A stretch of 64,000 bases of DNA from Synechococcus sp. PCC 7336 (lineage in GTDB: Bacteria; Cyanobacteriota; Cyanobacteriia; Thermostichales; PCC-7336), in the NCBI RefSeq assembly GCF_000332275.1, contig NZ_CM001776.1, forward strand, positions 3,966,008 through 4,030,007. Direction: 5' to 3'. Shown one piece after another: positions 1-64,000 of this stretch. The notes below the pieces were generated by a model. That model saw only the letters and a program-made list of their open reading frames with translations, was not told the DNA's origin and did not search any database. Made by a program: the position numbers and the translations under genes. Within the stretch, counting starts at the first letter, position 1; each line of letters opens with the position of its first letter.

Positions 1-343
1 CTGTAGCATCGCCATCTAACTTGGCGATCGCCCGTTCGAGCCATCCATCCACAAGCTCGCAATCCCCATCAATAAATTGCACGTATTCCAGTTGGGGGAA
101 ATGCTCGACCAAATAATCAAACCCAGCATTCCGACCGCGCGCCATCGTGAATGGCAGCGATCGATCGAGTTCGATGACAATCGCCTCTAATTTCCGCGCC
201 ATTTCAACGCTGCCATCCGTCGAGCCGGAATCCACATAAACAATCGGGATCTCGCGAGATAATCTCTCGCGCAAAGAGGTCAGGCAGCGCACCAGACGCA
301 CGCCTTCATTTCGACCGATCGCCACGACGCCAACTCTTCTCAT
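1..343 (-). CDS. Family-2 glycosyltransferase, 3' part cut by window edge
   Basis: The reading frame opens at an ATG at 343 and runs off the left edge, giving 114 residues. It begins MRRVGVVAIGRNEG, followed by IVYVDSGSTDGS and, near residue 97, FIDGDCEL. These are the nucleotide-sugar binding start and the DxD metal-binding motif of GT-A fold, family 2 glycosyltransferases. It lies 38 bp downstream of another GT2 gene on the same strand, so the two probably share a transcript for a polysaccharide or glycolipid. The acceptor and sugar cannot be told. The C-terminal half is outside the window. Confidence 0.85.
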   Translation of the reverse strand, partial: MRRVGVVAIGRNEGVRLVRCLTSLRERLSREIPIVYVDSGSTDGSVEMARKLEAIVIELDRSLPFTMARGRNAGFDYLVEHFPQLEYVQFIDGDCELVDGWLERAIAKLDGDAT

Positions 344-381
344 CGGTTTATCCCACTCGTCACATCAAACAAACTTTCAAC

Positions 382-1593
382 TCAAGATTCAGACAAACGC
401 TTTGTGCGAATCCATTGCCGTTCTGGATTGACTAAAAAGCTGAAATACAGCGGCATCTTCCACGCCACATAAGCGGGAATGGAAAGCAGGGTCAGCAGTG
501 AAATATCCTGTCTGCCAAACCTCCACCAACCCAGCGCAACCGCGATCGCCAACAATCCGCTCGCCACGCCCAAAATTGTTGCGGGCAGCCAAATACCCGC
601 CAGCAGACCGACCAGTCCGGCGATCGCTGACAATCCCGCGATCGTCAGTGCAAACAGCGACAGCGGCGGCACCCCCAATTCCAGCGCCAGCGCTAGCAGC
701 TCGAACCGCCGTTGCCGAAACGCTTCCCGCAGCAGTCGCGGGCAATGGGTCAGCAGCGACTGCAAATGACCGTGTTCCCACCGAGTTCGTTGGGTTTTAG
801 CCGTTTGTTGGCGATCGGGCAGGCGACCCACCACCCGTGCTGACGGGCAAAACATGGGTGCAAATCCCGCACAGGCCAGGTCGATCCCCAGCGTCATGTC
901 CTCCACAATGTCGCCGCTGGCCAAATTCGCGGCGGCGATCGCCACCCAAGGCAATGCCATCCCGGTGCCCGTCAGCAAACAAGGCAGCCCCAACCGAGCT
1001 AACCCTAGAGGTCGCACCAAATTCTTGACGCGAAAGGCAAAGGCCGAAACCGCATCTTTGGCGCTGGGAACAGGGGGTTTGTCCAACAGGTATTGAGCCT
1101 GCACCGGACGTCCGGCGATCGCAGCCTGCAGGCAAATTTTGGCGATCGCCCCCGGAGCCACCCAACAATCGGCATCCACAATCGCCACCACATCCGGCGG
1201 ATCCTCCGCCAGCAACGCGAGGCCACAATCGAGCGCATATCCTTTCCCTCGCAGTTGAGGGTTCTGCCGTTCAACGACTGCCGCCCCCGCTGCCCGAGCA
1301 ATGGCTGCTGTATTGTCGTTGCAGTTATCCGCCACAACTAACAGGCGATCGCCTTGGCCCAACTGCGATTTCACTGCTGCCAGCGTCGCTCCAATTCCGG
1401 CTGCTTCGTTGTGGGCGGGAACGAGAACTGCGATGCGAGGACGCGACGGCAAAAAATAGCGCTTCGACCGTTGCCGCGATAGAGCTGCCAGACATTCCAG
1501 GCAAAATGTGGCACTTAATAGCAAGGCCGCGACCGCAAGAATGAAGAGAAAAAATGAGATGACTTCGCCAGCAATGCTCCCTAAATCCACCAC
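382..1593 (-). CDS. Membrane-bound family-2 glycosyltransferase
   Basis: 403 residues. One N-terminal membrane segment (about 10-35) is followed by a cytoplasmic GT2 domain with VLVPAHNEA, VDADCW (DxD), VEDMTLG (catalytic acidic pair) and QRTRWEHGH (the QxxRW product-binding motif of processive transferases). Three or four hydrophobic C-terminal segments follow. This is the arrangement of hyaluronan/cellulose-synthase-like and related membrane transferases. Start: two adjacent GTG codons (1593 and 1590) follow a GGAGG; the 1590 codon has the better spacing. Its neighbour at 1-343 is a second GT2. The product is unknown; an exported polysaccharide or glycosylated carotenoid/lipid are both possible. 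Confidence 0.85.
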   Translation of the reverse strand: MVDLGSIAGEVISFFLFILAVAALLLSATFCLECLAALSRQRSKRYFLPSRPRIAVLVPAHNEAAGIGATLAAVKSQLGQGDRLLVVADNCNDNTAAIARAAGAAVVERQNPQLRGKGYALDCGLALLAEDPPDVVAIVDADCWVAPGAIAKICLQAAIAGRPVQAQYLLDKPPVPSAKDAVSAFAFRVKNLVRPLGLARLGLPCLLTGTGMALPWVAIAAANLASGDIVEDMTLGIDLACAGFAPMFCPSARVVGRLPDRQQTAKTQRTRWEHGHLQSLLTHCPRLLREAFRQRRFELLALALELGVPPLSLFALTIAGLSAIAGLVGLLAGIWLPATILGVASGLLAIAVALGWWRFGRQDISLLTLLSIPAYVAWKMPLYFSFLVNPERQWIRTKRLSES

Positions 1594-1802
1594 AGCACCT
1601 CCGAGAAGTTAGCTGTGGGAATATCCCCGTTGGTGTGACGGGCTCCTTTTTCGCAGGGCGAAAAGAGACCTCTACAGGTCGGCAATATTTTCAGAATCAT
1701 TTTCAGGACGTGATTTGCAGGACAGGTATCGATACTGAGGCGTCGAAAAAACAGCCGTTTTCTCCTAAACTCCGAAGTTCCGGGGACATCAATGCCGCCA
1801 CC

Positions 1803-2072
1803 CTAAGTTCGCTGGGCAACAGGGAACGACAGTTCGACAGTGTCAGCATCCCAGTGCTCGAGCAGTTGCTGAGCCTGTGGGGGAGTGACTCGTGCGAGGT
1901 AGACCAGTTGGCGGTAGGCATGACGCTTGCTCTCCCGCTCCCCATCGGATTGTTGATAGGCCACTCGAATGAATTCGAGTAAGCATCTTCTGTTGAGGTG
2001 TCGGGGAGCGGGAGCAACTGCGCGGGATAGTGGTTGAGAGCCTTGAAAAGACCTAGTTAATACAGACAACAT
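1803..2072 (-). CDS. Small conserved-looking protein of unknown function
   Basis: 89 residues, basic at the N-terminus, with a helical stretch YRQLVYLARVTPPQAQQLL near residues 54-72. I do not recognise the family. Support for a real gene is an AGGAG eight bases before the ATG and an ordered array of CTTCAT repeats directly upstream. Overlapping frames on both strands (1635-1982 plus, 1703-2017 minus) lack such a leader. No membrane segment or signal peptide is visible. Confidence 0.55.
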   Translation of the reverse strand: MLSVLTRSFQGSQPLSRAVAPAPRHLNRRCLLEFIRVAYQQSDGERESKRHAYRQLVYLARVTPPQAQQLLEHWDADTVELSFPVAQRT

Positions 2073-2490
2073 TGCAGCCGCTCCTTTTATGAAGTTTCTA
2101 TGAAGCTGCTTCGGATTATGAAGCCTTCATGAAGTTCGTTGAATCCGTGAAATTACTGATTTTTCCTCTTAAGTTCAAATTTGAGTTGCAGATCGTGACA
2201 ATCTAATGTATAGAAAGAATCAAGAAACTGTAGGGCTGGTGTGGCAGGATAGCGCCATCGACCAGCCCCTTCAGGGGCAGCGGGATTTTCTTGTTTTCTC
2301 TTCGAGCCCGAAGCTCTGAGAAACCAATGCTGCTAATCTAAAAACTCACCGGGGGGATTTCGGGAGATCGACTGTACGATCGCATAAATTGCGATCGCCT
2401 GTGCGCCTAGATAACCCCCGTCTAAGCAGAGACCCGTAGTTTTGAGAATGTGTCTCTCGCACAATTTCGATAAGTTACAAACTCTCTGCC
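2073..2490. other. Intergenic region with nested hairpins
   Basis: Apart from the CTTCAT array it holds an 8-bp inverted repeat GGGCTGGT (2233-2240) / ACCAGCCC (2261-2268) and a perfect hairpin CCCCT-TC-AGGGG (2266-2277). The two share bases, so they cannot form together. No U-tract follows either. The shifted-frame tail of the phytase-like gene would extend into this region to a stop at 2333. Confidence 0.4.
2088..2134 (-). promoter_or_regulatory. Four CTTCAT direct repeats, likely response-regulator operator
   Basis: On the minus strand the leader of the 89-residue gene carries CTTCATGA, CTTCATAA, CTTCATAG and CTTCATAA. Left edges on the plus strand are 2088, 2099, 2117 and 2128, so there are two pairs, each with 11-bp spacing. 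An 8-bp direct repeat with a 3-bp gap is the layout bound by PhoB/OmpR-family regulators; the 6-mer differs from the usual Pho box. The last copy ends just before the ribosome binding site. A CATAAT hexamer (2115-2120) could be a -10 box overlapped by the array. Confidence 0.5.
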
Positions 2491-3765
2491 TTAATTCATC
2501 GTCGCCAATATTGCCTTCCAGTAGATTGATGTCGCTGCCACGACCAGCATCAATAAGGTTGACTCAGGATTAGCGATAATCTCATCAGCGCCGTTGTTGC
2601 CACGAACTGTCAGGGGTATCTCTCCGTCAGTCCCCAAGCGAGGATCGAGATTGAGAGGGGTCTCTAGCTCTAACATAATAATTTCGGTGTCATCGATGTC
2701 AGGACCTCGACCGACGGAGAAAGGATAGTTATTGTCGTTCGCCACCAGAATGGTGTTCTTGTCGAGGACCAAAACAGCCTCGATGGTGACAAAGGGGAAA
2801 TCGAAGCGGGTGCTGCCATCGCCATTTAGATCGTTCGGATCGTCGAGATTCAACAGATCGACCAGCTCCTCTTTGGCCACAAAGCCGTTATCGTCAACCT
2901 CGGAGAGGTCAATTTTAAAGATCTTCTTGAACTCGGCTGCAGCCCCTTGCAACCCATCTCGCTCGATGACGAGGAATTCGTCCTCGTTGATGGGAGTGAA
3001 GTCGCCGATCGCGTGGCTGGGATCGGCCAGTTGATAAAAGCCCGCCAGCTCGTCCGCAAACTTGCCAGCCATTAAGTCAAATTCATAGATGCGCAGCGCT
3101 CCTGCCCGATCGCCCTCCACCGTTCCTTCTAACAGCGGATAGGCGGTGGTGCGATCGGGGCTGAAGGCCAAGCCCTCGTAACCGCGCGACTGGGGCAGGT
3201 TGGGCACGAAGTCGTCAGCCATCCCCAGTGCGCTTATGTTGGGGGTGGGAATAGGGGCATCGATTAGCTTGCCACTGCTGTCGAAGTGTAGTAAAAATGG
3301 CCCAAATTCTTCTCCAATCCAGAAGCTGCCGTCGTTGGCAATGATGAAAGACTCGATGTCGAAGTCTGCGCCAGTCAGAAGGCGATCTTCGGTGTCTTCG
3401 TTAACGATGTCAAAGGGAATCAGATGGTCGGGATCGGAGAGCTGGATGAAACTTTGGACTTCGACACCACCGTCTCCCCCTTCAATTCCAGCAAAGCTGG
3501 GAGCAACTCGGTAGAGACGCAGCAGGTAATCTGCACTGTTGATTTGTGCGCCAAAACCGTTATCGGACAGAAACAAAAAAGAGCCTGCTTCAGCGGGAAA
3601 GAACTGAACCCCACTAAAGCCTTGTATGGGCTGGCCGTCAAATGGTCCCGTGCGACCGTTGGCAGAAATGGGTTTTCCGCTACCGTTGTCTGCCCCAGAC
3701 TGGGGGCCTTCAGCAAAGGTGTCTGCCGGAAGCGAGGTAAAGCCAATCAGTTTCGAGCGTGGCAT
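2491..3765 (-). CDS. Phytase-like esterase domain protein with broken RTX tail
   Basis: 424 residues. The body resembles the 'esterase-like activity of phytase' beta-propeller family: LFLSDNGFG, GADFDIESF, WIGEEFGPFLLHFD and GYEGLAFSPD are the recurring blade motifs, spread over residues 60-380. No signal peptide is present although relatives are often secreted, and an in-frame TGA just upstream of the ATG rules out extension in this frame. The end (GNNGADEIIANPESTL) looks like the start of RTX calcium-binding repeats, but the last 15 or so residues in frame are unrelated. Another frame continues with IDAGRGSDINLLEGNIGDDE and stops at 2333, indicating a one-base frameshift near 2560. Confidence 0.75.
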   Translation of the reverse strand: MPRSKLIGFTSLPADTFAEGPQSGADNGSGKPISANGRTGPFDGQPIQGFSGVQFFPAEAGSFLFLSDNGFGAQINSADYLLRLYRVAPSFAGIEGGDGGVEVQSFIQLSDPDHLIPFDIVNEDTEDRLLTGADFDIESFIIANDGSFWIGEEFGPFLLHFDSSGKLIDAPIPTPNISALGMADDFVPNLPQSRGYEGLAFSPDRTTAYPLLEGTVEGDRAGALRIYEFDLMAGKFADELAGFYQLADPSHAIGDFTPINEDEFLVIERDGLQGAAAEFKKIFKIDLSEVDDNGFVAKEELVDLLNLDDPNDLNGDGSTRFDFPFVTIEAVLVLDKNTILVANDNNYPFSVGRGPDIDDTEIIMLELETPLNLDPRLGTDGEIPLTVRGNNGADEIIANPESTLLMLVVAATSIYWKAILATMN

Positions 3766-3954
3766 AGGGTTGTGGCTCCATCAATATTTGCCTTCCGATC
3801 GCCTGCACCACCGACCGAGCCTGCATCGAGCGGAAGGCACAGGCAAAATCGGCGATCGCTTCGGTTGTGGGCGATCCTGCGGCAAGAGCTGGCAATTCGT
3901 GCGAGGTCTGAGAGGAAGTCTCTTTATGATGGAGGCAGTTTGGCAGAGGGCTCC

Positions 3955-4632
3955 ATGAAAATCTTAGTGGGATCGGATTACCATTGCGATCCTCAACTAC
4001 AGGCAGAAGCGATCGCTCTGTTGCCAGAGGTGGATTGGTACATTAACTGCGGCGATTTTTGCACTCAGGCAGGGCGTTTGCCGGAGGCGAAGCGGTTGGG
4101 GGTCCATCCTCGGGGAGAGGGGGAACTCGACCAGTTGCAACAGTTTTGGCAGCGGCTGGACGCAATCGGAAAACCGTGGCTGTTCGTGCCGGGAAATCAC
4201 GAGCCTCCCGCCCCAACGCTGGCTGGCCTGTACGAAAAATCGGGCTGTCAAAACGGCCGCCTCAGTTTAGCAACCGAACTGATGCAGTTGGGACCCTTGC
4301 AAGTGCTGGTGGTGCCCTGGACGCCCCCCTGTGGCTGGTGTTGGTCCCTCAGTCGCGAGCATGTCGAAGAGGTGACCCAAATCTACAGCGATACAGATGT
4401 GGATATGCTCGTCACCCACGCTCCCCCCAAAGGCGTCTTGGATGAAGGAGGACAATGGTATCGAGCCCAAACCCCCACTCTACTGCCAGTGGTACGAGCC
4501 CTGTCCCCGCGCTATTATCTTTGCGGTCACATGCATGCCGATGGCGGTCAAACCGAGACGAAAAATGGCACGACCTTTGTGAATGCGGCCAAACACAATC
4601 TTGCGATCGAGCTAGATCTGGGGTTAGGGTAA
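3955..4632 (+). CDS. Calcineurin-like metallophosphoesterase
   Basis: 225 residues. The dinuclear-metal motifs appear in order: GSDYH (D-x-H, residues 7-11), NCGDF, VPGNHE, VTHAPP and CGHMH. This is the compact phosphoesterase fold used by many small cytoplasmic phosphodiesterases. The start is the ATG at 3955 after GAGGG; the longer frame from 3424 overlaps the oppositely oriented phytase-like gene and its extra sequence has no protein-like character. Substrate unknown. It is divergent from the phytase-like gene, so phosphate metabolism could link them, but that is inference only. Confidence 0.85.
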   Translation: MKILVGSDYHCDPQLQAEAIALLPEVDWYINCGDFCTQAGRLPEAKRLGVHPRGEGELDQLQQFWQRLDAIGKPWLFVPGNHEPPAPTLAGLYEKSGCQNGRLSLATELMQLGPLQVLVVPWTPPCGWCWSLSREHVEEVTQIYSDTDVDMLVTHAPPKGVLDEGGQWYRAQTPTLLPVVRALSPRYYLCGHMHADGGQTETKNGTTFVNAAKHNLAIELDLGLG

Positions 4633-4735
4633 GTGCTCGTGCTTTGTCTTTCGTCCAGTCGGCCAATCCGGCGAGCATCCGCGATGGCGACCGATCGCGC
4701 ACCGATTCCCCTATCCCTGACGGAGACACCCCTGT

Positions 4736-5617
4736 ATGCCCTATCCCCGCAAGCGCTTTGGCCAACATTGGCTCAAGGATAGTAGCGTGCATCGGGCAAT
4801 GGTTGCAGCAGCAGGATTGAATGTAGAGGCGATGGCAGGGCAGGCGGCATTGCCAGAGGCTGCCCCTTGCGTGTTGGAAATTGGGCCGGGAACCGGACAG
4901 CTCACGCGACGGCTGTTGGCAGCGGGGGCGCGGGTCATTGGGGTGGAACTCGATCGCGATCTGTGCGACGGCCTCAGACGACTGTTGGGGGATGAGGATC
5001 GGTTTGCGCTCTTGGAAGGAGACATCCTGCAACTGCCGCTGCCCGCCGAGCCGCGATTCATTGTGGCCAATATTCCCTACAACATCACCAGCCCCCTATT
5101 GGATAGGGTGTTGGGTTCTCCCGAACATCCCGTGGGGCAGTTCGATCGCATTGTCCTTCTAGTCCAAAAAGAACTGGCCGATCGCCTCTCTGCCGAACCG
5201 AATACTAAGGCCTATGGGGCAATGACGGTGCGATCGCGCTATCTGGCTAATTGCGAAACCCTCCAGTCTGTCCCTCGCACGGCTTTTAAACCCCCTCCCA
5301 AAGTCGAATCGGCCATTATTCGCCTGACCCCCCGTTCTTTCCCGACGGTGCCCGCCGATATCCATTGGTTCTCCATTTTGGTGCGACAGGGCTTCGCCAC
5401 TCGCCGCAAGACTTTAGCCAACGCCCTCCAATCTTTAGCGGACAAGCCCGCCATCTACGCGGCACTCGAAAGCATCGATCGCGATCCCCTCAGTCGCGCC
5501 GAGGCCCTAAGTGTTAGCGATTGGATTGCGCTCAGCGATGCGTTATTATCCAGGCGCGCTGTCGAATCAACTGGAGAGCGCCAACCCTCTGATTCATCGC
5601 CATCTGCTATCTCGTGA
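4736..5617 (+). CDS. rsmA: 16S rRNA adenine-1518/1519 N6-dimethyltransferase
   Basis: 293 residues. RsmA (KsgA) dimethylates two adjacent adenines in the 3' hairpin of 16S rRNA during 30S maturation. It starts with RKRFGQHWLKDS, typical for the family. The SAM site is VLEIGPGTGQLTRRL, and the catalytic motif is NIPYNITSPL (NxPY). The C-terminal helical domain contains GFATRRKTLANAL. A GGAG precedes the ATG by ten bases. Its stop overlaps the start of the next gene. In many cyanobacteria ispE follows rsmA; here it does not. Confidence 0.97.
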   Translation: MPYPRKRFGQHWLKDSSVHRAMVAAAGLNVEAMAGQAALPEAAPCVLEIGPGTGQLTRRLLAAGARVIGVELDRDLCDGLRRLLGDEDRFALLEGDILQLPLPAEPRFIVANIPYNITSPLLDRVLGSPEHPVGQFDRIVLLVQKELADRLSAEPNTKAYGAMTVRSRYLANCETLQSVPRTAFKPPPKVESAIIRLTPRSFPTVPADIHWFSILVRQGFATRRKTLANALQSLADKPAIYAALESIDRDPLSRAEALSVSDWIALSDALLSRRAVESTGERQPSDSSPSAIS

Positions 5618-5823
5618 CTCAATCCGACCCGTTGAAGCGATCGCTTGTTTATGTCCTCAAACTGGCTTTGGGCAGCATTTTGCTGTCCGTGGCTGTGAAA
5701 TATGGCGGCCCTTACTTGCACGTTCCCGAGCGACCGACGGTGGCGATCGGGATAATCGTCACGCCAGCGATCGCCGTTGCGGCCATCCTCTGGCGCTTGC
5801 AAGGGAAATCCTCTTCAGTTTGA
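5614..5823 (+). CDS. Small two-helix membrane protein
   Basis: 69 residues starting at a GTG that overlaps the rsmA stop by four bases (GTGA), so translation is probably coupled. Two hydrophobic segments (about 12-30 and 43-60) separated by a short polar loop suggest a small integral membrane protein. I do not recognise the family. The coupling and lack of an alternative frame make it a credible gene. Confidence 0.7.
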   Translation: MTQSDPLKRSLVYVLKLALGSILLSVAVKYGGPYLHVPERPTVAIGIIVTPAIAVAAILWRLQGKSSSV

Positions 5824-5852
5824 ATACACTGAGATTGTGGAGGTCAGCCGCA

Positions 5853-6518
5853 ATGGTGAGTGTTTCTCCCCAACCGCCAATCATTCAGACCGATCGGTGG
5901 GTGAGGGCGAGTTGGGCTGAATTTGAAGCTTTGTTCGATAGCCCCACATTGGAAGGGGGGCGATTTTATTACGATCGCGGTCGGATGAGGATTGAGATGC
6001 CACCCATCGGTTCTTCCCACGGCCAAGACGATCCTGTGGTGTCGAGAGTGGTGAGCTTATATGCAACAGCAAATCATGTGCGGTTCAAAGAGCTAGGGAA
6101 TGCAAGTTTCAGAAAGACTGGGGAGGTTGAGTTTCAGCCGGATATTGCTTATTACATTGGTGCCGAGGTCGAGTTTCCAGCTCGGGGAACTGCACCGATC
6201 GATTTGGCAGCGGTAGAGCCGCCGACTTTGGCGATCGAGATTGCGTCAACCAGTCTCAACGACGACTTAGGGCAAAAGCGTCTGCTCTACGAGCAGTTGC
6301 GGGTGCGGGAATATTGGGTGGTTGACGTGCAGGCGAGCGAAGTGATTGCGTTTGAGATTTCAGAGCAGGGGCGTAGCGGTCGCATTCAGGCGTCTCGGGT
6401 GCTGCCAGGATTGCAGATCTCTGTGCTGGAAGAGGCTTTGAAACGCAGTCAAGCTGAGGATGATGGTGCCATTAACCGCTGGTTGCTGGAGATTTTCGCC
6501 GCTGGAGGCAAGGGCTGA
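5853..6518 (+). CDS. Uma2-family (DUF820) restriction-endonuclease-like protein
   Basis: 221 residues. Contains the Uma2 pattern of the PD-(D/E)XK fold: VEFQPDIAYY, PPTLAIEIASTSLNDDLGQK and YEQLRVREYWVVD. The D/E-x-E acidic residues and downstream lysine of the predicted active site are present. Such genes are present in many copies in cyanobacterial genomes and their role is unknown. The ATG at 5853 lies nine bases after GGAGG; a longer open frame upstream overlaps rsmA and its partner and is not used. It ends 14 bp from the convergent membrane-protein gene. Confidence 0.9.
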   Translation: MVSVSPQPPIIQTDRWVRASWAEFEALFDSPTLEGGRFYYDRGRMRIEMPPIGSSHGQDDPVVSRVVSLYATANHVRFKELGNASFRKTGEVEFQPDIAYYIGAEVEFPARGTAPIDLAAVEPPTLAIEIASTSLNDDLGQKRLLYEQLRVREYWVVDVQASEVIAFEISEQGRSGRIQASRVLPGLQISVLEEALKRSQAEDDGAINRWLLEIFAAGGKG

Positions 6519-6532
6519 TGGCCATTCAACTG

Positions 6533-9500
6533 TCACTCCCATTCCTCCAGGGCCTCGGACCAAGCTTGCATGCCCTGCAACGTTTGCCCCCGGCGAGATT
6601 CGAAGGTGGCTGCAACCCAGATGAGGGTCAAGCCCAACAGAATGCCAATGCTCCACAGGGCGGCGGCAGAAGTGGCGATCGCCAGCCAAGTCTCTCGCAG
6701 TAGGGCGATCGCAAAGGACAGCGTGCCCACATATAACAATGCCCGCGTCCGCAACAGCACTCCGGCGATCGCCACGGCCAAGCCAATCGCAACCCCCAAC
6801 CAACCTCCGCCAGTGACGGATTCCGCCTCAATCAGAGCAGTTGCGCAGATTAGCGCGATCGCCAAACACCGCAACCAGTGTCGGGTTTCTCGCCGCGTTG
6901 CTGACGCCAGCGATGGTTCCACTTGAATGGCGTAGAGGGCCGAGCCCCCCAGCAGCAATACCAGCCAGAAAAAATCGAGCCATCCCCACACTTCCAAAAG
7001 CTGAACGATCCCCCAGTCAGCTAGCACTAGAGCCCCATAACTGAGTCTGACGCGACGGGTCAGTCTCGCCATCGAGGCATAAAAAGCAGCCACCGACAGC
7101 AAGCTCTGCCAGCCGACACCCAGGGCGGTCACCCCCACAACCAGTCCGGGCAAAACTAGGGCCGCTCGCTGCCAGGGTTGGGGCGACCATCCCCAGACAC
7201 CCCAAGGGAGACGGTAGAGGAGCAAGCATAGTGCGGCAGCCAGGGCACCCGCCCACTGCAGCAACAGTGTTGGCTCGGGAACTGTCCAGTACAAGCCGTA
7301 CCCGATCGCCGTCACCCCCCACAGCATTCCTCCATAGATCCAGAAATCCAGCTGGATTCCGCCAGCGATCGGCGCTTCAATTCGTCCGCGCATCGCGCCG
7401 TAAAGGGCTGCCGTCATTGCACCGACCAACCAAATCCAGTGGCCGAGATAGCTGACGGGAAGCATCAACGCCACCCATAGCAGCAGGCTGCAGCCAACCC
7501 AATGAATGTCGGCAATTGCTGCGAGTGCCCTGTCGCTGGAACGGGTATAGGCAGCAATCCAATTCGAAAACAAGCGGTAGAGCGTGGCGATCGCCACCGC
7601 TAGCAGTGCCAGCAGTCCGACGCCATCGCCCACCTCTCCTCCTGACACCTGCAGGAGTTGGTAGACAAGTAGTTGATAAGCAGCAACGGCGATCGCCGCC
7701 AGCCCGACGTAGGAGAATGGCCGCAAGCTGATGTGTCGGCGGCCCAAACCGATCGAGACGAAGGCGAAGGCCAAAGTATAGAGTCCGCTAACCGCCGCGA
7801 ACTCTCCCAGCGGTAGGAGAGCTCCCAGTAAAGCATAGGCAGCAGGAACGACGTGCCAACTGAGGAGATAGGACTGCCCGGTTCGCCGAACCCACCAATC
7901 CCCCCCCACCTGCAGTGCCAATCCCAGGCCCAGGTTGAACAGTGCTAAGGGAATGAAGGGTTGTTCCGCAAACGCTAGCGCGCTCGCTCCCACCATTTCC
8001 AGGCCGAATGCTAGAGCGTAGAATTCCAGATTTGCCGGTCGATGCCATGCCCGGTAAGCGGTTGCAGTGACGGTCAGGAGCGCAGCAGCGATGGGCAACG
8101 AACTGGCGGACAAACTATCCGTCCAGTAAAGCTCCAGATTGTATGTGAATAAGAGCAACAAATTCGGCACAACTAGCGCGATCGCCCAGCCGTTTGCAGC
8201 GATCGCAAATGAGCCCGCTAATGCTCCTTCCCGCTTCGCCACTTGAGGGTGGAGCAACCACAGCAGCAGGGCAAGGGCGGCACTTGTCACCATCCACCAT
8301 TCCCAATTCAATGGCACGAGGGCAAGCTGCCAAAAACCGGTCAATACGAGGGCGAGACCAAATCCAACCGTCAGAGCAGACCAGACAGAATTGGGTTTGC
8401 GAACGGCCAGCCATGCCATTAAGGCTGTTGCTACTGCCAAGCTAAACAGCCGCGAGATCGGCGAGGCTGCCGTTAAAACCTGTGCGAGGAACAGTCCGCC
8501 GATCGCAATCCAAGTGGGTTCGAGCTGGAAGCGATCTCTGCCGCGCCAGTCCGCGACTGCTGCTGCAATGGGCGTTGCCAACCACAGCCAGCCCCAATTC
8601 TCCCCCGGTTCGATGACCCCGAACAGGAAGCCAATGTAACTCAGACCCGCCAATCCCAGCCCTACATACCAAGTACTTTGCCGCCAAAGAGGCCAGTTTG
8701 GGGACGCGCTTGTGAAGCTCCATTCGGCGATCGCCATCCCCAAGCCGATCGCCGCCCATCCCGACAGGCCAATGCCTGGAAAGACGAAATCGATCCCGGC
8801 GATCGTTGCCGCGACCCCAAACAGGTGGGTGAGATAAATCAGTGGAAGAGACGCTGACGATCGTTTGCGGGTGACGATTGCTAAGGTCCCAGCGGTGAGG
8901 AATAAACTCAGCGATCGCACCCCCGGGTTGATGGCACCGGCCAGCGTCGAGATGGCCCCCAACACCATCGCCATTCTTTCCAACTGCAGTGCCAATCGAG
9001 GCTGTTGTCGAGCTCGCAGCCATGCGGTTCCCGCCAGCACCCACCATAGGTAAGGCATCAACCCAAGGGCTACGAGAGCCCAAGGCATCCCCGTCGCGCC
9101 GAATGTTTCCGTTGCCAGCACGACGATCTGTTGCCGAGCGGCGGCTGGCACTAATTGCCACAGCAATCCCATGCCTTGTAGGCCGACGCCAAACAGCAGC
9201 AAGAGTTCTGCTACGCGCCAGAGCCGTTGCAGGCGCTCCGCCAAAATCCATGTAGCTAGACCGCTGATGGCGAGAGCCTGTAGGGGAAGATCCGTCACCG
9301 TCACTCGCCAGCCCGCCACCAGCAACACGCCTCCTACCACTAACCAGCCAACCGGTTTTGCCCGAGAGCGCCCCACCCAACACAGTTGCCAGCCCAACAC
9401 CCCCAACAGCAGTCCCAATTGCTGGATGGGAATTCCGACGACGAGCAACGCTCTGGCGATCGGCAGCATGGCGCAGGTGGCGAGGATCGCCTGTGCCGAA

Positions 9501-10312
9501 AGTGACAGTGGGAGGGGCTCGATTTCAGACAGGTCTGCATTGGGGCGGAATGCGTTGCGATTGCTGTAGAACAGACAGGCCGCTGTGGCGATCGCGCCCA
9601 GATAGGTGGCGAATAGCGGCCAACCGGCAATGCCCCAGCCCCAGTGCAGCCAACTGAGACAGAGCGTACACACCCAAGCCGATACCGGTAACACGGGACG
9701 CAGGAAGCGGCTGGTCAGCAGCGTCAGACTTATCCCTGCAAAAACAGCTACGAGCCAGCCCGGGCCACTATTCCAGAGGTTGAGTCCGTCGATCGCCCAA
9801 AAGTTAATCGGTACGAGCAAAACCGCCGTCGATCGCAGCATCCGACCGGTCAGTGGCAATTTTTCCTGACGTCCGGCCCACAATCCCGCCCCCAAAAACG
9901 CCAGTGTATAGGCCCACAAAATCGAGTATTGGCCGATGCTGGAAACCCGCTGCCACTGGCTGGCAGCTAGAGCTCCCGAAGAGACCACCACCACAAATAC
10001 CCCCAAAGCCAGCAGCCAGTTCAGACTCAATTCTGTTGCGAGTGACTGTCTTATCTGTGCCAGTGAAGTCGGCTGGCGGTTGCTGGGCTCGACCGCAGGT
10101 GGAGGGGCTGGCGAACGAGCGGGAATGTCAGTTCGGATAGGAGCGGGGGCATCGGCCAGCGAACAACTCAAGGTATCGCGACAGATTCTCTGCACTTCTG
10201 CATCGCCAATCAGCCCCAGTTCCAGCCATTTCTCTAAACCGACGAAAACAATCTCTGGCGAGGTTTGCGGATCGACGGCCAGTTCGAGCCAGAGCGAGTA
10301 GTTGGAAGACAT
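6533..10312 (-). CDS. Giant polytopic membrane protein
   Basis: 1259 residues. A soluble N-terminal part (about 1-100: an acidic helical head, then a Pro/Ala-rich linker) is followed by what looks like several dozen hydrophobic segments up to residue ~1240, rich in Trp, Leu and Gly with short loops. No catalytic motif was found. The layout recalls large cyanobacterial membrane proteins annotated as DUF2157-like, but I cannot confirm that. Despite its length the frame is uninterrupted, which argues for selection. It sits downstream of the 391-residue unknown protein on the same strand. Confidence 0.8.
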   Translation of the reverse strand: MSSNYSLWLELAVDPQTSPEIVFVGLEKWLELGLIGDAEVQRICRDTLSCSLADAPAPIRTDIPARSPAPPPAVEPSNRQPTSLAQIRQSLATELSLNWLLALGVFVVVVSSGALAASQWQRVSSIGQYSILWAYTLAFLGAGLWAGRQEKLPLTGRMLRSTAVLLVPINFWAIDGLNLWNSGPGWLVAVFAGISLTLLTSRFLRPVLPVSAWVCTLCLSWLHWGWGIAGWPLFATYLGAIATAACLFYSNRNAFRPNADLSEIEPLPLSLSAQAILATCAMLPIARALLVVGIPIQQLGLLLGVLGWQLCWVGRSRAKPVGWLVVGGVLLVAGWRVTVTDLPLQALAISGLATWILAERLQRLWRVAELLLLFGVGLQGMGLLWQLVPAAARQQIVVLATETFGATGMPWALVALGLMPYLWWVLAGTAWLRARQQPRLALQLERMAMVLGAISTLAGAINPGVRSLSLFLTAGTLAIVTRKRSSASLPLIYLTHLFGVAATIAGIDFVFPGIGLSGWAAIGLGMAIAEWSFTSASPNWPLWRQSTWYVGLGLAGLSYIGFLFGVIEPGENWGWLWLATPIAAAVADWRGRDRFQLEPTWIAIGGLFLAQVLTAASPISRLFSLAVATALMAWLAVRKPNSVWSALTVGFGLALVLTGFWQLALVPLNWEWWMVTSAALALLLWLLHPQVAKREGALAGSFAIAANGWAIALVVPNLLLLFTYNLELYWTDSLSASSLPIAAALLTVTATAYRAWHRPANLEFYALAFGLEMVGASALAFAEQPFIPLALFNLGLGLALQVGGDWWVRRTGQSYLLSWHVVPAAYALLGALLPLGEFAAVSGLYTLAFAFVSIGLGRRHISLRPFSYVGLAAIAVAAYQLLVYQLLQVSGGEVGDGVGLLALLAVAIATLYRLFSNWIAAYTRSSDRALAAIADIHWVGCSLLLWVALMLPVSYLGHWIWLVGAMTAALYGAMRGRIEAPIAGGIQLDFWIYGGMLWGVTAIGYGLYWTVPEPTLLLQWAGALAAALCLLLYRLPWGVWGWSPQPWQRAALVLPGLVVGVTALGVGWQSLLSVAAFYASMARLTRRVRLSYGALVLADWGIVQLLEVWGWLDFFWLVLLLGGSALYAIQVEPSLASATRRETRHWLRCLAIALICATALIEAESVTGGGWLGVAIGLAVAIAGVLLRTRALLYVGTLSFAIALLRETWLAIATSAAALWSIGILLGLTLIWVAATFESRRGQTLQGMQAWSEALEEWE

Positions 10313-10394
10313 CGGTAACGCACTAAACCGGATGTACCCCAGCTTATTACCCGAGTGGAGGATTTTGCTGCCGAGCCAGCCGCGTTCAATTCAG

Positions 10395-11570
10395 CTAGCC
10401 GTCTTTTCCAATCAGGAAATTATTGCCCGATAGATCGGAGCGGAGCGCGGGGTAATAGTAGGGATGAATGCGCAGGACCCGCTGCCGCTGTATTATCAGG
10501 CCAGCGCGCGATAGCTCTTTAACTCGGGCCTGAATCAGACCTTCTGACTCTCCCAAACTGAGGGCTAAATGCTGGAGTTGCAGGCCGCTGTGCAAGAGGA
10601 GGGAGTAGAGCAAATAGCGATCGCCATGTGCCACAGAGGGTAATTTGGGGGCCGAGGGGCGGCTAAACGTCATTTTTGGAGCAGCAGTTGGTTGACCCTC
10701 CTCCTCAGCAGCAGGTTTACTCTCGTCCAGTTGCAAGGACGTCAACCAGAGCTGTGGCGCTACAGAGCTCAGCCCCATCGTCGTGCAGGCCAGTTTATCG
10801 AAAAATGCTTCTTCCAAGCGATCGTCGGGGGGGGTAACCTGGGGCATCAGTTGGGTCAAAAGCTTGCGGGTGGGAGTGAGCCATGCTTGTAATTCTGCCC
10901 CGCTGAGAAAGGGCAGCGAGAAAGAGCAATCGAAGTAGGCGTTTAATTGACAGGCATAGCTGAGGTATTCCCAGGCCCAATGGTTGCAGCCCACAATCCA
11001 GAAGCGGTTTGGGTCTTTGAGAATTTCTTTGCGCAGATAGAGAACCCCTTCCAAGCCTTCAATGCAGCGGACAAAGCATTGCGTCAAGTCGGGCAGTACG
11101 ACCGTCCGTTGTGCGCGGGGTTGGGTATCCAGTTGAACGCCATCGGCACTAAACCGCAAGGGAACCGCTTTGGAGGGTTTGGCATCGGTTTTGAGTTGCT
11201 CGGAGATGTCTTTGCGCAGACCGCTGACGAAAGCGGAGGGCCGGGCCGGAATAGCGTGCCAGTGGAGAATCTTGAGCGATCTCGCATCAAGACTGAGACT
11301 CGCTTCCAAACTATTGCGAATGATATTGTCAAGCGGATCGATTGGGCTGCCCGAGACAATCAGAGCGTTTGTCCGATTGGGCTCTGCGCGCCAACGCTCG
11401 ATCGCCTCGGCGAGGGCGTCTTGAAAAGCAAGGATAAACGGTTCGGGGACGGGTAGGCGATCGATGCTCTGCTGCAATTGAGTGGCGATACCTGTGGGAA
11501 TTGGGGTGGCGACAGATGGATCTGTGGCGGGAGCGGATTTGGATGGAAACCAGTGGGTGAGGCGATCGAG
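10395..11570 (-). CDS. Unknown protein with C-terminal winged-helix-like region
   Basis: 391 residues from the ATG at 11570; the open frame extends to a TTG at 11651, but that codon lies inside the terminator hairpin of the RTX gene. Residues ~70-260 include IVSGSPIDPLDNIIRNSLE, RTVVLPDLTQCF and FWIVGCNHWAWEYL, suggestive of an ATPase-like or cofactor domain without a clear Walker motif. The end (YLLYSLLLHSGLQLQHLALS followed by LIQARVKELSRAGLI) looks like a winged helix-turn-helix. It may pair with the 1259-residue membrane protein downstream. The start codon is uncertain because no strong ribosome binding site is visible. Confidence 0.75.
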   Translation of the reverse strand, partial: LDRLTHWFPSKSAPATDPSVATPIPTGIATQLQQSIDRLPVPEPFILAFQDALAEAIERWRAEPNRTNALIVSGSPIDPLDNIIRNSLEASLSLDARSLKILHWHAIPARPSAFVSGLRKDISEQLKTDAKPSKAVPLRFSADGVQLDTQPRAQRTVVLPDLTQCFVRCIEGLEGVLYLRKEILKDPNRFWIVGCNHWAWEYLSYACQLNAYFDCSFSLPFLSGAELQAWLTPTRKLLTQLMPQVTPPDDRLEEAFFDKLACTTMGLSSVAPQLWLTSLQLDESKPAAEEEGQPTAAPKMTFSRPSAPKLPSVAHGDRYLLYSLLLHSGLQLQHLALSLGESEGLIQARVKELSRAGLIIQRQRVLRIHPYYYPALRSDLSGNNFLIGKDG

Positions 11571-11649
11571 CATGGAGGCGACCCGATGCAAACTGACCCG
11601 AGCATAGCCGATGGCGGTACGCCACGGGTGCTGTGCTGTGGCAAACGGC

Positions 11650-11675
11650 AAAGGCCCCTCGTTCGAGGAGCCTTT
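11650..11675 (-). terminator. Hairpin terminator of the RTX gene
   Basis: Inverted repeat AAAGGC-C-CCTCG / CGAGG-A-GCCTTT with a two-base loop and one mismatch, 26 bases beyond the stop of the RTX gene. The following T-tract is short (TTT), so efficiency is uncertain. Confidence 0.6.
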
Positions 11676-11700
11676 GAGTGGTATTCAAGTTCGGAGATAT

Positions 11701-12723
11701 CTACACGAAAGTGAAATCAGTGCTGTCCAGGCTCAAGCCTGCGCCATCGCGAATCACCGCAATAAACTCGTCGCTAACCCCAATCGCGCCATTGCCGTCG
11801 CTATCGACATACAGCCCCGCATCGACTTCGCCACCAAAAGGCGAACTTCCCAGCACGTAGCTGACCGACCCATTCAACTCGATCGTATCCACACCGGACA
11901 GGAAGTCGGTAATATCGGCAAAGTCTCCCGTCCCGTTCAGTTCGGGCTGGCCGTCATCGTAGAAAATGTCGCTGGCGGTGCCCAGTACGAAGCTGTCTGC
12001 GCCAATACTGCCCCTATAGGTGTCGCGGGAACTGAGGCCGAGTTCCTCTCCTACACCGATGAGGCGATCGTTGCCGCCGCCGCCGATGAGAAAATCGTCA
12101 CCGCTGCCGCCGATGAGGGTATCGTCGCCGGTTCCGCCCCGGAGAGAATCGTTATTCGCATCGCCAAACAGGAGGTCGGCATCGTGGCCGCCGCGCAACG
12201 TGTCGTCGCCATCGCCGCCACTGAGGGTGTCACCCCCAGTGCTGCCTAACAAACTATCTTGGCCCTGGCCGCCCAGCAAACTGTCATTGTCTCGACCGCC
12301 GTTGAGGGTATCGTCACCGTCGCCACCATCTAACCGGTCGTCGCCATCGCCACCGAAAGCCTCATCTTGACCTGTGCCGCCTAGCAGAGTGTCGTTCCCC
12401 AGCGCGCCAAAGAGGGAATCGTCACCAGTGCCGCCATAGACTAAGTCGTCGCCAGTACCCGCAAACAGCGTATCTTGGCCGCCGCCCCCCAGCAGAGTAT
12501 CGCTACCATCGCCGCCACTGAGTTCGTCATTACCTTCGCCACCATCTGCAAGGTCGCTGCCTTCGCCAGCAAAGATAACATCCTGACTGCCGAGGGCTGC
12601 GATAACGTCTTCGCCAGCAGTGCCGACCAGAGTGTCGGCCTCGGCGGTACCCAGCAAGGTGATGCTGTCGAGGTCATCGAGGACAGCAAGATCGCTCGTA
12701 TAAAGAAACGTGGATGAGAACAT
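11701..12723 (-). CDS. RTX (haemolysin-type) calcium-binding repeat protein
   Basis: 340 residues. From about residue 20 to 240 the protein is nearly all nonapeptide repeats of the form GGxGxDxLx, about twenty copies. These fold as a calcium-filled beta-roll and are typical of proteins secreted unfolded by type I systems. The C-terminal 80 residues include FADITDFLSGVDTIEL, a common RTX trailing domain that may act as the secretion signal. The start is placed at the ATG at 12723 (MFSSTFLYTS) behind a GAGG; the frame stays open to 12927 but the extra residues are not protein-like. No secretion ABC transporter is in the window. Confidence 0.85.
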   Translation of the reverse strand: MFSSTFLYTSDLAVLDDLDSITLLGTAEADTLVGTAGEDVIAALGSQDVIFAGEGSDLADGGEGNDELSGGDGSDTLLGGGGQDTLFAGTGDDLVYGGTGDDSLFGALGNDTLLGGTGQDEAFGGDGDDRLDGGDGDDTLNGGRDNDSLLGGQGQDSLLGSTGGDTLSGGDGDDTLRGGHDADLLFGDANNDSLRGGTGDDTLIGGSGDDFLIGGGGNDRLIGVGEELGLSSRDTYRGSIGADSFVLGTASDIFYDDGQPELNGTGDFADITDFLSGVDTIELNGSVSYVLGSSPFGGEVDAGLYVDSDGNGAIGVSDEFIAVIRDGAGLSLDSTDFTFV

Positions 12724-12953
12724 GGAAGTTAATTTGCCTCGTTGCAATGGAACTACAGGTCGTGAGTCTGCCGATACCGCCCCCTTCGAATACCAGTAGT
12801 GCCTGAAACAAAGGGAGGCACGGCATGGTGACAGCCGCTTGACGGCATGGTAAGGAGTAAGAATTGTCGCTATTATTGTCCGAATTGATTCTTTTTTGCG
12901 TCCGTGAAAGTACGAGATGGCTGTCAAAAGTATTTAGTTTTGTACTAGATCTC

Positions 12954-14816
12954 TTATCTGGCTGGGTTGGTACCGATCGATATTGTCGAACGATCTGGCT
13001 GTAGCGATCGCCGTCGCCGTCGCAATCCCAATAATTTGGCCGCTGCGATCGCCACAACCGTGCCAGCAGAGATCGCTCGTCCGACCCCATCTGCTGTTGT
13101 GCCCGCATAAGTTAAGTCCACCCGATGCACGCCCGCTGGAATCGTCACTTGAATCTGACCGAAAGCCGTTGCTTCCGTAGAAATTCGGTCGCCATCCAAA
13201 CGCGCATGCCAGCCGGGATAGTAAAACGTTCTGACTAGCATGACTTTGGGAACAGCAGTGGCGTTGCGGGCGATCGCCGAGCGCCTGCCGTAGTCCCAGA
13301 GTTCGGTCTGAAGGCCAGCAGTCGAGCCATCCTGCCATTCCACCAGAGGATGGGAGCGATCGGGGGGCATGGACATCGATACGGGCTGGGCTCGATATTC
13401 CCACACATCCACTAGGCCCATGCCGTCGGCATAGATCCAGTGCCAGTACAGAAAGGGTTGCCCGGGAGGTTGGCCGGGTTCCTGCGGGAACTGCTTGGCG
13501 GCGGCAAGGGTGGCGAAGCGTTGCATCGTTTGGGCATCGTAAGCGGCGGTATCGATAACGCCTTTTGCTTGCCAGAGGGTGGCGATCGCCAATAGCAAAA
13601 CGAAGCTCCCCGACACTGCGGTAACGGCGCGAGACTGGCCTGCCCCCGCAGCGACCTCCAAGCCATATCCCAACAACATGGGCAGGGTGACGCACAGCAA
13701 GACCAGCCATCGCCAAGAAAACTGAATTCGCTGCAGCGGTAATGCAAAGTCATAGGTCCAGCTCAGCAGGTCGGTGGTCATTAGGATGGCGAGCGCGCTC
13801 AGCAGCAACCAGTAGCGGGCAGCTCGTTGAATTCTGCCGTGTCGATCGATAGGGTCGGCGCGATCTCGATGGGGGTGGCGAGATCGCAAGGCTGTGCCGA
13901 AGTAAACGACTGCCCCGAAGAGGACAATCGCCACAGCAACTCCCCAAAAAGGCAGTAATGTCCGATCGAACCAATGGTCGGCAAACTGGGGCTGCAGGGA
14001 GAGTAGCCCTTTCAGCATCAAGCGGTTTTGGGGGCGATAGTCAGCCAGCGCATTCACCCAATCGATCTGGACGAAATGGCGATCGCGCAGCACTGGCCAT
14101 AGATAAAATGCCGTCCAAGCCACCGCCAGCAATCCCCCAAGACAATTCCCCTGCACCGCTTCAGGCCGTTGACTTCTAGGGGAGACCAGCCAAGGAAACA
14201 TCACCCATCCGATTGAAAAGAGCAATAAAGTGGGCAGATGGGAGAGCGCCAAGCACCCGTAGGCAAGTGCCAACATCCCCACTCTCCCCCAATCCCGAGG
14301 GCGATCCACCACCCGCTGAGATGCCCATAACACCCATGGGAGGAAGGCAATCCCCCACGTTTCTGCCAAACTGCCTCGCCAGTAAATGTTTGCCAAGAAA
14401 TAGGGCATGGCGATCGCGAGGGTGGCGGCGATCGCGGCAATCCAGCGCGGATAAAAACAACGCCCGTAGCGATAGAGCCCCAGGCCAAAAACAAAGATGG
14501 CTAACCCCATGCTGCCAATCAGCGATTGGGGCAGATCGCTACCCAAGGCCCGAAACAGCACGGTCGCCACCATGCATAGAGGCGGATAAAAGGCGAAGGT
14601 GGCGTTGCCAAAGCCAAAATTCGAGTATTCCAACCAGCGGGGATACCACTGTCCCCCAGCCATCTGGGCTTGGTATTGAAAGGCCCAACTCAAATTGAAA
14701 TGGGTGGAGTGGGTGAGGGGATAGCCCTGCTGTAACATCGGGAGGGTCAGCAGAACCGCCAGACCTGCCGCGATCGCCGCTGCTAGACTGCCTCGCAGGA
14801 GAAATCGTCCGGGCAT
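12954..14816 (-). CDS. Membrane protein of the PTPS-related / GT-C-like family
   Basis: 620 residues, with about ten to twelve hydrophobic segments over residues 10-430 and a soluble C-terminal part. The block HSTHFNLSWAFQYQAQMAGG and then FAFYPPL matches the membrane family Pfam calls '6-pyruvoyl-tetrahydropterin synthase related'. These proteins resemble GT-C polyprenyl-phosphate-dependent sugar transferases. The C-terminus has a beta-rich domain (YPGWHARLDGDRIS, IPAGVHRVDLTY) followed by a final helix. It is the last gene of a run with a methyltransferase and a GtrB-like transferase (gaps of 15 and 9 bases), which supports a role in transferring a lipid-linked sugar on the outer face of the membrane. 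Confidence 0.8.
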   Translation of the reverse strand: MPGRFLLRGSLAAAIAAGLAVLLTLPMLQQGYPLTHSTHFNLSWAFQYQAQMAGGQWYPRWLEYSNFGFGNATFAFYPPLCMVATVLFRALGSDLPQSLIGSMGLAIFVFGLGLYRYGRCFYPRWIAAIAATLAIAMPYFLANIYWRGSLAETWGIAFLPWVLWASQRVVDRPRDWGRVGMLALAYGCLALSHLPTLLLFSIGWVMFPWLVSPRSQRPEAVQGNCLGGLLAVAWTAFYLWPVLRDRHFVQIDWVNALADYRPQNRLMLKGLLSLQPQFADHWFDRTLLPFWGVAVAIVLFGAVVYFGTALRSRHPHRDRADPIDRHGRIQRAARYWLLLSALAILMTTDLLSWTYDFALPLQRIQFSWRWLVLLCVTLPMLLGYGLEVAAGAGQSRAVTAVSGSFVLLLAIATLWQAKGVIDTAAYDAQTMQRFATLAAAKQFPQEPGQPPGQPFLYWHWIYADGMGLVDVWEYRAQPVSMSMPPDRSHPLVEWQDGSTAGLQTELWDYGRRSAIARNATAVPKVMLVRTFYYPGWHARLDGDRISTEATAFGQIQVTIPAGVHRVDLTYAGTTADGVGRAISAGTVVAIAAAKLLGLRRRRRSLQPDRSTISIGTNPAR

Positions 14817-14831
14817 TGCAAGGGACCGGAG

Positions 14832-15569
14832 CTAGATTGGCCGTTTCTTTTGGGCGATCGCCACAATCGAAATCCCAAAGGGAAAGTCGAACCAAGGCAA
14901 CAGAAAGCGTTCGAAGGCAAAGATAGATTGCAAGATCGCATTCATCCAACTCGGTACCGTCGGAATACTGTCCTGAGGGGAAGGTTCGCGGTTGCGCTGA
15001 GACAATTTTTGTAGCAGTGCAGGCAGGAACAGCAGTGTATTGAAGTAACTTAATTTCTGCAGTTCAAAGCCCGTCTGGGTCAACAGCTCCCGCATCTGCT
15101 CCGCCCGATAGCGACGGAAGTGATGGTGCATGACATCGTGGGCACTCCACAACCATTGGTAGGCGGGCACCGTAATTAAGACCTGACCGCCCTCGGGCAA
15201 CACCTCCCACACCTGCCTGAGGAAACTGGCATCATCGCGAATATGTTCCACAACATCCAGCATCAACGCGACCCGAGGCTGCCAATCCTTGTTTGCAGCC
15301 TCCTCCAAAGAGGTGCAAAACACCTCCTGATTGCCCCGCTGCTTGGCAAAATCTACGGCCAACGGGGAGGTGTCGATGCCAATCGCCCGATAGCGCTGGT
15401 TGAGCTGCTGCAAAATCATGCCCGTACCGCAGCCAATATCGATCGCAGTCTCCCCTGGCGAAATGTCGCAATATCTGTCCAGCAGGCCCATCACAATTGC
15501 CGTGCGGCCCTGGAACCACCAATGGCTGGTTTCCAGCTCGAAATTATTGCGATAAATAGCTGTTTCCAT
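14832..15569 (-). CDS. Class I SAM-dependent methyltransferase
   Basis: 245 residues. Motif I AIDIGCGTGMILQQL (about residues 42-56), the post-I acidic IGIDTSP and LMLDVVEHIRDD (motif IV) give the Rossmann-type SAM fold. Unusually it ends with two hydrophobic stretches (YFNTLLFLPALLQ and FLLPWFDFPFGISIVAIA), suggesting it docks on the membrane where its lipid or glycan substrate would be. It lies between a GtrB-like transferase and a GT-C-like protein with minimal gaps. The substrate is unknown. Confidence 0.85.
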   Translation of the reverse strand: METAIYRNNFELETSHWWFQGRTAIVMGLLDRYCDISPGETAIDIGCGTGMILQQLNQRYRAIGIDTSPLAVDFAKQRGNQEVFCTSLEEAANKDWQPRVALMLDVVEHIRDDASFLRQVWEVLPEGGQVLITVPAYQWLWSAHDVMHHHFRRYRAEQMRELLTQTGFELQKLSYFNTLLFLPALLQKLSQRNREPSPQDSIPTVPSWMNAILQSIFAFERFLLPWFDFPFGISIVAIAQKKRPI

Positions 15570-15578
15570 GCGGACAAA

Positions 15579-16571
15579 TTACCGAGAGACATCATCCTTA
15601 AAACCACTAGGGAGGCGATCGCCCTCAAAACCGTAGCGGTCTCTCACAATATACAGCGGGCGTCCCTTCACTTCTTCGTAGACTCGACCTAAATATTCTC
15701 CCAAAACCCCCAAGCTAATCAGTTGAATGCCGCCGATAAACAGAATGGCCACCATAATTGAGGCGAATCCCGGCAGATCGACTCCGAACAACACCGTTCG
15801 CACCACTAAAAAAGTGGCATAGGAAAACGCCAGCGCGGAGATGAGCAATCCGACATAGCTCCAGACCTTGAGGGGGAGCAGGCTGAAGGAGGTCAGGCCA
15901 TCGACGGCAAAGTTCCACAGCCGCCAATAATTCCAAGACGTGCGACCGCGATAGCGGGGCTGGCGATCGTATTCCACCGCCGTTTGTCGAAACCCCACCC
16001 AGGCAAAAAGACCTTTCATAAACCGAGTGCGTTCGGGCATCTGTTGCAAGACCTCCACCACCCGCCGATCCATCAAGCGAAAATCGCCGGTATTGGAGGG
16101 AATAGAGATGGGGCTCATGCGACCAATGGTCTTGTAAAACCCGCTGGCTGTAAGCCGTTTCAACCAGGATTCGCCCGCCCGCGATCGCCGCGTAGCCAGC
16201 ACGACATCGTATCCCTGCCGCCACTTTGCCATTAACAGTTCGAGTAACTCTGGCGGATCTTGCAAGTCGGCATCAATCGGCACCACTGCATCGCCACTGG
16301 CATAATCTAGCCCCGCCGACAGAGCCAGTTCTTTACCGAAATTGCGGGAGAGCCCCAGTACTTTAATGGCGGGATTGCGATGGTGATGGGCGCGCAGCTG
16401 ATTGAGGGTGCCGTCTCGGCTGCCATCATCGATGCAAATGATTTCGTAGCTGACCTGCAGGCGATCGCAGACTCGTTCCAAGCGTTCGAACAAATAATCT
16501 AGATTTTCGGCCTCGTTATACAGGGGCACCACAATCGAAAGCACGGGCCTAGAGTCAGGCATAGAGGTCAT
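15579..16571 (-). CDS. GtrB/DPM1-like polyprenyl-phosphate glycosyltransferase
   Basis: 330 residues. GT2 domain with VVPLYNEAENLDYLF, CIDDGSRDGTL, VPIDADLQDPPELL (DxD) and a C-terminal pair of membrane helices (about 235-260 and 270-295). This is the architecture of enzymes that load glucose, mannose or aminoarabinose onto undecaprenyl phosphate. Its product would be the donor for the GT-C-like protein two genes downstream. Its ATG overlaps the stop of the Rpn-family gene by four bases (ATGA), so translation is coupled to an apparently unrelated gene. Confidence 0.9.
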   Translation of the reverse strand: MTSMPDSRPVLSIVVPLYNEAENLDYLFERLERVCDRLQVSYEIICIDDGSRDGTLNQLRAHHHRNPAIKVLGLSRNFGKELALSAGLDYASGDAVVPIDADLQDPPELLELLMAKWRQGYDVVLATRRSRAGESWLKRLTASGFYKTIGRMSPISIPSNTGDFRLMDRRVVEVLQQMPERTRFMKGLFAWVGFRQTAVEYDRQPRYRGRTSWNYWRLWNFAVDGLTSFSLLPLKVWSYVGLLISALAFSYATFLVVRTVLFGVDLPGFASIMVAILFIGGIQLISLGVLGEYLGRVYEEVKGRPLYIVRDRYGFEGDRLPSGFKDDVSR

Positions 16572-17647
16572 CCATCAAATGATTCGTGGGGGAGGCCGCC
16601 CTCTAAGTCTGAGGATTGCGGGTCAGAGGACCTTTGGGTCAAGTCTTCGGAAAGTTGTTCGAGTGAGTCAGTGGCTAGGGCTAAATCGAGCACCTCCTCT
16701 AGCTGTACTACGGTCAGCTCCTGAAGTTGGGTCTGAAGTGAACTCGGAACTGAGCCAAACCGACTTTCTATTAAGCGAAGCAGCATGCGAAGCGCTTGTT
16801 GTCGCCCCCGTTCGAGCCCCTGTTCGAGCCCCTGTTCGAGCCCCTGTTCGAGCCCCTGTTCGAGCCCCTGTTCGAGCCCCTGTTCGAGTCCTTTTGCCAG
16901 ACCAATTCTTTCCACACTGCTGATGTAAGGCATCCTCTGCTCCCGCTCGTAAGCTCGAATCTCTTCCCAGACCTCTTGTTCTAACTCCTCTGGCAATGCC
17001 ATCACCCAATCGATGAAATGGAATAGCTGGATAATATCTTCACGCTCGAAGCCCCGTTCGTACAGTCGACGAACCAACCGCAGCTTCCACTGCAGGCGAT
17101 CGCGCTCGTCGCGACGGGTGGCTTGCGCTTGTAGGTGAGCCATCGCAATGGTCGCAAACGGATTGCTGCTGGCCTCCAACTCGGCCCATCTTTGCCTGTA
17201 GCCTAACAATTTTGCTGTGAGAAAGCGGAATTCTAAACGACAACCCAGCACCTCGCGAACAAATTCGCTGGGATGCCAATTGGGGCTGGTGTCGCAGAGG
17301 ATAGCCAAGCTCGCTACCGGGCAACCGTAGCGCTCGGCAATGCGGGTGTTGTAGATGTACATGCGCTCGGGGAAAGAGGCATCTGGCTTGCCCTGCACTT
17401 CTATATGGATAAGAATCCACAGATCCCGTCCGTCGAGCAGCCAGACCCGGACCAGTTTGTCTGCATAGCGACGGCCCAGTTCGGCATCGCGAACGACTTG
17501 CTGTAATTCCTTATCGAGAAACTCGTAGGGACGCGACCAGTCAATTTGGGCGTGGGTGGCAGGGAAGAAAAGTTGCAGACAGGGCTCGAAGTAACGCTCT
17601 AGCACTTCTTTCCAGGGAGTATCGAAGTCTGCTCGGGGTGAGGTCAT
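16568..17647 (-). CDS. Rpn-family PD-(D/E)XK nuclease with EQGL repeat and DUF4351-like end
   Basis: 359 residues from the ATG at 17647; a TTG five codons upstream is less likely. The N-terminal ~150 residues match recombination-promoting nucleases/putative transposases (RpnA-like): DKLVRVWLL, then WILIHIEVQGK, which carries the E-x-Q/K of the PD-(D/E)XK active site. A linker of seven near-identical EQGL units (about residues 255-283) is followed by a helical tail (LRMLLRLIESRFGSVP) like DUF4351. Such genes are multicopy in cyanobacteria. The linker is encoded by a 12-bp tandem repeat. Confidence 0.88.
   Translation of the reverse strand: MTSPRADFDTPWKEVLERYFEPCLQLFFPATHAQIDWSRPYEFLDKELQQVVRDAELGRRYADKLVRVWLLDGRDLWILIHIEVQGKPDASFPERMYIYNTRIAERYGCPVASLAILCDTSPNWHPSEFVREVLGCRLEFRFLTAKLLGYRQRWAELEASSNPFATIAMAHLQAQATRRDERDRLQWKLRLVRRLYERGFEREDIIQLFHFIDWVMALPEELEQEVWEEIRAYEREQRMPYISSVERIGLAKGLEQGLEQGLEQGLEQGLEQGLEQGLERGRQQALRMLLRLIESRFGSVPSSLQTQLQELTVVQLEEVLDLALATDSLEQLSEDLTQRSSDPQSSDLEGGLPHESFDG
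16803..16890. repeat. 12-bp tandem repeat, seven copies, coding
   Basis: The unit GTTCGAGCCCCT is repeated about seven times in perfect or near-perfect form inside the Rpn-family gene. On the minus strand it encodes Glu-Gln-Gly-Leu. Because 12 is a multiple of three, copy number can change without breaking the frame. Confidence 0.95.
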
Positions 17648-17677
17648 GTCTCGGGCGAACAAAACGTTTCACTCACC

Positions 17678-18433
17678 CTACAGCACTGGCAGGTCGAGGT
17701 CGAGTCTGCCGAAACGCATGGGCTGCGATCGCACAATAACCATGGAAAAATAGGGCGGTCGATAGTCCTGCAACCCTGCCAAAGAGCCAAACACCTTTTG
17801 CCGCGGCCATCCCAGCCATTCCACCAACCCTGCCTCTGCCAGCAAACCCCGCTCGCGCAACATTTGCCAGACGCGATCGAAGACGGGGGCCACCTTCATC
17901 AACACCACCACATCTGCCCAATCCAAAGCTCGCTCCAATTCCTCCAGGCCGTGCATTGCAGGCACAATTGCCACCTTCTCATCCCAAGTGGACAGCGGCA
18001 TTTTCAACGCTGCCGCCGCCGCCAGTGGCGAACACACGCCCGGAATGACCTCAATGGGAATGTGGGGCGATCGCTCGTTCACGGTTCGGGCTAAATGGGT
18101 AAACGTACTGTAGAAACTGACATCCCCCTCGGCAATAAACGCCACATCGCCACCACAGTTCAGAATTGCGAGCAATTCTGCGGCCGCCCGATCCCAAGCT
18201 GCTGTCAAGGTCGCTGAGTCCTGCACAAAGGGCATATCGAGGGCCAAAATCTTGCGATTGCCCGATAGAAACTCCCGCACAATCCGATAGGCCATGCCCG
18301 GATTGCCTTGGCGATCTTGGGGACAGGCGATCGCGTTCGCGTCTTCTAAGACGTGCCGAGCGGCGATCGTCAGCCAGTCGGCACGACCCGGCCCCACACT
18401 GACCCCCCACAACGTTCCAAACGATTTGTCCAT
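17678..18433 (-). CDS. cobI: Precorrin-2 C20-methyltransferase
   Basis: 251 residues. CobI/CbiL methylates C20 of precorrin-2 with SAM, an early step of the corrin ring of B12 (pseudocobalamin in cyanobacteria). Family marks: LWGVSVGPGRADWLTI at the start, AEGDVSFYSTFTHL, EVIPGVCSPLAAAAAL and VVLMKVAPVF. The start is the ATG at 18433, six bases after GAGGAG; the frame remains open to 18496 but the added residues are not family-like. No other cob gene is nearby and no B12 riboswitch was recognised. Confidence 0.93.
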   Translation of the reverse strand: MDKSFGTLWGVSVGPGRADWLTIAARHVLEDANAIACPQDRQGNPGMAYRIVREFLSGNRKILALDMPFVQDSATLTAAWDRAAAELLAILNCGGDVAFIAEGDVSFYSTFTHLARTVNERSPHIPIEVIPGVCSPLAAAAALKMPLSTWDEKVAIVPAMHGLEELERALDWADVVVLMKVAPVFDRVWQMLRERGLLAEAGLVEWLGWPRQKVFGSLAGLQDYRPPYFSMVIVRSQPMRFGRLDLDLPVL

Positions 18434-18557
18434 GCCATCTCCTCGATCTCGACAATCAACGATAATGCGAAGCTGAGTCCGGTATCTGGTAGCCACGATG
18501 GCTGCTGAACATTCGCTTTAGCGGGCAAGATGGAGAGAGCTGCACCTGTCGAGTGTA

Positions 18558-19280
18558 ATGCAGGTAGACAATGTTGTTGTTTTTGTGGTGTTGCTGACCA
18601 TTGCTGTAGTGGGCTTGTGGTTTGCGGCTTGGCCATTGCTGCGGTTTGTGGCCGTGCAGGCGGTTCGCGGCTGGCGGCAACGGTACAAAGTGCAGCAGCA
18701 ACCCCGCCGCCAGCGTCTATCCAGTTACGACCGACTGTTGGACGTGCTGAATGGCGATCGCCAAACACTTGCAAAATTGATCGAGCACTTAAAGCAAACG
18801 TATCCTGACGAGCCTGAAGAATGGTACTGCCAGATGCTCCTGCTATCTCTGGCGATCCCGTTGAGAGGAATATTGTTCGCGGCGGGCTCGCTATTGCGAT
18901 TCCAGATGCTGCACCTCAGACGCCGCTGGCATCAATGGCAAAAATCCCAATCGCAAACAGTTCAACCCCTCTCCAATTACGATCAACTCCTGGAGTTGCT
19001 AGATGGCGATCGCCAATCGGTAGAGCGGCTAATTGGACAGTTAAAGCAAAAATATCCGGGCCAGCCTGAAGACTGGTACCCCGAGATGGTGCTGGAACAA
19101 CTCAAACTTTGGATCGTTAATAAGCTTTCCAATCGATACCACAGCAATGCCTTTGGCATGGGACAAGCGGCTGCATACACCATGAAGTATCGAGGTCGTC
19201 CCACTTGGTGGGTCTACCGCAAATTAGCCGTCGATTTTGAGCTGTTCGATATTCCGCCACAGAGCAGAGAAAAGAGATAA
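18558..19280 (+). CDS. Unknown protein made of an 85-residue internal duplication
   Basis: 240 residues. Two copies of a unit start at residues 22 and 107: a hydrophobic FAAxxLLRF stretch, a basic linker, then SYDRLL..L.GDRQ.....LI..LKQ.YP..PE.WY. The period is 85 residues (255 bp). The N-terminal hydrophobic stretch (6-34) can span the membrane; the second is shorter. The tail ([20 protein letters not shown]) is single copy. The SYDRLL/GDRQ/WY block resembles short helical repeats of unknown role seen in cyanobacterial hypothetical proteins. I cannot assign a function. Confidence 0.75.
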
Positions 19281-19335
19281 AACTGCGCGCGTCGAATCCC
19301 GAGCTAAAATCGTAAGGCTATGCACACATTTCTTC

Positions 19336-20730
19336 ATGACTTCTGCCCAGATTGCTCCTGACTCTCCCGCTGCCCAAACGGCCCATCAGCCCTCGATCGC
19401 GATCGCCCATCTCGGCTGCGAAAAGAATCGGGTGGATACCGAGCACATGCTGGGGTTATTGGCCCAGGCAGGATATGACGTTAGCGTCAGTGCAGAAGAG
19501 GCAGATTACGCCATTGTGAATACCTGCAGCTTTATTGCAGAAGCGCGGGCGGAGTCGGTGCGCACGCTGGTGAATTTGGCAGAGGCAGGCAAAAAAGTGG
19601 TGATTGCCGGGTGTATGGCACAACACTTTCAGCAGGATTTGTTGGACGAGCTGCCCGAGGCGGTGGCGTTGGTGGGAACGGGGGATTATCGCAATATTGT
19701 CGACGTGATTGCGCGGGTGGAGCGAGGCGAGCGGGTCAACGCCGTCACCTCAGATCTCAATTACATTGCGGATGAGACAGTGCCTCGCTATCGCACCACC
19801 AATGCTGCGGTTGCCTACGTGCGGGTGGCAGAGGGGTGCGATTATCGCTGCGCCTTTTGCATTATTCCGCATTTGCGCGGCAACCAGCGATCGCGCTCGA
19901 TTGAGTCGATTGCGACCGAAGCAAAGCAGCTCGCGTCTGAAGGCGTGCGGGAGCTGGTCTTAATTTCTCAAATCACGACCAATTACGGGCTGGACTTGTA
20001 CGGCAAGCCCCAGTTGGCGGAGTTGATTCGGGCCTTGGGAGAGGTAGAAGTTCCGTGGGTGCGGATGCATTATGCCTATCCGACGGGACTGACGGAGCCA
20101 GTCTTGCAGGCGATCGCCGAGACGCCGAACTTTTTGCCCTATCTCGATTTGCCATTGCAGCACAGCCATCCCGAGGTGTTGAAGTCGATGAATCGTCCCT
20201 GGCAGGGACAGGTGAACGATCGCATTATCGAGCAGATGCGGGAGTTGTTGCCCGGTGCGACGCTGCGGACGACCTTTATTGTGGGATTCCCCGGCGAGAC
20301 AGAAGAGCATTTTCAGCATTTGCTCGCATTTGTCGAACGGCATCAGTTCGATCGGGTGGGGGCGTTTACCTTTTCGCCGGAAGAGGGGACGCCTGCTTTC
20401 CAGATGCCGGGGCAGGTAGAGCAGGCGGTGATGGACGATCGCCGCGATCGCCTCATGACCTTGCAGCAGGGGATTTCGTTTAAGCGGCACCGGGCACAGG
20501 TGGGCAATGTAGTGCCGGTGCTGCTGGAGCAAGAGAATCCCAGTACGGGGGTGTTTATTGGGCGATCGCCTCAGTTTGCGCCGGAGGTGGATGGCGTCAT
20601 CTACGTGCGCGGTCGGGGGCGTTTGGGGGGGCTGGTGCCGGTGCGGATTACGGCGGCGGAGCCCTATGACTTGTTTGGGGAGATTTTGACTGAATTACCC
20701 GCAGGTTTTAATTGGGCCGGTCGGCAGTAG
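19336..20730 (+). CDS. rimO: Ribosomal protein S12 Asp methylthiotransferase
   Basis: 464 residues. RimO is a radical-SAM enzyme with two [4Fe-4S] clusters that adds a methylthio group to the conserved Asp of ribosomal protein S12. The N-terminal cluster cysteines sit in HLGCEKN, NTCSF and AGCMAQ; the radical-SAM CxxxCxxC is CDYRCAFC; a TRAM-like domain closes the protein (from ~400, [20 protein letters not shown]). The start is taken as the ATG at 19336; upstream in-frame codons back to 19237 overlap the preceding gene. Confidence 0.96.
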
Positions 20731-20817
20731 ATGGCCTCGCAATTGTGCGACTTTGCGCAATCAGTTGGGTGGCTTGACCTCTGAGGGTGCCTCGGAATCG
20801 AGCTACGATCGAGTCAC

Positions 20818-20907
20818 GAAATGTTATCTATCAGAGAAATGTTATCTGCCAGAGAAATATTCTCTGTCACAGCAATGTTCTCTGTCACAGCAATCTTATC
20901 TGGAGTA
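20818..20907. repeat. Five degenerate 18-bp tandem repeats upstream of protease gene
   Basis: Units start at 20818, 20836, 20854, 20872 and 20890, each like GAAATGTTATCTGCCAGA, with the third and fourth closest to each other (TTCTCTGTCACA). They occupy the leader of the HtrA-like gene and end at its ribosome binding site. They are in frame with the gene and read MLSxRE/xFSVTA, but the likely start lies after them. Confidence 0.85.
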
Positions 20908-20913
20908 CTGTTC

Positions 20914-21876
20914 GTGAACGCAAAGTACCTCGGGCTGTCTTTACTGCCGCTATTGCTCTTCGGCAGCGCCACGAGCTTGTCTCTGACGGCCCCACCGGCT
21001 GCCGCGCAATTTAGAGCAGAAGAGCAAATTGCGATCGATGTCTACAACCGCGCTCGCCCTGCCGTCGTCACAGTCAGCAATCGCGGCGGCTCCGGCACCG
21101 GCAGCTTTGTGGACCCCTCTGGCATTGTCTTGACCAACGAACATGTGGTGCGCGGCTCCGGCCAAGTGGAGGTGAGAACGCTCGATGGCAGTCGCTATCG
21201 CGGTCAAGTGATTGCGCTCGATCGCGTCAACGATCTCGCCCTAGTGCGCGTCAGCGCCAACCGCACCTTTCCCAGCATTCCCTTTGCCCCTCGGGAGAAT
21301 ATTCAAGTGGGCCAGCAGGTGTTTGCGATCGGCAATCCCTTCGGTCTAGAGGGGACTTTCACGACTGGTATCCTCAGCCGCGTGGGCCGCAATGGAGATC
21401 TGCAAACCGACGCCGCCATCAACCCCGGCAATTCCGGCGGCCCGCTGCTCAATTCTCGTGGCGAGTTGATTGGCATCAATAAAGCCATTCTCAGTCCCGG
21501 CGGCCGAGGCAACATCGGGATTGGGTTTGCCACCAGCGTTCTGGTGGCTCAAAACTTTATCGGTCAAGCCAATAATGCTATAGCGGCTGCGCCATCGGCT
21601 CCATCCACACTGCCATCTCCCCGCTTGGGTGCGGGCAGCCCGCCGCCGCGATTGGGTGTCACCCTCGACCCTCGCACCCTCACCGTTCAAAACGTCCAAG
21701 CCGGATCGCTAGCCGATTGTCTGCAGATGCAAGCAGGCGATCGCATACTGGCCGTCAACGGCACGCGCGTCCGCAGTGTTGAATCTCTCGTTAACTTTTT
21801 GGATACTCGTCCGCAGTCGGCAGTTCTGACGGTGATGCGGGGCCGACAGTGGGGCAACTTACAGGTAGACTTTTAG
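20914..21876 (+). CDS. HtrA/HhoA-like trypsin-type serine protease with PDZ domain
   Basis: 320 residues from the GTG at 20914, nine bases after GGAG; an ATG at 20821 would add 31 residues encoded by tandem repeats and displace the signal peptide. Residues 5-30 form a signal peptide ending near APPAAAQF, so the enzyme acts in the periplasm or thylakoid lumen. The triad is His77 (NEHVV), Asp107 (NDLAL) and Ser174 (GNSGGP). A single PDZ domain follows (about 245-320, LGVTLDPRTL, GDRILAVNG). Its role would be degradation of damaged exported proteins. It is shorter than E. coli DegP, like cyanobacterial HhoA/HhoB. Confidence 0.88.
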   Translation: MNAKYLGLSLLPLLLFGSATSLSLTAPPAAAQFRAEEQIAIDVYNRARPAVVTVSNRGGSGTGSFVDPSGIVLTNEHVVRGSGQVEVRTLDGSRYRGQVIALDRVNDLALVRVSANRTFPSIPFAPRENIQVGQQVFAIGNPFGLEGTFTTGILSRVGRNGDLQTDAAINPGNSGGPLLNSRGELIGINKAILSPGGRGNIGIGFATSVLVAQNFIGQANNAIAAAPSAPSTLPSPRLGAGSPPPRLGVTLDPRTLTVQNVQAGSLADCLQMQAGDRILAVNGTRVRSVESLVNFLDTRPQSAVLTVMRGRQWGNLQVDF

Positions 21877-21940
21877 GCTTTGTGCTGCCGCGTTCCCTCA
21901 GTTGCTCCTCTGGTAAGGGCAGTTTGCCTCTCCGAGCGAC

Positions 21941-21963
21941 AAAAAAGAGGCTCGGAGAGCCTC
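21941..21963 (-). terminator. Rho-independent terminator of the 64-residue gene
   Basis: On the minus strand GAGGCT-CTCCG-AGCCTC is followed directly by TTTTTT, a textbook terminator 59 bases past the stop of the 64-residue gene. A wider inverted repeat CTCTCCGAGC (21928-21937) / GCTCGGAGAG (21950-21959) overlaps it and may serve the convergent protease gene. Confidence 0.85.
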
Positions 21964-22021
21964 CAGGGTTTATGCAAACATCAACTGAAACCGGCGTTCA
22001 GAAGTTTAAACAGTCTGGCCG

Positions 22022-22216
22022 TTAAGCTTTGGCCGATCTGGTCCCTTTGGGTAATCTGAGGGCATCTGGATCGACATAGTGGCAGTGGGCGTCATCAACG
22101 CAAATCAATGCCCAGCCATTTTGATCGATATCGTGCAACGTATAAGAGGCTTCGGGAACGAAGCAGCCCCGGTGGTTGCGCGTATCTACCTTGACTCGAA
22201 CATTCTCTAGAGGCAT
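22022..22216 (-). CDS. Small conserved cyanobacterial-type protein
   Basis: 64 residues from the ATG at 22216, which follows an AGGAG by eight bases; the open frame to 22273 is rejected because it would include that ribosome binding site. The protein is compact and acidic/aromatic (YTLHDIDQNGWALICVDD, HCHYVDPDALRLP), a likely small beta-rich fold with two His and two Cys that could bind a metal. Family not recognised. It has its own terminator, so it is probably transcribed alone. Confidence 0.75.
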   Translation of the reverse strand: MPLENVRVKVDTRNHRGCFVPEASYTLHDIDQNGWALICVDDAHCHYVDPDALRLPKGTRSAKA

Positions 22217-23256
22217 ATCGTTAAACTCCTGGCTGATAGAAAAATGTTGTGCAACAAATCCTGTTGCGCACACTCTATCACAGGCCCTTCTAGGGAAGTG
22301 TTACGAAATCGAAGGTTTTTGTAACGTGTCAAGCAATCCTTAACGGACTATTAAGTCGCTACGAGGTAGTGCCGTAGCCTATCCTCCACAGGCATCCACA
22401 TTCAACATAGTGGCACGTTCTTTGGACCGTTGCCAGCATTATTTTGATGTTTTCCAATCAACTTTAGGATTTCTGCAATTGATACAGGCATTTTGACAGA
22501 TTACAGTAAAGGCTAGCTAGAGCCAAAAGCCTTACCAATCAGCGGTTACATCGATCTTTAAACTTTTTCTGGCGAAAAATGACTCAGTCAAGCTCTTTTC
22601 ACTTTTGGATTGCATTCATTGATAGCAGTCAAACAATTTTGCGCTGAGTGGCTGCTTCTACAGGACAGCACAGCTCCACCCTGAATAGGCATTTGTACTA
22701 TCTAAATGGAGCGAGGATTTCGGTGGAAAATGCCCTGATGAATGAGTATTTTTACGTATTCTCTGGCTCTCGGCAAAAGTAAATTTTTGCTGTGTAGCTT
22801 CATTAAAATTATTAGAGGAGGAGAGAGAAATACCGGGTATATTATTAGCGCTAAGTTGAAATACTCATCACTTTCTCTTTGAAAAACAGTGGGGATCGTA
22901 ACTGCATGGGTGAAATAATTTTTGTCAGTATCGAGGATCGCTAAATGTGTTGTTTGGTTAGCTAGATTTATAAAGTTTTGTGAATTTTTGCGTCACTTCT
23001 GAAGGGTGCAAGTGGCGGTATTGAGGATGAGATAGGGAGAACGATCGCCTCTGGCAGCTAGCGCTAGAACTCGCAATCCTGCCTAAGCCCATCGCCAACC
23101 CTTGGCTCAGGTCCGGCCTTGTGGGATGGATGCGTCAAAATGCCGTCACTTTTTTGCTGCCAGATTGAGCTTTTTTAAGGGTATTTTGGTAGTAGCTGAG
23201 TATACCAATGCTCTCGATTTAGCTTTGATGAGACTTTATTCAATAATGGGTTAACC
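22217..23256. other. About 1 kb AT-rich intergenic region
   Basis: No credible open frame on either strand. Base composition is clearly more AT-rich than the surroundings and I see no complete GCGATCGC in it. It contains an imperfect hairpin around AAGGCTAGCTAGAGCC (22511-22526), several runs of T, and a purine-rich stretch GAGGAGGAGAGAGAAAT near 22817. It could carry promoters or a non-coding RNA, but I cannot define one. No tRNA fold was recognised. Confidence 0.4.
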
Positions 23257-23571
23257 ATGATGACACGCGACTCATACACAGAAATCACACTGCCCAAAAC
23301 TTGGGACAAGCGGGAACACAGCAGAACCACTACAGGTGCCGGGACGATTGTCGAAATAGAGCTGACTCTCAATAACCATTGTCGGGTGCAGGGGTTGGCG
23401 GTTGATGGCTCGTTTAGTGGCTGTGGGGTTGTGACGGTTTCCGATGCGGCGATCGCCTCTGGCCAACATTGCACCGCGATTGTCGGTGGGGCTGGGCCAA
23501 TTGAAGCGAAGGTTGTTTGGGTGCGGGAATTGGAGCGAAATATCTTGCGCTTGGGACTTCAATATCTGTAG
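23257..23571 (+). CDS. PilZ-domain-like protein
   Basis: 104 residues, close to the size of a lone PilZ domain. KREHSRTTT occupies the position of the RxxxR c-di-GMP loop, VDGSFSGCGV corresponds to the D/NxSxxG motif, and AKVVWVRELERNILRLGLQYL matches the closing strand pattern. The first motif is imperfect (Lys-Arg-x-x-x-Arg), so nucleotide binding is uncertain. It would be a small cytoplasmic c-di-GMP effector. Two ATG codons (23257, 23260) are possible starts; no strong ribosome binding site is present. It follows the 1 kb AT-rich gap. Confidence 0.65.
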   Translation: MMTRDSYTEITLPKTWDKREHSRTTTGAGTIVEIELTLNNHCRVQGLAVDGSFSGCGVVTVSDAAIASGQHCTAIVGGAGPIEAKVVWVRELERNILRLGLQYL

Positions 23572-23616
23572 CGCACCGTATTTGAAGCACGCTGTAATTC
23601 GGCAGCAGTCTTTCTC

Positions 23617-24945
23617 CTAGCTGACAAGCGACGGCAGCAGGGTGACCAAACCCGGGAATGCCACGATTGCGGCCAAGACTAACAATTGCAGGCAAACAAA
23701 CGGCATTGCCCCTCGATAGATATCGCCAGTCGCGATCTCGGGAGGGGCTACCCCTCTGAGGTAAAAGAGTGCAAATCCAAACGGCGGGGTGAGGAATGAA
23801 GTCTGTAAGTTGGCCCCCAGCACTACCCCATACCAAACCAAGTCCATGCCAAACTGTTGGGCAACAGGGGCAAAGAGAGGAACAACGATAAAGGCGATCT
23901 CGAAAAAGTCGATAAAGAAGCCCAACATGAAGACGACAGCCATGCTGGCGACCAAAAAGCCCAGTTCCCCCCCCGGCAAATTGGCTAGAGCCACTTGCAC
24001 GAAGCGATCGCCTTCCAAGCCGCGAAACACGAGGCTAAAGGCATTGGCCCCGATCAAGATAAACATCACCATCGCGGTGGTTCGTACGGTTGCCTCGGCC
24101 ACCTCCAGCAGCGATGTCCAGCTCACCTGACGGTTCGCTGCGGCTAATAGCACCGCTCCAGTCGCCCCCACGGCTCCTGCCTCAGTGGGTGTGGCAATCC
24201 CGGCAAAAATACTGCCCAAGACCAACAAAATCAGGCAGAGGGGAGGAAGCATCACCTTGACAACCTGTAGGGCCAGCTTCCGAGTGCCGATCTCCAGCAT
24301 GGCATCGGGCAAGGCAGGGGCAACCTCTGGCTTGAAGCCGGTGACAGTGGCAACATAAAGGCAGAAAGCAGCCACCATGAGCAAACCGGGAATCAACGAG
24401 CCGACGAATAAGTCTCCCACCGAAATACCCAACTGGTCGCCCAGCACGACGAGCACCACGCTGGGGGGAATAATCTGCCCCAAGGTCCCGGAGGCAACAA
24501 TAATGCCGGAGGCGAGTTGCTTGTTATAGCCGAAGCGCAACATCGTGGGCAGCGAAATCAACCCCATCGCCACCACCGTGGCAGCCACGACCCCAGTGGT
24601 GGCTGCCAGCAACGCACCGATGAAAACCACCGCCAGCGCCAATCCCCCCCGCACGCGACCCAAGACAATCGCGGCGGTTTCCAGTAATCGTTCGGCAATT
24701 CCAGATTTTTCCAGCATGGCCCCCATAAACACGAAATAGGGGATTGCCAAGAGCGTAAAATTGCTCATCATGCCGAACAGCCGTTGCGGCATGGCGGTCA
24801 TCAGAATGGGGTCGAAGATATCCAGGGCAATGCCCAACAGGCCGAAGGCGATCGCCGTTGCCCCCAGCGAAAATGCCACTGGATAGCCAAACGACAGCAG
24901 GACTAGCGCCCCCAGAAACATGGAGGGACCGAGCCACTCAGTCAC
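23617..24945 (-). CDS. TRAP transporter large permease (DctM type)
   Basis: 442 residues, about twelve hydrophobic segments. DctM is the transport subunit of TRAP systems, which use an ion gradient and a periplasmic binding protein to import carboxylates or related solutes. Family features include GIAERLLETAAIVLGRVRGG, PPSVVLVVLGDQLGISVGDL and the final TPPFGFALFYLRGVAP. Its ATG overlaps the small-permease stop by four bases. The solute-binding subunit (DctP) is not in the window. Confidence 0.93.
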   Translation of the reverse strand: MTEWLGPSMFLGALVLLSFGYPVAFSLGATAIAFGLLGIALDIFDPILMTAMPQRLFGMMSNFTLLAIPYFVFMGAMLEKSGIAERLLETAAIVLGRVRGGLALAVVFIGALLAATTGVVAATVVAMGLISLPTMLRFGYNKQLASGIIVASGTLGQIIPPSVVLVVLGDQLGISVGDLFVGSLIPGLLMVAAFCLYVATVTGFKPEVAPALPDAMLEIGTRKLALQVVKVMLPPLCLILLVLGSIFAGIATPTEAGAVGATGAVLLAAANRQVSWTSLLEVAEATVRTTAMVMFILIGANAFSLVFRGLEGDRFVQVALANLPGGELGFLVASMAVVFMLGFFIDFFEIAFIVVPLFAPVAQQFGMDLVWYGVVLGANLQTSFLTPPFGFALFYLRGVAPPEIATGDIYRGAMPFVCLQLLVLAAIVAFPGLVTLLPSLVS

Positions 24946-25535
24946 GGTTCGCCTCCTCGGGTCGTCCCTCCTCGGGTTGTGCTCTCCCCGGGTTGTGCTC
25001 TCCCCGGGTCTAGACCGCGCAGGATCGCGACATTCTTAATCGCTTCTGAAATCGCTTGCAAAATAATCAGAACGAACCCCACCAGAATGAAACTTTTGAT
25101 CGGGTAGCGGGGCAGGCCGTCGGGATCGGGAGATTGTTCCAGGATGGCCCAAGATTTGGCAATGCTGCTCCAGGAAAAGGCGATCGCCAGAACGCTAAAG
25201 GGGATGGCAAACAGCAAACTACCCGCCAGATCCACGAGAGCCTTGCGCTTGCGATTGAGGCGACTGTAGAAGACATCCACCCGCACGTGCCCCCCCTGTT
25301 GTAGGGTATAGGCTCCACCACAGAGAAATACGATCGCAAACAAATACCATTGAATCTCGATCGAGGCGTTCGAGCTGAGATTTTGACCGATGCCCCGACC
25401 GAGGAAGCGACCGATGACATTCCAAACCCCAATCGATACCATTGCGATCGTCAAGAGGTAAGTGAGTTGGCCGATCTTTCGAGTCAGGCGATCGATCCAT
25501 CGGGAGAGCCGGAGCCAATTGCGCAAAGATTTCAC
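24942..25535 (-). CDS. TRAP transporter small permease (DctQ type)
   Basis: 197 residues, four membrane helices (about 20-42, 62-80, 103-122, 145-165) with VGFVLIILQAISEAIKN, typical for the Q subunit that docks to DctM. The start is a GTG at 25535. The last ~20 residues (PGESTTRGGTTRGGEP) are encoded by a short tandem repeat and look like recent added sequence. It overlaps dctM by ATGA. With the binding protein elsewhere, the substrate cannot be inferred. Confidence 0.88.
   Translation of the reverse strand: MKSLRNWLRLSRWIDRLTRKIGQLTYLLTIAMVSIGVWNVIGRFLGRGIGQNLSSNASIEIQWYLFAIVFLCGGAYTLQQGGHVRVDVFYSRLNRKRKALVDLAGSLLFAIPFSVLAIAFSWSSIAKSWAILEQSPDPDGLPRYPIKSFILVGFVLIILQAISEAIKNVAILRGLDPGRAQPGESTTRGGTTRGGEP
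24958..25009. repeat. 16-bp tandem repeat at the dctQ 3' end
   Basis: CGGGTTGTGCTCTCCC occurs at 24973-24988 and 24989-25004, with a diverged copy at 24958-24972 and a partial fourth starting at 25005. The unit is not a multiple of three, so copy changes would shift the dctQ tail frame and the dctQ-dctM overlap. Confidence 0.8.
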
Positions 25536-25638
25536 CTCAACCTATCAGCGGCTCGATACGGTTCGGGATAGAGCCGTTGCGTTCGTGCTGTATCTTACCG
25601 GATGTCTGTTGCCATTTCGAGAGCACCTGTGGCGATCG

Positions 25639-25662
25639 AAAAAAGGCCCAGCATGGGGGCCA
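25639..25662 (-). terminator. Rho-independent terminator after atpD
   Basis: On the minus strand GGCCC and GGGCC arms flank a short loop and are followed by TTTTTT (plus-strand A-run 25639-25644). It lies 48 bases beyond the atpD stop, so atpD is not co-transcribed with the TRAP genes. Confidence 0.75.
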
Positions 25663-25709
25663 GACCTTTGGAGAGTTCTATCGGATGCCACTCGAACAGT
25701 AGAGAAGGG

Positions 25710-27290
<1,581 letters not shown>

Positions 27291-27454
27291 TGAAGGGGTT
27301 GGCTTGAATTGAGTCGGCTTGAGGTTGCGATCGCGACACCGTCACTCGATGTGCGACGCTAAGCACTTTTGCTCACCATTTTCCGCTGACTAGGCTATCA
27401 CTTGGCCGTGACCTCGGTAAACCGCGATCGCCCAGTCAGAGAGAGGCTGAAAAA

Positions 27455-28474
27455 TTACCCTTGCCACTTGGCGGACATGTGCTCGGCTAAGTCTACAACG
27501 CGCTGGGAGTAGCCCCACTCGTTGTCGTACCAAGCCATCAGCTTGACCAAATCGCCATCGAGAACCGTGGTTAGGAGAGAGTCCACCACAGAGGAGCAAT
27601 GGGCCCGACGGTAGTCGATCGAAACCAAGGGAACTTCCGAATAACCCAAAATACCGGCCAAACCATTCTCAGAGGCTTCTTTGAGGGCACCGTTCACTTC
27701 TTCGGCAATGACCTTCTGTTCGGTTTGAACGACCAGATCGACCAAGGAAACATTGGGGGTCGGAACGCGGACTGCCAAGCCCCCCAGCTTCCCCTTAAGC
27801 TCGGGCAGCACGAGTGCAACAGCGGTTGCTGCCCCAGTGGTGGTGGGCACAATGCTCAAGGCAGCGGCACGGGCGCGGCGCAGATCGCGGTGGGTGTTAT
27901 CCAGCAGACGCTGGTCGCCCGTGTAGCTGTGGGTGGTGGTCATAATGCCCCGCACCACGCCGAATTTCTCCAGAATGACCTTAAGGATGGGGGCAAGGCA
28001 GTTGGTGGTGCAGCTCGCGTTGCTCACCACAATGTCTCCCACGGGATCGTAATCGTTTTGGTTGACCCCATAAACGTAGGTGGGAACGTCAGACCCCTTG
28101 GCAGGAGCAGTAATCATGACTTTCTTGGCACCGGCTTCGACGTGGCGGGCAGCGCCTTTGTAGTTGCGGAAGACGCCAGTGGCTTCGATTACCAGATCGA
28201 TGCCCATTGCTTTCCAGGGCAGGTTGTTGGGGTTGCGATCGGAAACCACTGTGATGGCTTTGTCATCGAGGAGTAGCTTGCCATCTCGGGCTTCGACATT
28301 CACGCCCTCGAGAGGACCGAGGATAGAGTCGTATTTGAGCAGGTGAGCGCTGGTATTAGCATCCCCCGTATCGTTAATGGCAACGATATCGAGGCCGGAG
28401 TTTGCTCTCGTCAACCAGCATCGTAAGAAGTTACGACCGATGCGGCCAAATCCGTTAATGGCTACCTTAATCAC
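27455..28474 (-). CDS. gap2: Glyceraldehyde-3-phosphate dehydrogenase, photosynthetic type
   Basis: 339 residues. The sequence is of the Gap2/GapB type that reduces 1,3-bisphosphoglycerate with NADPH in the Calvin cycle: [33 protein letters not shown] (the nucleotide-specificity region without the NAD-type Asp), catalytic cysteine in [20 protein letters not shown] and [15 protein letters not shown]. The start is the ATG at 28474. The leader contains a 21-bp tandem repeat. Confidence 0.97.
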
Positions 28475-28659
28475 TGACCCTTTCCTTGCGTTTTTACGAA
28501 CAGGTGTTGCTGACTAGCACATCATATCGCAATCGTCACGACATCTATAGATTCAATTTAGATTCGAGCTGATTCTGATGTTGGATCTCAGAATCTATGA
28601 TTTAGCTCCATGTTACTGAGTCTATACCCGAGTGACGATCGCCGACGCCTTTCATTCCT

Positions 28660-28722
28660 GCCGGACGTCAGTCGAGCAACGCCGGACGTCAGTCGAGCAA
28701 CGCCGGACGTCAGTCGAACAAC
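28660..28722. repeat. 21-bp tandem repeat, three copies
   Basis: Unit GCCGGACGTCAGTCGAGCAAC at 28660, 28681 and 28702; the third copy has one substitution. Each carries the palindrome GACGTC. It lies between ntcA and gap2, about 190-250 bases upstream of the gap2 start. The rest of the 408-bp gap holds several GATTC/GAATC half-sites but no gene. Confidence 0.95.
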
Positions 28723-28882
28723 GAGGATCATTCTATTCTATTGCGATCGCGCTCCGAGCAAGCGTTTGGTGGGGTCCGTGCTGGCGATCGATCTCCAAGG
28801 GAGAGATGGGACGTAGAGAGGATATACTGAGTGGCGACTTATACAAAGCAGGCATCGCCGTTAGAGCCCCCTTTGCGAGCCT

Positions 28883-29569
28883 CTAGGTAAATCGCTTGCC
28901 CAGTTGAATCGGATCGCGAACGGTAATTTTTTTCTTGTGAATAGAAATATAGTTGTGTTTGCGCAAATCGCCCAATAACCGCGTAATGGTGACTCGCGTC
29001 GAGCCGATCGCCTCGGCAATTTCTTGGTGGGATAAACGCAAGTCGATGGTGACGCCATCGCTGCTGGGGAGGCCAAAGTCGCGGCAGAGAATGAGCAAGA
29101 AACTGACCAAGCGAGAGCCCATATCTCGATGGGCTAAGGTCTCGATCATCATCTCCGTTTCCAAAATCCGAGAAGACAAGCCTTTTAGCAGTAACATCGC
29201 CAATTCGGCATTATCTTCTAGCGCCTTTTGTACCTGCTCGATCGGCAGCGACTGTAACTCGACCGTCGTGAATGCCACTGAATGGTAAAAGCGATCGGAA
29301 TGTTGTCCCGTCAGCAGGGAAAGCACCCCAAAAATACTATTTTCCCGCAATAGTGCTACCGTAATCTCTTCCCCCGATTCGTACACCCGCGAGAGCTTAA
29401 CTGCCCCTTTCTGGAGAAAATAGACTCGTTCTGCCGGATCGCCCGGAAAGAAAATGGTCTTGCCGCGCTCGTAAGTGTCCACCATTGGCGGATACTGAGT
29501 GCCTGCCATTTCCTTAAAAACAGAGGATAGGGGTCTTTCAGGGGCTGCTACCGAATCCAATGGGATCAT
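28883..29569 (-). CDS. ntcA: Global nitrogen regulator NtcA
   Basis: 228 residues. NtcA is the CRP-family activator that responds to 2-oxoglutarate and switches on nitrogen assimilation genes in cyanobacteria. An effector domain ([29 protein letters not shown]) is followed by a long dimer helix and the helix-turn-helix [21 protein letters not shown], which is nearly invariant in NtcA. The ATG at 29569 gives the standard N-terminus. A near-consensus NtcA site with correctly spaced -10 box lies about 200-240 bases upstream, so the gene is probably autoregulated. Confidence 0.98.
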
Positions 29570-29766
29570 AATCTCTATCCTCAGTCAGGTGTATTAACTC
29601 TCAATGACGAATTGATTCTGTAGACCGATTGGTGCTCGATATTGGCTTTGGATAGAGATCTGTCGCATTCTATTTAATTGGCTGTCAATCCAGTTAAAAC
29701 TCTAACGCGCTCAATTCGGCAGGTTAAGCTGGCCAATCTGCATGATGGAGCCTTAATTTTTTACAT

Positions 29767-29810
29767 ACACTAGAGGCTATCCGCCGTCAGGTTTTGTATC
29801 CTAGTGCACA
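29767..29810 (-). promoter_or_regulatory. NtcA-activated promoter of ntcA
   Basis: On the minus strand TGTG-N8-TACA (29795-29810; consensus TGTA-N8-TACA, one mismatch) is followed, after exactly 22 bases, by TAGTGT (29767-29772), a TAN3T -10 box. This is the class II NtcA-dependent promoter layout. The predicted leader is about 190 bases. Read in the other direction no -10 box lies at that distance, so it points to ntcA and not to rsmI. Confidence 0.75.
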
Positions 29811-29941
29811 TTTTTCTCAAAGATAAACCGATAACAGCTCGATCGCCACCAATTGCCTGGACTCGGCAAGCCCATTTGGGTCAGAATTGCTGCTCGGGAT
29901 AGAGTCCATAATTGTCTACACCCTTGCGAGTTTCATCGTTG

Positions 29942-31856
<1,915 letters not shown>

Positions 31857-31873
31857 GGTTCCGAGCTCTGAAT

Positions 31874-31955
31874 TGCCCTCACCCCCGACCCCTCTCCCCT
31901 CGCGAAGCGTGGCGTCAGCCGTAATTCTGGGGGAAGGGGTTAGGGGATGGGGTCC
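31874..31955. repeat. CCCTCACCCC-type interspersed palindromic repeat
   Basis: Runs such as CCCTCACCCCCGACCCCTCT and, 40 bases on, GGGGGAAGGGGTTAGGGGAT form an imperfect palindrome with a short central segment. Elements of this type are scattered between genes in many cyanobacterial genomes. Here it lies just downstream of hemB and may fold into a large stem. Confidence 0.6.
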
Positions 31956-32134
31956 AGTCCCTTGTCGAACCCACGTTGGGAGAATATCGGTATAAAACTT
32001 GAGAGCTTCTGTCAATTTATGAAGCGATCGAGCGACTCATTAAGCGCTGTGAAGTTTCGGAAAATCTTTGACACGATCGCGATAGGTATGCATTGACCTA
32101 CTTACACTCAAAGTAGAAGTATCCTTATGGCATC

Positions 32135-32575
32135 ATGGCTAGCCCCGAACGAGTTAAGGCATATGTTGCCTGTTGGTTGCAAATGGGTAAAGCCGTGGAT
32201 ATCGATCGCCGCGATCGCCTCCAACAGCTCAAGCCCCAATCGATCCTGAGCGCCGATGGATATAGTGCGGAATTCGAGCGTAACTGGCGATTTATGTACC
32301 GCAATGCCGGCCGGTGCTACTTGAGTGGCACAAATGAAAGTATTGAAGAGTTGCTGGCCAATCGCTGGGATATTGAAGCCTGCAGTCGCTGCGATCTGCT
32401 CGTGCCGCTGCCAGCGTCTGTCTCCGCCAGTGGCACTGGCCCCTGCCCCTGCGCCGATATTGACTCTTGGCCCGATCTGGACAGCCTGAAACCGCGGCTA
32501 GATACGGCAGAAATGCCCTTGCCCCCCACTTCTCTCCATCGCGTTCAGAAGCGACTGCAAGCCGTTGGCGCATAG
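32135..32575 (+). CDS. Conserved cyanobacterial protein with Cys pairs
   Basis: 146 residues. The pattern AYVACWLQMGKAV, LSADGYSAEFERNW, WDIEACSRCDLLVPLP and GPCPCADIDSWP resembles a widespread cyanobacterial protein of unknown function. CSRC and CPC could form a zinc-ribbon-like site. No membrane segment. The start is the ATG at 32135; no near-consensus ribosome binding site. Stand-alone gene. Confidence 0.75.
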   Translation: MASPERVKAYVACWLQMGKAVDIDRRDRLQQLKPQSILSADGYSAEFERNWRFMYRNAGRCYLSGTNESIEELLANRWDIEACSRCDLLVPLPASVSASGTGPCPCADIDSWPDLDSLKPRLDTAEMPLPPTSLHRVQKRLQAVGA

Positions 32576-32772
32576 TGCTGCCAGACTGGCGAGCGTTTTT
32601 GGCGATCGCGAGGAGATAAAAATAAAACTCAATTGGCCAAATCTTGGCTTGAAATGACAAGCGAATGCTTGTTTTAGGGATAAATTTGCAACAACGATCG
32701 GCTAAATTTCCAAATTCCGACCTCTCTCTGCCGCCAACTGTGGGTAATATGGCTAAGAATTAAGTTTCGATT

Positions 32773-34545
32773 ATGGCCAATCCACCAGCCAATACGCTGC
32801 CCAACATTTTATTACCTTTGTTCTCGCACCCCTGCTCAATACTGTGGCAGGTTCTAATGTGCAGCCTGCCGCTGCTCGGTATTGCTACCCCTACTGTTGC
32901 CCAGACCGATCCTTCCTTAGAAGCTCTCCCCTTTCTCGATCCCACTCCCCCCGAGACCGAACCCGCACCGACCCAGCCGCTTCCCCCCCTCGAAGATCTC
33001 TTTCCCAACCTGCATCGAACCCCTTCTCCCCAATCGCCGTATCTACAGCCATCCCTCGAACAAAACCAGTTTGTGGTGAAGGAATTTCGGGTGGAGGGAA
33101 GCACTATCTTTAGTGCAGAAGACTTGGCAAAGGAGACTGAGCCGTTCACCAATCGCCCGATCGGCTTCAACGAACTTCTAGAAGTGCGCACCGCGATCTC
33201 CCAGCTCTACATTTCAACCGGATACCTAACCTCGGCAGCCTTTATCCCGCCCCAGACGCTTGCAGGTGGCGTGGTGGTGGTGGAGGTGGTTGAAGGCACC
33301 CTCGATGAGATTGAAGTATCGGGCACTAACCGTCTCAATCCCCGCTACGTTCGCAGTCGGCTGCAGTTGGCAGCAGATCCTCCCCTCAACGTCGATCGCC
33401 TACTCGAACGATTGCAACTACTACGCTTGGACAGTCGGATCGACAATCTCTCGGCAGAATTGTCTGCCGGTGCCCAACCGGGCTCCTCAGTGTTGGCGGT
33501 TAGCGTACAGGAAGCCAATACGGTCGCCGTTGACGTGCGGTTAGATAGCGGTCGTTCCCCCAGTGCGGGCGGTTTGCGGCGGGAAGGACGCCTGAGAGAA
33601 GATAATCTCTTCGGTCAGGGGGATAGCTTTGTGCTGCTCTTCGACAACACCGATGGCAGTAATGTCGTTCAAACCAGTTATACCTATCCCATTACTCCTC
33701 GCGGCAATACCGTCAGCTTGGCTTACGCCCGCAGTTGGAGCGAAATTATTGAAGAACCCTTCGACGTTCTCGAGGTTGAGGCAGTCTCCGATCGCATCGA
33801 TCTGGCACTGACCCACCCCATCCTGCGCACCCCCCACCAAGAGCTGTCCTTACGTTTAGAGGGCACCTATCGAGCCAGCCAGATCGAGTTTCTAGATGGG
33901 TTGCCGTTTCCCAGTCGGGGTGCGGATGAAGACGGTCGCCTCGAGCTGGCAGTGGTGCGCTTCAGTCAGGATTGGTTGCTGCGCCAGCCCCGTCAAGCCA
34001 TTGCTGCCCGATCGCAATTCAACTTTGGCATCGACGTGCAGGACGCACTTCCAGACGGCAGCGGCGTCGATGGGGACTTTTTTGTCTGGCGCGGACAGGC
34101 CCAATGGGCCAGACGGCTCGCCCCCCAATCGCTGGTTTTGCTGCGGGGGGACGTGCAGCTCGCCGATCGCCCCCTCGTGGGCTCCGAGCAATTTCGCTTG
34201 GGGGGTCTGGATACCGTGCGGGGATTCCGTCAGGATTTGCGCTTGACCGATAATGGGGCATTGCTGTCTGCTGAAGTGCGCCTGCCCATCTTTCAGGATG
34301 CCGATGGAGCGGGGGTTATCCAAGCAATCCCGTTTGTAGATCTGAGGGCGGGTTGGAATAATGGCGAGCTGGAGGCCCAATTTCCCAATGGCTTGGCTTC
34401 TGCCGGGTTGAGCCTCTCGTGGCAGTGGCAAGATCGTCTGTCAGCACGCATTAACTATGGGGTTCCCCTTGTGGATGTGGATACGCCAACTGATACGTTG
34501 CAAGATAGCGGCCTGTCATTTGCAGTGAGGCTCACCTTTTTCTGA
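32773..34545 (+). CDS. TpsB-type two-partner secretion transporter (ShlB/FhaC family)
   Basis: 590 residues. Signal peptide (about 20-45, ending TPTVAQTDP), a Pro-rich linker, a POTRA domain (VVKEFRVEGSTIFSAEDLAK, YISTGYLTSAAF) and a second POTRA-like part (LDEIEVSGTNRLNPRYVRSR), then a 16-strand type barrel with RLGGLDTVRGFRQD, the family's hallmark, and a final aromatic Phe (FAVRLTFF). It sits in the outer membrane and normally exports one large TpsA protein. No TpsA is in the window; the next gene is a CHAT protein. Confidence 0.92.
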   Translation: MANPPANTLPNILLPLFSHPCSILWQVLMCSLPLLGIATPTVAQTDPSLEALPFLDPTPPETEPAPTQPLPPLEDLFPNLHRTPSPQSPYLQPSLEQNQFVVKEFRVEGSTIFSAEDLAKETEPFTNRPIGFNELLEVRTAISQLYISTGYLTSAAFIPPQTLAGGVVVVEVVEGTLDEIEVSGTNRLNPRYVRSRLQLAADPPLNVDRLLERLQLLRLDSRIDNLSAELSAGAQPGSSVLAVSVQEANTVAVDVRLDSGRSPSAGGLRREGRLREDNLFGQGDSFVLLFDNTDGSNVVQTSYTYPITPRGNTVSLAYARSWSEIIEEPFDVLEVEAVSDRIDLALTHPILRTPHQELSLRLEGTYRASQIEFLDGLPFPSRGADEDGRLELAVVRFSQDWLLRQPRQAIAARSQFNFGIDVQDALPDGSGVDGDFFVWRGQAQWARRLAPQSLVLLRGDVQLADRPLVGSEQFRLGGLDTVRGFRQDLRLTDNGALLSAEVRLPIFQDADGAGVIQAIPFVDLRAGWNNGELEAQFPNGLASAGLSLSWQWQDRLSARINYGVPLVDVDTPTDTLQDSGLSFAVRLTFF

Positions 34546-34672
34546 AGTGTCGGCGTTTTTTTGAGGTCTCGGCCTTGGGGGACGATTGCACGGGAGGCAT
34601 GGAAGCAATGATGGCAACAGGGTTGCGGGAGCTTGCCCTCACTGGCGGGCCAGTTGACTGAGGAGGCGATCG

Positions 34673-37285
34673 ATGGCAAATGTCGGGAAGAGAATGCGGC
34701 GACGGTACTTTGGGGAATTGCTCGGTCTGTTGTTGGCTGCTGGGCTGAGTTGGCTGCTGGGCAGCAGCCACAGTTGGGCGGAGCCAACGTCGCCCTCTGG
34801 CAGCCACTGGCTGGCAGAGGCGGCGCAACAGCTCGAACTGGAGGGCCAAAGGCAGTTTGCCGAGGGACGAGAGGAAGCCGCCCTCGCCAGTTTGGCAGAG
34901 GCGATCGCCTCCTACCGGAGCAACGGCGATCGCATTGGAGAGGCGATCGCCAGCAGCAATTTAGCCTCTGTTTACGCCGAATTGGGCCGCTGGCAAGAGG
35001 CCAATCGCGCCATCAATGCCAGTCTGGATCTATTGGAGGGCGATCGCGCTCCGACCTCAGCGGACAGGGCGGTTGGGGAGCAGCAGGTGTTGGCTCAGGT
35101 GCTCGACACCAATGGCCGCCTGCTATTTCGTCAAGGTCGCCTAGAACCAGCCTTCGACAGTTGGGAGCGGGCGGCGGTACTGTTCGAGCACCTGCGGGAC
35201 GAATCGGGAACCATTCGCGCCCGCATCAACGAGGCCCAAGCTCTACAGAGTCTGGGACTGTATCGGCGGGCCACCGCTATTCTCGAACGGGTGGTCGAGT
35301 CTTTGGAGGAGCGTCCTGACTCGGTGATGGTGGCGGTGGGCCTGCGCAGTTTGGGGGATGCCCTCGAAACTGCAGGGGATCTCGATTTGGCTCGCAAAGC
35401 CTTGAATGACAGTTTGAAGGTGGCCGAACGGCTGCAGGATGCCGAGGCGATCGCCGCCGCTCAGCTGAGTTTGGGCAATGCTGCCCGCGCTAGCAGAGAG
35501 TTCGATCGCGCCCTCGCCCTCTATCGCGAGGCGGCCAGCGGCAGCCCAAATAGCCGCACGCAACTTCAGGCCCTGCTCAATCAACTCAGCCTCTTGGTGG
35601 AGACGGAGCAGTGGCCGCTGGCTCTGCAAACATGGCCCGAGATCGGCGATCGCCTCGATGCCATGCCGGTTTCTCGAACGGCGATCTACGATCGCATCAA
35701 TCTCGCCCGCAGCCTAGAACAATTACACCGCCATCAGGTGGACGGAGCACCCGACTTAGCGGCGATCGCGGCGATGACGGCCTTAGCCCGCCAACAAGCC
35801 CGAGAGATTGACGATCCGCGAGCCGAGTCCCACGCCTTGGGGCAGTTGGGGGAATGGTACGAACGCACGCAGCAATGGCCCCAAGCCACTGCTGCCACCC
35901 AAACGGCGCTAGAGCTGGCCCAAGCCCACCGCGACGCCGACATTGCTTACCGCTGGCAGTGGCAACTGGGCCGCATTCAAGTCGAAAACGGTCAACTGGC
36001 CCAGGCCGTGCGGTCTTATCGAGCGGCCCTCGGCACTTTACAAGAGCTGCGCGGAGATTTGGCAGCCATCAACCCTGAAATTCAACACGCCTTCCGCGAT
36101 CGGATTGAGCCCATCCACCGCGAATTTGTCCAGTTGCTGCTTCGGGAAGAGGCTGAGGACTTAGGTATCGACGACCCTCTGGAGGTGGCCCGCCAAACGA
36201 TTGAGTCATTACAGGTGGCCGAGCTGGATAACTTCTTTCGAGCGGCCTGCGTCGATACAGAGCCGATTGAGATCGACACGATTGACGAGCACTCGGCCAT
36301 CATCTACCCGATCGTGTTGCCCCGAGAACTGGCGATCGTCCTGCGGTTGCCGGGACAACCCTTACAACTGTTTCACTCCCGAGCCAATAGCGCTCAGATC
36401 GATCGCCTCGTGGACTTGGCTCGCTTGGCTTACGGCCAGCGCAACAGCCCCCGCCACATGCCCCTCTCGCAACTGATGTACGACTGGATCGTGCGACCGA
36501 TTGAAGGGGCGCTTTCCGAGAGTGAAGTGGATACTCTCGTTTTCGTGCCCGATGGCGTACTGCGGAATTTGCCGATGGGAGCCATGCACGATGGCGAACG
36601 CTATTTACTCGAACGCTATGCGATCGCCCTCAGCCCCGGCTTGCAGTTATTGCCCCCCGAAGCTCCCGACTCTACCCAAGTGAATGTCTTAATTGCCGGA
36701 TTATCCCAACCGACGCAGGGATTTTCGGGCTTGCCCCACGTGACCTCCGAGGTGGACTCCATTGCCCTCCAAATCCCGGCCAGCCGGTTGCAAGATGAGG
36801 ATTTCACCGCCAACCAATTTAAAAAATCTGCAGGCACGGAGTCCTACCCGATCGTCCATATTGCCACCCACGGCCAATTCAGCTCCCAGCTCGATCGCAC
36901 CTTCTTGCTCACGTGGGACGACAAAATCGATATCAACCAACTGCGCAGCCTGATTTTTGCCAGTGACTTCACCCGCAGCCGCCCGATCGATCTGTTGGTG
37001 TTGAGTGCCTGTCAAACCGCCACTGGCGATCGGCGCGCGGCCCTGGGCCTAGCGGGAATTGCCACCCGCGCTGGAGCTCGCAGCACCCTGGCCACCTTCT
37101 GGCAGGTCAACGACGAATCCACCGCCACCATCATGGAAGGCTTCTATCGCAATCTCAAAACTGGCGAGATGACGAAGGCCGAAGCGCTGCGCCAAGCCCA
37201 GATTTCCTTCCTGGCCGAGGCAGATCGGCGGCACCAACACCCGTTTTTTTGGGCTGCCTTCAGTTTGATTGGCAATTGGCTGTAG
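34673..37285 (+). CDS. Exported TPR and CHAT-domain cysteine-protease-like protein
   Basis: 870 residues. A signal peptide or N-terminal anchor (11-35, LLGLLLAAGLSWLLGSSHSWA) is followed by TPR-like helical repeats (about 45-480) and a C-terminal CHAT domain (about 590-870). The caspase-like dyad is His733 (HIATHGQF) and Cys780 (LSACQTATGD), both intact, and FWAAFSLIGNWL ends the domain. CHAT domains are clan-CD proteases related to separase. It lies 127 bp after the TpsB gene on the same strand, a pairing seen in other cyanobacteria, so it may act at the cell surface or on TPS cargo. Confidence 0.88.
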   Translation: MANVGKRMRRRYFGELLGLLLAAGLSWLLGSSHSWAEPTSPSGSHWLAEAAQQLELEGQRQFAEGREEAALASLAEAIASYRSNGDRIGEAIASSNLASVYAELGRWQEANRAINASLDLLEGDRAPTSADRAVGEQQVLAQVLDTNGRLLFRQGRLEPAFDSWERAAVLFEHLRDESGTIRARINEAQALQSLGLYRRATAILERVVESLEERPDSVMVAVGLRSLGDALETAGDLDLARKALNDSLKVAERLQDAEAIAAAQLSLGNAARASREFDRALALYREAASGSPNSRTQLQALLNQLSLLVETEQWPLALQTWPEIGDRLDAMPVSRTAIYDRINLARSLEQLHRHQVDGAPDLAAIAAMTALARQQAREIDDPRAESHALGQLGEWYERTQQWPQATAATQTALELAQAHRDADIAYRWQWQLGRIQVENGQLAQAVRSYRAALGTLQELRGDLAAINPEIQHAFRDRIEPIHREFVQLLLREEAEDLGIDDPLEVARQTIESLQVAELDNFFRAACVDTEPIEIDTIDEHSAIIYPIVLPRELAIVLRLPGQPLQLFHSRANSAQIDRLVDLARLAYGQRNSPRHMPLSQLMYDWIVRPIEGALSESEVDTLVFVPDGVLRNLPMGAMHDGERYLLERYAIALSPGLQLLPPEAPDSTQVNVLIAGLSQPTQGFSGLPHVTSEVDSIALQIPASRLQDEDFTANQFKKSAGTESYPIVHIATHGQFSSQLDRTFLLTWDDKIDINQLRSLIFASDFTRSRPIDLLVLSACQTATGDRRAALGLAGIATRAGARSTLATFWQVNDESTATIMEGFYRNLKTGEMTKAEALRQAQISFLAEADRRHQHPFFWAAFSLIGNWL

Positions 37286-37299
37286 GAGGAGGCCATTCG

Positions 37300-37584
37300 C
37301 TAATTGTCAGAGGCGTCGGCATCTGCAGCAGCAGTCTGCGGGTAGTCTGACAAAACACCGGCCTCGGCGATCGCCTTGGGATACAGCCCCAAAAACAGCA
37401 CCCACCAAGCCGCCACAGGCAGCGCCACCAGCCCTGTAACCCAAAGGCGGTGGAACAGTAACCCACTGCCTGCCACGATCGCCACCCCGGTCAGCACAAT
37501 ACTCCAAGGCTGACACCACCAGGGTTTGTAGTTCCAAACGCTAGCTCGATGTTTTGAAGAGGTCGTGTCATTTGCAGAGGTCAT
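37300..37584 (-). CDS. Small membrane protein, DUF6737-like
   Basis: 94 residues. WNYKPWWCQPWSIVLTGV, two hydrophobic segments (about 27-45 and 48-68) and FLGLYPKAIAEAG are characteristic of a small protein conserved in cyanobacteria and possibly plastids. The function is not known. It starts at the ATG at 37584, 56 bp downstream of the MBL-fold gene on the same strand, so the two may be co-transcribed. Confidence 0.8.
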   Translation of the reverse strand: MTSANDTTSSKHRASVWNYKPWWCQPWSIVLTGVAIVAGSGLLFHRLWVTGLVALPVAAWWVLFLGLYPKAIAEAGVLSDYPQTAAADADASDN

Positions 37585-37640
37585 ATCAAGCGCGAGTCAC
37601 TGCCCCCGATCGTGCCTCAGAACTGGAGATTTGTCTCGAA

Positions 37641-38417
37641 TCAGAGCGCAGGACTGGCCAAATTCAGCTCGAACGGCTCGCCAACCTTGGGGGCGATCGC
37701 CTGGGTGGATATCCCCAACTCTCGAATTCGATCCTGCAGTTCCGCCAAACTGCCCTTCAAACTCAGAACAGAAGTTAAAAGCCCGCTAAACTCGATGCCA
37801 TCATTGCCGTGGGTGCTTTGTAGGAAGTATTGCGGCCGCAACATTTTCACTAACTCTAGAGAGCTGTCTTTCCCTCGAATAAAGGCTCCCACCACTGGAA
37901 TTTCAATGTTTGCCACCGGACCGATCGCGACATCGACGGGGGCATGTTGCTGCAAGCTGTCGGCATGAAAGCCGTGGGGCTCGTAGTACAGCTTAGTCCC
38001 GCTGTCTTTGAGGGCGAGCAGATAGCCATTCTCCGGTTTGATGCCGGTTAGCGCTCCTTCCGTGGCCAAGATATCGATCCGATCGGCCAGGGTAAACTGC
38101 TCGCCAATGTCGAGGGCAGTCACATCGCTATATCCCAATTCCCGCGCCAGCTTGGCCGCTTTGGGAGAGCCGACGACAGGGATGGCGCGATCGAATTGCT
38201 TCAGCGTGGGGGGATGGGCGTGGTCGGGCAATCCCTGCGAGAGCAAAATCAAATCGAGGTTCTGCGGCAGCGGCAGCGAGTCTGCTGCGCGGATGGCGCG
38301 AAAGAACCAAGAGATGCCCCCAAATTCCAATGGCCCCACCAACCACGGATCGATCGCAATCCGCTGGCCCGCCACTTCCAGTAGCCAAGAGTTTGAACCG
38401 TACCAAGTCAATCGCAT
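37641..38417 (-). CDS. MBL-fold (UlaG-like) protein with altered metal site
   Basis: 258 residues. LTWYGSNSWLLEVAGQRIAI followed by DPWLVG is the usual beginning of UlaG-like metallo-beta-lactamase-fold hydrolases. The canonical HxHxDH loop is LLSQGLPDHAH here: the first two His are replaced by Ser and Gly, while DH is kept. Later His (YYEPHGFHAD, STHGND) remain. A similar variant loop (SQGLxDHAHP) is familiar in cyanobacterial members, so it may define a subfamily. GAGGG lies nine bases before the ATG. Confidence 0.85.
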   Translation of the reverse strand: MRLTWYGSNSWLLEVAGQRIAIDPWLVGPLEFGGISWFFRAIRAADSLPLPQNLDLILLSQGLPDHAHPPTLKQFDRAIPVVGSPKAAKLARELGYSDVTALDIGEQFTLADRIDILATEGALTGIKPENGYLLALKDSGTKLYYEPHGFHADSLQQHAPVDVAIGPVANIEIPVVGAFIRGKDSSLELVKMLRPQYFLQSTHGNDGIEFSGLLTSVLSLKGSLAELQDRIRELGISTQAIAPKVGEPFELNLASPAL

Positions 38418-38794
38418 TCGCTGCAGCCCTCTTCAATCTAAAACTGAATACTGGATTATTACAAATTGTAACCTCTACCCAGGGGAGGCAGTCTGAGCTG
38501 GGCTCGATTGCGCTCTTCCCGCAAGCTGGAGAGATGAAGCTACAGCTTAAAAATCAATTACCAGAAAAGATCGGCTTTCCCTACTGTTGGGTTGCGCGCG
38601 AAACCCGTAAACTGAACGAAGTAGCAACAAAACTTTACGTTGCTGGGTCCCCAACTTCAACGGTGAGATGGAGCGCAGTCTGACTTTGGGAATACTCCCT
38701 CAATCGCAGCCTTGCATCCCACCGAAATCAATCTCGATCGCCGAGTCACCCCTATCCTCTCAGCGATCGCGGTGAGTTCTAAGAGAGCAAACTA
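38418..38794. other. Intergenic leader of clpC
   Basis: 377 bp between the divergent MBL gene and clpC. No convincing gene: the frame at 38330-38683 overlaps the MBL gene and has no ribosome binding site. No recognised regulator site. Confidence 0.4.
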
Positions 38795-41254
38795 ATGTTT
38801 GAACGATTTTCCAGTAGTGCGATCGCCACGATCGTCGCCGCCCAAGAAGAAGCTCGCCGTCAGGGTCAAGCCTTTGTGGGTACCGAACAACTCCTGTTGG
38901 GAGTTCTAGTGACTGGCTCCACCAAAGCATCTGCCGCCCTAGAAGCTGCCGGCATTACCTTAGCCGATGCCCGCAGGCATATTGAAACAATGTTAGGCAG
39001 CGGCTCCTCCTTTGCCCCCGCCGAGATCCCCATTACCCCCAAAGCCAAGCAGGCTTTAGAAGAAGCCCTGCGCCAATCTCGCCAATTGGGGCAAAACCAA
39101 GTCAATGCCGAGCACCTGCTACTGGGGTTGCTCGCGGCTGAAGATAGCGTCGCCGTCAACACGATTATCAGCTTGGGGGGAAATCCCGAACAGTTACGCA
39201 GCCAGATGCTGCAGAGTTTGGAGGATCTGACCGCTGTCCCGGCTGGCACGATCGAATGGCGGGGGGACAGCCGTTCTCCTTCTAACAATTCGCAAGGGGC
39301 TCTGGCCGAGTACGGCACCGATCTGACAGAACTGGCGGCAGCCGGTCAATTGGACCCGACGATTGGCCGCGATACCGAGCTCGATCGCGTCATGCAGATC
39401 TTGGGTCGCCGCACCAAAAACAATCCGGTTTTAGTCGGGGAACCGGGCGTGGGCAAAACCGCGATCGCCGAAGGTTTAGCTCAGCGTATTGCCAACCTGG
39501 ACGTGCCCGAAGCGCTATTGGAAAAGCGCGTCATCAGCCTCGATTTGGGCTTGCTGCTGGCCGGAACTCGCTTCCGGGGCGAGTTTGAAGAGCGCTTGCA
39601 TCAGGTCATAGATGAAGTGCGTTCGGCTGGCAACGTCATTCTCGTCATCGACGAAGTCCATACCCTCGTGGGAGCGGGGGGTTTGGATGGCGGTTTGGAT
39701 GCCTCCAATATGCTCAAGCCCGCCCTCGCTCGCGGCGAACTGCAGTGCATCGGAGCCACCACGCTGAATGAGTATCGCCAGCACATCGAAGCGGATGCGG
39801 CGTTAGAGCGGCGCTTCCAGATGGTGTTGGTGGGGGAACCCACTTTAGAGCAGGCGTTAGCCATTTTGCAGGGGGTACGCGATCGCTACGAGCGCCACCA
39901 CAAACTGACCGTTTCTGACGAAGCCTCGATCGCTGCCGTCCGCCTTTCCCATCGCTACATTCAAGATCGACAACTGCCGGATAAGGCGATCGACCTGATT
40001 GACGAGGCCGGATCTCGCGTGCGCCTGCGCCATGCTCTCGCCAGTACCGACAAGGCCCTGCGGGACGAACTGCGTCAAGTGCAGCGGGATAAAGAGGCCG
40101 CCATTTCTGCTCAAGAATTCGATACGGCGGCCAAGCTGCGCGAGCGCGAGCTGGCCTTGCTGGCCCAACTCAATGGCGAGAGAAACGCCAGCCTCCAGCC
40201 AGTGGTCGAGGCCGAAGATATCGCCGATGTAGTGTCCGCCTGGACGAACATCCCCGTCAATCAGTTGACCGAAGCGGAATCAATTCGCTTGCTGGATTTA
40301 GAAGGGGTGCTGCACGAGCGCATCGTCGGTCAAGCTGATGCAGTGAAAGCGATCGCGAAAGCAATGCGGCGATCGCGAGCCGGTTTAGGCAGTCCCGACC
40401 GCCCGATCGCCAGTTTCCTCTTCGCCGGACCCACGGGGGTGGGTAAGACCGAATTAGCCAAGGCTTTAGCTGATGCGGTATTTGGCTCGGAGGAGGCTAT
40501 GGTGCGGTTGGATATGTCCGAATATATGGAGCGCCACACCGTTTCCAAGCTGATTGGTTCCCCTCCCGGCTTTGTGGGCTACGAAGAGGGCGGACAGCTA
40601 ACTGAGGCCGTGCGCCGTCGCCCCTATACCGTGATTCTGTTAGACGAGGTAGAAAAAGCGCATCCCGACGCCTTCAACCTGCTGTTGCAAGTGCTGGAAG
40701 ACGGTCGCCTCACGGATGCCAAAGGGCGGACGGTCAGCTTTAAAAACACTCTAGTCATTGCCACCTCCAATCTGGGGGCTCGCTCCATCGAGTCGGGCGG
40801 CGGCGGCTTTGGTTTCGAGTTCGACGAGGATGCGGGCGAGGCGGCCTATCGACGAATTCGCGATCGCGTCACAGAGGAGATGAAACAGGTTTTCCGACCG
40901 GAATTTCTCAACCGCTTGGACGATATTGTTATCTTCCGCCAGCTCGAACGGGCAGAGGTGCGGCAAATCGCCGATCTGATGCTGCGGCAAGTGCAGGAGC
41001 GCTTGCGCGATCGCCGGATCGCACTGGAGGTCACTGCCGCTTTTGCAGAGAAGCTCGCCACCGAGGGCTACGACCCCAGCTACGGTGCCCGTCCGCTCCG
41101 TCGAGCCATTTCGCGCCTGGTGGAAGATCGACTGGCCGAAGCGATTCTGTCCGGTCAGATTGGAGCGGGGGACACTGCCGTTCTGGATGTGGATGAGGGC
41201 GGGCAGGTTGTGGCTAGTGCCAAGCAAGTTCCTGCATTAGTGGGCGTGGCTTGA
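38795..41254 (+). CDS. clpC: Hsp100 ATPase, ClpC type
   Basis: 819 residues. Clp proteins unfold substrates and feed them to ClpP. Two Clp_N repeats (about 1-70 and 80-145), Walker A GEPGVGKT and Walker [10 protein letters not shown] of the first AAA+ ring, a short middle domain with a UVR motif ([20 protein letters not shown]), then [16 protein letters not shown] and [14 protein letters not shown] of the second ring. The short UVR-containing middle domain marks ClpC, not ClpB. The C-terminal end is slightly shorter than typical. The start is the ATG at 38795 after an AAGAGAG stretch. Confidence 0.93.
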
Positions 41255-41622
41255 GGGCGATCGCCTGAGTCTGGCGACACCCCGATTGGCCAGCAATTTC
41301 TGACTGCAGTTCTACAGAGCTCGGAACGCAAGTTTCCGGGCTCATTATCTGACTAAACTCTCAACATCATTTTGAGAAGCAGTATTGTGAATATATCTCC
41401 GAAAATATATTTATACGTTGTTTTGTATTGCAAGAACAAAATCAATGGCAGAATTGATAACCTGGCATCAGAATTTGCTTTGCTTGCGCCGATAAGCCAA
41501 TTGATGTAACACGTTATCGAGCCTGCTATTCCATTGATGAGATTTTTTAACCTGTTATAACTGCTTGCTTGTCTGCGCCTTCCTCGCTTTGCTACATACC
41601 CCAAAGTTTGAGAGGACATCAG
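41255..41622. other. AT-rich intergenic region before the lodA-like gene
   Basis: 368 bp, much more AT-rich than clpC. A minus-strand frame (41353-41619) has no ribosome binding site or family character and is rejected. A GAGAGGA ribosome binding site lies at its right end. It may mark the edge of an acquired segment. Confidence 0.4.
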
Positions 41623-43503
41623 ATGTCTGTTGATTCAACCATCGTTCGTGCGGCTATTTATCCATCGATTGGGATTGCTCGGGTGGGTAACAGTAAAAAT
41701 GAATATTTTATTGGTCCAGAAATTTCTTGGCCCGATCGTCAACCTATCGGGTTTTACAAAGATACAACGGGTGCATTAAAGCGACAGGCAGCCCGCTTTC
41801 GAATTTATGGACTAAATGCCGACGATCGGGTTGTGCGGGAATTGACTGCTGATGAGGCCAACATCACTTGGACCGTTCATGTCGCCAATAAAAAATCTGC
41901 TTGGTATGAATTTGAAGAAGCGCTAGATTTACCCACCACAGCACCAGCCAATCGACGCAACGCCAATTTTACCGAGGAGAAAAGAGAGCAGCTAGCGATC
42001 GATCCCGGTCCCATTTCAATTTCTGGCAAGCAAAAATCGGGTATTGAGTATCGCTTTGATAACGGTACGTTCTTAGGAGAAGAAGTTTATCTGGGAGAAC
42101 TACAAACGGATGAAGTAGGCCGCCTCATTTTCTTAGGGGGGCATGGACTTTCTAAAACACCCTTTCCAAACAATCCGCCCACGACCTTTGCCAATAACAA
42201 TGGCTGGCATGACGACACATCTGACGGCCCCGTAACAGCAGAAGTCTTGTATAACAATCAATCACTGCCCGTCGATCCAGCCTGGGTTGTCACTGCTCCC
42301 CCCAACTATGCCCCGGACATCATCTCAGTCATCACAATGTGGGATGTCATGGAGGATACGTTCCAGACCGCATTTTTCCTCCCCAAAGCTAAGCCATCCT
42401 TTATGCAGGATATTTACCCATTGCTGCAGCAGTTCAGCATGTGTCAGTGGGTGAACTTTGGCTTTTATGTGGGATTTGGCTACAACCAAGCCTATGACTT
42501 CGAAAATAAAGATTACATTGCTAAGCTGGCCAATCCAGATCCGGTCTATCGAGAATATCGCCGTCAAATTTTCAACTATTTCCGTCCCCCCAATCCCAAA
42601 ACGATCGACTCCGAAGCTTGGCCCTGGATGTATGGAGACCGCGTCTCAATCCCGGCTGATAACCCCGATGCATTTCTGTCGGTCACGCCAACGCTCTACC
42701 GGTACCTACAGCTTTGGCTGCAGGGGGACTATATCAATGATTGGGAGCCCGATTTTGTTCCCCCCAACTCGATTGACGAGATTGTCGAGCCCGCTCGACA
42801 AGCGGAGGCAATCGACAAAGCTTCGCTGTGGTTCTGCTTGGGCGGCCCCTTCCACCCTGGCTGCGAACTGACCTGGCCAATGCGCAACACCTCACTCTAT
42901 TCCAGCCCCTTCCGCATTCGCCATCGATCGCCCAACGATCCCGAACCCGACTACGGCAACACCCTCACGCACGCAGCAGTCATGAGTTCCGACGGACCGC
43001 TCTACGCCCAATCTGCAGGGGATTTGACCCGCTGGATGGCAGTACCCTGGCAAACCGATACCGCCAGTTGTCGGGCGGGATACGACAAGAAGTACGATCC
43101 CTGGTTGCCCACGTTCTGGCCTGCCCGCGTGCCCAATCATGTCTTGACCCAGAAGTGCTACAACACTGTGATGGATCGAAATGCCTCGCGTGAGAAGCGG
43201 CTGGAGGCGTTCAATCACCGTGCCTCTTGGTACCGCCTCTTGGGTGAAGGCTATCTCAAGCAGGTGGCCAATGCGATCGATCTGTTCGGCGATCTGGGGG
43301 TGGTAGAACGTCGCGATGGCATTCCCAAAGATCCCGATTTTCCTGCAGTTATGTATGTTGAATCGGAACCCGGCGCACCCGGTGGCGACGCTGCAGAGGA
43401 GAAAGCCCAGGGTCTGAAAACCGACAAGAGCGCGGTGGATGATATTCCTGACAATTGCGGCATTTACGTCGGTCCAGTCGAGAAGGTAACCCGTAAAAAG
43501 TAG
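41623..43503 (+). CDS. LodA/GoxA-family CTQ-dependent amino-acid oxidase
   Basis: 626 residues from the ATG at 41623, after GAGAGGA; a TTG at 41569 is open but less likely. LodA-type enzymes are quinoproteins that oxidise amino-acid amines with a cysteine tryptophylquinone made from their own Cys and Trp. AAIYPSIGIARVGNSKNEYF and GPEI at the start, LWFCLGGPFHPGCELTWPMR, and DLTRWMAVPWQTDTASCRAG are family marks. Cys483 (TASCRAG) is the probable cofactor cysteine; Trp536 (RASWYR) is a candidate for the cofactor Trp. The next gene is the LodB-like maturase. The substrate (lysine, glycine or other) cannot be told. No complete GCGATCGC is present in the gene. Confidence 0.88.
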   Translation: MSVDSTIVRAAIYPSIGIARVGNSKNEYFIGPEISWPDRQPIGFYKDTTGALKRQAARFRIYGLNADDRVVRELTADEANITWTVHVANKKSAWYEFEEALDLPTTAPANRRNANFTEEKREQLAIDPGPISISGKQKSGIEYRFDNGTFLGEEVYLGELQTDEVGRLIFLGGHGLSKTPFPNNPPTTFANNNGWHDDTSDGPVTAEVLYNNQSLPVDPAWVVTAPPNYAPDIISVITMWDVMEDTFQTAFFLPKAKPSFMQDIYPLLQQFSMCQWVNFGFYVGFGYNQAYDFENKDYIAKLANPDPVYREYRRQIFNYFRPPNPKTIDSEAWPWMYGDRVSIPADNPDAFLSVTPTLYRYLQLWLQGDYINDWEPDFVPPNSIDEIVEPARQAEAIDKASLWFCLGGPFHPGCELTWPMRNTSLYSSPFRIRHRSPNDPEPDYGNTLTHAAVMSSDGPLYAQSAGDLTRWMAVPWQTDTASCRAGYDKKYDPWLPTFWPARVPNHVLTQKCYNTVMDRNASREKRLEAFNHRASWYRLLGEGYLKQVANAIDLFGDLGVVERRDGIPKDPDFPAVMYVESEPGAPGGDAAEEKAQGLKTDKSAVDDIPDNCGIYVGPVEKVTRKK

Positions 43504-43521
43504 CCGTTCGGAGGCCACTGG

Positions 43522-44643
43522 ATGAACGTTGAAGTCGCCATCATCGGTGGAGGACCGGCAGGGGCAGCGGCGGCACAGATTCTGGCATCTGCTGGCTGCA
43601 AAACGCTGCTAGTGGATGCTGCGAGTCCCAAACGCTTCAAAATTGGCGAAAGTTTGCTGCCTGCGGCACAGCGGCTGCTGGAGGATTTGGGGGCGGGCGA
43701 TCGCTTCTTAGCGGACAAGCATTTGCCCTGCTATGGCTATGCCTCGGCTTGGGGGTCGGCGGAGATCTACAGTACGGACTTTATCCGCTCGCCCCACGGT
43801 TATGGCTGGCATTTGGATCGCGCTCGCTTCGATGCGTCCTTGCGAGAGGCAGCAGCTGATGCTGGTGCAGTCTGCCAGTTTCAGATGGCTTTATCTCAAT
43901 GCAATCGCGTCAACGGAAGCTGGAAATTGCGCTTGACGGGTTCGGGAACAGGCGACACCATTACAGCGGAGTGGGTGTTTGACTGTACGGGCCGCAGCCG
44001 CAAAGTCGCACGCAGTTTGGGGGTCGAGGCACAGGATGGCGATCGCCTACGGGCGTTCTACGCACAGTTCCAGCCGATGCAGGGGAGGCCAGATCGGGAT
44101 GCGTTGAGTTCGATCGAGTCGGTACCGGAAGGATGGTGGTACACCGCAAAGCTACCGGGCGATCGCCGCATCGTGGCGTTCTTTACGGACGCAGATTCGG
44201 ATTGTGCGAGTGCAGCACGAACTGAGGCGGGGTTTCTGCAACTGTGCGATCGCACCATCCATCTCAAGCAGAAGTTGGCGGAGTTCGAATATGCGATCGC
44301 CACTAAGCCCCAAGGCACAGAGGCTGGCAGTTCTCGGCTGCAGTGCTTCCACGGCGAAGGCTGGATGGCGGTAGGAGATGCGGCCATGTCGTTCGATCCG
44401 CTGTCGTCACAGGGGATTTATACGGCTATGTATGGTGGAGTGAAAGCGGCGAGAGCATGGTTGGCTTGGCAAGGGGGCGATCGCGCTGCCTTAGACCATT
44501 ACGATGCCGCGCTTTCAGAAGTTTATCGACAGTACCTTCGCCATCGCTTGCACTACTACCAAATGGAACAACGTTGGCAAGCTAGCGCGTTTTGGGCTCG
44601 GAAGATGGCGGCAACGGGTTCTGTTGCCAATACGGTGTTGTAA
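43522..44643 (+). CDS. LodB-like FAD-dependent maturase
   Basis: 373 residues. N-terminal FAD-binding VAIIGGGPAGAAAAQIL, the FKIGESLLPAAQRLLEDL motif of the flavin halogenase/monooxygenase superfamily, and VGDAAMSFDPLSSQG as second FAD motif. In known LodA systems the partner flavoprotein hydroxylates the active-site Trp on the way to the quinone cofactor and must be encoded with the oxidase. The 18-bp gap to the LodA-like gene and a GGAGG before the ATG support one transcript. Unlike its neighbours it contains several GCGATCGC sites. Confidence 0.87.
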   Translation: MNVEVAIIGGGPAGAAAAQILASAGCKTLLVDAASPKRFKIGESLLPAAQRLLEDLGAGDRFLADKHLPCYGYASAWGSAEIYSTDFIRSPHGYGWHLDRARFDASLREAAADAGAVCQFQMALSQCNRVNGSWKLRLTGSGTGDTITAEWVFDCTGRSRKVARSLGVEAQDGDRLRAFYAQFQPMQGRPDRDALSSIESVPEGWWYTAKLPGDRRIVAFFTDADSDCASAARTEAGFLQLCDRTIHLKQKLAEFEYAIATKPQGTEAGSSRLQCFHGEGWMAVGDAAMSFDPLSSQGIYTAMYGGVKAARAWLAWQGGDRAALDHYDAALSEVYRQYLRHRLHYYQMEQRWQASAFWARKMAATGSVANTVL

Positions 44644-44826
44644 ACGGCGACTCTGAAGGTTCTCTCATAGAGAAGGAGAGCAGGAAATCTAGGAAGCAAT
44701 TTCCCCAATTTTTCCGCTCTCCAAGCATAGGAAAACTCTGTTAGCTGGGCATGGTTTGTAATTGGAGTCGTTAGTTCTGACAAGGACTCCTTAGCCTTCC
44801 AGCTACCGAGTGACTCGAAATGGAAG

Positions 44827-46149
44827 CTAGCTACCACGCTGCTTGACTATATCGTCAAAAATATGACTCAATCGGGTGCTCGCAGTTTCGTTAGGAGTGT
44901 AGTTATGGCAGGCAAAGCAGTTGACCCCATTATCTGTACTGGCCTGAATAGTAGAGTTGTTAATCGTTAAGGTTCCTTGAAAAGTTGTCTCCATAGTCGG
45001 GTTGGCAAGTTGCAATCCACCGCGTTGGTTGTCACTAGAAGCAGGCTGAGATGGATCGCTGACCCACAGCCCGCCAATGTTGAAGTAGTTTGCCATAACG
45101 GCCATCGGATCGCTGGCTGGAAGGCTGCTCAAAATCCCGTTAGGGCCAACCAGCTGTTCGTTCAAGGCATCAACATCGATGATGTTCTCCTCACCTTTGC
45201 TATCGCCCGGTGCTGTGCCTTCAGGAAAAATCCGACAGATCTCGCTGGGAGTCATGTCGGTTAGACTCATTGCGGGCTGCGCCTGATTGTACTGACAGGC
45301 ATCAAAACAACTTGAGTCGGGATTGGCCAGACAGTTACTGCAAGACTCAGATAAAAACGACCAATTATCCGCAGGGGGTGCAGCTGGGTTCAGGCAATTG
45401 GGCGCGTTGCTTTTATGCTCGTAGCTGGTCCACACCAGTTCGGGATGTTCTGGAGTACCGCGCACCAAATGATAGCCAACCATACCTAATGTTTCTTTAA
45501 TGGGCTCGCCATCTTCTGGAATCACATCTGCATCAATCCAAATGTAATCAGCTTTCTCCGAGGCATCGATGACCTTCCAAGACGTTTTAATCTCAGTGGT
45601 ATCGGTCGGCAAATTACCGCTGTCTGGTGCCGTACAGAGATCGCGTCCAAAGGCAATACTATAAAATACGACGTTGCCATTTTGGTCGTATATCGTTGCC
45701 CCGCCCCCTGCCTGACCGATGCGCTCGGGCAAAATGAACTCAGCGGCATCATCCGGATCTTTAACCATTCTGAGGAAGAAGACCGGCTCGGTAGAAGAGC
45801 TGCTGCAAGAGTCTTCGTCGATTTGCAAAATGGGATAATTTTGCGTGACTTGAAAATTACGCAAACTCGGATCGCTGCCAGAAGGCGACATCAAATAAAG
45901 AAACCACTGCCAGGAGAATTGATAAAACTGGCAAAAGTTTTGACCGCCACCGGGAATTTCGCTGGGTGGGTTGGGCTGAGTCACCCAATCTGCGCTCGCC
46001 ATGCATGTAGATGGGGTAGATGCTGCTTGCAGTATTTCTGTATTCGGAGTGGATGCCAGCCGATTGCTTTGACAGGCCGTCAAAAAACAGAGAGAAAAAA
46101 CACATGCAAAACAGATCGAGAAGAACCGAAATTTCTGTAAGAGCTTCAT
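44827..46149 (-). CDS. Lipoprotein with a single c-type haem motif
   Basis: 440 residues. Lipobox FLTAC with Cys26 as the acylated residue gives an exported, membrane-anchored protein. A single CxxCH (Cys411, Cys414, His415 in NCFACHNYTP) near the C-terminus is a covalent haem site. The body has FCQFYQFSWQWFLYLMSP and eight other Cys, several clustered around residues 255-280 (CSNC, CFDAC), which may form disulphides. The family is not known to me beyond its resemblance to 'cytochrome-like' hypothetical proteins. It converges on the LodA/LodB pair (183 bp apart) and shares their low HIP1 content. Confidence 0.75.
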   Translation of the reverse strand: MKLLQKFRFFSICFACVFSLCFLTACQSNRLASTPNTEILQAASTPSTCMASADWVTQPNPPSEIPGGGQNFCQFYQFSWQWFLYLMSPSGSDPSLRNFQVTQNYPILQIDEDSCSSSSTEPVFFLRMVKDPDDAAEFILPERIGQAGGGATIYDQNGNVVFYSIAFGRDLCTAPDSGNLPTDTTEIKTSWKVIDASEKADYIWIDADVIPEDGEPIKETLGMVGYHLVRGTPEHPELVWTSYEHKSNAPNCLNPAAPPADNWSFLSESCSNCLANPDSSCFDACQYNQAQPAMSLTDMTPSEICRIFPEGTAPGDSKGEENIIDVDALNEQLVGPNGILSSLPASDPMAVMANYFNIGGLWVSDPSQPASSDNQRGGLQLANPTMETTFQGTLTINNSTIQASTDNGVNCFACHNYTPNETASTRLSHIFDDIVKQRGS

Positions 46150-46742
46150 ATTAAATCGAGTATCCGCATAGAGTTAATAGCTAAGCAACTTAGGTACGAT
46201 TGGGATCTCCTCAGCAGGGCTGCTTATACTTATACATCGATAAGAGGCTCGCCCGAACAGCATTTCTTCAAGTCATTTGAATACAGTTACTGATACTGAA
46301 ACTTTTTATACATAAGATGATCTCACAGATCCTGCAGCCTATCGAGGATAGGACTATGGCTTACTCCTCTGGGCGATTGTACCCACCTACTGAGAATCAA
46401 GAATTTTAGGCTGCATCAAAAACACTTCCTGCAGCAATAATTTTCTTAGATAACCATATATCGTAGGGAAAAAGCATAAATACTTTGTTTTTGTAGTAAA
46501 AGTTTTGAATCTCCCTGAAAAATATTACCGTTTGTAATGTACGGGGTCATTAAAGCTGAAAATTGTCAGGACTAGAGACTCAAATTGGGGCTATCAGGGC
46601 CGAAATCAGCAATTCCCCCATCTCTTTGGCAGAGTTGAGCCTGTCGGGAATTGGGTCAGCTCAGATTGGGGTCGCCAAATTGCGGAGTCTTTCAGGGGCC
46701 AAATAGTGGCATCTTGAGATAAGAGTGTTAAGGAATGTAAAG
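46150..46742. other. AT-rich intergenic region, 593 bp
   Basis: Contains no credible gene, no complete GCGATCGC and several A/T runs. The right end carries AAGGA ten bases before the next start. It holds the promoters of the divergent lipoprotein and desaturase-like genes, but I cannot pick boxes with confidence. Confidence 0.4.
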
Positions 46743-48251
46743 ATGTCAGCGGACAATCCGAAGGTGGTTGTAGTGGGAGCCGGATGGGCGGGGCTAGGCG
46801 CAACCTACCATTTGGCCCGGCAAGGATACGATGTGACACTGCTGGAGGCTAGCCCCTATCCGGGGGGGTTGGCGGCGGGTTGGGAAACACCGGAGGGGCG
46901 CTCGGTGGAGGGAGGTATCCACGGGTTTTGGTATCCCTACAGCAATATCTTTGGCTTGGTAGGCGAACTGGGATTGCAGCCGTTCACACCCTTTACCCGC
47001 TCGTCCCAATATTCCCCCGCCGGCTTGGAGGTGGAGTCGCCCCTGTTTCAACACAAACAGCGCTTGCCGTCCCCCCTCGGCACCTTTCTCTACACGGATT
47101 TCAAACGGCTGCCCCCGAGCGATCGCCTTTCTGCCCTGCCCCTGCTCTACGCCATCATCGACTTCGATAACTCCGATGAGGCTTGGCGACGCTACGACTC
47201 CGTCACTGCGCGGGAACTGTTCAAACAATTTGGCGTTTCGGAACGGCTGTACAAAGAGTCGTTCGAGCCGATGTTGCTAGTGGGCCTGTTTGCGCCGGGA
47301 GAACAATGCTCGGCAGCGGCAGCGTTGGGGATGTTGTACTACTTCATCCTGGCCCACCAACCTGACTTCGATGTGGTTTGGTGTCGCGGCACGATTGGCA
47401 AGTGGATTTTCCAGCCTTGGGTCGATCGCATCGAGACAGCAGGGGGCAAGGTGCTGACCGAGCGGCGGGTCTCCGATTTGGTGTTGGACAAGCGCGGTCG
47501 AGCCAAAGCGGTGGTGTGTGGAGACGAGAGGTTTGACGCGGATGCCGTTATTTTTGCGGTCGGGATTAGCGGTATGCAGGCTATTGTCAGGGGCAGCGAG
47601 AGTTTGCGATCGCGACCAGAGTTTTTGGATGTGATGAATTTGCGATCGATCGATGTCATGGCAACGCGGTTGTGGTTCGATCGCAAGGTGGAGGTACCGC
47701 TGCCCTCCAATGCTTGTTTTGGTTTCGATCCCGCGACGGGCTGGACGTTTTTCGATCTCAACACCCTGCACGATGAATTTCGCGACGCACCGGGCACGGT
47801 TATCGAAGCCGATTTCTATCATGCCGATCGGCTCTTGCCCATGAGTGACGAGCAAATTGTACGCAAGGTCCAGCGAGATTTGACTACCTGCGTTCCTGGA
47901 TTTGGCGATGCGAAGGTGGTGGATTCCAGTATTATTCGAGTGCCGCGTGGGGTGACGCACTTTGCCCCCGGCAGTTACCAATACTTGCCTTCGGCTACCA
48001 CCAGTATCGAGAATCTGTTTATGAGTGGCGATTGGATTGCGAACCAACACGGTTCTTGGTCGCAGGAGAAGGCTTATGTGACGGGGTTGGAAGCGGCGAA
48101 TTTAGTCGTCGATCGCTTTGGCACAGGAGAACCTGCCCGCATCGTCCCGGTCGAGCCCGACGAACCTCATATTCAGGTGTTGCGATCGCTCAATCGCTCC
48201 GCGCGATCGTTTGCGAGGGACTGGCTGCCCAGTCTCGGCTGGCTGCCTTAG
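46743..48251 (+). CDS. FAD-dependent phytoene-desaturase-like oxidoreductase
   Basis: 502 residues. VVVVGAGWAGLGATYHLARQ and LLEASPYPGGLA are the dinucleotide-binding start of the amine-oxidase/phytoene-desaturase superfamily. GGIHGFWYPYSN follows, and the C-terminal NLFMSGDWI, then SQEKAYVTGLEAAN, matches the second FAD site of plant/cyanobacterial-type desaturases (CrtP/CrtQ). It is not clearly either, so a carotenoid desaturase paralogue is the best guess. The start is the ATG at 46743, ten bases after AAGGA; a GTG at 46725 is possible. Confidence 0.85.
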   Translation: MSADNPKVVVVGAGWAGLGATYHLARQGYDVTLLEASPYPGGLAAGWETPEGRSVEGGIHGFWYPYSNIFGLVGELGLQPFTPFTRSSQYSPAGLEVESPLFQHKQRLPSPLGTFLYTDFKRLPPSDRLSALPLLYAIIDFDNSDEAWRRYDSVTARELFKQFGVSERLYKESFEPMLLVGLFAPGEQCSAAAALGMLYYFILAHQPDFDVVWCRGTIGKWIFQPWVDRIETAGGKVLTERRVSDLVLDKRGRAKAVVCGDERFDADAVIFAVGISGMQAIVRGSESLRSRPEFLDVMNLRSIDVMATRLWFDRKVEVPLPSNACFGFDPATGWTFFDLNTLHDEFRDAPGTVIEADFYHADRLLPMSDEQIVRKVQRDLTTCVPGFGDAKVVDSSIIRVPRGVTHFAPGSYQYLPSATTSIENLFMSGDWIANQHGSWSQEKAYVTGLEAANLVVDRFGTGEPARIVPVEPDEPHIQVLRSLNRSARSFARDWLPSLGWLP

Positions 48252-48301
48252 GTAGGGCCTCCAGATCGGCTACAGTGGGTTTCCCCACCGATTCCGTGTC
48301 G

Positions 48302-48775
48302 ATGCTTGCTCCAATTGGCTGGCTTCAATTAGCAATCCGACTGTGTCTTGCCCTCCTGGCCGGGACGGCCATTGGTCTGGAGCGGGAAATTTTAGGCAAG
48401 CCTGCCGGGTTGCGGACCAATATGTTGGTGAGTTTGGGAGCGGCTCTGTTTGTGCTGGTTCCGATTGAGTTGGGGTTGGCTCAAGAGAGTCCAGATGCCC
48501 TCAGCCGAGTGATTCAGGGGGCGATCGCGGGGGTGGGGTTTATTGGTGGCGGCACCATTCTGAGCGGGCACAAGGTGAAGGGGTTGACATCTGCCGCTGC
48601 GATTTGGGTATCGGCTGGGCTGGGGATTGCGATGGGCTGCGGCTTGTGGCAGCTAGGCTCGATCGGGGCGGCCTTGGCCTGGATTGTCTTGCGGGTGGTG
48701 GAGTGGCTTGAGGTTGGGTTGCTGAGGCCCCCAAAGGGCAGGGGCAAGATTGAGCGATCGCATCCACCCAGTTGA
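48302..48775 (+). CDS. MgtC/SapB-family membrane protein
   Basis: 157 residues. LLAGTAIGLEREILGKPAGL, RTNMLVSLGAALFVLVP and GVGFIGGGTILSGHKVKGLT, then AAAIWVSAGLGIAMG, are the family core with four hydrophobic segments. In pathogens MgtC tunes the F1Fo ATPase or magnesium adaptation; the role in cyanobacteria is unknown. The frame is open upstream through the desaturase-like gene, so the ATG at 48302 is used. It is 50 bp downstream of that gene and probably co-transcribed. Confidence 0.9.
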   Translation: MLAPIGWLQLAIRLCLALLAGTAIGLEREILGKPAGLRTNMLVSLGAALFVLVPIELGLAQESPDALSRVIQGAIAGVGFIGGGTILSGHKVKGLTSAAAIWVSAGLGIAMGCGLWQLGSIGAALAWIVLRVVEWLEVGLLRPPKGRGKIERSHPPS

Positions 48776-48805
48776 AATGAAGGCCGATAAGGTCTCTCAG
48801 CTACA

Positions 48806-49201
48806 TCACGGTACAAAAAGGCGACCGACCCCCATAAAATTTTCAATATCGATCGAAATTTCAAGAATACGGTCAAGACAACGATTCCGGTAAACTCGAT
48901 CCGCCAAAACCCGATCGGGATTTCCAATTGTAATCACAGGCAGTGAATCTGCTGCATTTTCCTCACGGAGAACTTGTTCTAGCGAATCTTTCTCTTTCAT
49001 ACTCCGATTAGCTGTGAGCAAAATCATTCGATTGGATTGAGCTGTTCTCCAAACCATCCGATCGCTACGATTAATCGGCAGGTTTATCTCTTTAAAAGTC
49101 ACAAAACGAATCGAAAGTATCGTCAACCAACCTTGGCTGGCGATATTGCCCAGTAAAATCTCTGCGTGCCCTCCCAAGTTGTGGTCAATGAGGAAGGTCA
49201 T
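48806..49201 (-). CDS. PIN-like (DUF5615-type) putative toxin
   Basis: 131 residues. It begins MTFLIDHNLGG, the Asp-containing first strand of DUF5615/VapC45-like PIN folds, with a second block MILLTANRSMKEKDS. Its ATG overlaps the stop of the DUF433 gene by four bases, the normal order for such toxin-antitoxin pairs. It is somewhat longer than usual. Predicted to be an RNA-cleaving toxin; activity is inference. Confidence 0.7.
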   Translation of the reverse strand: MTFLIDHNLGGHAEILLGNIASQGWLTILSIRFVTFKEINLPINRSDRMVWRTAQSNRMILLTANRSMKEKDSLEQVLREENAADSLPVITIGNPDRVLADRVYRNRCLDRILEISIDIENFMGVGRLFVP

Positions 49202-49572
49202 ACCTCTAATTCGTGTCTAGCTTTCTGCTCCTGGAGCTTTGCCCAAAGAGCTTCTCGACCTGGTTTAGGTTGCATTAATGCAATACGGGCAAAGTGTTCG
49301 CGATTGCGCGCTTCCCAATACTGTCTATTTTCCTCAGCTTGCTCCAGAACAGACTGATATTCTGCTTCGACTTCCGCACGATTTGCCTCAATGTAGGCTA
49401 GAGCAGCATCAATCCGATCCTTTGTAATGTCAAGCAGAGAACGGATAAACTTCGGAGGATATTGAGCTATTACATAGTCCATCACATCGTAGAGAGTGAT
49501 GCGCGTACCCGAAATTGTTAGTCCGCGTTCTGTGCGAACGATCGCTGGTTGGTCCTTGGATGCCGAAGCCAT
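49198..49572 (-). CDS. DUF433-domain putative antitoxin
   Basis: 124 residues from the ATG at 49572 (eight bases after AGAGG; the ATG at 49578 is too close). The N-terminal half matches DUF433: IVRTERGLTISGTRITLYDV then MDYVIAQYPP, a winged-helix DNA-binding unit of VapB-like antitoxins. The C-terminal half is a long charged helix (ALAYIEANRAEVEAEYQSVL), likely to wrap the toxin. Coupled to the PIN-like gene. Confidence 0.8.
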   Translation of the reverse strand: MASASKDQPAIVRTERGLTISGTRITLYDVMDYVIAQYPPKFIRSLLDITKDRIDAALAYIEANRAEVEAEYQSVLEQAEENRQYWEARNREHFARIALMQPKPGREALWAKLQEQKARHELEV

Positions 49573-49648
49573 AATCATAGCCTCTGAAGCTATTGAGGAA
49601 CTATGTCGATCCTACCCTATGAGCTTGCCACACTGCGTATGCTGATTT

Positions 49649-49905
49649 TCAACGAATCTCATTCTCCCCATTTGGCCGATCTTCAAGAATACGCTTAAAG
49701 CGTTCTAGATAATCTCGAATTGGAACAGGCCGCAAAATCATCTCAGAAGCACTGGAGCGCAACTTCTGAAGCTCAATCAGTCGGCTAATAACGATTGACT
49801 TAAGTTCTGCTTTTAGTTTTTTACCCAACGTTTTTGCATACTCATGGGCTTGCTGAATTGGGTAGGGCAAAATTTTGACCCGTGTATTGCTCCGTTGAAC
49901 GAGCC
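49649..49905 (-). other. Orphan open frame tail without a start
   Basis: An open frame continues leftward from the EamA remnant to a stop at 49649, reading TRVKILPYPIQQAHEYAKTL, then KSIVISRLIELQKLRS and RDYLERFKRILE. It looks like a helical protein but has no ATG or GTG behind a ribosome binding site; the start lies within the EamA fragment in another frame. It may be the end of a broken gene or a fusion scar. Confidence 0.35.
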
Positions 49906-50169
49906 TTAAACGGGTGTGCTTGCCGGTTGCAGCAGCACAGTCAATACCACTCCCCCAAACGACAAACCAGCCCCTGCCGCCACGAGTGGATGTACCCTTT
50001 CCTGCAAAACGATCGCCGCAAGGACGAGGGGAGGTTCGATACGACCGAGCAAAATCACTGTATTGACAGTCGTCAACTCTAACACCCAGAAGATCGGGGC
50101 GGGGGCTAGAGCTCCCGATCGCGACCCCGCGAACAGTCTCAGCAGATCGATCCCCCAAGCCGTAGGCAT
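49906..50169 (-). pseudogene. EamA/DMT transporter remnant
   Basis: 87 codons matching the last two or three membrane helices of an EamA-family permease: APIFWVLELTTVNTVILLGR, IEPPLVLAAIVLQERVHPLV and AGAGLSFGGVVLTVLLQPA. A complete member has ten helices (about 300 residues), so most of the gene is lost. The ATG abuts the stop of the DUF1400 gene. Confidence 0.7.
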
Positions 50170-50895
50170 TTATTCGCTTTGAGGAGCAAAGGCTGCCATG
50201 ACTTGGGTGAGTTCGGAACGCAATTGGTTGAGGGCGCGATACAGACTCAGGCTTTGAAACAGGGATGGATGGGGGAGCTCGGCTGCAGTGTCTGTCGGTT
50301 GGAGGACGAGGAGATTCAGCGATCGCAGCATGCCAAAGCCCGATGGTGGCGTAACCTCAATCCCCGAAGCCGCTAAAAATTGCTGGAAGTTACCGCCAGT
50401 CGTTTCAAACAACTGGGCTTTGTCTCGAATATCCTTCCAATCGAGCACCAGCGTTTGGGTCGGGTAGCGAGCGATTAGTTCTGTGAGGACGATCTTGCCA
50501 TCCACCGCCGAGCCAATCAGTGCCGCCCGTAAAGCCTGCTCCCCCGACACAGTGGGGGCGGCGGGTTCGATACCCTCTGCCAATTCCTGTAACACCGAGC
50601 TGCCCAAGTCCGATTTCAAAAAATTCACGAACGGCAAAAAATCCACCTCGATTTCTTCTTGCAGCGATCGCCTGAGGGCTGTTTCTCGTTCATCCGACAG
50701 TCCTCGCACAAAATAGCCCAACGTCCCGTCAGCCTCACCCGTGCTGGCATAAGTCTGGAGGGATTCGGCAGAGATGGAACGGCGACCGATGCCATTGACG
50801 ATGGTCAGTTCTTCGGCGGCATTGGCAGTGAGAGGGAAGGTTACAGCGGCGATCGCCAACAGGCTGGCAATGAGGGGGTGGGAGGAGGAGGTCAT
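50170..50895 (-). CDS. Exported DUF1400-domain protein
   Basis: 241 residues. Signal peptide to about residue 26 (LLAIAAVTFPLTANAAEE). Residues 27-150 follow the DUF1400 pattern of cyanobacterial proteins: ELTIVNGIGRRSISAESLQT, FVRGLSDERETALRRSLQ, ALRAALIGSAVDGKIVLTEL and YPTQTLVLDW. In relatives this precedes an alpha/beta hydrolase; here no GxSxG follows, so this is the domain alone. It acts outside the cytoplasm. Function unknown. Confidence 0.82.
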   Translation of the reverse strand: MTSSSHPLIASLLAIAAVTFPLTANAAEELTIVNGIGRRSISAESLQTYASTGEADGTLGYFVRGLSDERETALRRSLQEEIEVDFLPFVNFLKSDLGSSVLQELAEGIEPAAPTVSGEQALRAALIGSAVDGKIVLTELIARYPTQTLVLDWKDIRDKAQLFETTGGNFQQFLAASGIEVTPPSGFGMLRSLNLLVLQPTDTAAELPHPSLFQSLSLYRALNQLRSELTQVMAAFAPQSE

Positions 50896-51040
50896 CGTGA
50901 CAACTGAAGCTCGTCTGAGGATAGCTCGACCATCGCTGACAGCTCAGTTCAATGCAACAGAATCGAACGAATCATTGTGCGATATGTAACGTAGATTCGA
51001 ACGCAGCTTCTGGCAAACTAGAGAACGCGATCGCGCAATG

Positions 51041-51634
51041 CTATTGCCAAAAATCCGAGACCGCGTAGCCCAACTCCGCCAACAACTGACGAACTAACGG
51101 CAAGCTAATCCCAATCACATTGCTATGACAGCCCTCGATGCGATCGATAAACAAGCCACCCAAGCCATCTAAGGCGAAGCTACCGGCACAAGCCAGCGGC
51201 TCCCCCGTTGCGATATAGCGACGAATATCGGTCTCTGACATAGGCGCAAAGTAAACCTCGGTCACCCCCACACAACTCAGTTGCCGCTGCTGTCCCGTAT
51301 CGATCGCCGCATGTCCGGTGTAGAGATAGCCCATATTTCCCTGCATTTTTTGCAGCCGCTGGAGCGATTCGGCAGCATCCTCGGGCTTGCCGTAAACTTC
51401 GCCATTCAGGACAAACAACGAATCTGCCCCCAACACCACCACGGCCTCCGCGTGGCGAGCCGCCACAGTCTCCGCTTTTTTGACCGCAAGAATTTCCACC
51501 AGTTGCTTCGGATCGTCGTGGCGCACTCGATCTTCGTCGAAGTCGCTGGGCTCGACTGCAAACGACAGACCTGCCGCATTCAGAAGCTTGCAGCGGGCGG
51601 GAGACTGAGAGGCCAAGATTAACGATGGCAGCAT
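51041..51634 (-). CDS. maf: Maf-like nucleoside triphosphate pyrophosphatase
   Basis: 197 residues. SLILASQSPARCKLLNAAGL is the characteristic start, followed by VVLGADSLFVLNGEVYGKPE and YIATGEPLACAGSFALDGLG. Maf proteins hydrolyse dTTP/UTP or modified nucleotides to monophosphates. In the D-S-L-F motif of the nucleotide site the family Thr is Ser. The start is placed at the ATG at 51634; the frame remains open to 51721 but the extra residues are basic and unlike the family. Confidence 0.92.
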   Translation of the reverse strand: MLPSLILASQSPARCKLLNAAGLSFAVEPSDFDEDRVRHDDPKQLVEILAVKKAETVAARHAEAVVVLGADSLFVLNGEVYGKPEDAAESLQRLQKMQGNMGYLYTGHAAIDTGQQRQLSCVGVTEVYFAPMSETDIRRYIATGEPLACAGSFALDGLGGLFIDRIEGCHSNVIGISLPLVRQLLAELGYAVSDFWQ

Positions 51635-51837
51635 AGCGGTGGAGAGACGGACGAGACTCGGTTTAATTCTAGGGGGACGGGCGATCCTTCGCGATCCGAC
51701 TGCTCGACGGCAAACTAACAATTGCGAATCTACTATCCGTTCCGAGAACTGCTCGCGTTACTCTGAAAGGGCAGTCATCGGTCAGTCTGACCGGAACTGA
51801 GGCGATCGCCCTCTCAACCTTCACCCCATTTTTCGCT

Positions 51838-52947
51838 ATGGCCACCGACCGAACCCACGAGCGCTCCCGCTGGATTTCACAAACCGCCTGCCGATTGCTA
51901 GTCTTCTGCGTGGCGGCGATCGCCTTTGGATGGGGGGGCAGCCCTGCGGCGATCGCCTTGCCCCAAGGCAATGCCATCACCGACAGCCACCAACTCTTGA
52001 GAATGGCCTTGCCCTTCGAACAGAAGGATGTGCGCAAAGTGGATTCAGACCTCTCTGCTGCAGAGCGAGATATCAAGCGCATCCGCAGTCTGGCGAGTGC
52101 GGAGAGCAGTGTTCGCAAAGCCTCCCGCCTATTGGCGAGACAAGAATCTCGCATTCTGGCGGCGGTGCCGGAAGCCGCTCGGACAAAAGCGACTGCCGAT
52201 CTCGCTCAGCTCCAGCAGTCGCTGGAATCTCTCGACGAGGCTTTAGGGGCTGGCGATCGCGAACTGGCCAGCGATCGCGTCGATGTCGCTCTCGCCCAAC
52301 TCGAAACCTTCGAGCAAGATTTGGTCGCAGGCTTCCCCTTTGAGATTCCGAGTGAATACGACGGCCTGCCCCGCCTGTTGGGTCGGGCCGAGGCAGCGTT
52401 TAAAACCACTGCAGGCAGGATGGTCTTGACCTTAGATGGATACAACGCACCGCTGTCGGCAGGAGCGATCGCCGATTTGGTCGAGCGCGGTTTCTACGAC
52501 GGTTTGCCCTTCGATCGGGTGGAGCAGTTTTACCTCATTCAGTTGGGCGATCCCCCCGGCCCCGAGGATGGCTTTATCGATCCCGCCACTGGTGCGAAGC
52601 GCACCTTGCCGCTAGAGATTCGGGCTCGCGGTCAGGAGGCTCCCTTCTATGGCGAGACGTTTGATATGGCAGGCTTTGTGGGTGTCGAACCGATGCTGCC
52701 GTTTTATGCGCGGGGCACCTTGGCAATGGCCCGCTATGAGGACGAACTCAATAGTGCTTCCTCTCAGTTCTTTATCTTTTTAGCCGAACCTGAACTGACT
52801 CCAGCGGGCTTGAATCTGTTGGATGGCAATTACTCTACGTTTGGATATGTCACTGACGGTCTCGATGTTTTGGATAATGCGACGTTGGGCGATCGCGTTA
52901 TCGATGCCGAGCTAATTTCTGGCAGCGAGGCATTAGTCCATCCTTAA
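51838..52947 (+). CDS. Lumenal cyclophilin-type peptidylprolyl isomerase (TLP40-like)
   Basis: 369 residues. A basic N-terminus and hydrophobic stretch (about 18-45) form a signal peptide; residues 60-165 are a helical domain (KVDSDLSAAERDIKRIRSLA, SLDEALGAGDRELASDRV) as in thylakoid-lumen TLP38/TLP40. The C-terminal cyclophilin domain has GFYDGLPFDRVEQFYLIQLG and ASSQFFIFLAEPELTP. It would catalyse proline isomerisation in the lumen or periplasm. TLP40 influences photosystem II turnover in plants; the same role here is inference. Confidence 0.9.
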   Translation: MATDRTHERSRWISQTACRLLVFCVAAIAFGWGGSPAAIALPQGNAITDSHQLLRMALPFEQKDVRKVDSDLSAAERDIKRIRSLASAESSVRKASRLLARQESRILAAVPEAARTKATADLAQLQQSLESLDEALGAGDRELASDRVDVALAQLETFEQDLVAGFPFEIPSEYDGLPRLLGRAEAAFKTTAGRMVLTLDGYNAPLSAGAIADLVERGFYDGLPFDRVEQFYLIQLGDPPGPEDGFIDPATGAKRTLPLEIRARGQEAPFYGETFDMAGFVGVEPMLPFYARGTLAMARYEDELNSASSQFFIFLAEPELTPAGLNLLDGNYSTFGYVTDGLDVLDNATLGDRVIDAELISGSEALVHP

Positions 52948-53316
52948 ACCAAAGCTAGTCTGAAATCCGTAGTTTTGGGCACTGGTTCAGCTTGACAGGG
53001 AAAATCAATCAAACGCCTTTAGATCAAGGATTACAGCTATTCACCACCAAAAACGCTAAGATCCTTTGATAGCAACCGTTTGGAGCTATTCATCACATCC
53101 AACGGAACCAGTGCCAAGGGGCATGGAAGATGCTGTATCTCCCCAGAGGATTCAGCCATTTTGACCTCGTCTGACAACGTGCGGCTCAGTAAGGCAAGAA
53201 AAAAGGGCAGCTAGGGTGCTAACCAGCTGCCACGGGAAGGCTTCTTTGACTCCTCACAAGCACGTAGATCCGAGGTTTGGATAGGTATGCAGTTTTTATG
53301 TTTCGAGCGCCGATCG
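52948..53316. other. Convergent intergenic region
   Basis: 369 bp between the cyclophilin gene and valS, which face each other. Apart from the valS terminator I see no gene, tRNA or repeat. Confidence 0.4.
53199..53231 (-). terminator. Rho-independent terminator of valS
   Basis: On the minus strand GGCAGCT (53225-53231) pairs with AGCTGCC (53206-53212) across a 12-base loop, then a C and TTTTTT follow. It is 85 bases after the valS stop. Confidence 0.8.
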
Positions 53317-56034
53317 CTACAGCTTCCTCAACCGCTCCGCTAAAATCTCCGCCTGCTTCTCCAACTCTGCCAGCGCCTTGCGGTTGCCCTCCACCACGTC
53401 GGCAGGAGCCTTGTTGACAAAATTGGGATTGTCGAGGCGAGCCCGAATGCCTTTCATCTCCGCCTCGATCTTGCCGAGATCTTTCTCCAGCTTGGCTCGC
53501 AGCGCGTCGATATCGACTAAGCTCGCCAGTGGCATCAAGACCTGAATAGTACCGACAACACCGGCAGCCACCTGTTTCGGTTCTTCCACCAACTCGGCCA
53601 CGATGCTGAGGCTTTCGGCTTTAGCGAGACTGGCGATGTAGTCTCGACCGCGAGTCAGGACCGAGCGCTCGGCTTCACTTTGGCTTTGTAACACCGCCGC
53701 GATGGTTTGACCGGGGTTGAGGTTGGTTTCCGATCGCAGGTTGCGCAGGACGCGAATGGTGTCGATGACCAGTGCGAACTCTCGTTCCAGATCGGGATCG
53801 ATCGCCTCTGCCTGCGGCAGGGGATAGGGCTGCAGGGCGATCGAGGTTTTCGCCTCCACCTGCGTCAGGGTTTGCCAAATTTCCTCAGTCAGGTGGGGCA
53901 TCCAAGGGTGCAGCAGGCGCAAGAGTCCCTCTAAGACAGTAGCTAACACCTGTTGTGCGGTTCGCTTCGATTGAGCGTCTTCGCTGCGCAGGCGGGGTTT
54001 CACCAGCTCGATATACCAATCGCAAAACTCATCCCAAATAAAGCTATACAGCAGGCGTGCCCCTTCCCCCATGCCGTAACGCTCCAGCAAATCGATCGCT
54101 TGCTGCGCGGTGGAATTGAAACGGGATAAAATCCAGCGATCGCTCCATTCCAACGCCTCTGGATCGGGGCTGCCCAATTGGGCGGGAGTCTGGTCCTTCA
54201 AGTTCATCAAGGCGAAGCGGGAGGCATTCCAAATCTTATTGGCAAAATTCCGCGCCGCTTCCACCGTGGAAGATTCTCCCGTTTTGCGGTTGTAGGCCAA
54301 GCGGATATCCTGACCGGCTCCTACCACTTCTTTCACCAAGGCAAACCGCAGCGCGTCGGTGCCGTACTTTTCCATCAACTCCAGCGGGTCGATGCCGTTA
54401 TTCTTCGACTTCGACATCTTGGACCCGTCTTCGGCCCGCACCAAGCCATTGATATAGACATCTTTGAACGGCAGTTGGCCCGTGAGTTGCTGACTCATCA
54501 TGGTCATGCGAGCCACCCAGAAAAAGATGATGTCAAATCCTGTGGACATCAAGGCATTGGGGAAATAGCGATCGAGATCTTCAGTTTGCTCCGGCCAGCC
54601 TAACGTGGAGAAGGGCCACAGTCCCGACGAGAACCACGTATCGAGCACATCAGCCTCTTGCACCAGTTCGACCTCGTCGCCAAACTTCTCTCGCGCTTTC
54701 TCGTAAGCTTCTGTCTCGCTGCGCGCCACGATATAGCTCTGTGGGTCGTCGTCCCCTCTGACATACCAGGCGGGGATTTGGTGCCCCCACCACAATTGTC
54801 GAGAGATGCACCAGGGCCGCAGCTTTGCCAGCCAGCCTTCGTAGACTTTGGTCCACTTTTCGGGGATAAATTCGGGGTCTTTTTGCTGCTGAGAAGCCTC
54901 CAAACAGGATTGGGCCATGTCGCTGACATCGCAGAACCACTGAATGGAGAGAAAGGGCTCGATCGGGACTTTGCCGCGATCGCTATAGGGAACGGTGTGG
55001 GTGTAGTCCTCAACTTTGTCTAGCAAGTGGTTATCTGCAAACCACTTCACCACCGCTTGGCGGGCCTCGAAGCGATCTAGGCCCTGCATGATGCTGCCAT
55101 TCTCGTTAATGGAGCCGTCTTTATTGAGAATATTGATGAATGGTAGATTGTGGCGCTTGCCGATTTCGAAGTCGTTGGGGTCGTGGGCAGGCGTGATTTT
55201 GACGCAACCGGAGCCGAATTCGGCGTCAACGTAATCGTCCGCCACAATTGGGATGAGGCGATCTTGAATGGGCAGGCGCACCTGCTTGCCAACTAGCTTT
55301 CGGTAGCGATCGTCGTTGGGGTTCACCGCCACCGCCGTATCCCCCAGCATGGTTTCGGGGCGGGTGGTGGCGACGACGAGAAAGCGATCGGGGTCGTCGG
55401 CCAGGGGATAGCGGAAGTGCCATAGATGGGATTGCACTTCTATACTGTCGACTTCAACGTCGGAGACTGCCGTCTGCGTGGCCGGACACCAGTTGACCAA
55501 ATATTCGCCGCGATAAATCAGCCCCGCTTCGTAGAACTGGACAAAGGCTTCAATCACTGCTCGATTCAGCCCCTCGTCCATCGTGAACCGTTCGCGGCTC
55601 CAATCGAGGGATAGGCCCAGCCGACGCAACTGTCCCTTAATCGTCCCCTGCGAAAATTCCTTCCATGCCCAAGCCTGCTTGAGGAATTCTTCTCGTCCCA
55701 AATCGAAGCGGGATTTGCCCTGCTGCCGCAGCTTGTTTTCCAAAACCGTGTGGACGGCGATGGAGGCATGGTCGGTGCCGGGGACCCAGAGGACGTTGTA
55801 GCCCCGCATGCGCTTGTAGCGGGTAATGACGTCGGGCAGTGTGAAGGCTAAGGCATGACCCATGTGCAAGCTACCCGTCACATTGGGGGGAGGTAGCACC
55901 ATACTGAAAGCTTCGCCCGGTTGCTCGGGGTCGGCGACATAGACCCCTCGCTCTTCCCAAAAGGTTTGCCAGCGGGGTTCGGTGGCAAAGGGATCGTATT
56001 GTTTGGCTGGGGAGGCAGGGGCAGCAGCAGTCAT
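53317..56034 (-). CDS. valS: Valyl-tRNA synthetase
   Basis: 905 residues from the ATG at 56034; a TTG at 56061 is also open. Class Ia synthetase that charges tRNA-Val and edits threonine. HIGH motif [14 protein letters not shown], editing domain [40 protein letters not shown] motif [14 protein letters not shown] and a C-terminal coiled coil ([35 protein letters not shown]). Complete length. Terminator downstream. Confidence 0.98.
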
Positions 56035-56212
56035 GTCGATGGCTTGTAGGCAGAGTGACAATTTTAGTCTTTCACTAGCCTAGCAGCGCGATCGCAGAGG
56101 TCGCCCCCATCGATTGGGGCAAAGTCAGTCACTTCTCAAACATGCTCTGGGTGCTATACTCTGCTTCGTCCGCGCTCGAGATACAAGCCAATCGACTGGG
56201 GAATGTCAAAAC

Positions 56213-56587
56213 ATGAGTACTCTGTACGAAAAGTTGGGTGGAAAAGCTGCCGTCGATCTAGCCGTCGATAAGTTTTATGAGAAGGTCTTGGCAGATGAGC
56301 GAGTCAAGCATTTCTTTGCCAATACCGATATGCAAAAACAGAGACAGCATCAGAAGTCTTTTATGACCTATGCGTTTGGAGGCGCTGAAAACTGGCAAGG
56401 CCGCTCCATGAGAGAGGCTCACAAACAACTCGCGGACGAAATGGGATTGAGCGACATCCATTTCGATGCGATCGCCGAGAACCTAGTTGCCACATTAGTT
56501 GAACTCGACATTCCTCAAGAGTCGATCGATGAGGTCGTACAAATTGTCGGTTCAGTCGAGCACCGCAATGAGGTATTAAACCGCTAA
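56213..56587 (+). CDS. glbN: Group I truncated haemoglobin
   Basis: 124 residues, the same length as Synechocystis GlbN. Begins MSTLYEKLGGKAAVDLAVDK. Proximal His70 (REAHKQL), distal-side His46 (RQHQK) and Tyr22 are present, as is His117 (SVEHRNEVLNR), which in Synechocystis forms a covalent bond to a haem vinyl group. The protein probably handles nitric oxide or reactive nitrogen/oxygen. The ATG at 56213 is preferred over the open frame to 56114. Codon use is normal. Confidence 0.95.
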   Translation: MSTLYEKLGGKAAVDLAVDKFYEKVLADERVKHFFANTDMQKQRQHQKSFMTYAFGGAENWQGRSMREAHKQLADEMGLSDIHFDAIAENLVATLVELDIPQESIDEVVQIVGSVEHRNEVLNR

Positions 56588-56605
56588 AATGCTTGCCTCC
56601 GCCAG

Positions 56606-57769
56606 TTATGCTGCAGGTAGATCGAAGCAGGCGGGAAAATCATTGGGGTCGATCTTGCGGGCAGCCAGTTCCCCCAATTGATGGAGAACGTCCATATTAT
56701 TGGGGTCGTCCATCGTACTCAGCGATTCAATCAGCTTTGCATCTGTCAGCGCGGGATCTAAGGCTGCCACCCCTGTAGGAGTGAGGTCGGCGTTATAGCG
56801 CAGATAACTGAGCAACTTCTGGCTAGCCATTGAGTCATTGCGCAAATCTCCCAATTCACTATCAATGGATCGCGCGGTGGGACTCTCCGCCATCCATTGC
56901 AACAGCGTTTCTTGCAACACCGAGCAGTCATCCATGAGCGATTTGAGGGAATTAATCGCGTGCAAAGCCGCCAGATTTGAGTTCTGCGCGCCAGCGTCCA
57001 GCATCCCCGTTCCCACAGACACGAGGAGGAGTTGTTCGGCCCCCTGCGGCCAGCCAACTCGATAGCCCTCCAGAGTGGCATACATCAATGCCTGCAAAGC
57101 TGGGTTATTGAATGGACTGACACCCCCATCTACAAACTCTCCTCGCAAGGGCGAGCGACCGGGCCTGTCAACGATATCGATCGCTTCCCCCTCAAAAAAC
57201 GATGGAGCTGCTGTGGAGGCTCGCACCACCTGCCACAACGGGTAATCGCTATTGCCAATGGTGCCATCTGGGAGAGAGGAGAAAAACTGACCGCGCGGAT
57301 TGTTGCTAATGGGCCAGGGGCTGCCCGTATCTAAGCGTTTAGTGACAACGAGTAAGCCCGTCTGCAGTTCCGGCCCCCCCAAAACCGCATCTTTATAAAC
57401 CGTCTTCAGTTCTCGAATCAATGCCCCCGCATCGTATTTGGCCCGCAGAACCCCCTGTCTCAATAACCCCTTCTGAAAGACTTTGCGACCGAGGCTAATG
57501 TACTTCTGATAAAGCCGCTCTACGCTCCAGCCCATCGCCAGCGTGGCAGCAATAATCGCTCCGGTGGAGGTGCCTGCAATCAAATCGAAATAGTGGCAAA
57601 GTCGAAAGTTAGCATCGCCATTGTGCCGCTCTCGCAAGATGTCCTCGATTTTTTGCAGAATCGCCAAACTCAAAACACCGCGCAATCCGCCCCCATCTAG
57701 CGTGAGAATGCGTTTTGGCCGACCGTCGTTCTGGAAGTGGCGATCGCGATCGCGAACCACATAGCTCAT
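56606..57769 (-). CDS. Patatin-like phospholipase
   Basis: 387 residues. Catalytic elements in order: RILTLDGGGLRGVLSL (oxyanion hole), IAGTSTGAI (nucleophile Ser in GxSxG) and GEFVDGGVSPFNNPAL (catalytic Asp in DGG). These form the Ser-Asp dyad of lipid acyl hydrolases. The start is the ATG at 57769, seven bases after AGGAGG; the frame is open to 57880 but those residues are not conserved. No signal peptide. Cytoplasmic membrane-lipid remodelling or, less likely, phage defence; none of the usual defence partners is adjacent. Confidence 0.92.
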   Translation of the reverse strand: MSYVVRDRDRHFQNDGRPKRILTLDGGGLRGVLSLAILQKIEDILRERHNGDANFRLCHYFDLIAGTSTGAIIAATLAMGWSVERLYQKYISLGRKVFQKGLLRQGVLRAKYDAGALIRELKTVYKDAVLGGPELQTGLLVVTKRLDTGSPWPISNNPRGQFFSSLPDGTIGNSDYPLWQVVRASTAAPSFFEGEAIDIVDRPGRSPLRGEFVDGGVSPFNNPALQALMYATLEGYRVGWPQGAEQLLLVSVGTGMLDAGAQNSNLAALHAINSLKSLMDDCSVLQETLLQWMAESPTARSIDSELGDLRNDSMASQKLLSYLRYNADLTPTGVAALDPALTDAKLIESLSTMDDPNNMDVLHQLGELAARKIDPNDFPACFDLPAA

Positions 57770-58182
57770 CGTTTTGCCTCCTGCTAGCCTAAGCCTCAAG
57801 CTTATTGAATCAAAAGTTGCGCTGGAAGCCTCGGATCTCGACACGAGCCCAATATACTCGCGAATATCGAACACATTCATCCGCGATGAAGTAATTTTCG
57901 CGAAATAATGGCGGTCGAATGGGTATATTTATACTAAAATAGCCGCTCGCCCCATCGTCTAATTTGGGGCTGCTCGCTCCTTCTCCTGGGCGCAGGTGAC
58001 CTGCAGGTGCAAGGTTGACTTTGCTTTGTGAAAGCTTCACACAATTTTCTTTCCGTAAATTCCAATAATCTCAGTTAGACTTCATCTGGTTGACATGGGT
58101 GCAACTCAGTCTTTGACTGTCGAAGCGACATTTTTCACAGCATATAAATTCTTCGTTGCTAGTCAAAGTAAGGACTTTTCCA
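57770..58182. other. Divergent regulatory region between patatin and sigF-like genes
   Basis: 413 bp with no gene. Contains the 15-bp palindrome TGTGAAAGCTTCACA (58027-58041), a TTGAC-like element just before it, and TATATTTATAC near 57921. AAGGA ends eight bases before the sigF-like ATG. Confidence 0.4.
58027..58041. promoter_or_regulatory. 15-bp palindrome, possible CRP-like operator
   Basis: TGTGAA-AGC-TTCACA is a perfect palindrome around three central bases. It resembles a CRP/SyCRP1 site (TGTGA-N6-TCACA) but with a five-base spacer, so the identity of the binding protein is open. It lies about 145 bases upstream of the sigF-like start. Confidence 0.35.
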
Positions 58183-59043
58183 ATGGTTATGGTAGATGCA
58201 GTTCGATCCAATCGTCATGCCTCCGTCCAGAGAATCGGACGTCCCCCAGGTCAAACCGAACGCAGCCGCACTCAGTCTCGGAATTGCAATCTCAAATCAA
58301 AAACTGTCGAGCTACTGCAGCAATATCAGCACAACCCCTCGGCGACGGTTCGCAATCGTCTGGTTGAAATGAATCTAGGTTTGGTTCGCAAAGAGGCCCA
58401 CCACTGGAAGCATCAGTGCCAAGAGAATTTTGACGATTTGATGCAGATTGGCAGCCTCGGCTTGATTCAGGCGATCGAGCGATTTGACCTATCTCGAGGT
58501 CTGGCCTTTAGCTCTTTTGCTATGCCTTACATTCGCGGCGAAATCCAGCACTACTTGCGCGATAAGAGTCGCCCGGTGCGCATTCCCCGACGCTGGTCTG
58601 CGCTGATGACCCTCAGCAAGAAAGTGGCGGCACAGCTCCGTCAAGACTTCGGTCGGTCTCCGACCGAACGGGAGCTGCGCGAGGCGATGGAATTAACTGC
58701 CGATGAATGGCAGCAATTCCAGATGGCCCAGCAAAACCTGTCTACCCTCAGTCTCGACGCTCCCGTTCGCCACTCCGAAAGTGAATCTAGCTCAATGGGA
58801 GACCTCGTTCCCGATATCCGCTATCAGAGCTTTCAGTTAGCTCAAGAGGATCGGGTTCGCCTGCAACAGGCCATGTCTCATTTGGAAGAGCGCACGCGTC
58901 AGATTTTGGAATTCGTCTTCCTTTGCGACCTCTCTCAGAAGGATACGGCTCTCCGGCTGGGCGTTAGTGCAGTGACCGTTTCCCGCCAAGTGAAGAAAGG
59001 CTTGAAACAGTTGGCAGAACTGCTGGAAGGTGATGAAGGATAA
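58183..59043 (+). CDS. sigF: RNA polymerase sigma factor, SigF-type (group 3)
   Basis: 286 residues from the ATG at 58183, eight bases after AAGGA. Region 2 is FDDLMQIGSLGLIQAIERFD, FSSFAMPYIRGEIQHYLRDK; RPVRIPRRWSAL follows, typical of the SigF/sporulation family. Region 3 (GRSPTERELREAMELT) and region 4 with its helix-turn-helix (LSQKDTALRLGVSAVTVSRQ) are complete. In Synechocystis SigF controls pilus and motility genes. The N-terminal 40 residues are basic and disordered. The RNase-like gene follows 84 bp downstream. Confidence 0.9.
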   Translation: MVMVDAVRSNRHASVQRIGRPPGQTERSRTQSRNCNLKSKTVELLQQYQHNPSATVRNRLVEMNLGLVRKEAHHWKHQCQENFDDLMQIGSLGLIQAIERFDLSRGLAFSSFAMPYIRGEIQHYLRDKSRPVRIPRRWSALMTLSKKVAAQLRQDFGRSPTERELREAMELTADEWQQFQMAQQNLSTLSLDAPVRHSESESSSMGDLVPDIRYQSFQLAQEDRVRLQQAMSHLEERTRQILEFVFLCDLSQKDTALRLGVSAVTVSRQVKKGLKQLAELLEGDEG

Positions 59044-59127
59044 CCGTCGTTCTGACATTGTCTGCGAGCAGCGTAGGATAGTACCGATCGATCCTCTGAC
59101 GGCGATCGCCGCTCGACCCCTACGCTT

Positions 59128-60537
59128 ATGCTCCCCGGCATTACGCTTGACAGCGAACATTCCCGCGATCTCGACGACGCTGTTTGGGCAGTGGAAGAAG
59201 GCGATTGCATCCGCTTGTGGATCGCGATCGCGGCTGTGACCCAAACCGTAGAACCCCATTCGCCTGCTATGCAGCAAGCATTGGTTTGGCTGGAGTCTCG
59301 CTATCGAGGCAGCCGTTGCATTCGCTCGATGCTCTCCCCCCACCTGACGAAACGTCATTCTCTGCTGCCAGAGCGAGAACGGCCCGTGGTGGTCTTGGAA
59401 TTACTGCTGCAGGCGGATGGTTCGATTCAAGAGTACTGCTTCCGAGAGGATGTCTTACTCTCCCACGGGCAACTCAGTTATGACACGGCCGATCGCATTC
59501 TGGCCGGACGAGAAGACAGTCCCTTTGCCCTGTTACTCGAGACTCTTGCCCGGGGAACTACTTGGCTCGACCGAGGACGCCAGGGGGTTTGGGGACACGC
59601 CATCGCTGGGGAGTTCCGCGACGATATCGGTCAAACTGTCACTGGCAGCCGACAACTGATTGCCTCGACGGCGATCGCCTACAACGCTTTGGTTGCCGAG
59701 CAGTTGACGCTGGCGGGCCTGCCGGGGATGTATCGGGTGCAGGATATCCGAGGGGTGGAGGAGTTTGCCACTCTGCTGGACGAGCTGGGGGAGGATGCCG
59801 AGATGTTGGCTCCATTGGTGGCCCATCAGTTACCTCGGGCCGAGCATCGGCCTCGGGTTGCGCCCCACTGGGCTTTGAAGTTGCCGGGGTATGCCCGCGC
59901 GAGCAGTCCGCTACGGCGGGTGGAGGATCTGATCAACCAGCAACAATTGCTAGCGGCTCTGGCGGGAAAGAGGTCGCGCTGGTCGGAAACTGTGTTGGAG
60001 GGTGTGTGCGAGCGAATTGAGGACCGGGTGCTGGCGGGGGAGGCAAAGCAGCGAGAACGGATGCTCGTGCGGATGCAGAAACCGTTGGATGACCCGATAT
60101 CTCTAGGGAAGTTAACAGCCAATCAGTTTGCAGGGTTATTGGAGCGGGTGGGCCGCAGTGGAAAGGCGAGCGAGGCTTTGGAGCGGTCGATCGAGCAATG
60201 GCTGCAGGAGGGTCGTCTGACACCCCGCCACGCGGCGGTGATTTTATCTCAGCCTTTCGACTTGTCTTTACGGCGGCGGGTGTTAGATGCGATCCAATTG
60301 GAGGCCCCGACGTTGAATTCCATCAGTGTGTTGAATGTGATGGAGCAAATAGGGTTGGGAGCAGTTGACTACGTTTGCAGCGGCAGCGATCGCAGTTGGG
60401 TCTGTCGGGTTACCTGGCAGGCGTTGGAAGCTGACGGGGTGGGGAGTAGTAAGTCGGAGGCGCGATCGCAGGCTGCTCGGGCGTTGCTGGAGTTAGTCTG
60501 CGAGAGGGAGGACTGTTCTCTAGGCTTACTCAACTAG
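59128..60537 (+). CDS. Short RNase II/R-type exoribonuclease with dsRBD-like end
   Basis: 469 residues. The RNB catalytic start ITLDSEHSRDLDDA places Asp8, Asp14, Asp16 and Asp17 in the spacing of the RNase II metal-binding Asp201/207/209/210, and HWALKLPGYARASSPLRRVE then DLINQQ matches the second conserved block. There is no cold-shock domain, so the protein is only the RNB core. Residues ~415-460 (WQALEADGVGSSKSEARSQA, ARALLELV) resemble the end of a double-stranded-RNA-binding domain, in place of S1. A 3'-to-5' RNase role is likely. A fragment of this gene recurs at 62485-62603. Confidence 0.87.
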   Translation: MLPGITLDSEHSRDLDDAVWAVEEGDCIRLWIAIAAVTQTVEPHSPAMQQALVWLESRYRGSRCIRSMLSPHLTKRHSLLPERERPVVVLELLLQADGSIQEYCFREDVLLSHGQLSYDTADRILAGREDSPFALLLETLARGTTWLDRGRQGVWGHAIAGEFRDDIGQTVTGSRQLIASTAIAYNALVAEQLTLAGLPGMYRVQDIRGVEEFATLLDELGEDAEMLAPLVAHQLPRAEHRPRVAPHWALKLPGYARASSPLRRVEDLINQQQLLAALAGKRSRWSETVLEGVCERIEDRVLAGEAKQRERMLVRMQKPLDDPISLGKLTANQFAGLLERVGRSGKASEALERSIEQWLQEGRLTPRHAAVILSQPFDLSLRRRVLDAIQLEAPTLNSISVLNVMEQIGLGAVDYVCSGSDRSWVCRVTWQALEADGVGSSKSEARSQAARALLELVCEREDCSLGLLN

Positions 60538-60581
60538 AGCAAGGGGAAATGGATGAATGGACGACTGAGGATGGGCCTATA

Positions 60582-61028
60582 TCACTGCATTGACGTTTGC
60601 CACCAACTAAGCAAAGGATGGTTTCTAGACGGTATGTATCGTCCTTTAGTCCGTATAGAATCGAGTACAGTGCGTAATTCGATCTCAGTAGCAATTGCCC
60701 ACCCTCTCTGAATCGCAATAGCACAGGTTGCAGACTCGCCATCATCTCCGAGTTCAAAGGCATAGTTTACGAAGGCTTCTTCCTCTGACTCCGACTCAAA
60801 GTCAACTACCCCAAGCAAGCCCTGAATAATAGCTGTTTCAAACTGAGCTGCACTTTCATTCTCTTCCTCTTCGAGACGTTTAAGGGCTATTAGTTCTTTC
60901 TCTCTTACAACTTCAGTAACTACAACACGAGCAGGAATAGATTTCAAAATTTCAGTGAAACGTCCCGAAGCACAGAAGTTTAGAACGCAGCAAGCATCGA
61001 GAACTACGTGGGAGTGACTAATTTGCAT
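60582..61028 (-). CDS. PIN-domain-like putative toxin
   Basis: 148 residues. HVVLDACCVLNFCASGR supplies the first-strand Asp; VVVTEVVREKEL and FELGDDGESATCAIAIQRG supply further acidic positions; AIATEIELRTVLDS is where the usual 'ATDDRKA' should be, so the last acidic site is altered. The usual C-terminal part is poorly matched and an alternative frame runs through it (60530-60763), so a frameshift is possible. It follows the XRE/ImmA gene by 20 bp on the same strand. Likely toxin of a toxin-antitoxin pair. Confidence 0.65.
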   Translation of the reverse strand: MQISHSHVVLDACCVLNFCASGRFTEILKSIPARVVVTEVVREKELIALKRLEEEENESAAQFETAIIQGLLGVVDFESESEEEAFVNYAFELGDDGESATCAIAIQRGWAIATEIELRTVLDSIRTKGRYIPSRNHPLLSWWQTSMQ

Positions 61029-61048
61029 AGCTGAGTCTCTAAAAATCC

Positions 61049-62242
61049 TTACGCTTGCCGCAAATCTAAATGAGCAGTCCCTTCCATCATCCCGCTTGAA
61101 TATTCGCGCAATACTTCTGCAATGCGCCGAGCTTCTAGGCGATCGACGCCAAGCAGGTCGGCGAATCGGCCTTCGGTAATGAGTCCCCGATCGAAAGCCT
61201 CAATTGCAAGATGTTGATAGTGAATGGGCACTATATCAGCGCGCTGTTGGATTTCTTCTAAACCTAACTCCTGCTGTACCTTCTTTACTTTCAATCCTCG
61301 ATCGCGCAACCGATCCCAAGTACCAGATGGCAAAAGTCCCATTTTTTCTAACCGATAAACAAGGGCCTCTATAGATACACCATAGTAATAGGCAAGAGTG
61401 AATAAGTTGCTTGGAGTAAACTTGCTGTGAGTACGATACATATCATTGAATCGTCTGAGCAAGCCACTTGTGGGCATTAGAAAATATTTTGGAAACGCCT
61501 CAGCCAGTCGTTCACTCTCTGGGATTCTTTGATAGTGCCCTTCGTAATCCACCACTGGCTTTCGTCTACGAACAAGAAAATGGAGATATCCATGCGCCAT
61601 CGACCAACGCCGCCGTTCTTCATAGTGATTTAAATTAATTGCCATACAGCCACCAAGCTGCTCGTCATAGCTATAAATCTCCGAATATTTTGCTGGCATT
61701 CTAAGGTAGAAAACTCGAATACCGACACTCTGCTCTAGGATGTCTCGCACGAGCGGAATAGGACCATCTCCAAGCCCAAGTCGTTGTCGCTCGGCGATCG
61801 CAATACTTTCCGCAGCGGCCTCTATCGGCATATTCGTTACGTCATACTCTTGAGGATAGTTTCGAGGCAGAGGAGCATCCACAATCTTCTCGAGCTCTAG
61901 ATAATTTCGGCATAGCTCCTCTAAGCGCCGAACGATCGGGGTAATTCGTGCTTCTTCCTGCTCGCTACGCTTATAGACCGCTCGAAATTGAACTTCGAAG
62001 GGTTCCATAACAGGACTAGGTCGAACAAAATCACTAACCGATCGTCCGTAAGTACGAGCTAGTTGAATTAACTCATTTGGCTTGAGACGACGTTCTCCTT
62101 TCTCAATGGCAACAATAGTAGTACGGGAAGCATGAATTACCTTAGCTACATCGGCCTGAGTCATACCGCACTTTTTACGTGCCTGCTGCAGAAGTTCTCC
62201 TAGCTTGCGTAGATCGATATTGTCCAGAATGTTAGTGGCCAC
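61049..62242 (-). CDS. XRE regulator fused to ImmA/IrrE domain with altered HExxH
   Basis: 397 residues. N-terminal helix-turn-helix (residues ~10-70): LGELLQQARKKCGMTQADVA and SRTTIVAIEKGERRLKP. An ImmA/IrrE metallopeptidase-like domain follows (about 150-290). Its zinc motif reads HGYLH (His217-Gly218-Tyr-Leu-His221) in place of HExxH; the downstream SERLAEAFPKYFLMP retains the third-ligand Glu. The Gly codon is GGA, one base from GAA. A C-terminal helical region (300-397) completes it. It precedes the PIN-like gene, so it is the probable antitoxin/regulator. Confidence 0.88.
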   Translation of the reverse strand: MATNILDNIDLRKLGELLQQARKKCGMTQADVAKVIHASRTTIVAIEKGERRLKPNELIQLARTYGRSVSDFVRPSPVMEPFEVQFRAVYKRSEQEEARITPIVRRLEELCRNYLELEKIVDAPLPRNYPQEYDVTNMPIEAAAESIAIAERQRLGLGDGPIPLVRDILEQSVGIRVFYLRMPAKYSEIYSYDEQLGGCMAINLNHYEERRRWSMAHGYLHFLVRRRKPVVDYEGHYQRIPESERLAEAFPKYFLMPTSGLLRRFNDMYRTHSKFTPSNLFTLAYYYGVSIEALVYRLEKMGLLPSGTWDRLRDRGLKVKKVQQELGLEEIQQRADIVPIHYQHLAIEAFDRGLITEGRFADLLGVDRLEARRIAEVLREYSSGMMEGTAHLDLRQA

Positions 62243-62747
62243 AGTCTTTCCTCTTTAAGCTTACCGAACAGCGACCAAGCAATCATTAGATGTTTGCTGA
62301 TGCCTGATGTGCCCTAAGAGATCTACCGAGATTTGAGATTCTACAGTTCCCCACTCTGCAAGGTAGGTTTGATAAAGGAGAATTATTTTTTTCGCATATT
62401 ATGGCAGCTTCTGGATCTGACATTGTCAACTCCTAAGAGTCGTTTATTTCGTAAAAGTCAGGCCGAGGCATGGATAGAAGGTTAGATGAGCTGTGAGAGG
62501 ATGCCGAGATGTGGGCTCTGTTGGTGGCCCATTGTTACAGCAGCAGCGATCGCAGTTGGGACTGTCGGGTTACCTGGCAGGCGTTGGAAGCTGACGGAGT
62601 AGGATTTGTGAGAAACTTTAGTCACTCCTATCAAATATCAAATCCTGCCAAAGACTTCAACTTCGCCCTTACCCACGACAAAAAAGGCATCCAGAGGAGC
62701 TGGATACCTCAAGCAAACCTAACAGGAATCTAAGAGTCAAACCTACT
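62243..62747. other. Region upstream of the XRE gene
   Basis: 505 bp, AT-rich to 62480, then a 119-bp fragment of the RNase II-like gene (see pseudogene). No intact gene. A plus-strand frame at 62509-62733 is the fragment plus unrelated sequence. Confidence 0.4.
62485..62603 (+). pseudogene. Internally deleted fragment of the RNase II-like gene
   Basis: 62485-62532 matches 59779-59826 and 62535-62603 matches 60375-60443 (five mismatches in 69 bases), joined across a missing ~548 bp. Same orientation as the parent. It is therefore a degenerate second copy of the parent's 3' half, lying beyond the PIN/XRE module. Confidence 0.85.
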
Positions 62748-62897
62748 TTATCGGCGAGGCATACGATCGCGGACCGGAACGGGGATTGGCTCGGGCTGGG
62801 GCTGAACACTACCCCCTTCGAGCGCCTCGGCGACCCGATCGACTATCCGATCCACCCATTCGCGCAGCTTTTCTAGGATGCGATCGACTAACTCCAT
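62748..62897 (-). CDS. Small helical protein with Pro-rich tail
   Basis: 49 residues from the ATG at 62897, seven bases after GAGGA; the longer frame to 62978 is unlikely. MELVDRILEKLREWVDRIVD forms an amphipathic helix with hydrophobic residues every three or four positions, followed by a short linker and PQPEPIPVPVRD. Not recognised. Confidence 0.5.
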   Translation of the reverse strand: MELVDRILEKLREWVDRIVDRVAEALEGGSVQPQPEPIPVPVRDRMPRR

Positions 62898-63065
62898 ACT
62901 GCGTTCCTCGCGCTCAGTAAAATTCGTTAGATGTCTCACTATAACAGACTTTCCCGGAAGGAAGTCAAGGTTTGTCACTCACTCGTGGCGGCTGAGATCG
63001 CGTTCGATTCCGAACAGAGAGGCGGATCGAGGAACATTCAGCCGCGCAGGAGTGGCGATCGCGGG

Positions 63066-64000
63066 CTAGTTAGTCGGCACCTCAATCGTGACGTTTGCCA
63101 ACTCGATATCGTCATAATCCACCGTTGGCATAGCGGTGCGGCGGCGGGAAGACGTGTTGATGCGGAAGTTTCCACCGAAAATAGGCCAAGCGATCGCGTT
63201 GCCCCCTCGCGACACGAGGTGAGTGGTGCGGCCCGTCCGCAACACCACTGTATTGAGCCCCTCCCGCAGCCCACTCAGGGGCAGCGGAATTGCAATATTG
63301 TCAGCCCCCAAATCGATGCGGCGAATCAGGTTGCCATTTAATTCCACTTCCAGCGGTGTCATGTCGGCAGAGGGAATTCGAGATTGACCGGCGCGATAAG
63401 CGGCGGCGGTATCCAATCCGATCAGCGAACCGATTTTGAGGGTGGGGGATTGGTTGGGAATGCGATCGAGGCGGAAGGTCCGGGCCATCTCGCGACCCTG
63501 CGTGCGCAACTGAAACTGACCGGCGGCGGCCGATTGCTGAGAATAGGCATCGTCTCCCAAATGCACCACGCTACTTTCTAAAACTAATGTGGTGTCCGTA
63601 TCGAGCTTCTCTAGCTCCACCCGCAGCGTGCCACCTTCACCGGAGGTGGTTTGCGAAAAGGGGGCATAATCTTCCAGTTGAGCCGTCAAAATTTCGTTGG
63701 AGGGGACGTTATCGGGCAGTCGAAATCGCCCTTGGCTATCGGTACGCACCGCAACCCCGGCCCCTGGAATGTCCACCGCCACATCCGCCAGCGGTTGGCC
63801 GGTGGAGCGATCGATCACTTGTCCCGAAAAGGCTGAATCGAGCTGCACTTCCGAATTAATGCGGGCCGATTCAACCCGGATGCTTTGCTCCAACTGCGTG
63901 TAATCTGAACGATCGATATTGCCATCTCGATTCACATCCGCAGCGACAATCTGTTCGTCCGCAAAGCTGTTTTCGCCGGCCAGATAGTCCGACAGCAAGC
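63066..64000 (-). CDS. Dockerin-like and carboxypeptidase-regulatory-like protein, 5' end outside window
   Basis: At least 311 residues; the frame continues past the right edge. The first visible part has EF-hand-like AADVNRDGNIDRSDYTQLEQ, the calcium loop of a type I dockerin repeat. FSGQVIDRSTGQPLADVAVD and FRLPDNVPSNEILTAQLEDY fit a carboxypeptidase regulatory-like (beta-sandwich) domain. The rest is beta-rich (VVLRTGRTTHLV, PLSGLREGLN). It is probably exported and multi-domain; upstream domains cannot be seen. Confidence 0.75.
   Translation of the reverse strand, partial: LLSDYLAGENSFADEQIVAADVNRDGNIDRSDYTQLEQSIRVESARINSEVQLDSAFSGQVIDRSTGQPLADVAVDIPGAGVAVRTDSQGRFRLPDNVPSNEILTAQLEDYAPFSQTTSGEGGTLRVELEKLDTDTTLVLESSVVHLGDDAYSQQSAAAGQFQLRTQGREMARTFRLDRIPNQSPTLKIGSLIGLDTAAAYRAGQSRIPSADMTPLEVELNGNLIRRIDLGADNIAIPLPLSGLREGLNTVVLRTGRTTHLVSRGGNAIAWPIFGGNFRINTSSRRRTAMPTVDYDDIELANVTIEVPTN

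Follow-up and report, generated by a model that had tools for sequence, protein, structure and literature searches.

A LodA/LodB-type quinoprotein pair in Synechococcus sp. PCC 7336 is accompanied by a secreted mono-haem lipoprotein (hereafter LP) whose homologues recur beside lodA in other bacteria. We read the locus as a LodA/LodB pair served by a haem partner of its own outside the cytoplasm, a diverged protein of the cytochrome P460/c′-beta type that would act downstream of the peroxide made by LodA, a reading to which we give slightly less than even odds (roughly 0.45). Enzymes of the LodA family deaminate amino acids and release H2O2, and the H2O2 produced by LodA-type quinoproteins is antimicrobial and shapes biofilms.

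The window, by which we mean the whole stretch of 64,000 nucleotides that was analysed, holds the three genes at 41623-46149, where a preliminary description had seen a lodA/lodB pair converging on a lipoprotein with one CxxCH motif, and the arrangement is indeed present there:

41623..43503, + strand: LodA/GoxA-like CTQ-dependent oxidase, 626 aa, ATG at 41623 (PF17990, 2e-82; PF18417, 4e-38)
43522..44643, + strand: LodB/GoxB-like FAD maturase, 373 aa (NF038174, 3.5e-81; NF038171, 1.1e-70)
44827..46149, - strand: LP, secreted mono-haem lipoprotein, predicted to be P460/c′-beta-like, 440 aa (family alignments, AF2 model)

The lodB-like FAD gene sits 18 bp 3′ of the lodA stop codon, and in the sequence of the window the LodB-type and LP genes converge, their stops lying 183 bp apart. 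Since the complete 5.07-Mb genome bearing the window, whose closest LP relatives point to a cyanobacterium, encodes a single LodA and a single LP, and since the combination recurs elsewhere, their pairing here is more than chance.

The window oxidase matches LodA_N (PF17990, 277 bits, cut-off 26.3) and LodA_C (PF18417, 131 bits, cut-off 25), its best PDB matches are the PlGoxA and LodA structures, and alignment to PlGoxA places the cofactor residues:

43057..43059, + strand: Asp479, equivalent of the cofactor-site Asp (PlGoxA D678)
43069..43071, + strand: Cys483, the CTQ cysteine
43117..43119, + strand: Trp499, the CTQ tryptophan (PlGoxA W697)

Judged by its sequence, the protein belongs to the CTQ oxidases of the LodA/GoxA family, with CTQ and H2O2 release predicted. 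It misses the NCBIfam equivalog cut-offs for both LodA (213 of 600 bits) and GoxA (446 of 750 bits), so its substrate cannot be named. The best models for the LodB-like protein are the GoxB and LodB maturases, at 273 and 239 bits, which is below the equivalog cut-offs of 400.

Searches of Pfam, NCBIfam and the PDB with the window LP, as a single sequence and as a profile, gave no match to LP itself. Three features were placed on it:

46072..46083, - strand: lipobox LTAC, residues 23-26, with Cys26 predicted from the sequence to be lipidated
45586..45588, - strand: Lys188 in the EIKTSW motif, a candidate haem-cross-linking Lys (McP460 Lys78, NeP460 Lys70), marked by K-x-x-W conservation
44905..44919, - strand: CFACH haem c attachment site, residues 411-415, the sole CxxCH of LP

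Conservation of CxxCH in the family, which the preliminary description had put forward as a check, is complete: each of the 66 distinct intact homologues has exactly one such motif. The K-x-x-W motif (consensus GTxEIKxAW) is found in 65 of the 66, the remaining one having Arg. The earlier suggestion of a membrane-anchored haem partner fits the window protein, with its LTAC lipobox, but does not carry over to the family: export signals are general across the homologues, whereas the lipid anchor is not kept in all of them. With each species represented by a single genome, 28 LP loci were located, in cyanobacteria, Gilvimarinus, Pseudomonas, Pseudoalteromonas, Lysobacteraceae and others, and plasmid and whole-genome searches added LPs from Vibrio, Rhizobium, Bradyrhizobium, Xanthomonas and further genera.

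Adjacency that recurs independently makes the stronger case for an association of LP with lodA; the co-occurrence tests given below ignore phylogeny. Outside the window, 12 loci have LP directly 5′ of lodA-lodB and in the same orientation, which brings the linked loci to 13 when the window is counted, some of them being close relatives. Among the first 28 LP loci, lodA adjoins LP only in a Pseudanabaenaceae MAG (L005). A second LP subfamily forms the first gene of LP-lodA-lodB operons; these lie on plasmids of Xanthomonas sacchari and of Pseudoalteromonas xiamenensis, where a single base is shared by LP and lodA, and further such operons are found in Pseudomonas indica, PIC25, G586, G733, G783, G774, G673 and G709. 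A third kind of LP stands 5′ of a long-form lodA in G697. The LodA tree requires at least four changes of linkage to account for the linked loci: all ten sampled members of one clade are LP-linked, the clade's own fork being only moderately supported, and the window, the cyanobacterial MAG and G697 are separate linked cases outside it. The LP tree sets the LPs of the operons, that of G697 and those of cyanobacteria at different places, and because the cyanobacterial ones group beside Gilvimarinus, the tree suggests that LP has been transferred between marine bacteria.

LP is missing from the neighbourhood of most plasmid lodA loci in the sample, and solo LPs occur in Vibrio, on Rhizobium and Bradyrhizobium plasmids, and in some cyanobacteria. 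That LP is specific to lodA is ruled out by the many LPs in genomes or loci that lack lodA. The recurrent neighbours of solo LPs revealed no second cross-lineage partner: the recA/lexA region in Lysobacteraceae reflects lineage-wide synteny, and a YCF48-like gene recurs in Rhizobium and Bradyrhizobium. The association of LP with lodA that the preliminary description had proposed is upheld by operons (13 loci) and by genome co-occurrence, but the LP family is wider than this association and is also found without lodA.

A LodA is encoded somewhere in 17 of 27 other LP genomes, compared with 3 among 386 genomes drawn from the phylum to which the window belongs. The search for genome co-occurrence that had been proposed at the outset found LodA in 23 of the 28 LP genomes of Pseudoalteromonas and in 9 of the 11 of Lysobacteraceae. 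Across 60 Pseudoalteromonas genomes, 23 have both proteins, 5 LP only, 3 LodA only and 29 neither (Fisher 7e-9, kinship ignored); without the genomes found through LP the counts become 19/5/3/29 (p 1e-7), and stratification for genome size, again with ascertained genomes left out, gives p 8.5e-4. The GTDB family of a Lysobacteraceae genome, represented by 89 genomes, gives 9/2/1/77 in the same order (p 8e-10, kinship ignored), with p 5e-8 after removal of ascertained genomes and a size-stratified p of 1.4e-4. The control, tyrosinase, which is an accessory oxidase about as prevalent, shows no association with LP in the Lysobacteraceae genomes (3/8/9/69, p 0.17). The small class-level sample of Gammaproteobacteria yields p 0.065, and its sole double-positive genome has LP adjoining lodA; among cyanobacteria, an LP-superfamily gene is present in two of three LodA genomes (p 0.002, or 0.05 without the window genome).

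Mere co-occurrence in large genomes is ruled out by the size-stratified permutation and the tyrosinase control. It might still be argued that the two proteins have no direct biochemical link and belong to a shared accessory set of large genomes for secretion, biofilm formation or surface life, as LP without lodA is common and many LPs are unlinked to it. We consider this unlikely, given that the association withstands size stratification, that tyrosinase does not share it, and that adjacency recurs in separate LodA clades. The association of LP with lodA is real, and a functional association is supported.

Structure prediction points to what kind of haem protein LP may be. When the AF2 model of the window LP (27-row alignment, pLDDT 73, pTM 0.80) was compared with the PDB by VIA-align, the top 17 matches were all cytochrome P460 or c′-beta (Z 5.5-4.2), and the first unrelated structure scored 3.6. 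A second AF2 model, built for the shortest family member (L028, 29% identical, pLDDT 61), returned the same 17 of 17 (Z 5.0-3.6), with unrelated structures beginning at 3.5, and the P460 matches of both models span 114-143 residues. The first Foldseek match of the LP model is NeP460 (E 0.14), and the model runs from the Lys strand through a hairpin, the Trp strand and a long insertion to the CxxCH helix, an order that agrees with P460. At the sequence level, three family members weakly match Pfam Cytochrome_P460 (best E 8e-4); L003, an LP-like domain fusion, reaches 20.1 bits against PF16694, for which the gathering score is 27, none of the family members scored passes that cut-off, and the window LP gives no match. 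In hhalign comparison with the P460 profile, LP obtains a probability of 4-15%, which is not significant, the Lys being in register with A2. McP460 Lys78 (ILVKLSW) is aligned with the Lys of the LP EIKTSW motif in three weak alignments (hhalign A2, hmmsearch L003 and L076). An ordinary electron-transfer cytochrome c cannot be recognised in LP, for which cytochrome P460/c′-beta is the best match in structure and motif. Because no formal threshold is passed, we describe LP as P460-like and not as a member of PF16694. With fold and Lys register both predicted, we regard this remote assignment as probably correct, and a P460-like identity for a haem partner of LodA is new.

The known activity of cytochrome P460 is the oxidation of NH2OH, and the superfamily is known mainly from ammonia and methane oxidisers. 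With a P460-like fold, a candidate cross-linking Lys and ammonium released by LodA, LP could be imagined to act chemically on nitrogen species produced by LodA (NH2OH, NO or ammonia-derived species). This strikes us as quite improbable, since the LodA product is NH3 and not NH2OH, and since the distal carboxylate that NH2OH oxidation requires (PMC11928373) is not evident in LP. By eye, in a weak alignment, the position of that carboxylate (NeP460 Glu96, McP460 Asp102) falls near the invariant Gly222/Gly225 of LP; it seems not to be conserved, and the known NH2OH chemistry is therefore not predicted for LP.

In the peroxide-coupled arrangement that we prefer, LodB would mature LodA inside the cell, and LodA would oxidise an amine group to yield H2O2. 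LP would be exported by Sec, receive c-type haem at CxxCH and, at the window, be lipid-anchored; it would then encounter LodA or its H2O2 outside the cytoplasm, where this H2O2 might either install a Lys188-haem cross-link or be consumed at the LP haem. We infer the peroxide coupling, the Lys188 cross-link and any encounter between LodA and LP as the most likely course of events. With LP exported and its haem attached outside the cytoplasm, LP would be expected to meet LodA or its product there and not during CTQ formation. For M. mediterranea, LodA has been localised to the outside of the cell and LodB to its interior (PMC2855505). No N-terminal signal peptide is apparent by eye in the window LodA, so the meeting place of LodA and LP is assumed. 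These considerations bear on the suggestion that LP helps to build CTQ, a suggestion modelled on the part of dihaem MauG in making TTQ (PMC7876137) and favoured by the presence of a haem protein encoded with lodA-lodB. We hold this to be very improbable: LodB is intracellular whereas LP is exported, LP is absent near most sampled lodA loci, and LodB was reported to be needed for making recombinant LodA, with no mention of a haem protein.

Two roles had been offered in the preliminary description for the haem protein, passing electrons into a respiratory or surface chain and serving as a peroxide-related accessory, and the second fits better and is favoured here. The haem-Lys cross-link of P460 is peroxide-dependent in vitro, oxygen alone being insufficient; c′-beta has peroxidase-like activity, which cross-linked P460 lacks; and the potentials of P460 members lie between -340 and -424 mV (PMC11928373). 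It is because of these three properties, the need for peroxide, the peroxidase-like activity and the low potentials, that we favour a peroxide role over electron acceptance. The electron-acceptor reading, in which LP and LodA form a split quinohaemoprotein amine dehydrogenase that passes electrons from CTQ to haem and on to a respiratory or surface chain, is probably second best, although in itself unlikely. Strict conservation of the haem, operon linkage and the precedent of quinohaemoprotein amine dehydrogenase as a CTQ-to-haem system speak for it, as does the fusion of an LP-like domain to a TsdA-like dihaem cytochrome domain in some cyanobacteria, from which it follows that the LP-like domain works with electron-transfer haems. 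However, the characterised LodA-family enzymes are oxidases that release H2O2, with a haem partner unreported (PMC4699246, PMC3948610), and a potential of about -340 to -424 mV, if LP is P460-like, would make LP a poor acceptor for a quinone cofactor. There are also lodA genomes without LP, which makes LP dispensable to the LodA family as a whole.

Other haem or iron redox companions accompany lodA elsewhere, namely a mini-catalase-like N-terminal domain, Dyp peroxidase and ferritin-like proteins. Catalase domains fused to lodA have been described (PMC4417212), and catalase-fused LodA proteins are among the nearest sampled relatives of the window LodA on the LodA tree. It may be that several companions of lodA are interchangeable and that LP is among them.

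With a conserved, operon-linked haem partner, experiments can directly address where the electrons and peroxide of LodA go. Should LP prove P460-like, the superfamily would enter a new biochemical setting, and a biological source would be suggested for the peroxide that the Lys-haem cross-link needs in vitro. The boldest form of the proposal is that, from cyanobacteria to Pseudoalteromonas, peroxide from a CTQ oxidase builds or drives a Lys-cross-linked P460-type haem in a secreted partner. We think this rather doubtful, but if true it would be the first link between a cytochrome P460-like protein and amino-acid oxidation, as opposed to nitrification or methanotrophy.

Compared with LodA/LodB and GoxA/GoxB of Marinomonas mediterranea and Pseudoalteromonas luteoviolacea, the window shares LodA_N/LodA_C, the CTQ Cys, Trp and Asp, and a FAD maturase directly 3′; it differs in scoring below both equivalog cut-offs and in having a haem lipoprotein alongside. 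No partner of LodA beyond LodB, whether lipoprotein or cytochrome, is described in two surveys of the LodA family (PMC4417212, PMC4699246) or in the further literature covered, which took in few subscription journals. Quinohaemoprotein amine dehydrogenase (QhpA-C, CTQ plus dihaem) likewise combines a CTQ enzyme with c-type haem and a flavin maturase (QhpG-like), but the window LodA is not QhpC, LP has one haem and no radical SAM QhpD adjoins; no similarity of LP to Qhp subunits was detected, and neither the dihaem subunit QhpA nor the small CTQ subunit QhpC is represented among the three genes. With cytochrome P460/c′-beta, LP shares a beta-rich predicted fold, a single CxxCH near the C-terminus and export, and with cytochrome P460 a K-x-x-W Lys on a strand at the place of the cross-linking Lys, as a candidate in LP; unlike them, it has about 440 residues instead of about 150, an insertion of about 165 residues before CxxCH, a score short of PF16694, no evident distal carboxylate and, at the window, a lipoprotein form. 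Loci in which lodA is linked to catalase, peroxidase or ferritin share with the window a haem or iron redox protein fused to or adjoining LodA, with a different protein family in the role, and the Pseudanabaenaceae MAG combines a mini-catalase-like N-terminal region with an adjoining LP.

In some cyanobacteria, a domain resembling the mono-haem lipoprotein (LP) is found in one protein with a TsdA-like dihaem cytochrome (L003:994-2982, L002:940-2994, and also L108-L110). The fusion is a tri-haem protein of ∼680 aa, the dihaem part of which matches PDB 4wq7 (E 3e-29). The LPs of Pseudomonas (L009-L013) carry a mannan-binding MVL domain (PF12151) C-terminal to the haem motif, the presence of which suggests a surface or sugar contact. 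When compared by eye, the tail of the Oleispira LP (L019) resembles the C-terminus of these proteins.

Divergent from LP, positions 46725-48251 of the window encode an FAD-dependent desaturase/HpnE-like oxidoreductase, for which no equivalog cut-off was reached. In Rhizobium, LP genes that stand without lodA have a YCF48-like BNR-repeat gene after them (L077:7899-10782, L080:7920-10713), and a similar gene lies near the LPs of Bradyrhizobium and of G586, a genome bearing an LP-lodA-lodB operon. In another such genome, G774 (L154:3334-9631), LP paralogues flank the pair on either side in the order LP-lodA-lodB-LP.

Other haem or iron redox proteins are encoded at some lodA loci. A ferritin-like gene lies upstream in Azospirillum brasilense (L131:2332-5921), where it adjoins a di-haem oxidoreductase gene, and in Hymenobacter (L129:4480-5571); a Dyp-type peroxidase is encoded nearby in Mycetohabitans (L123:2220-3770). 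In the LodA of a Pseudanabaenaceae MAG, an N-terminal stretch of 350 aa (L005:11741-12800) is related to the mini-catalase PDB 3e4w (E 3.6e-5).
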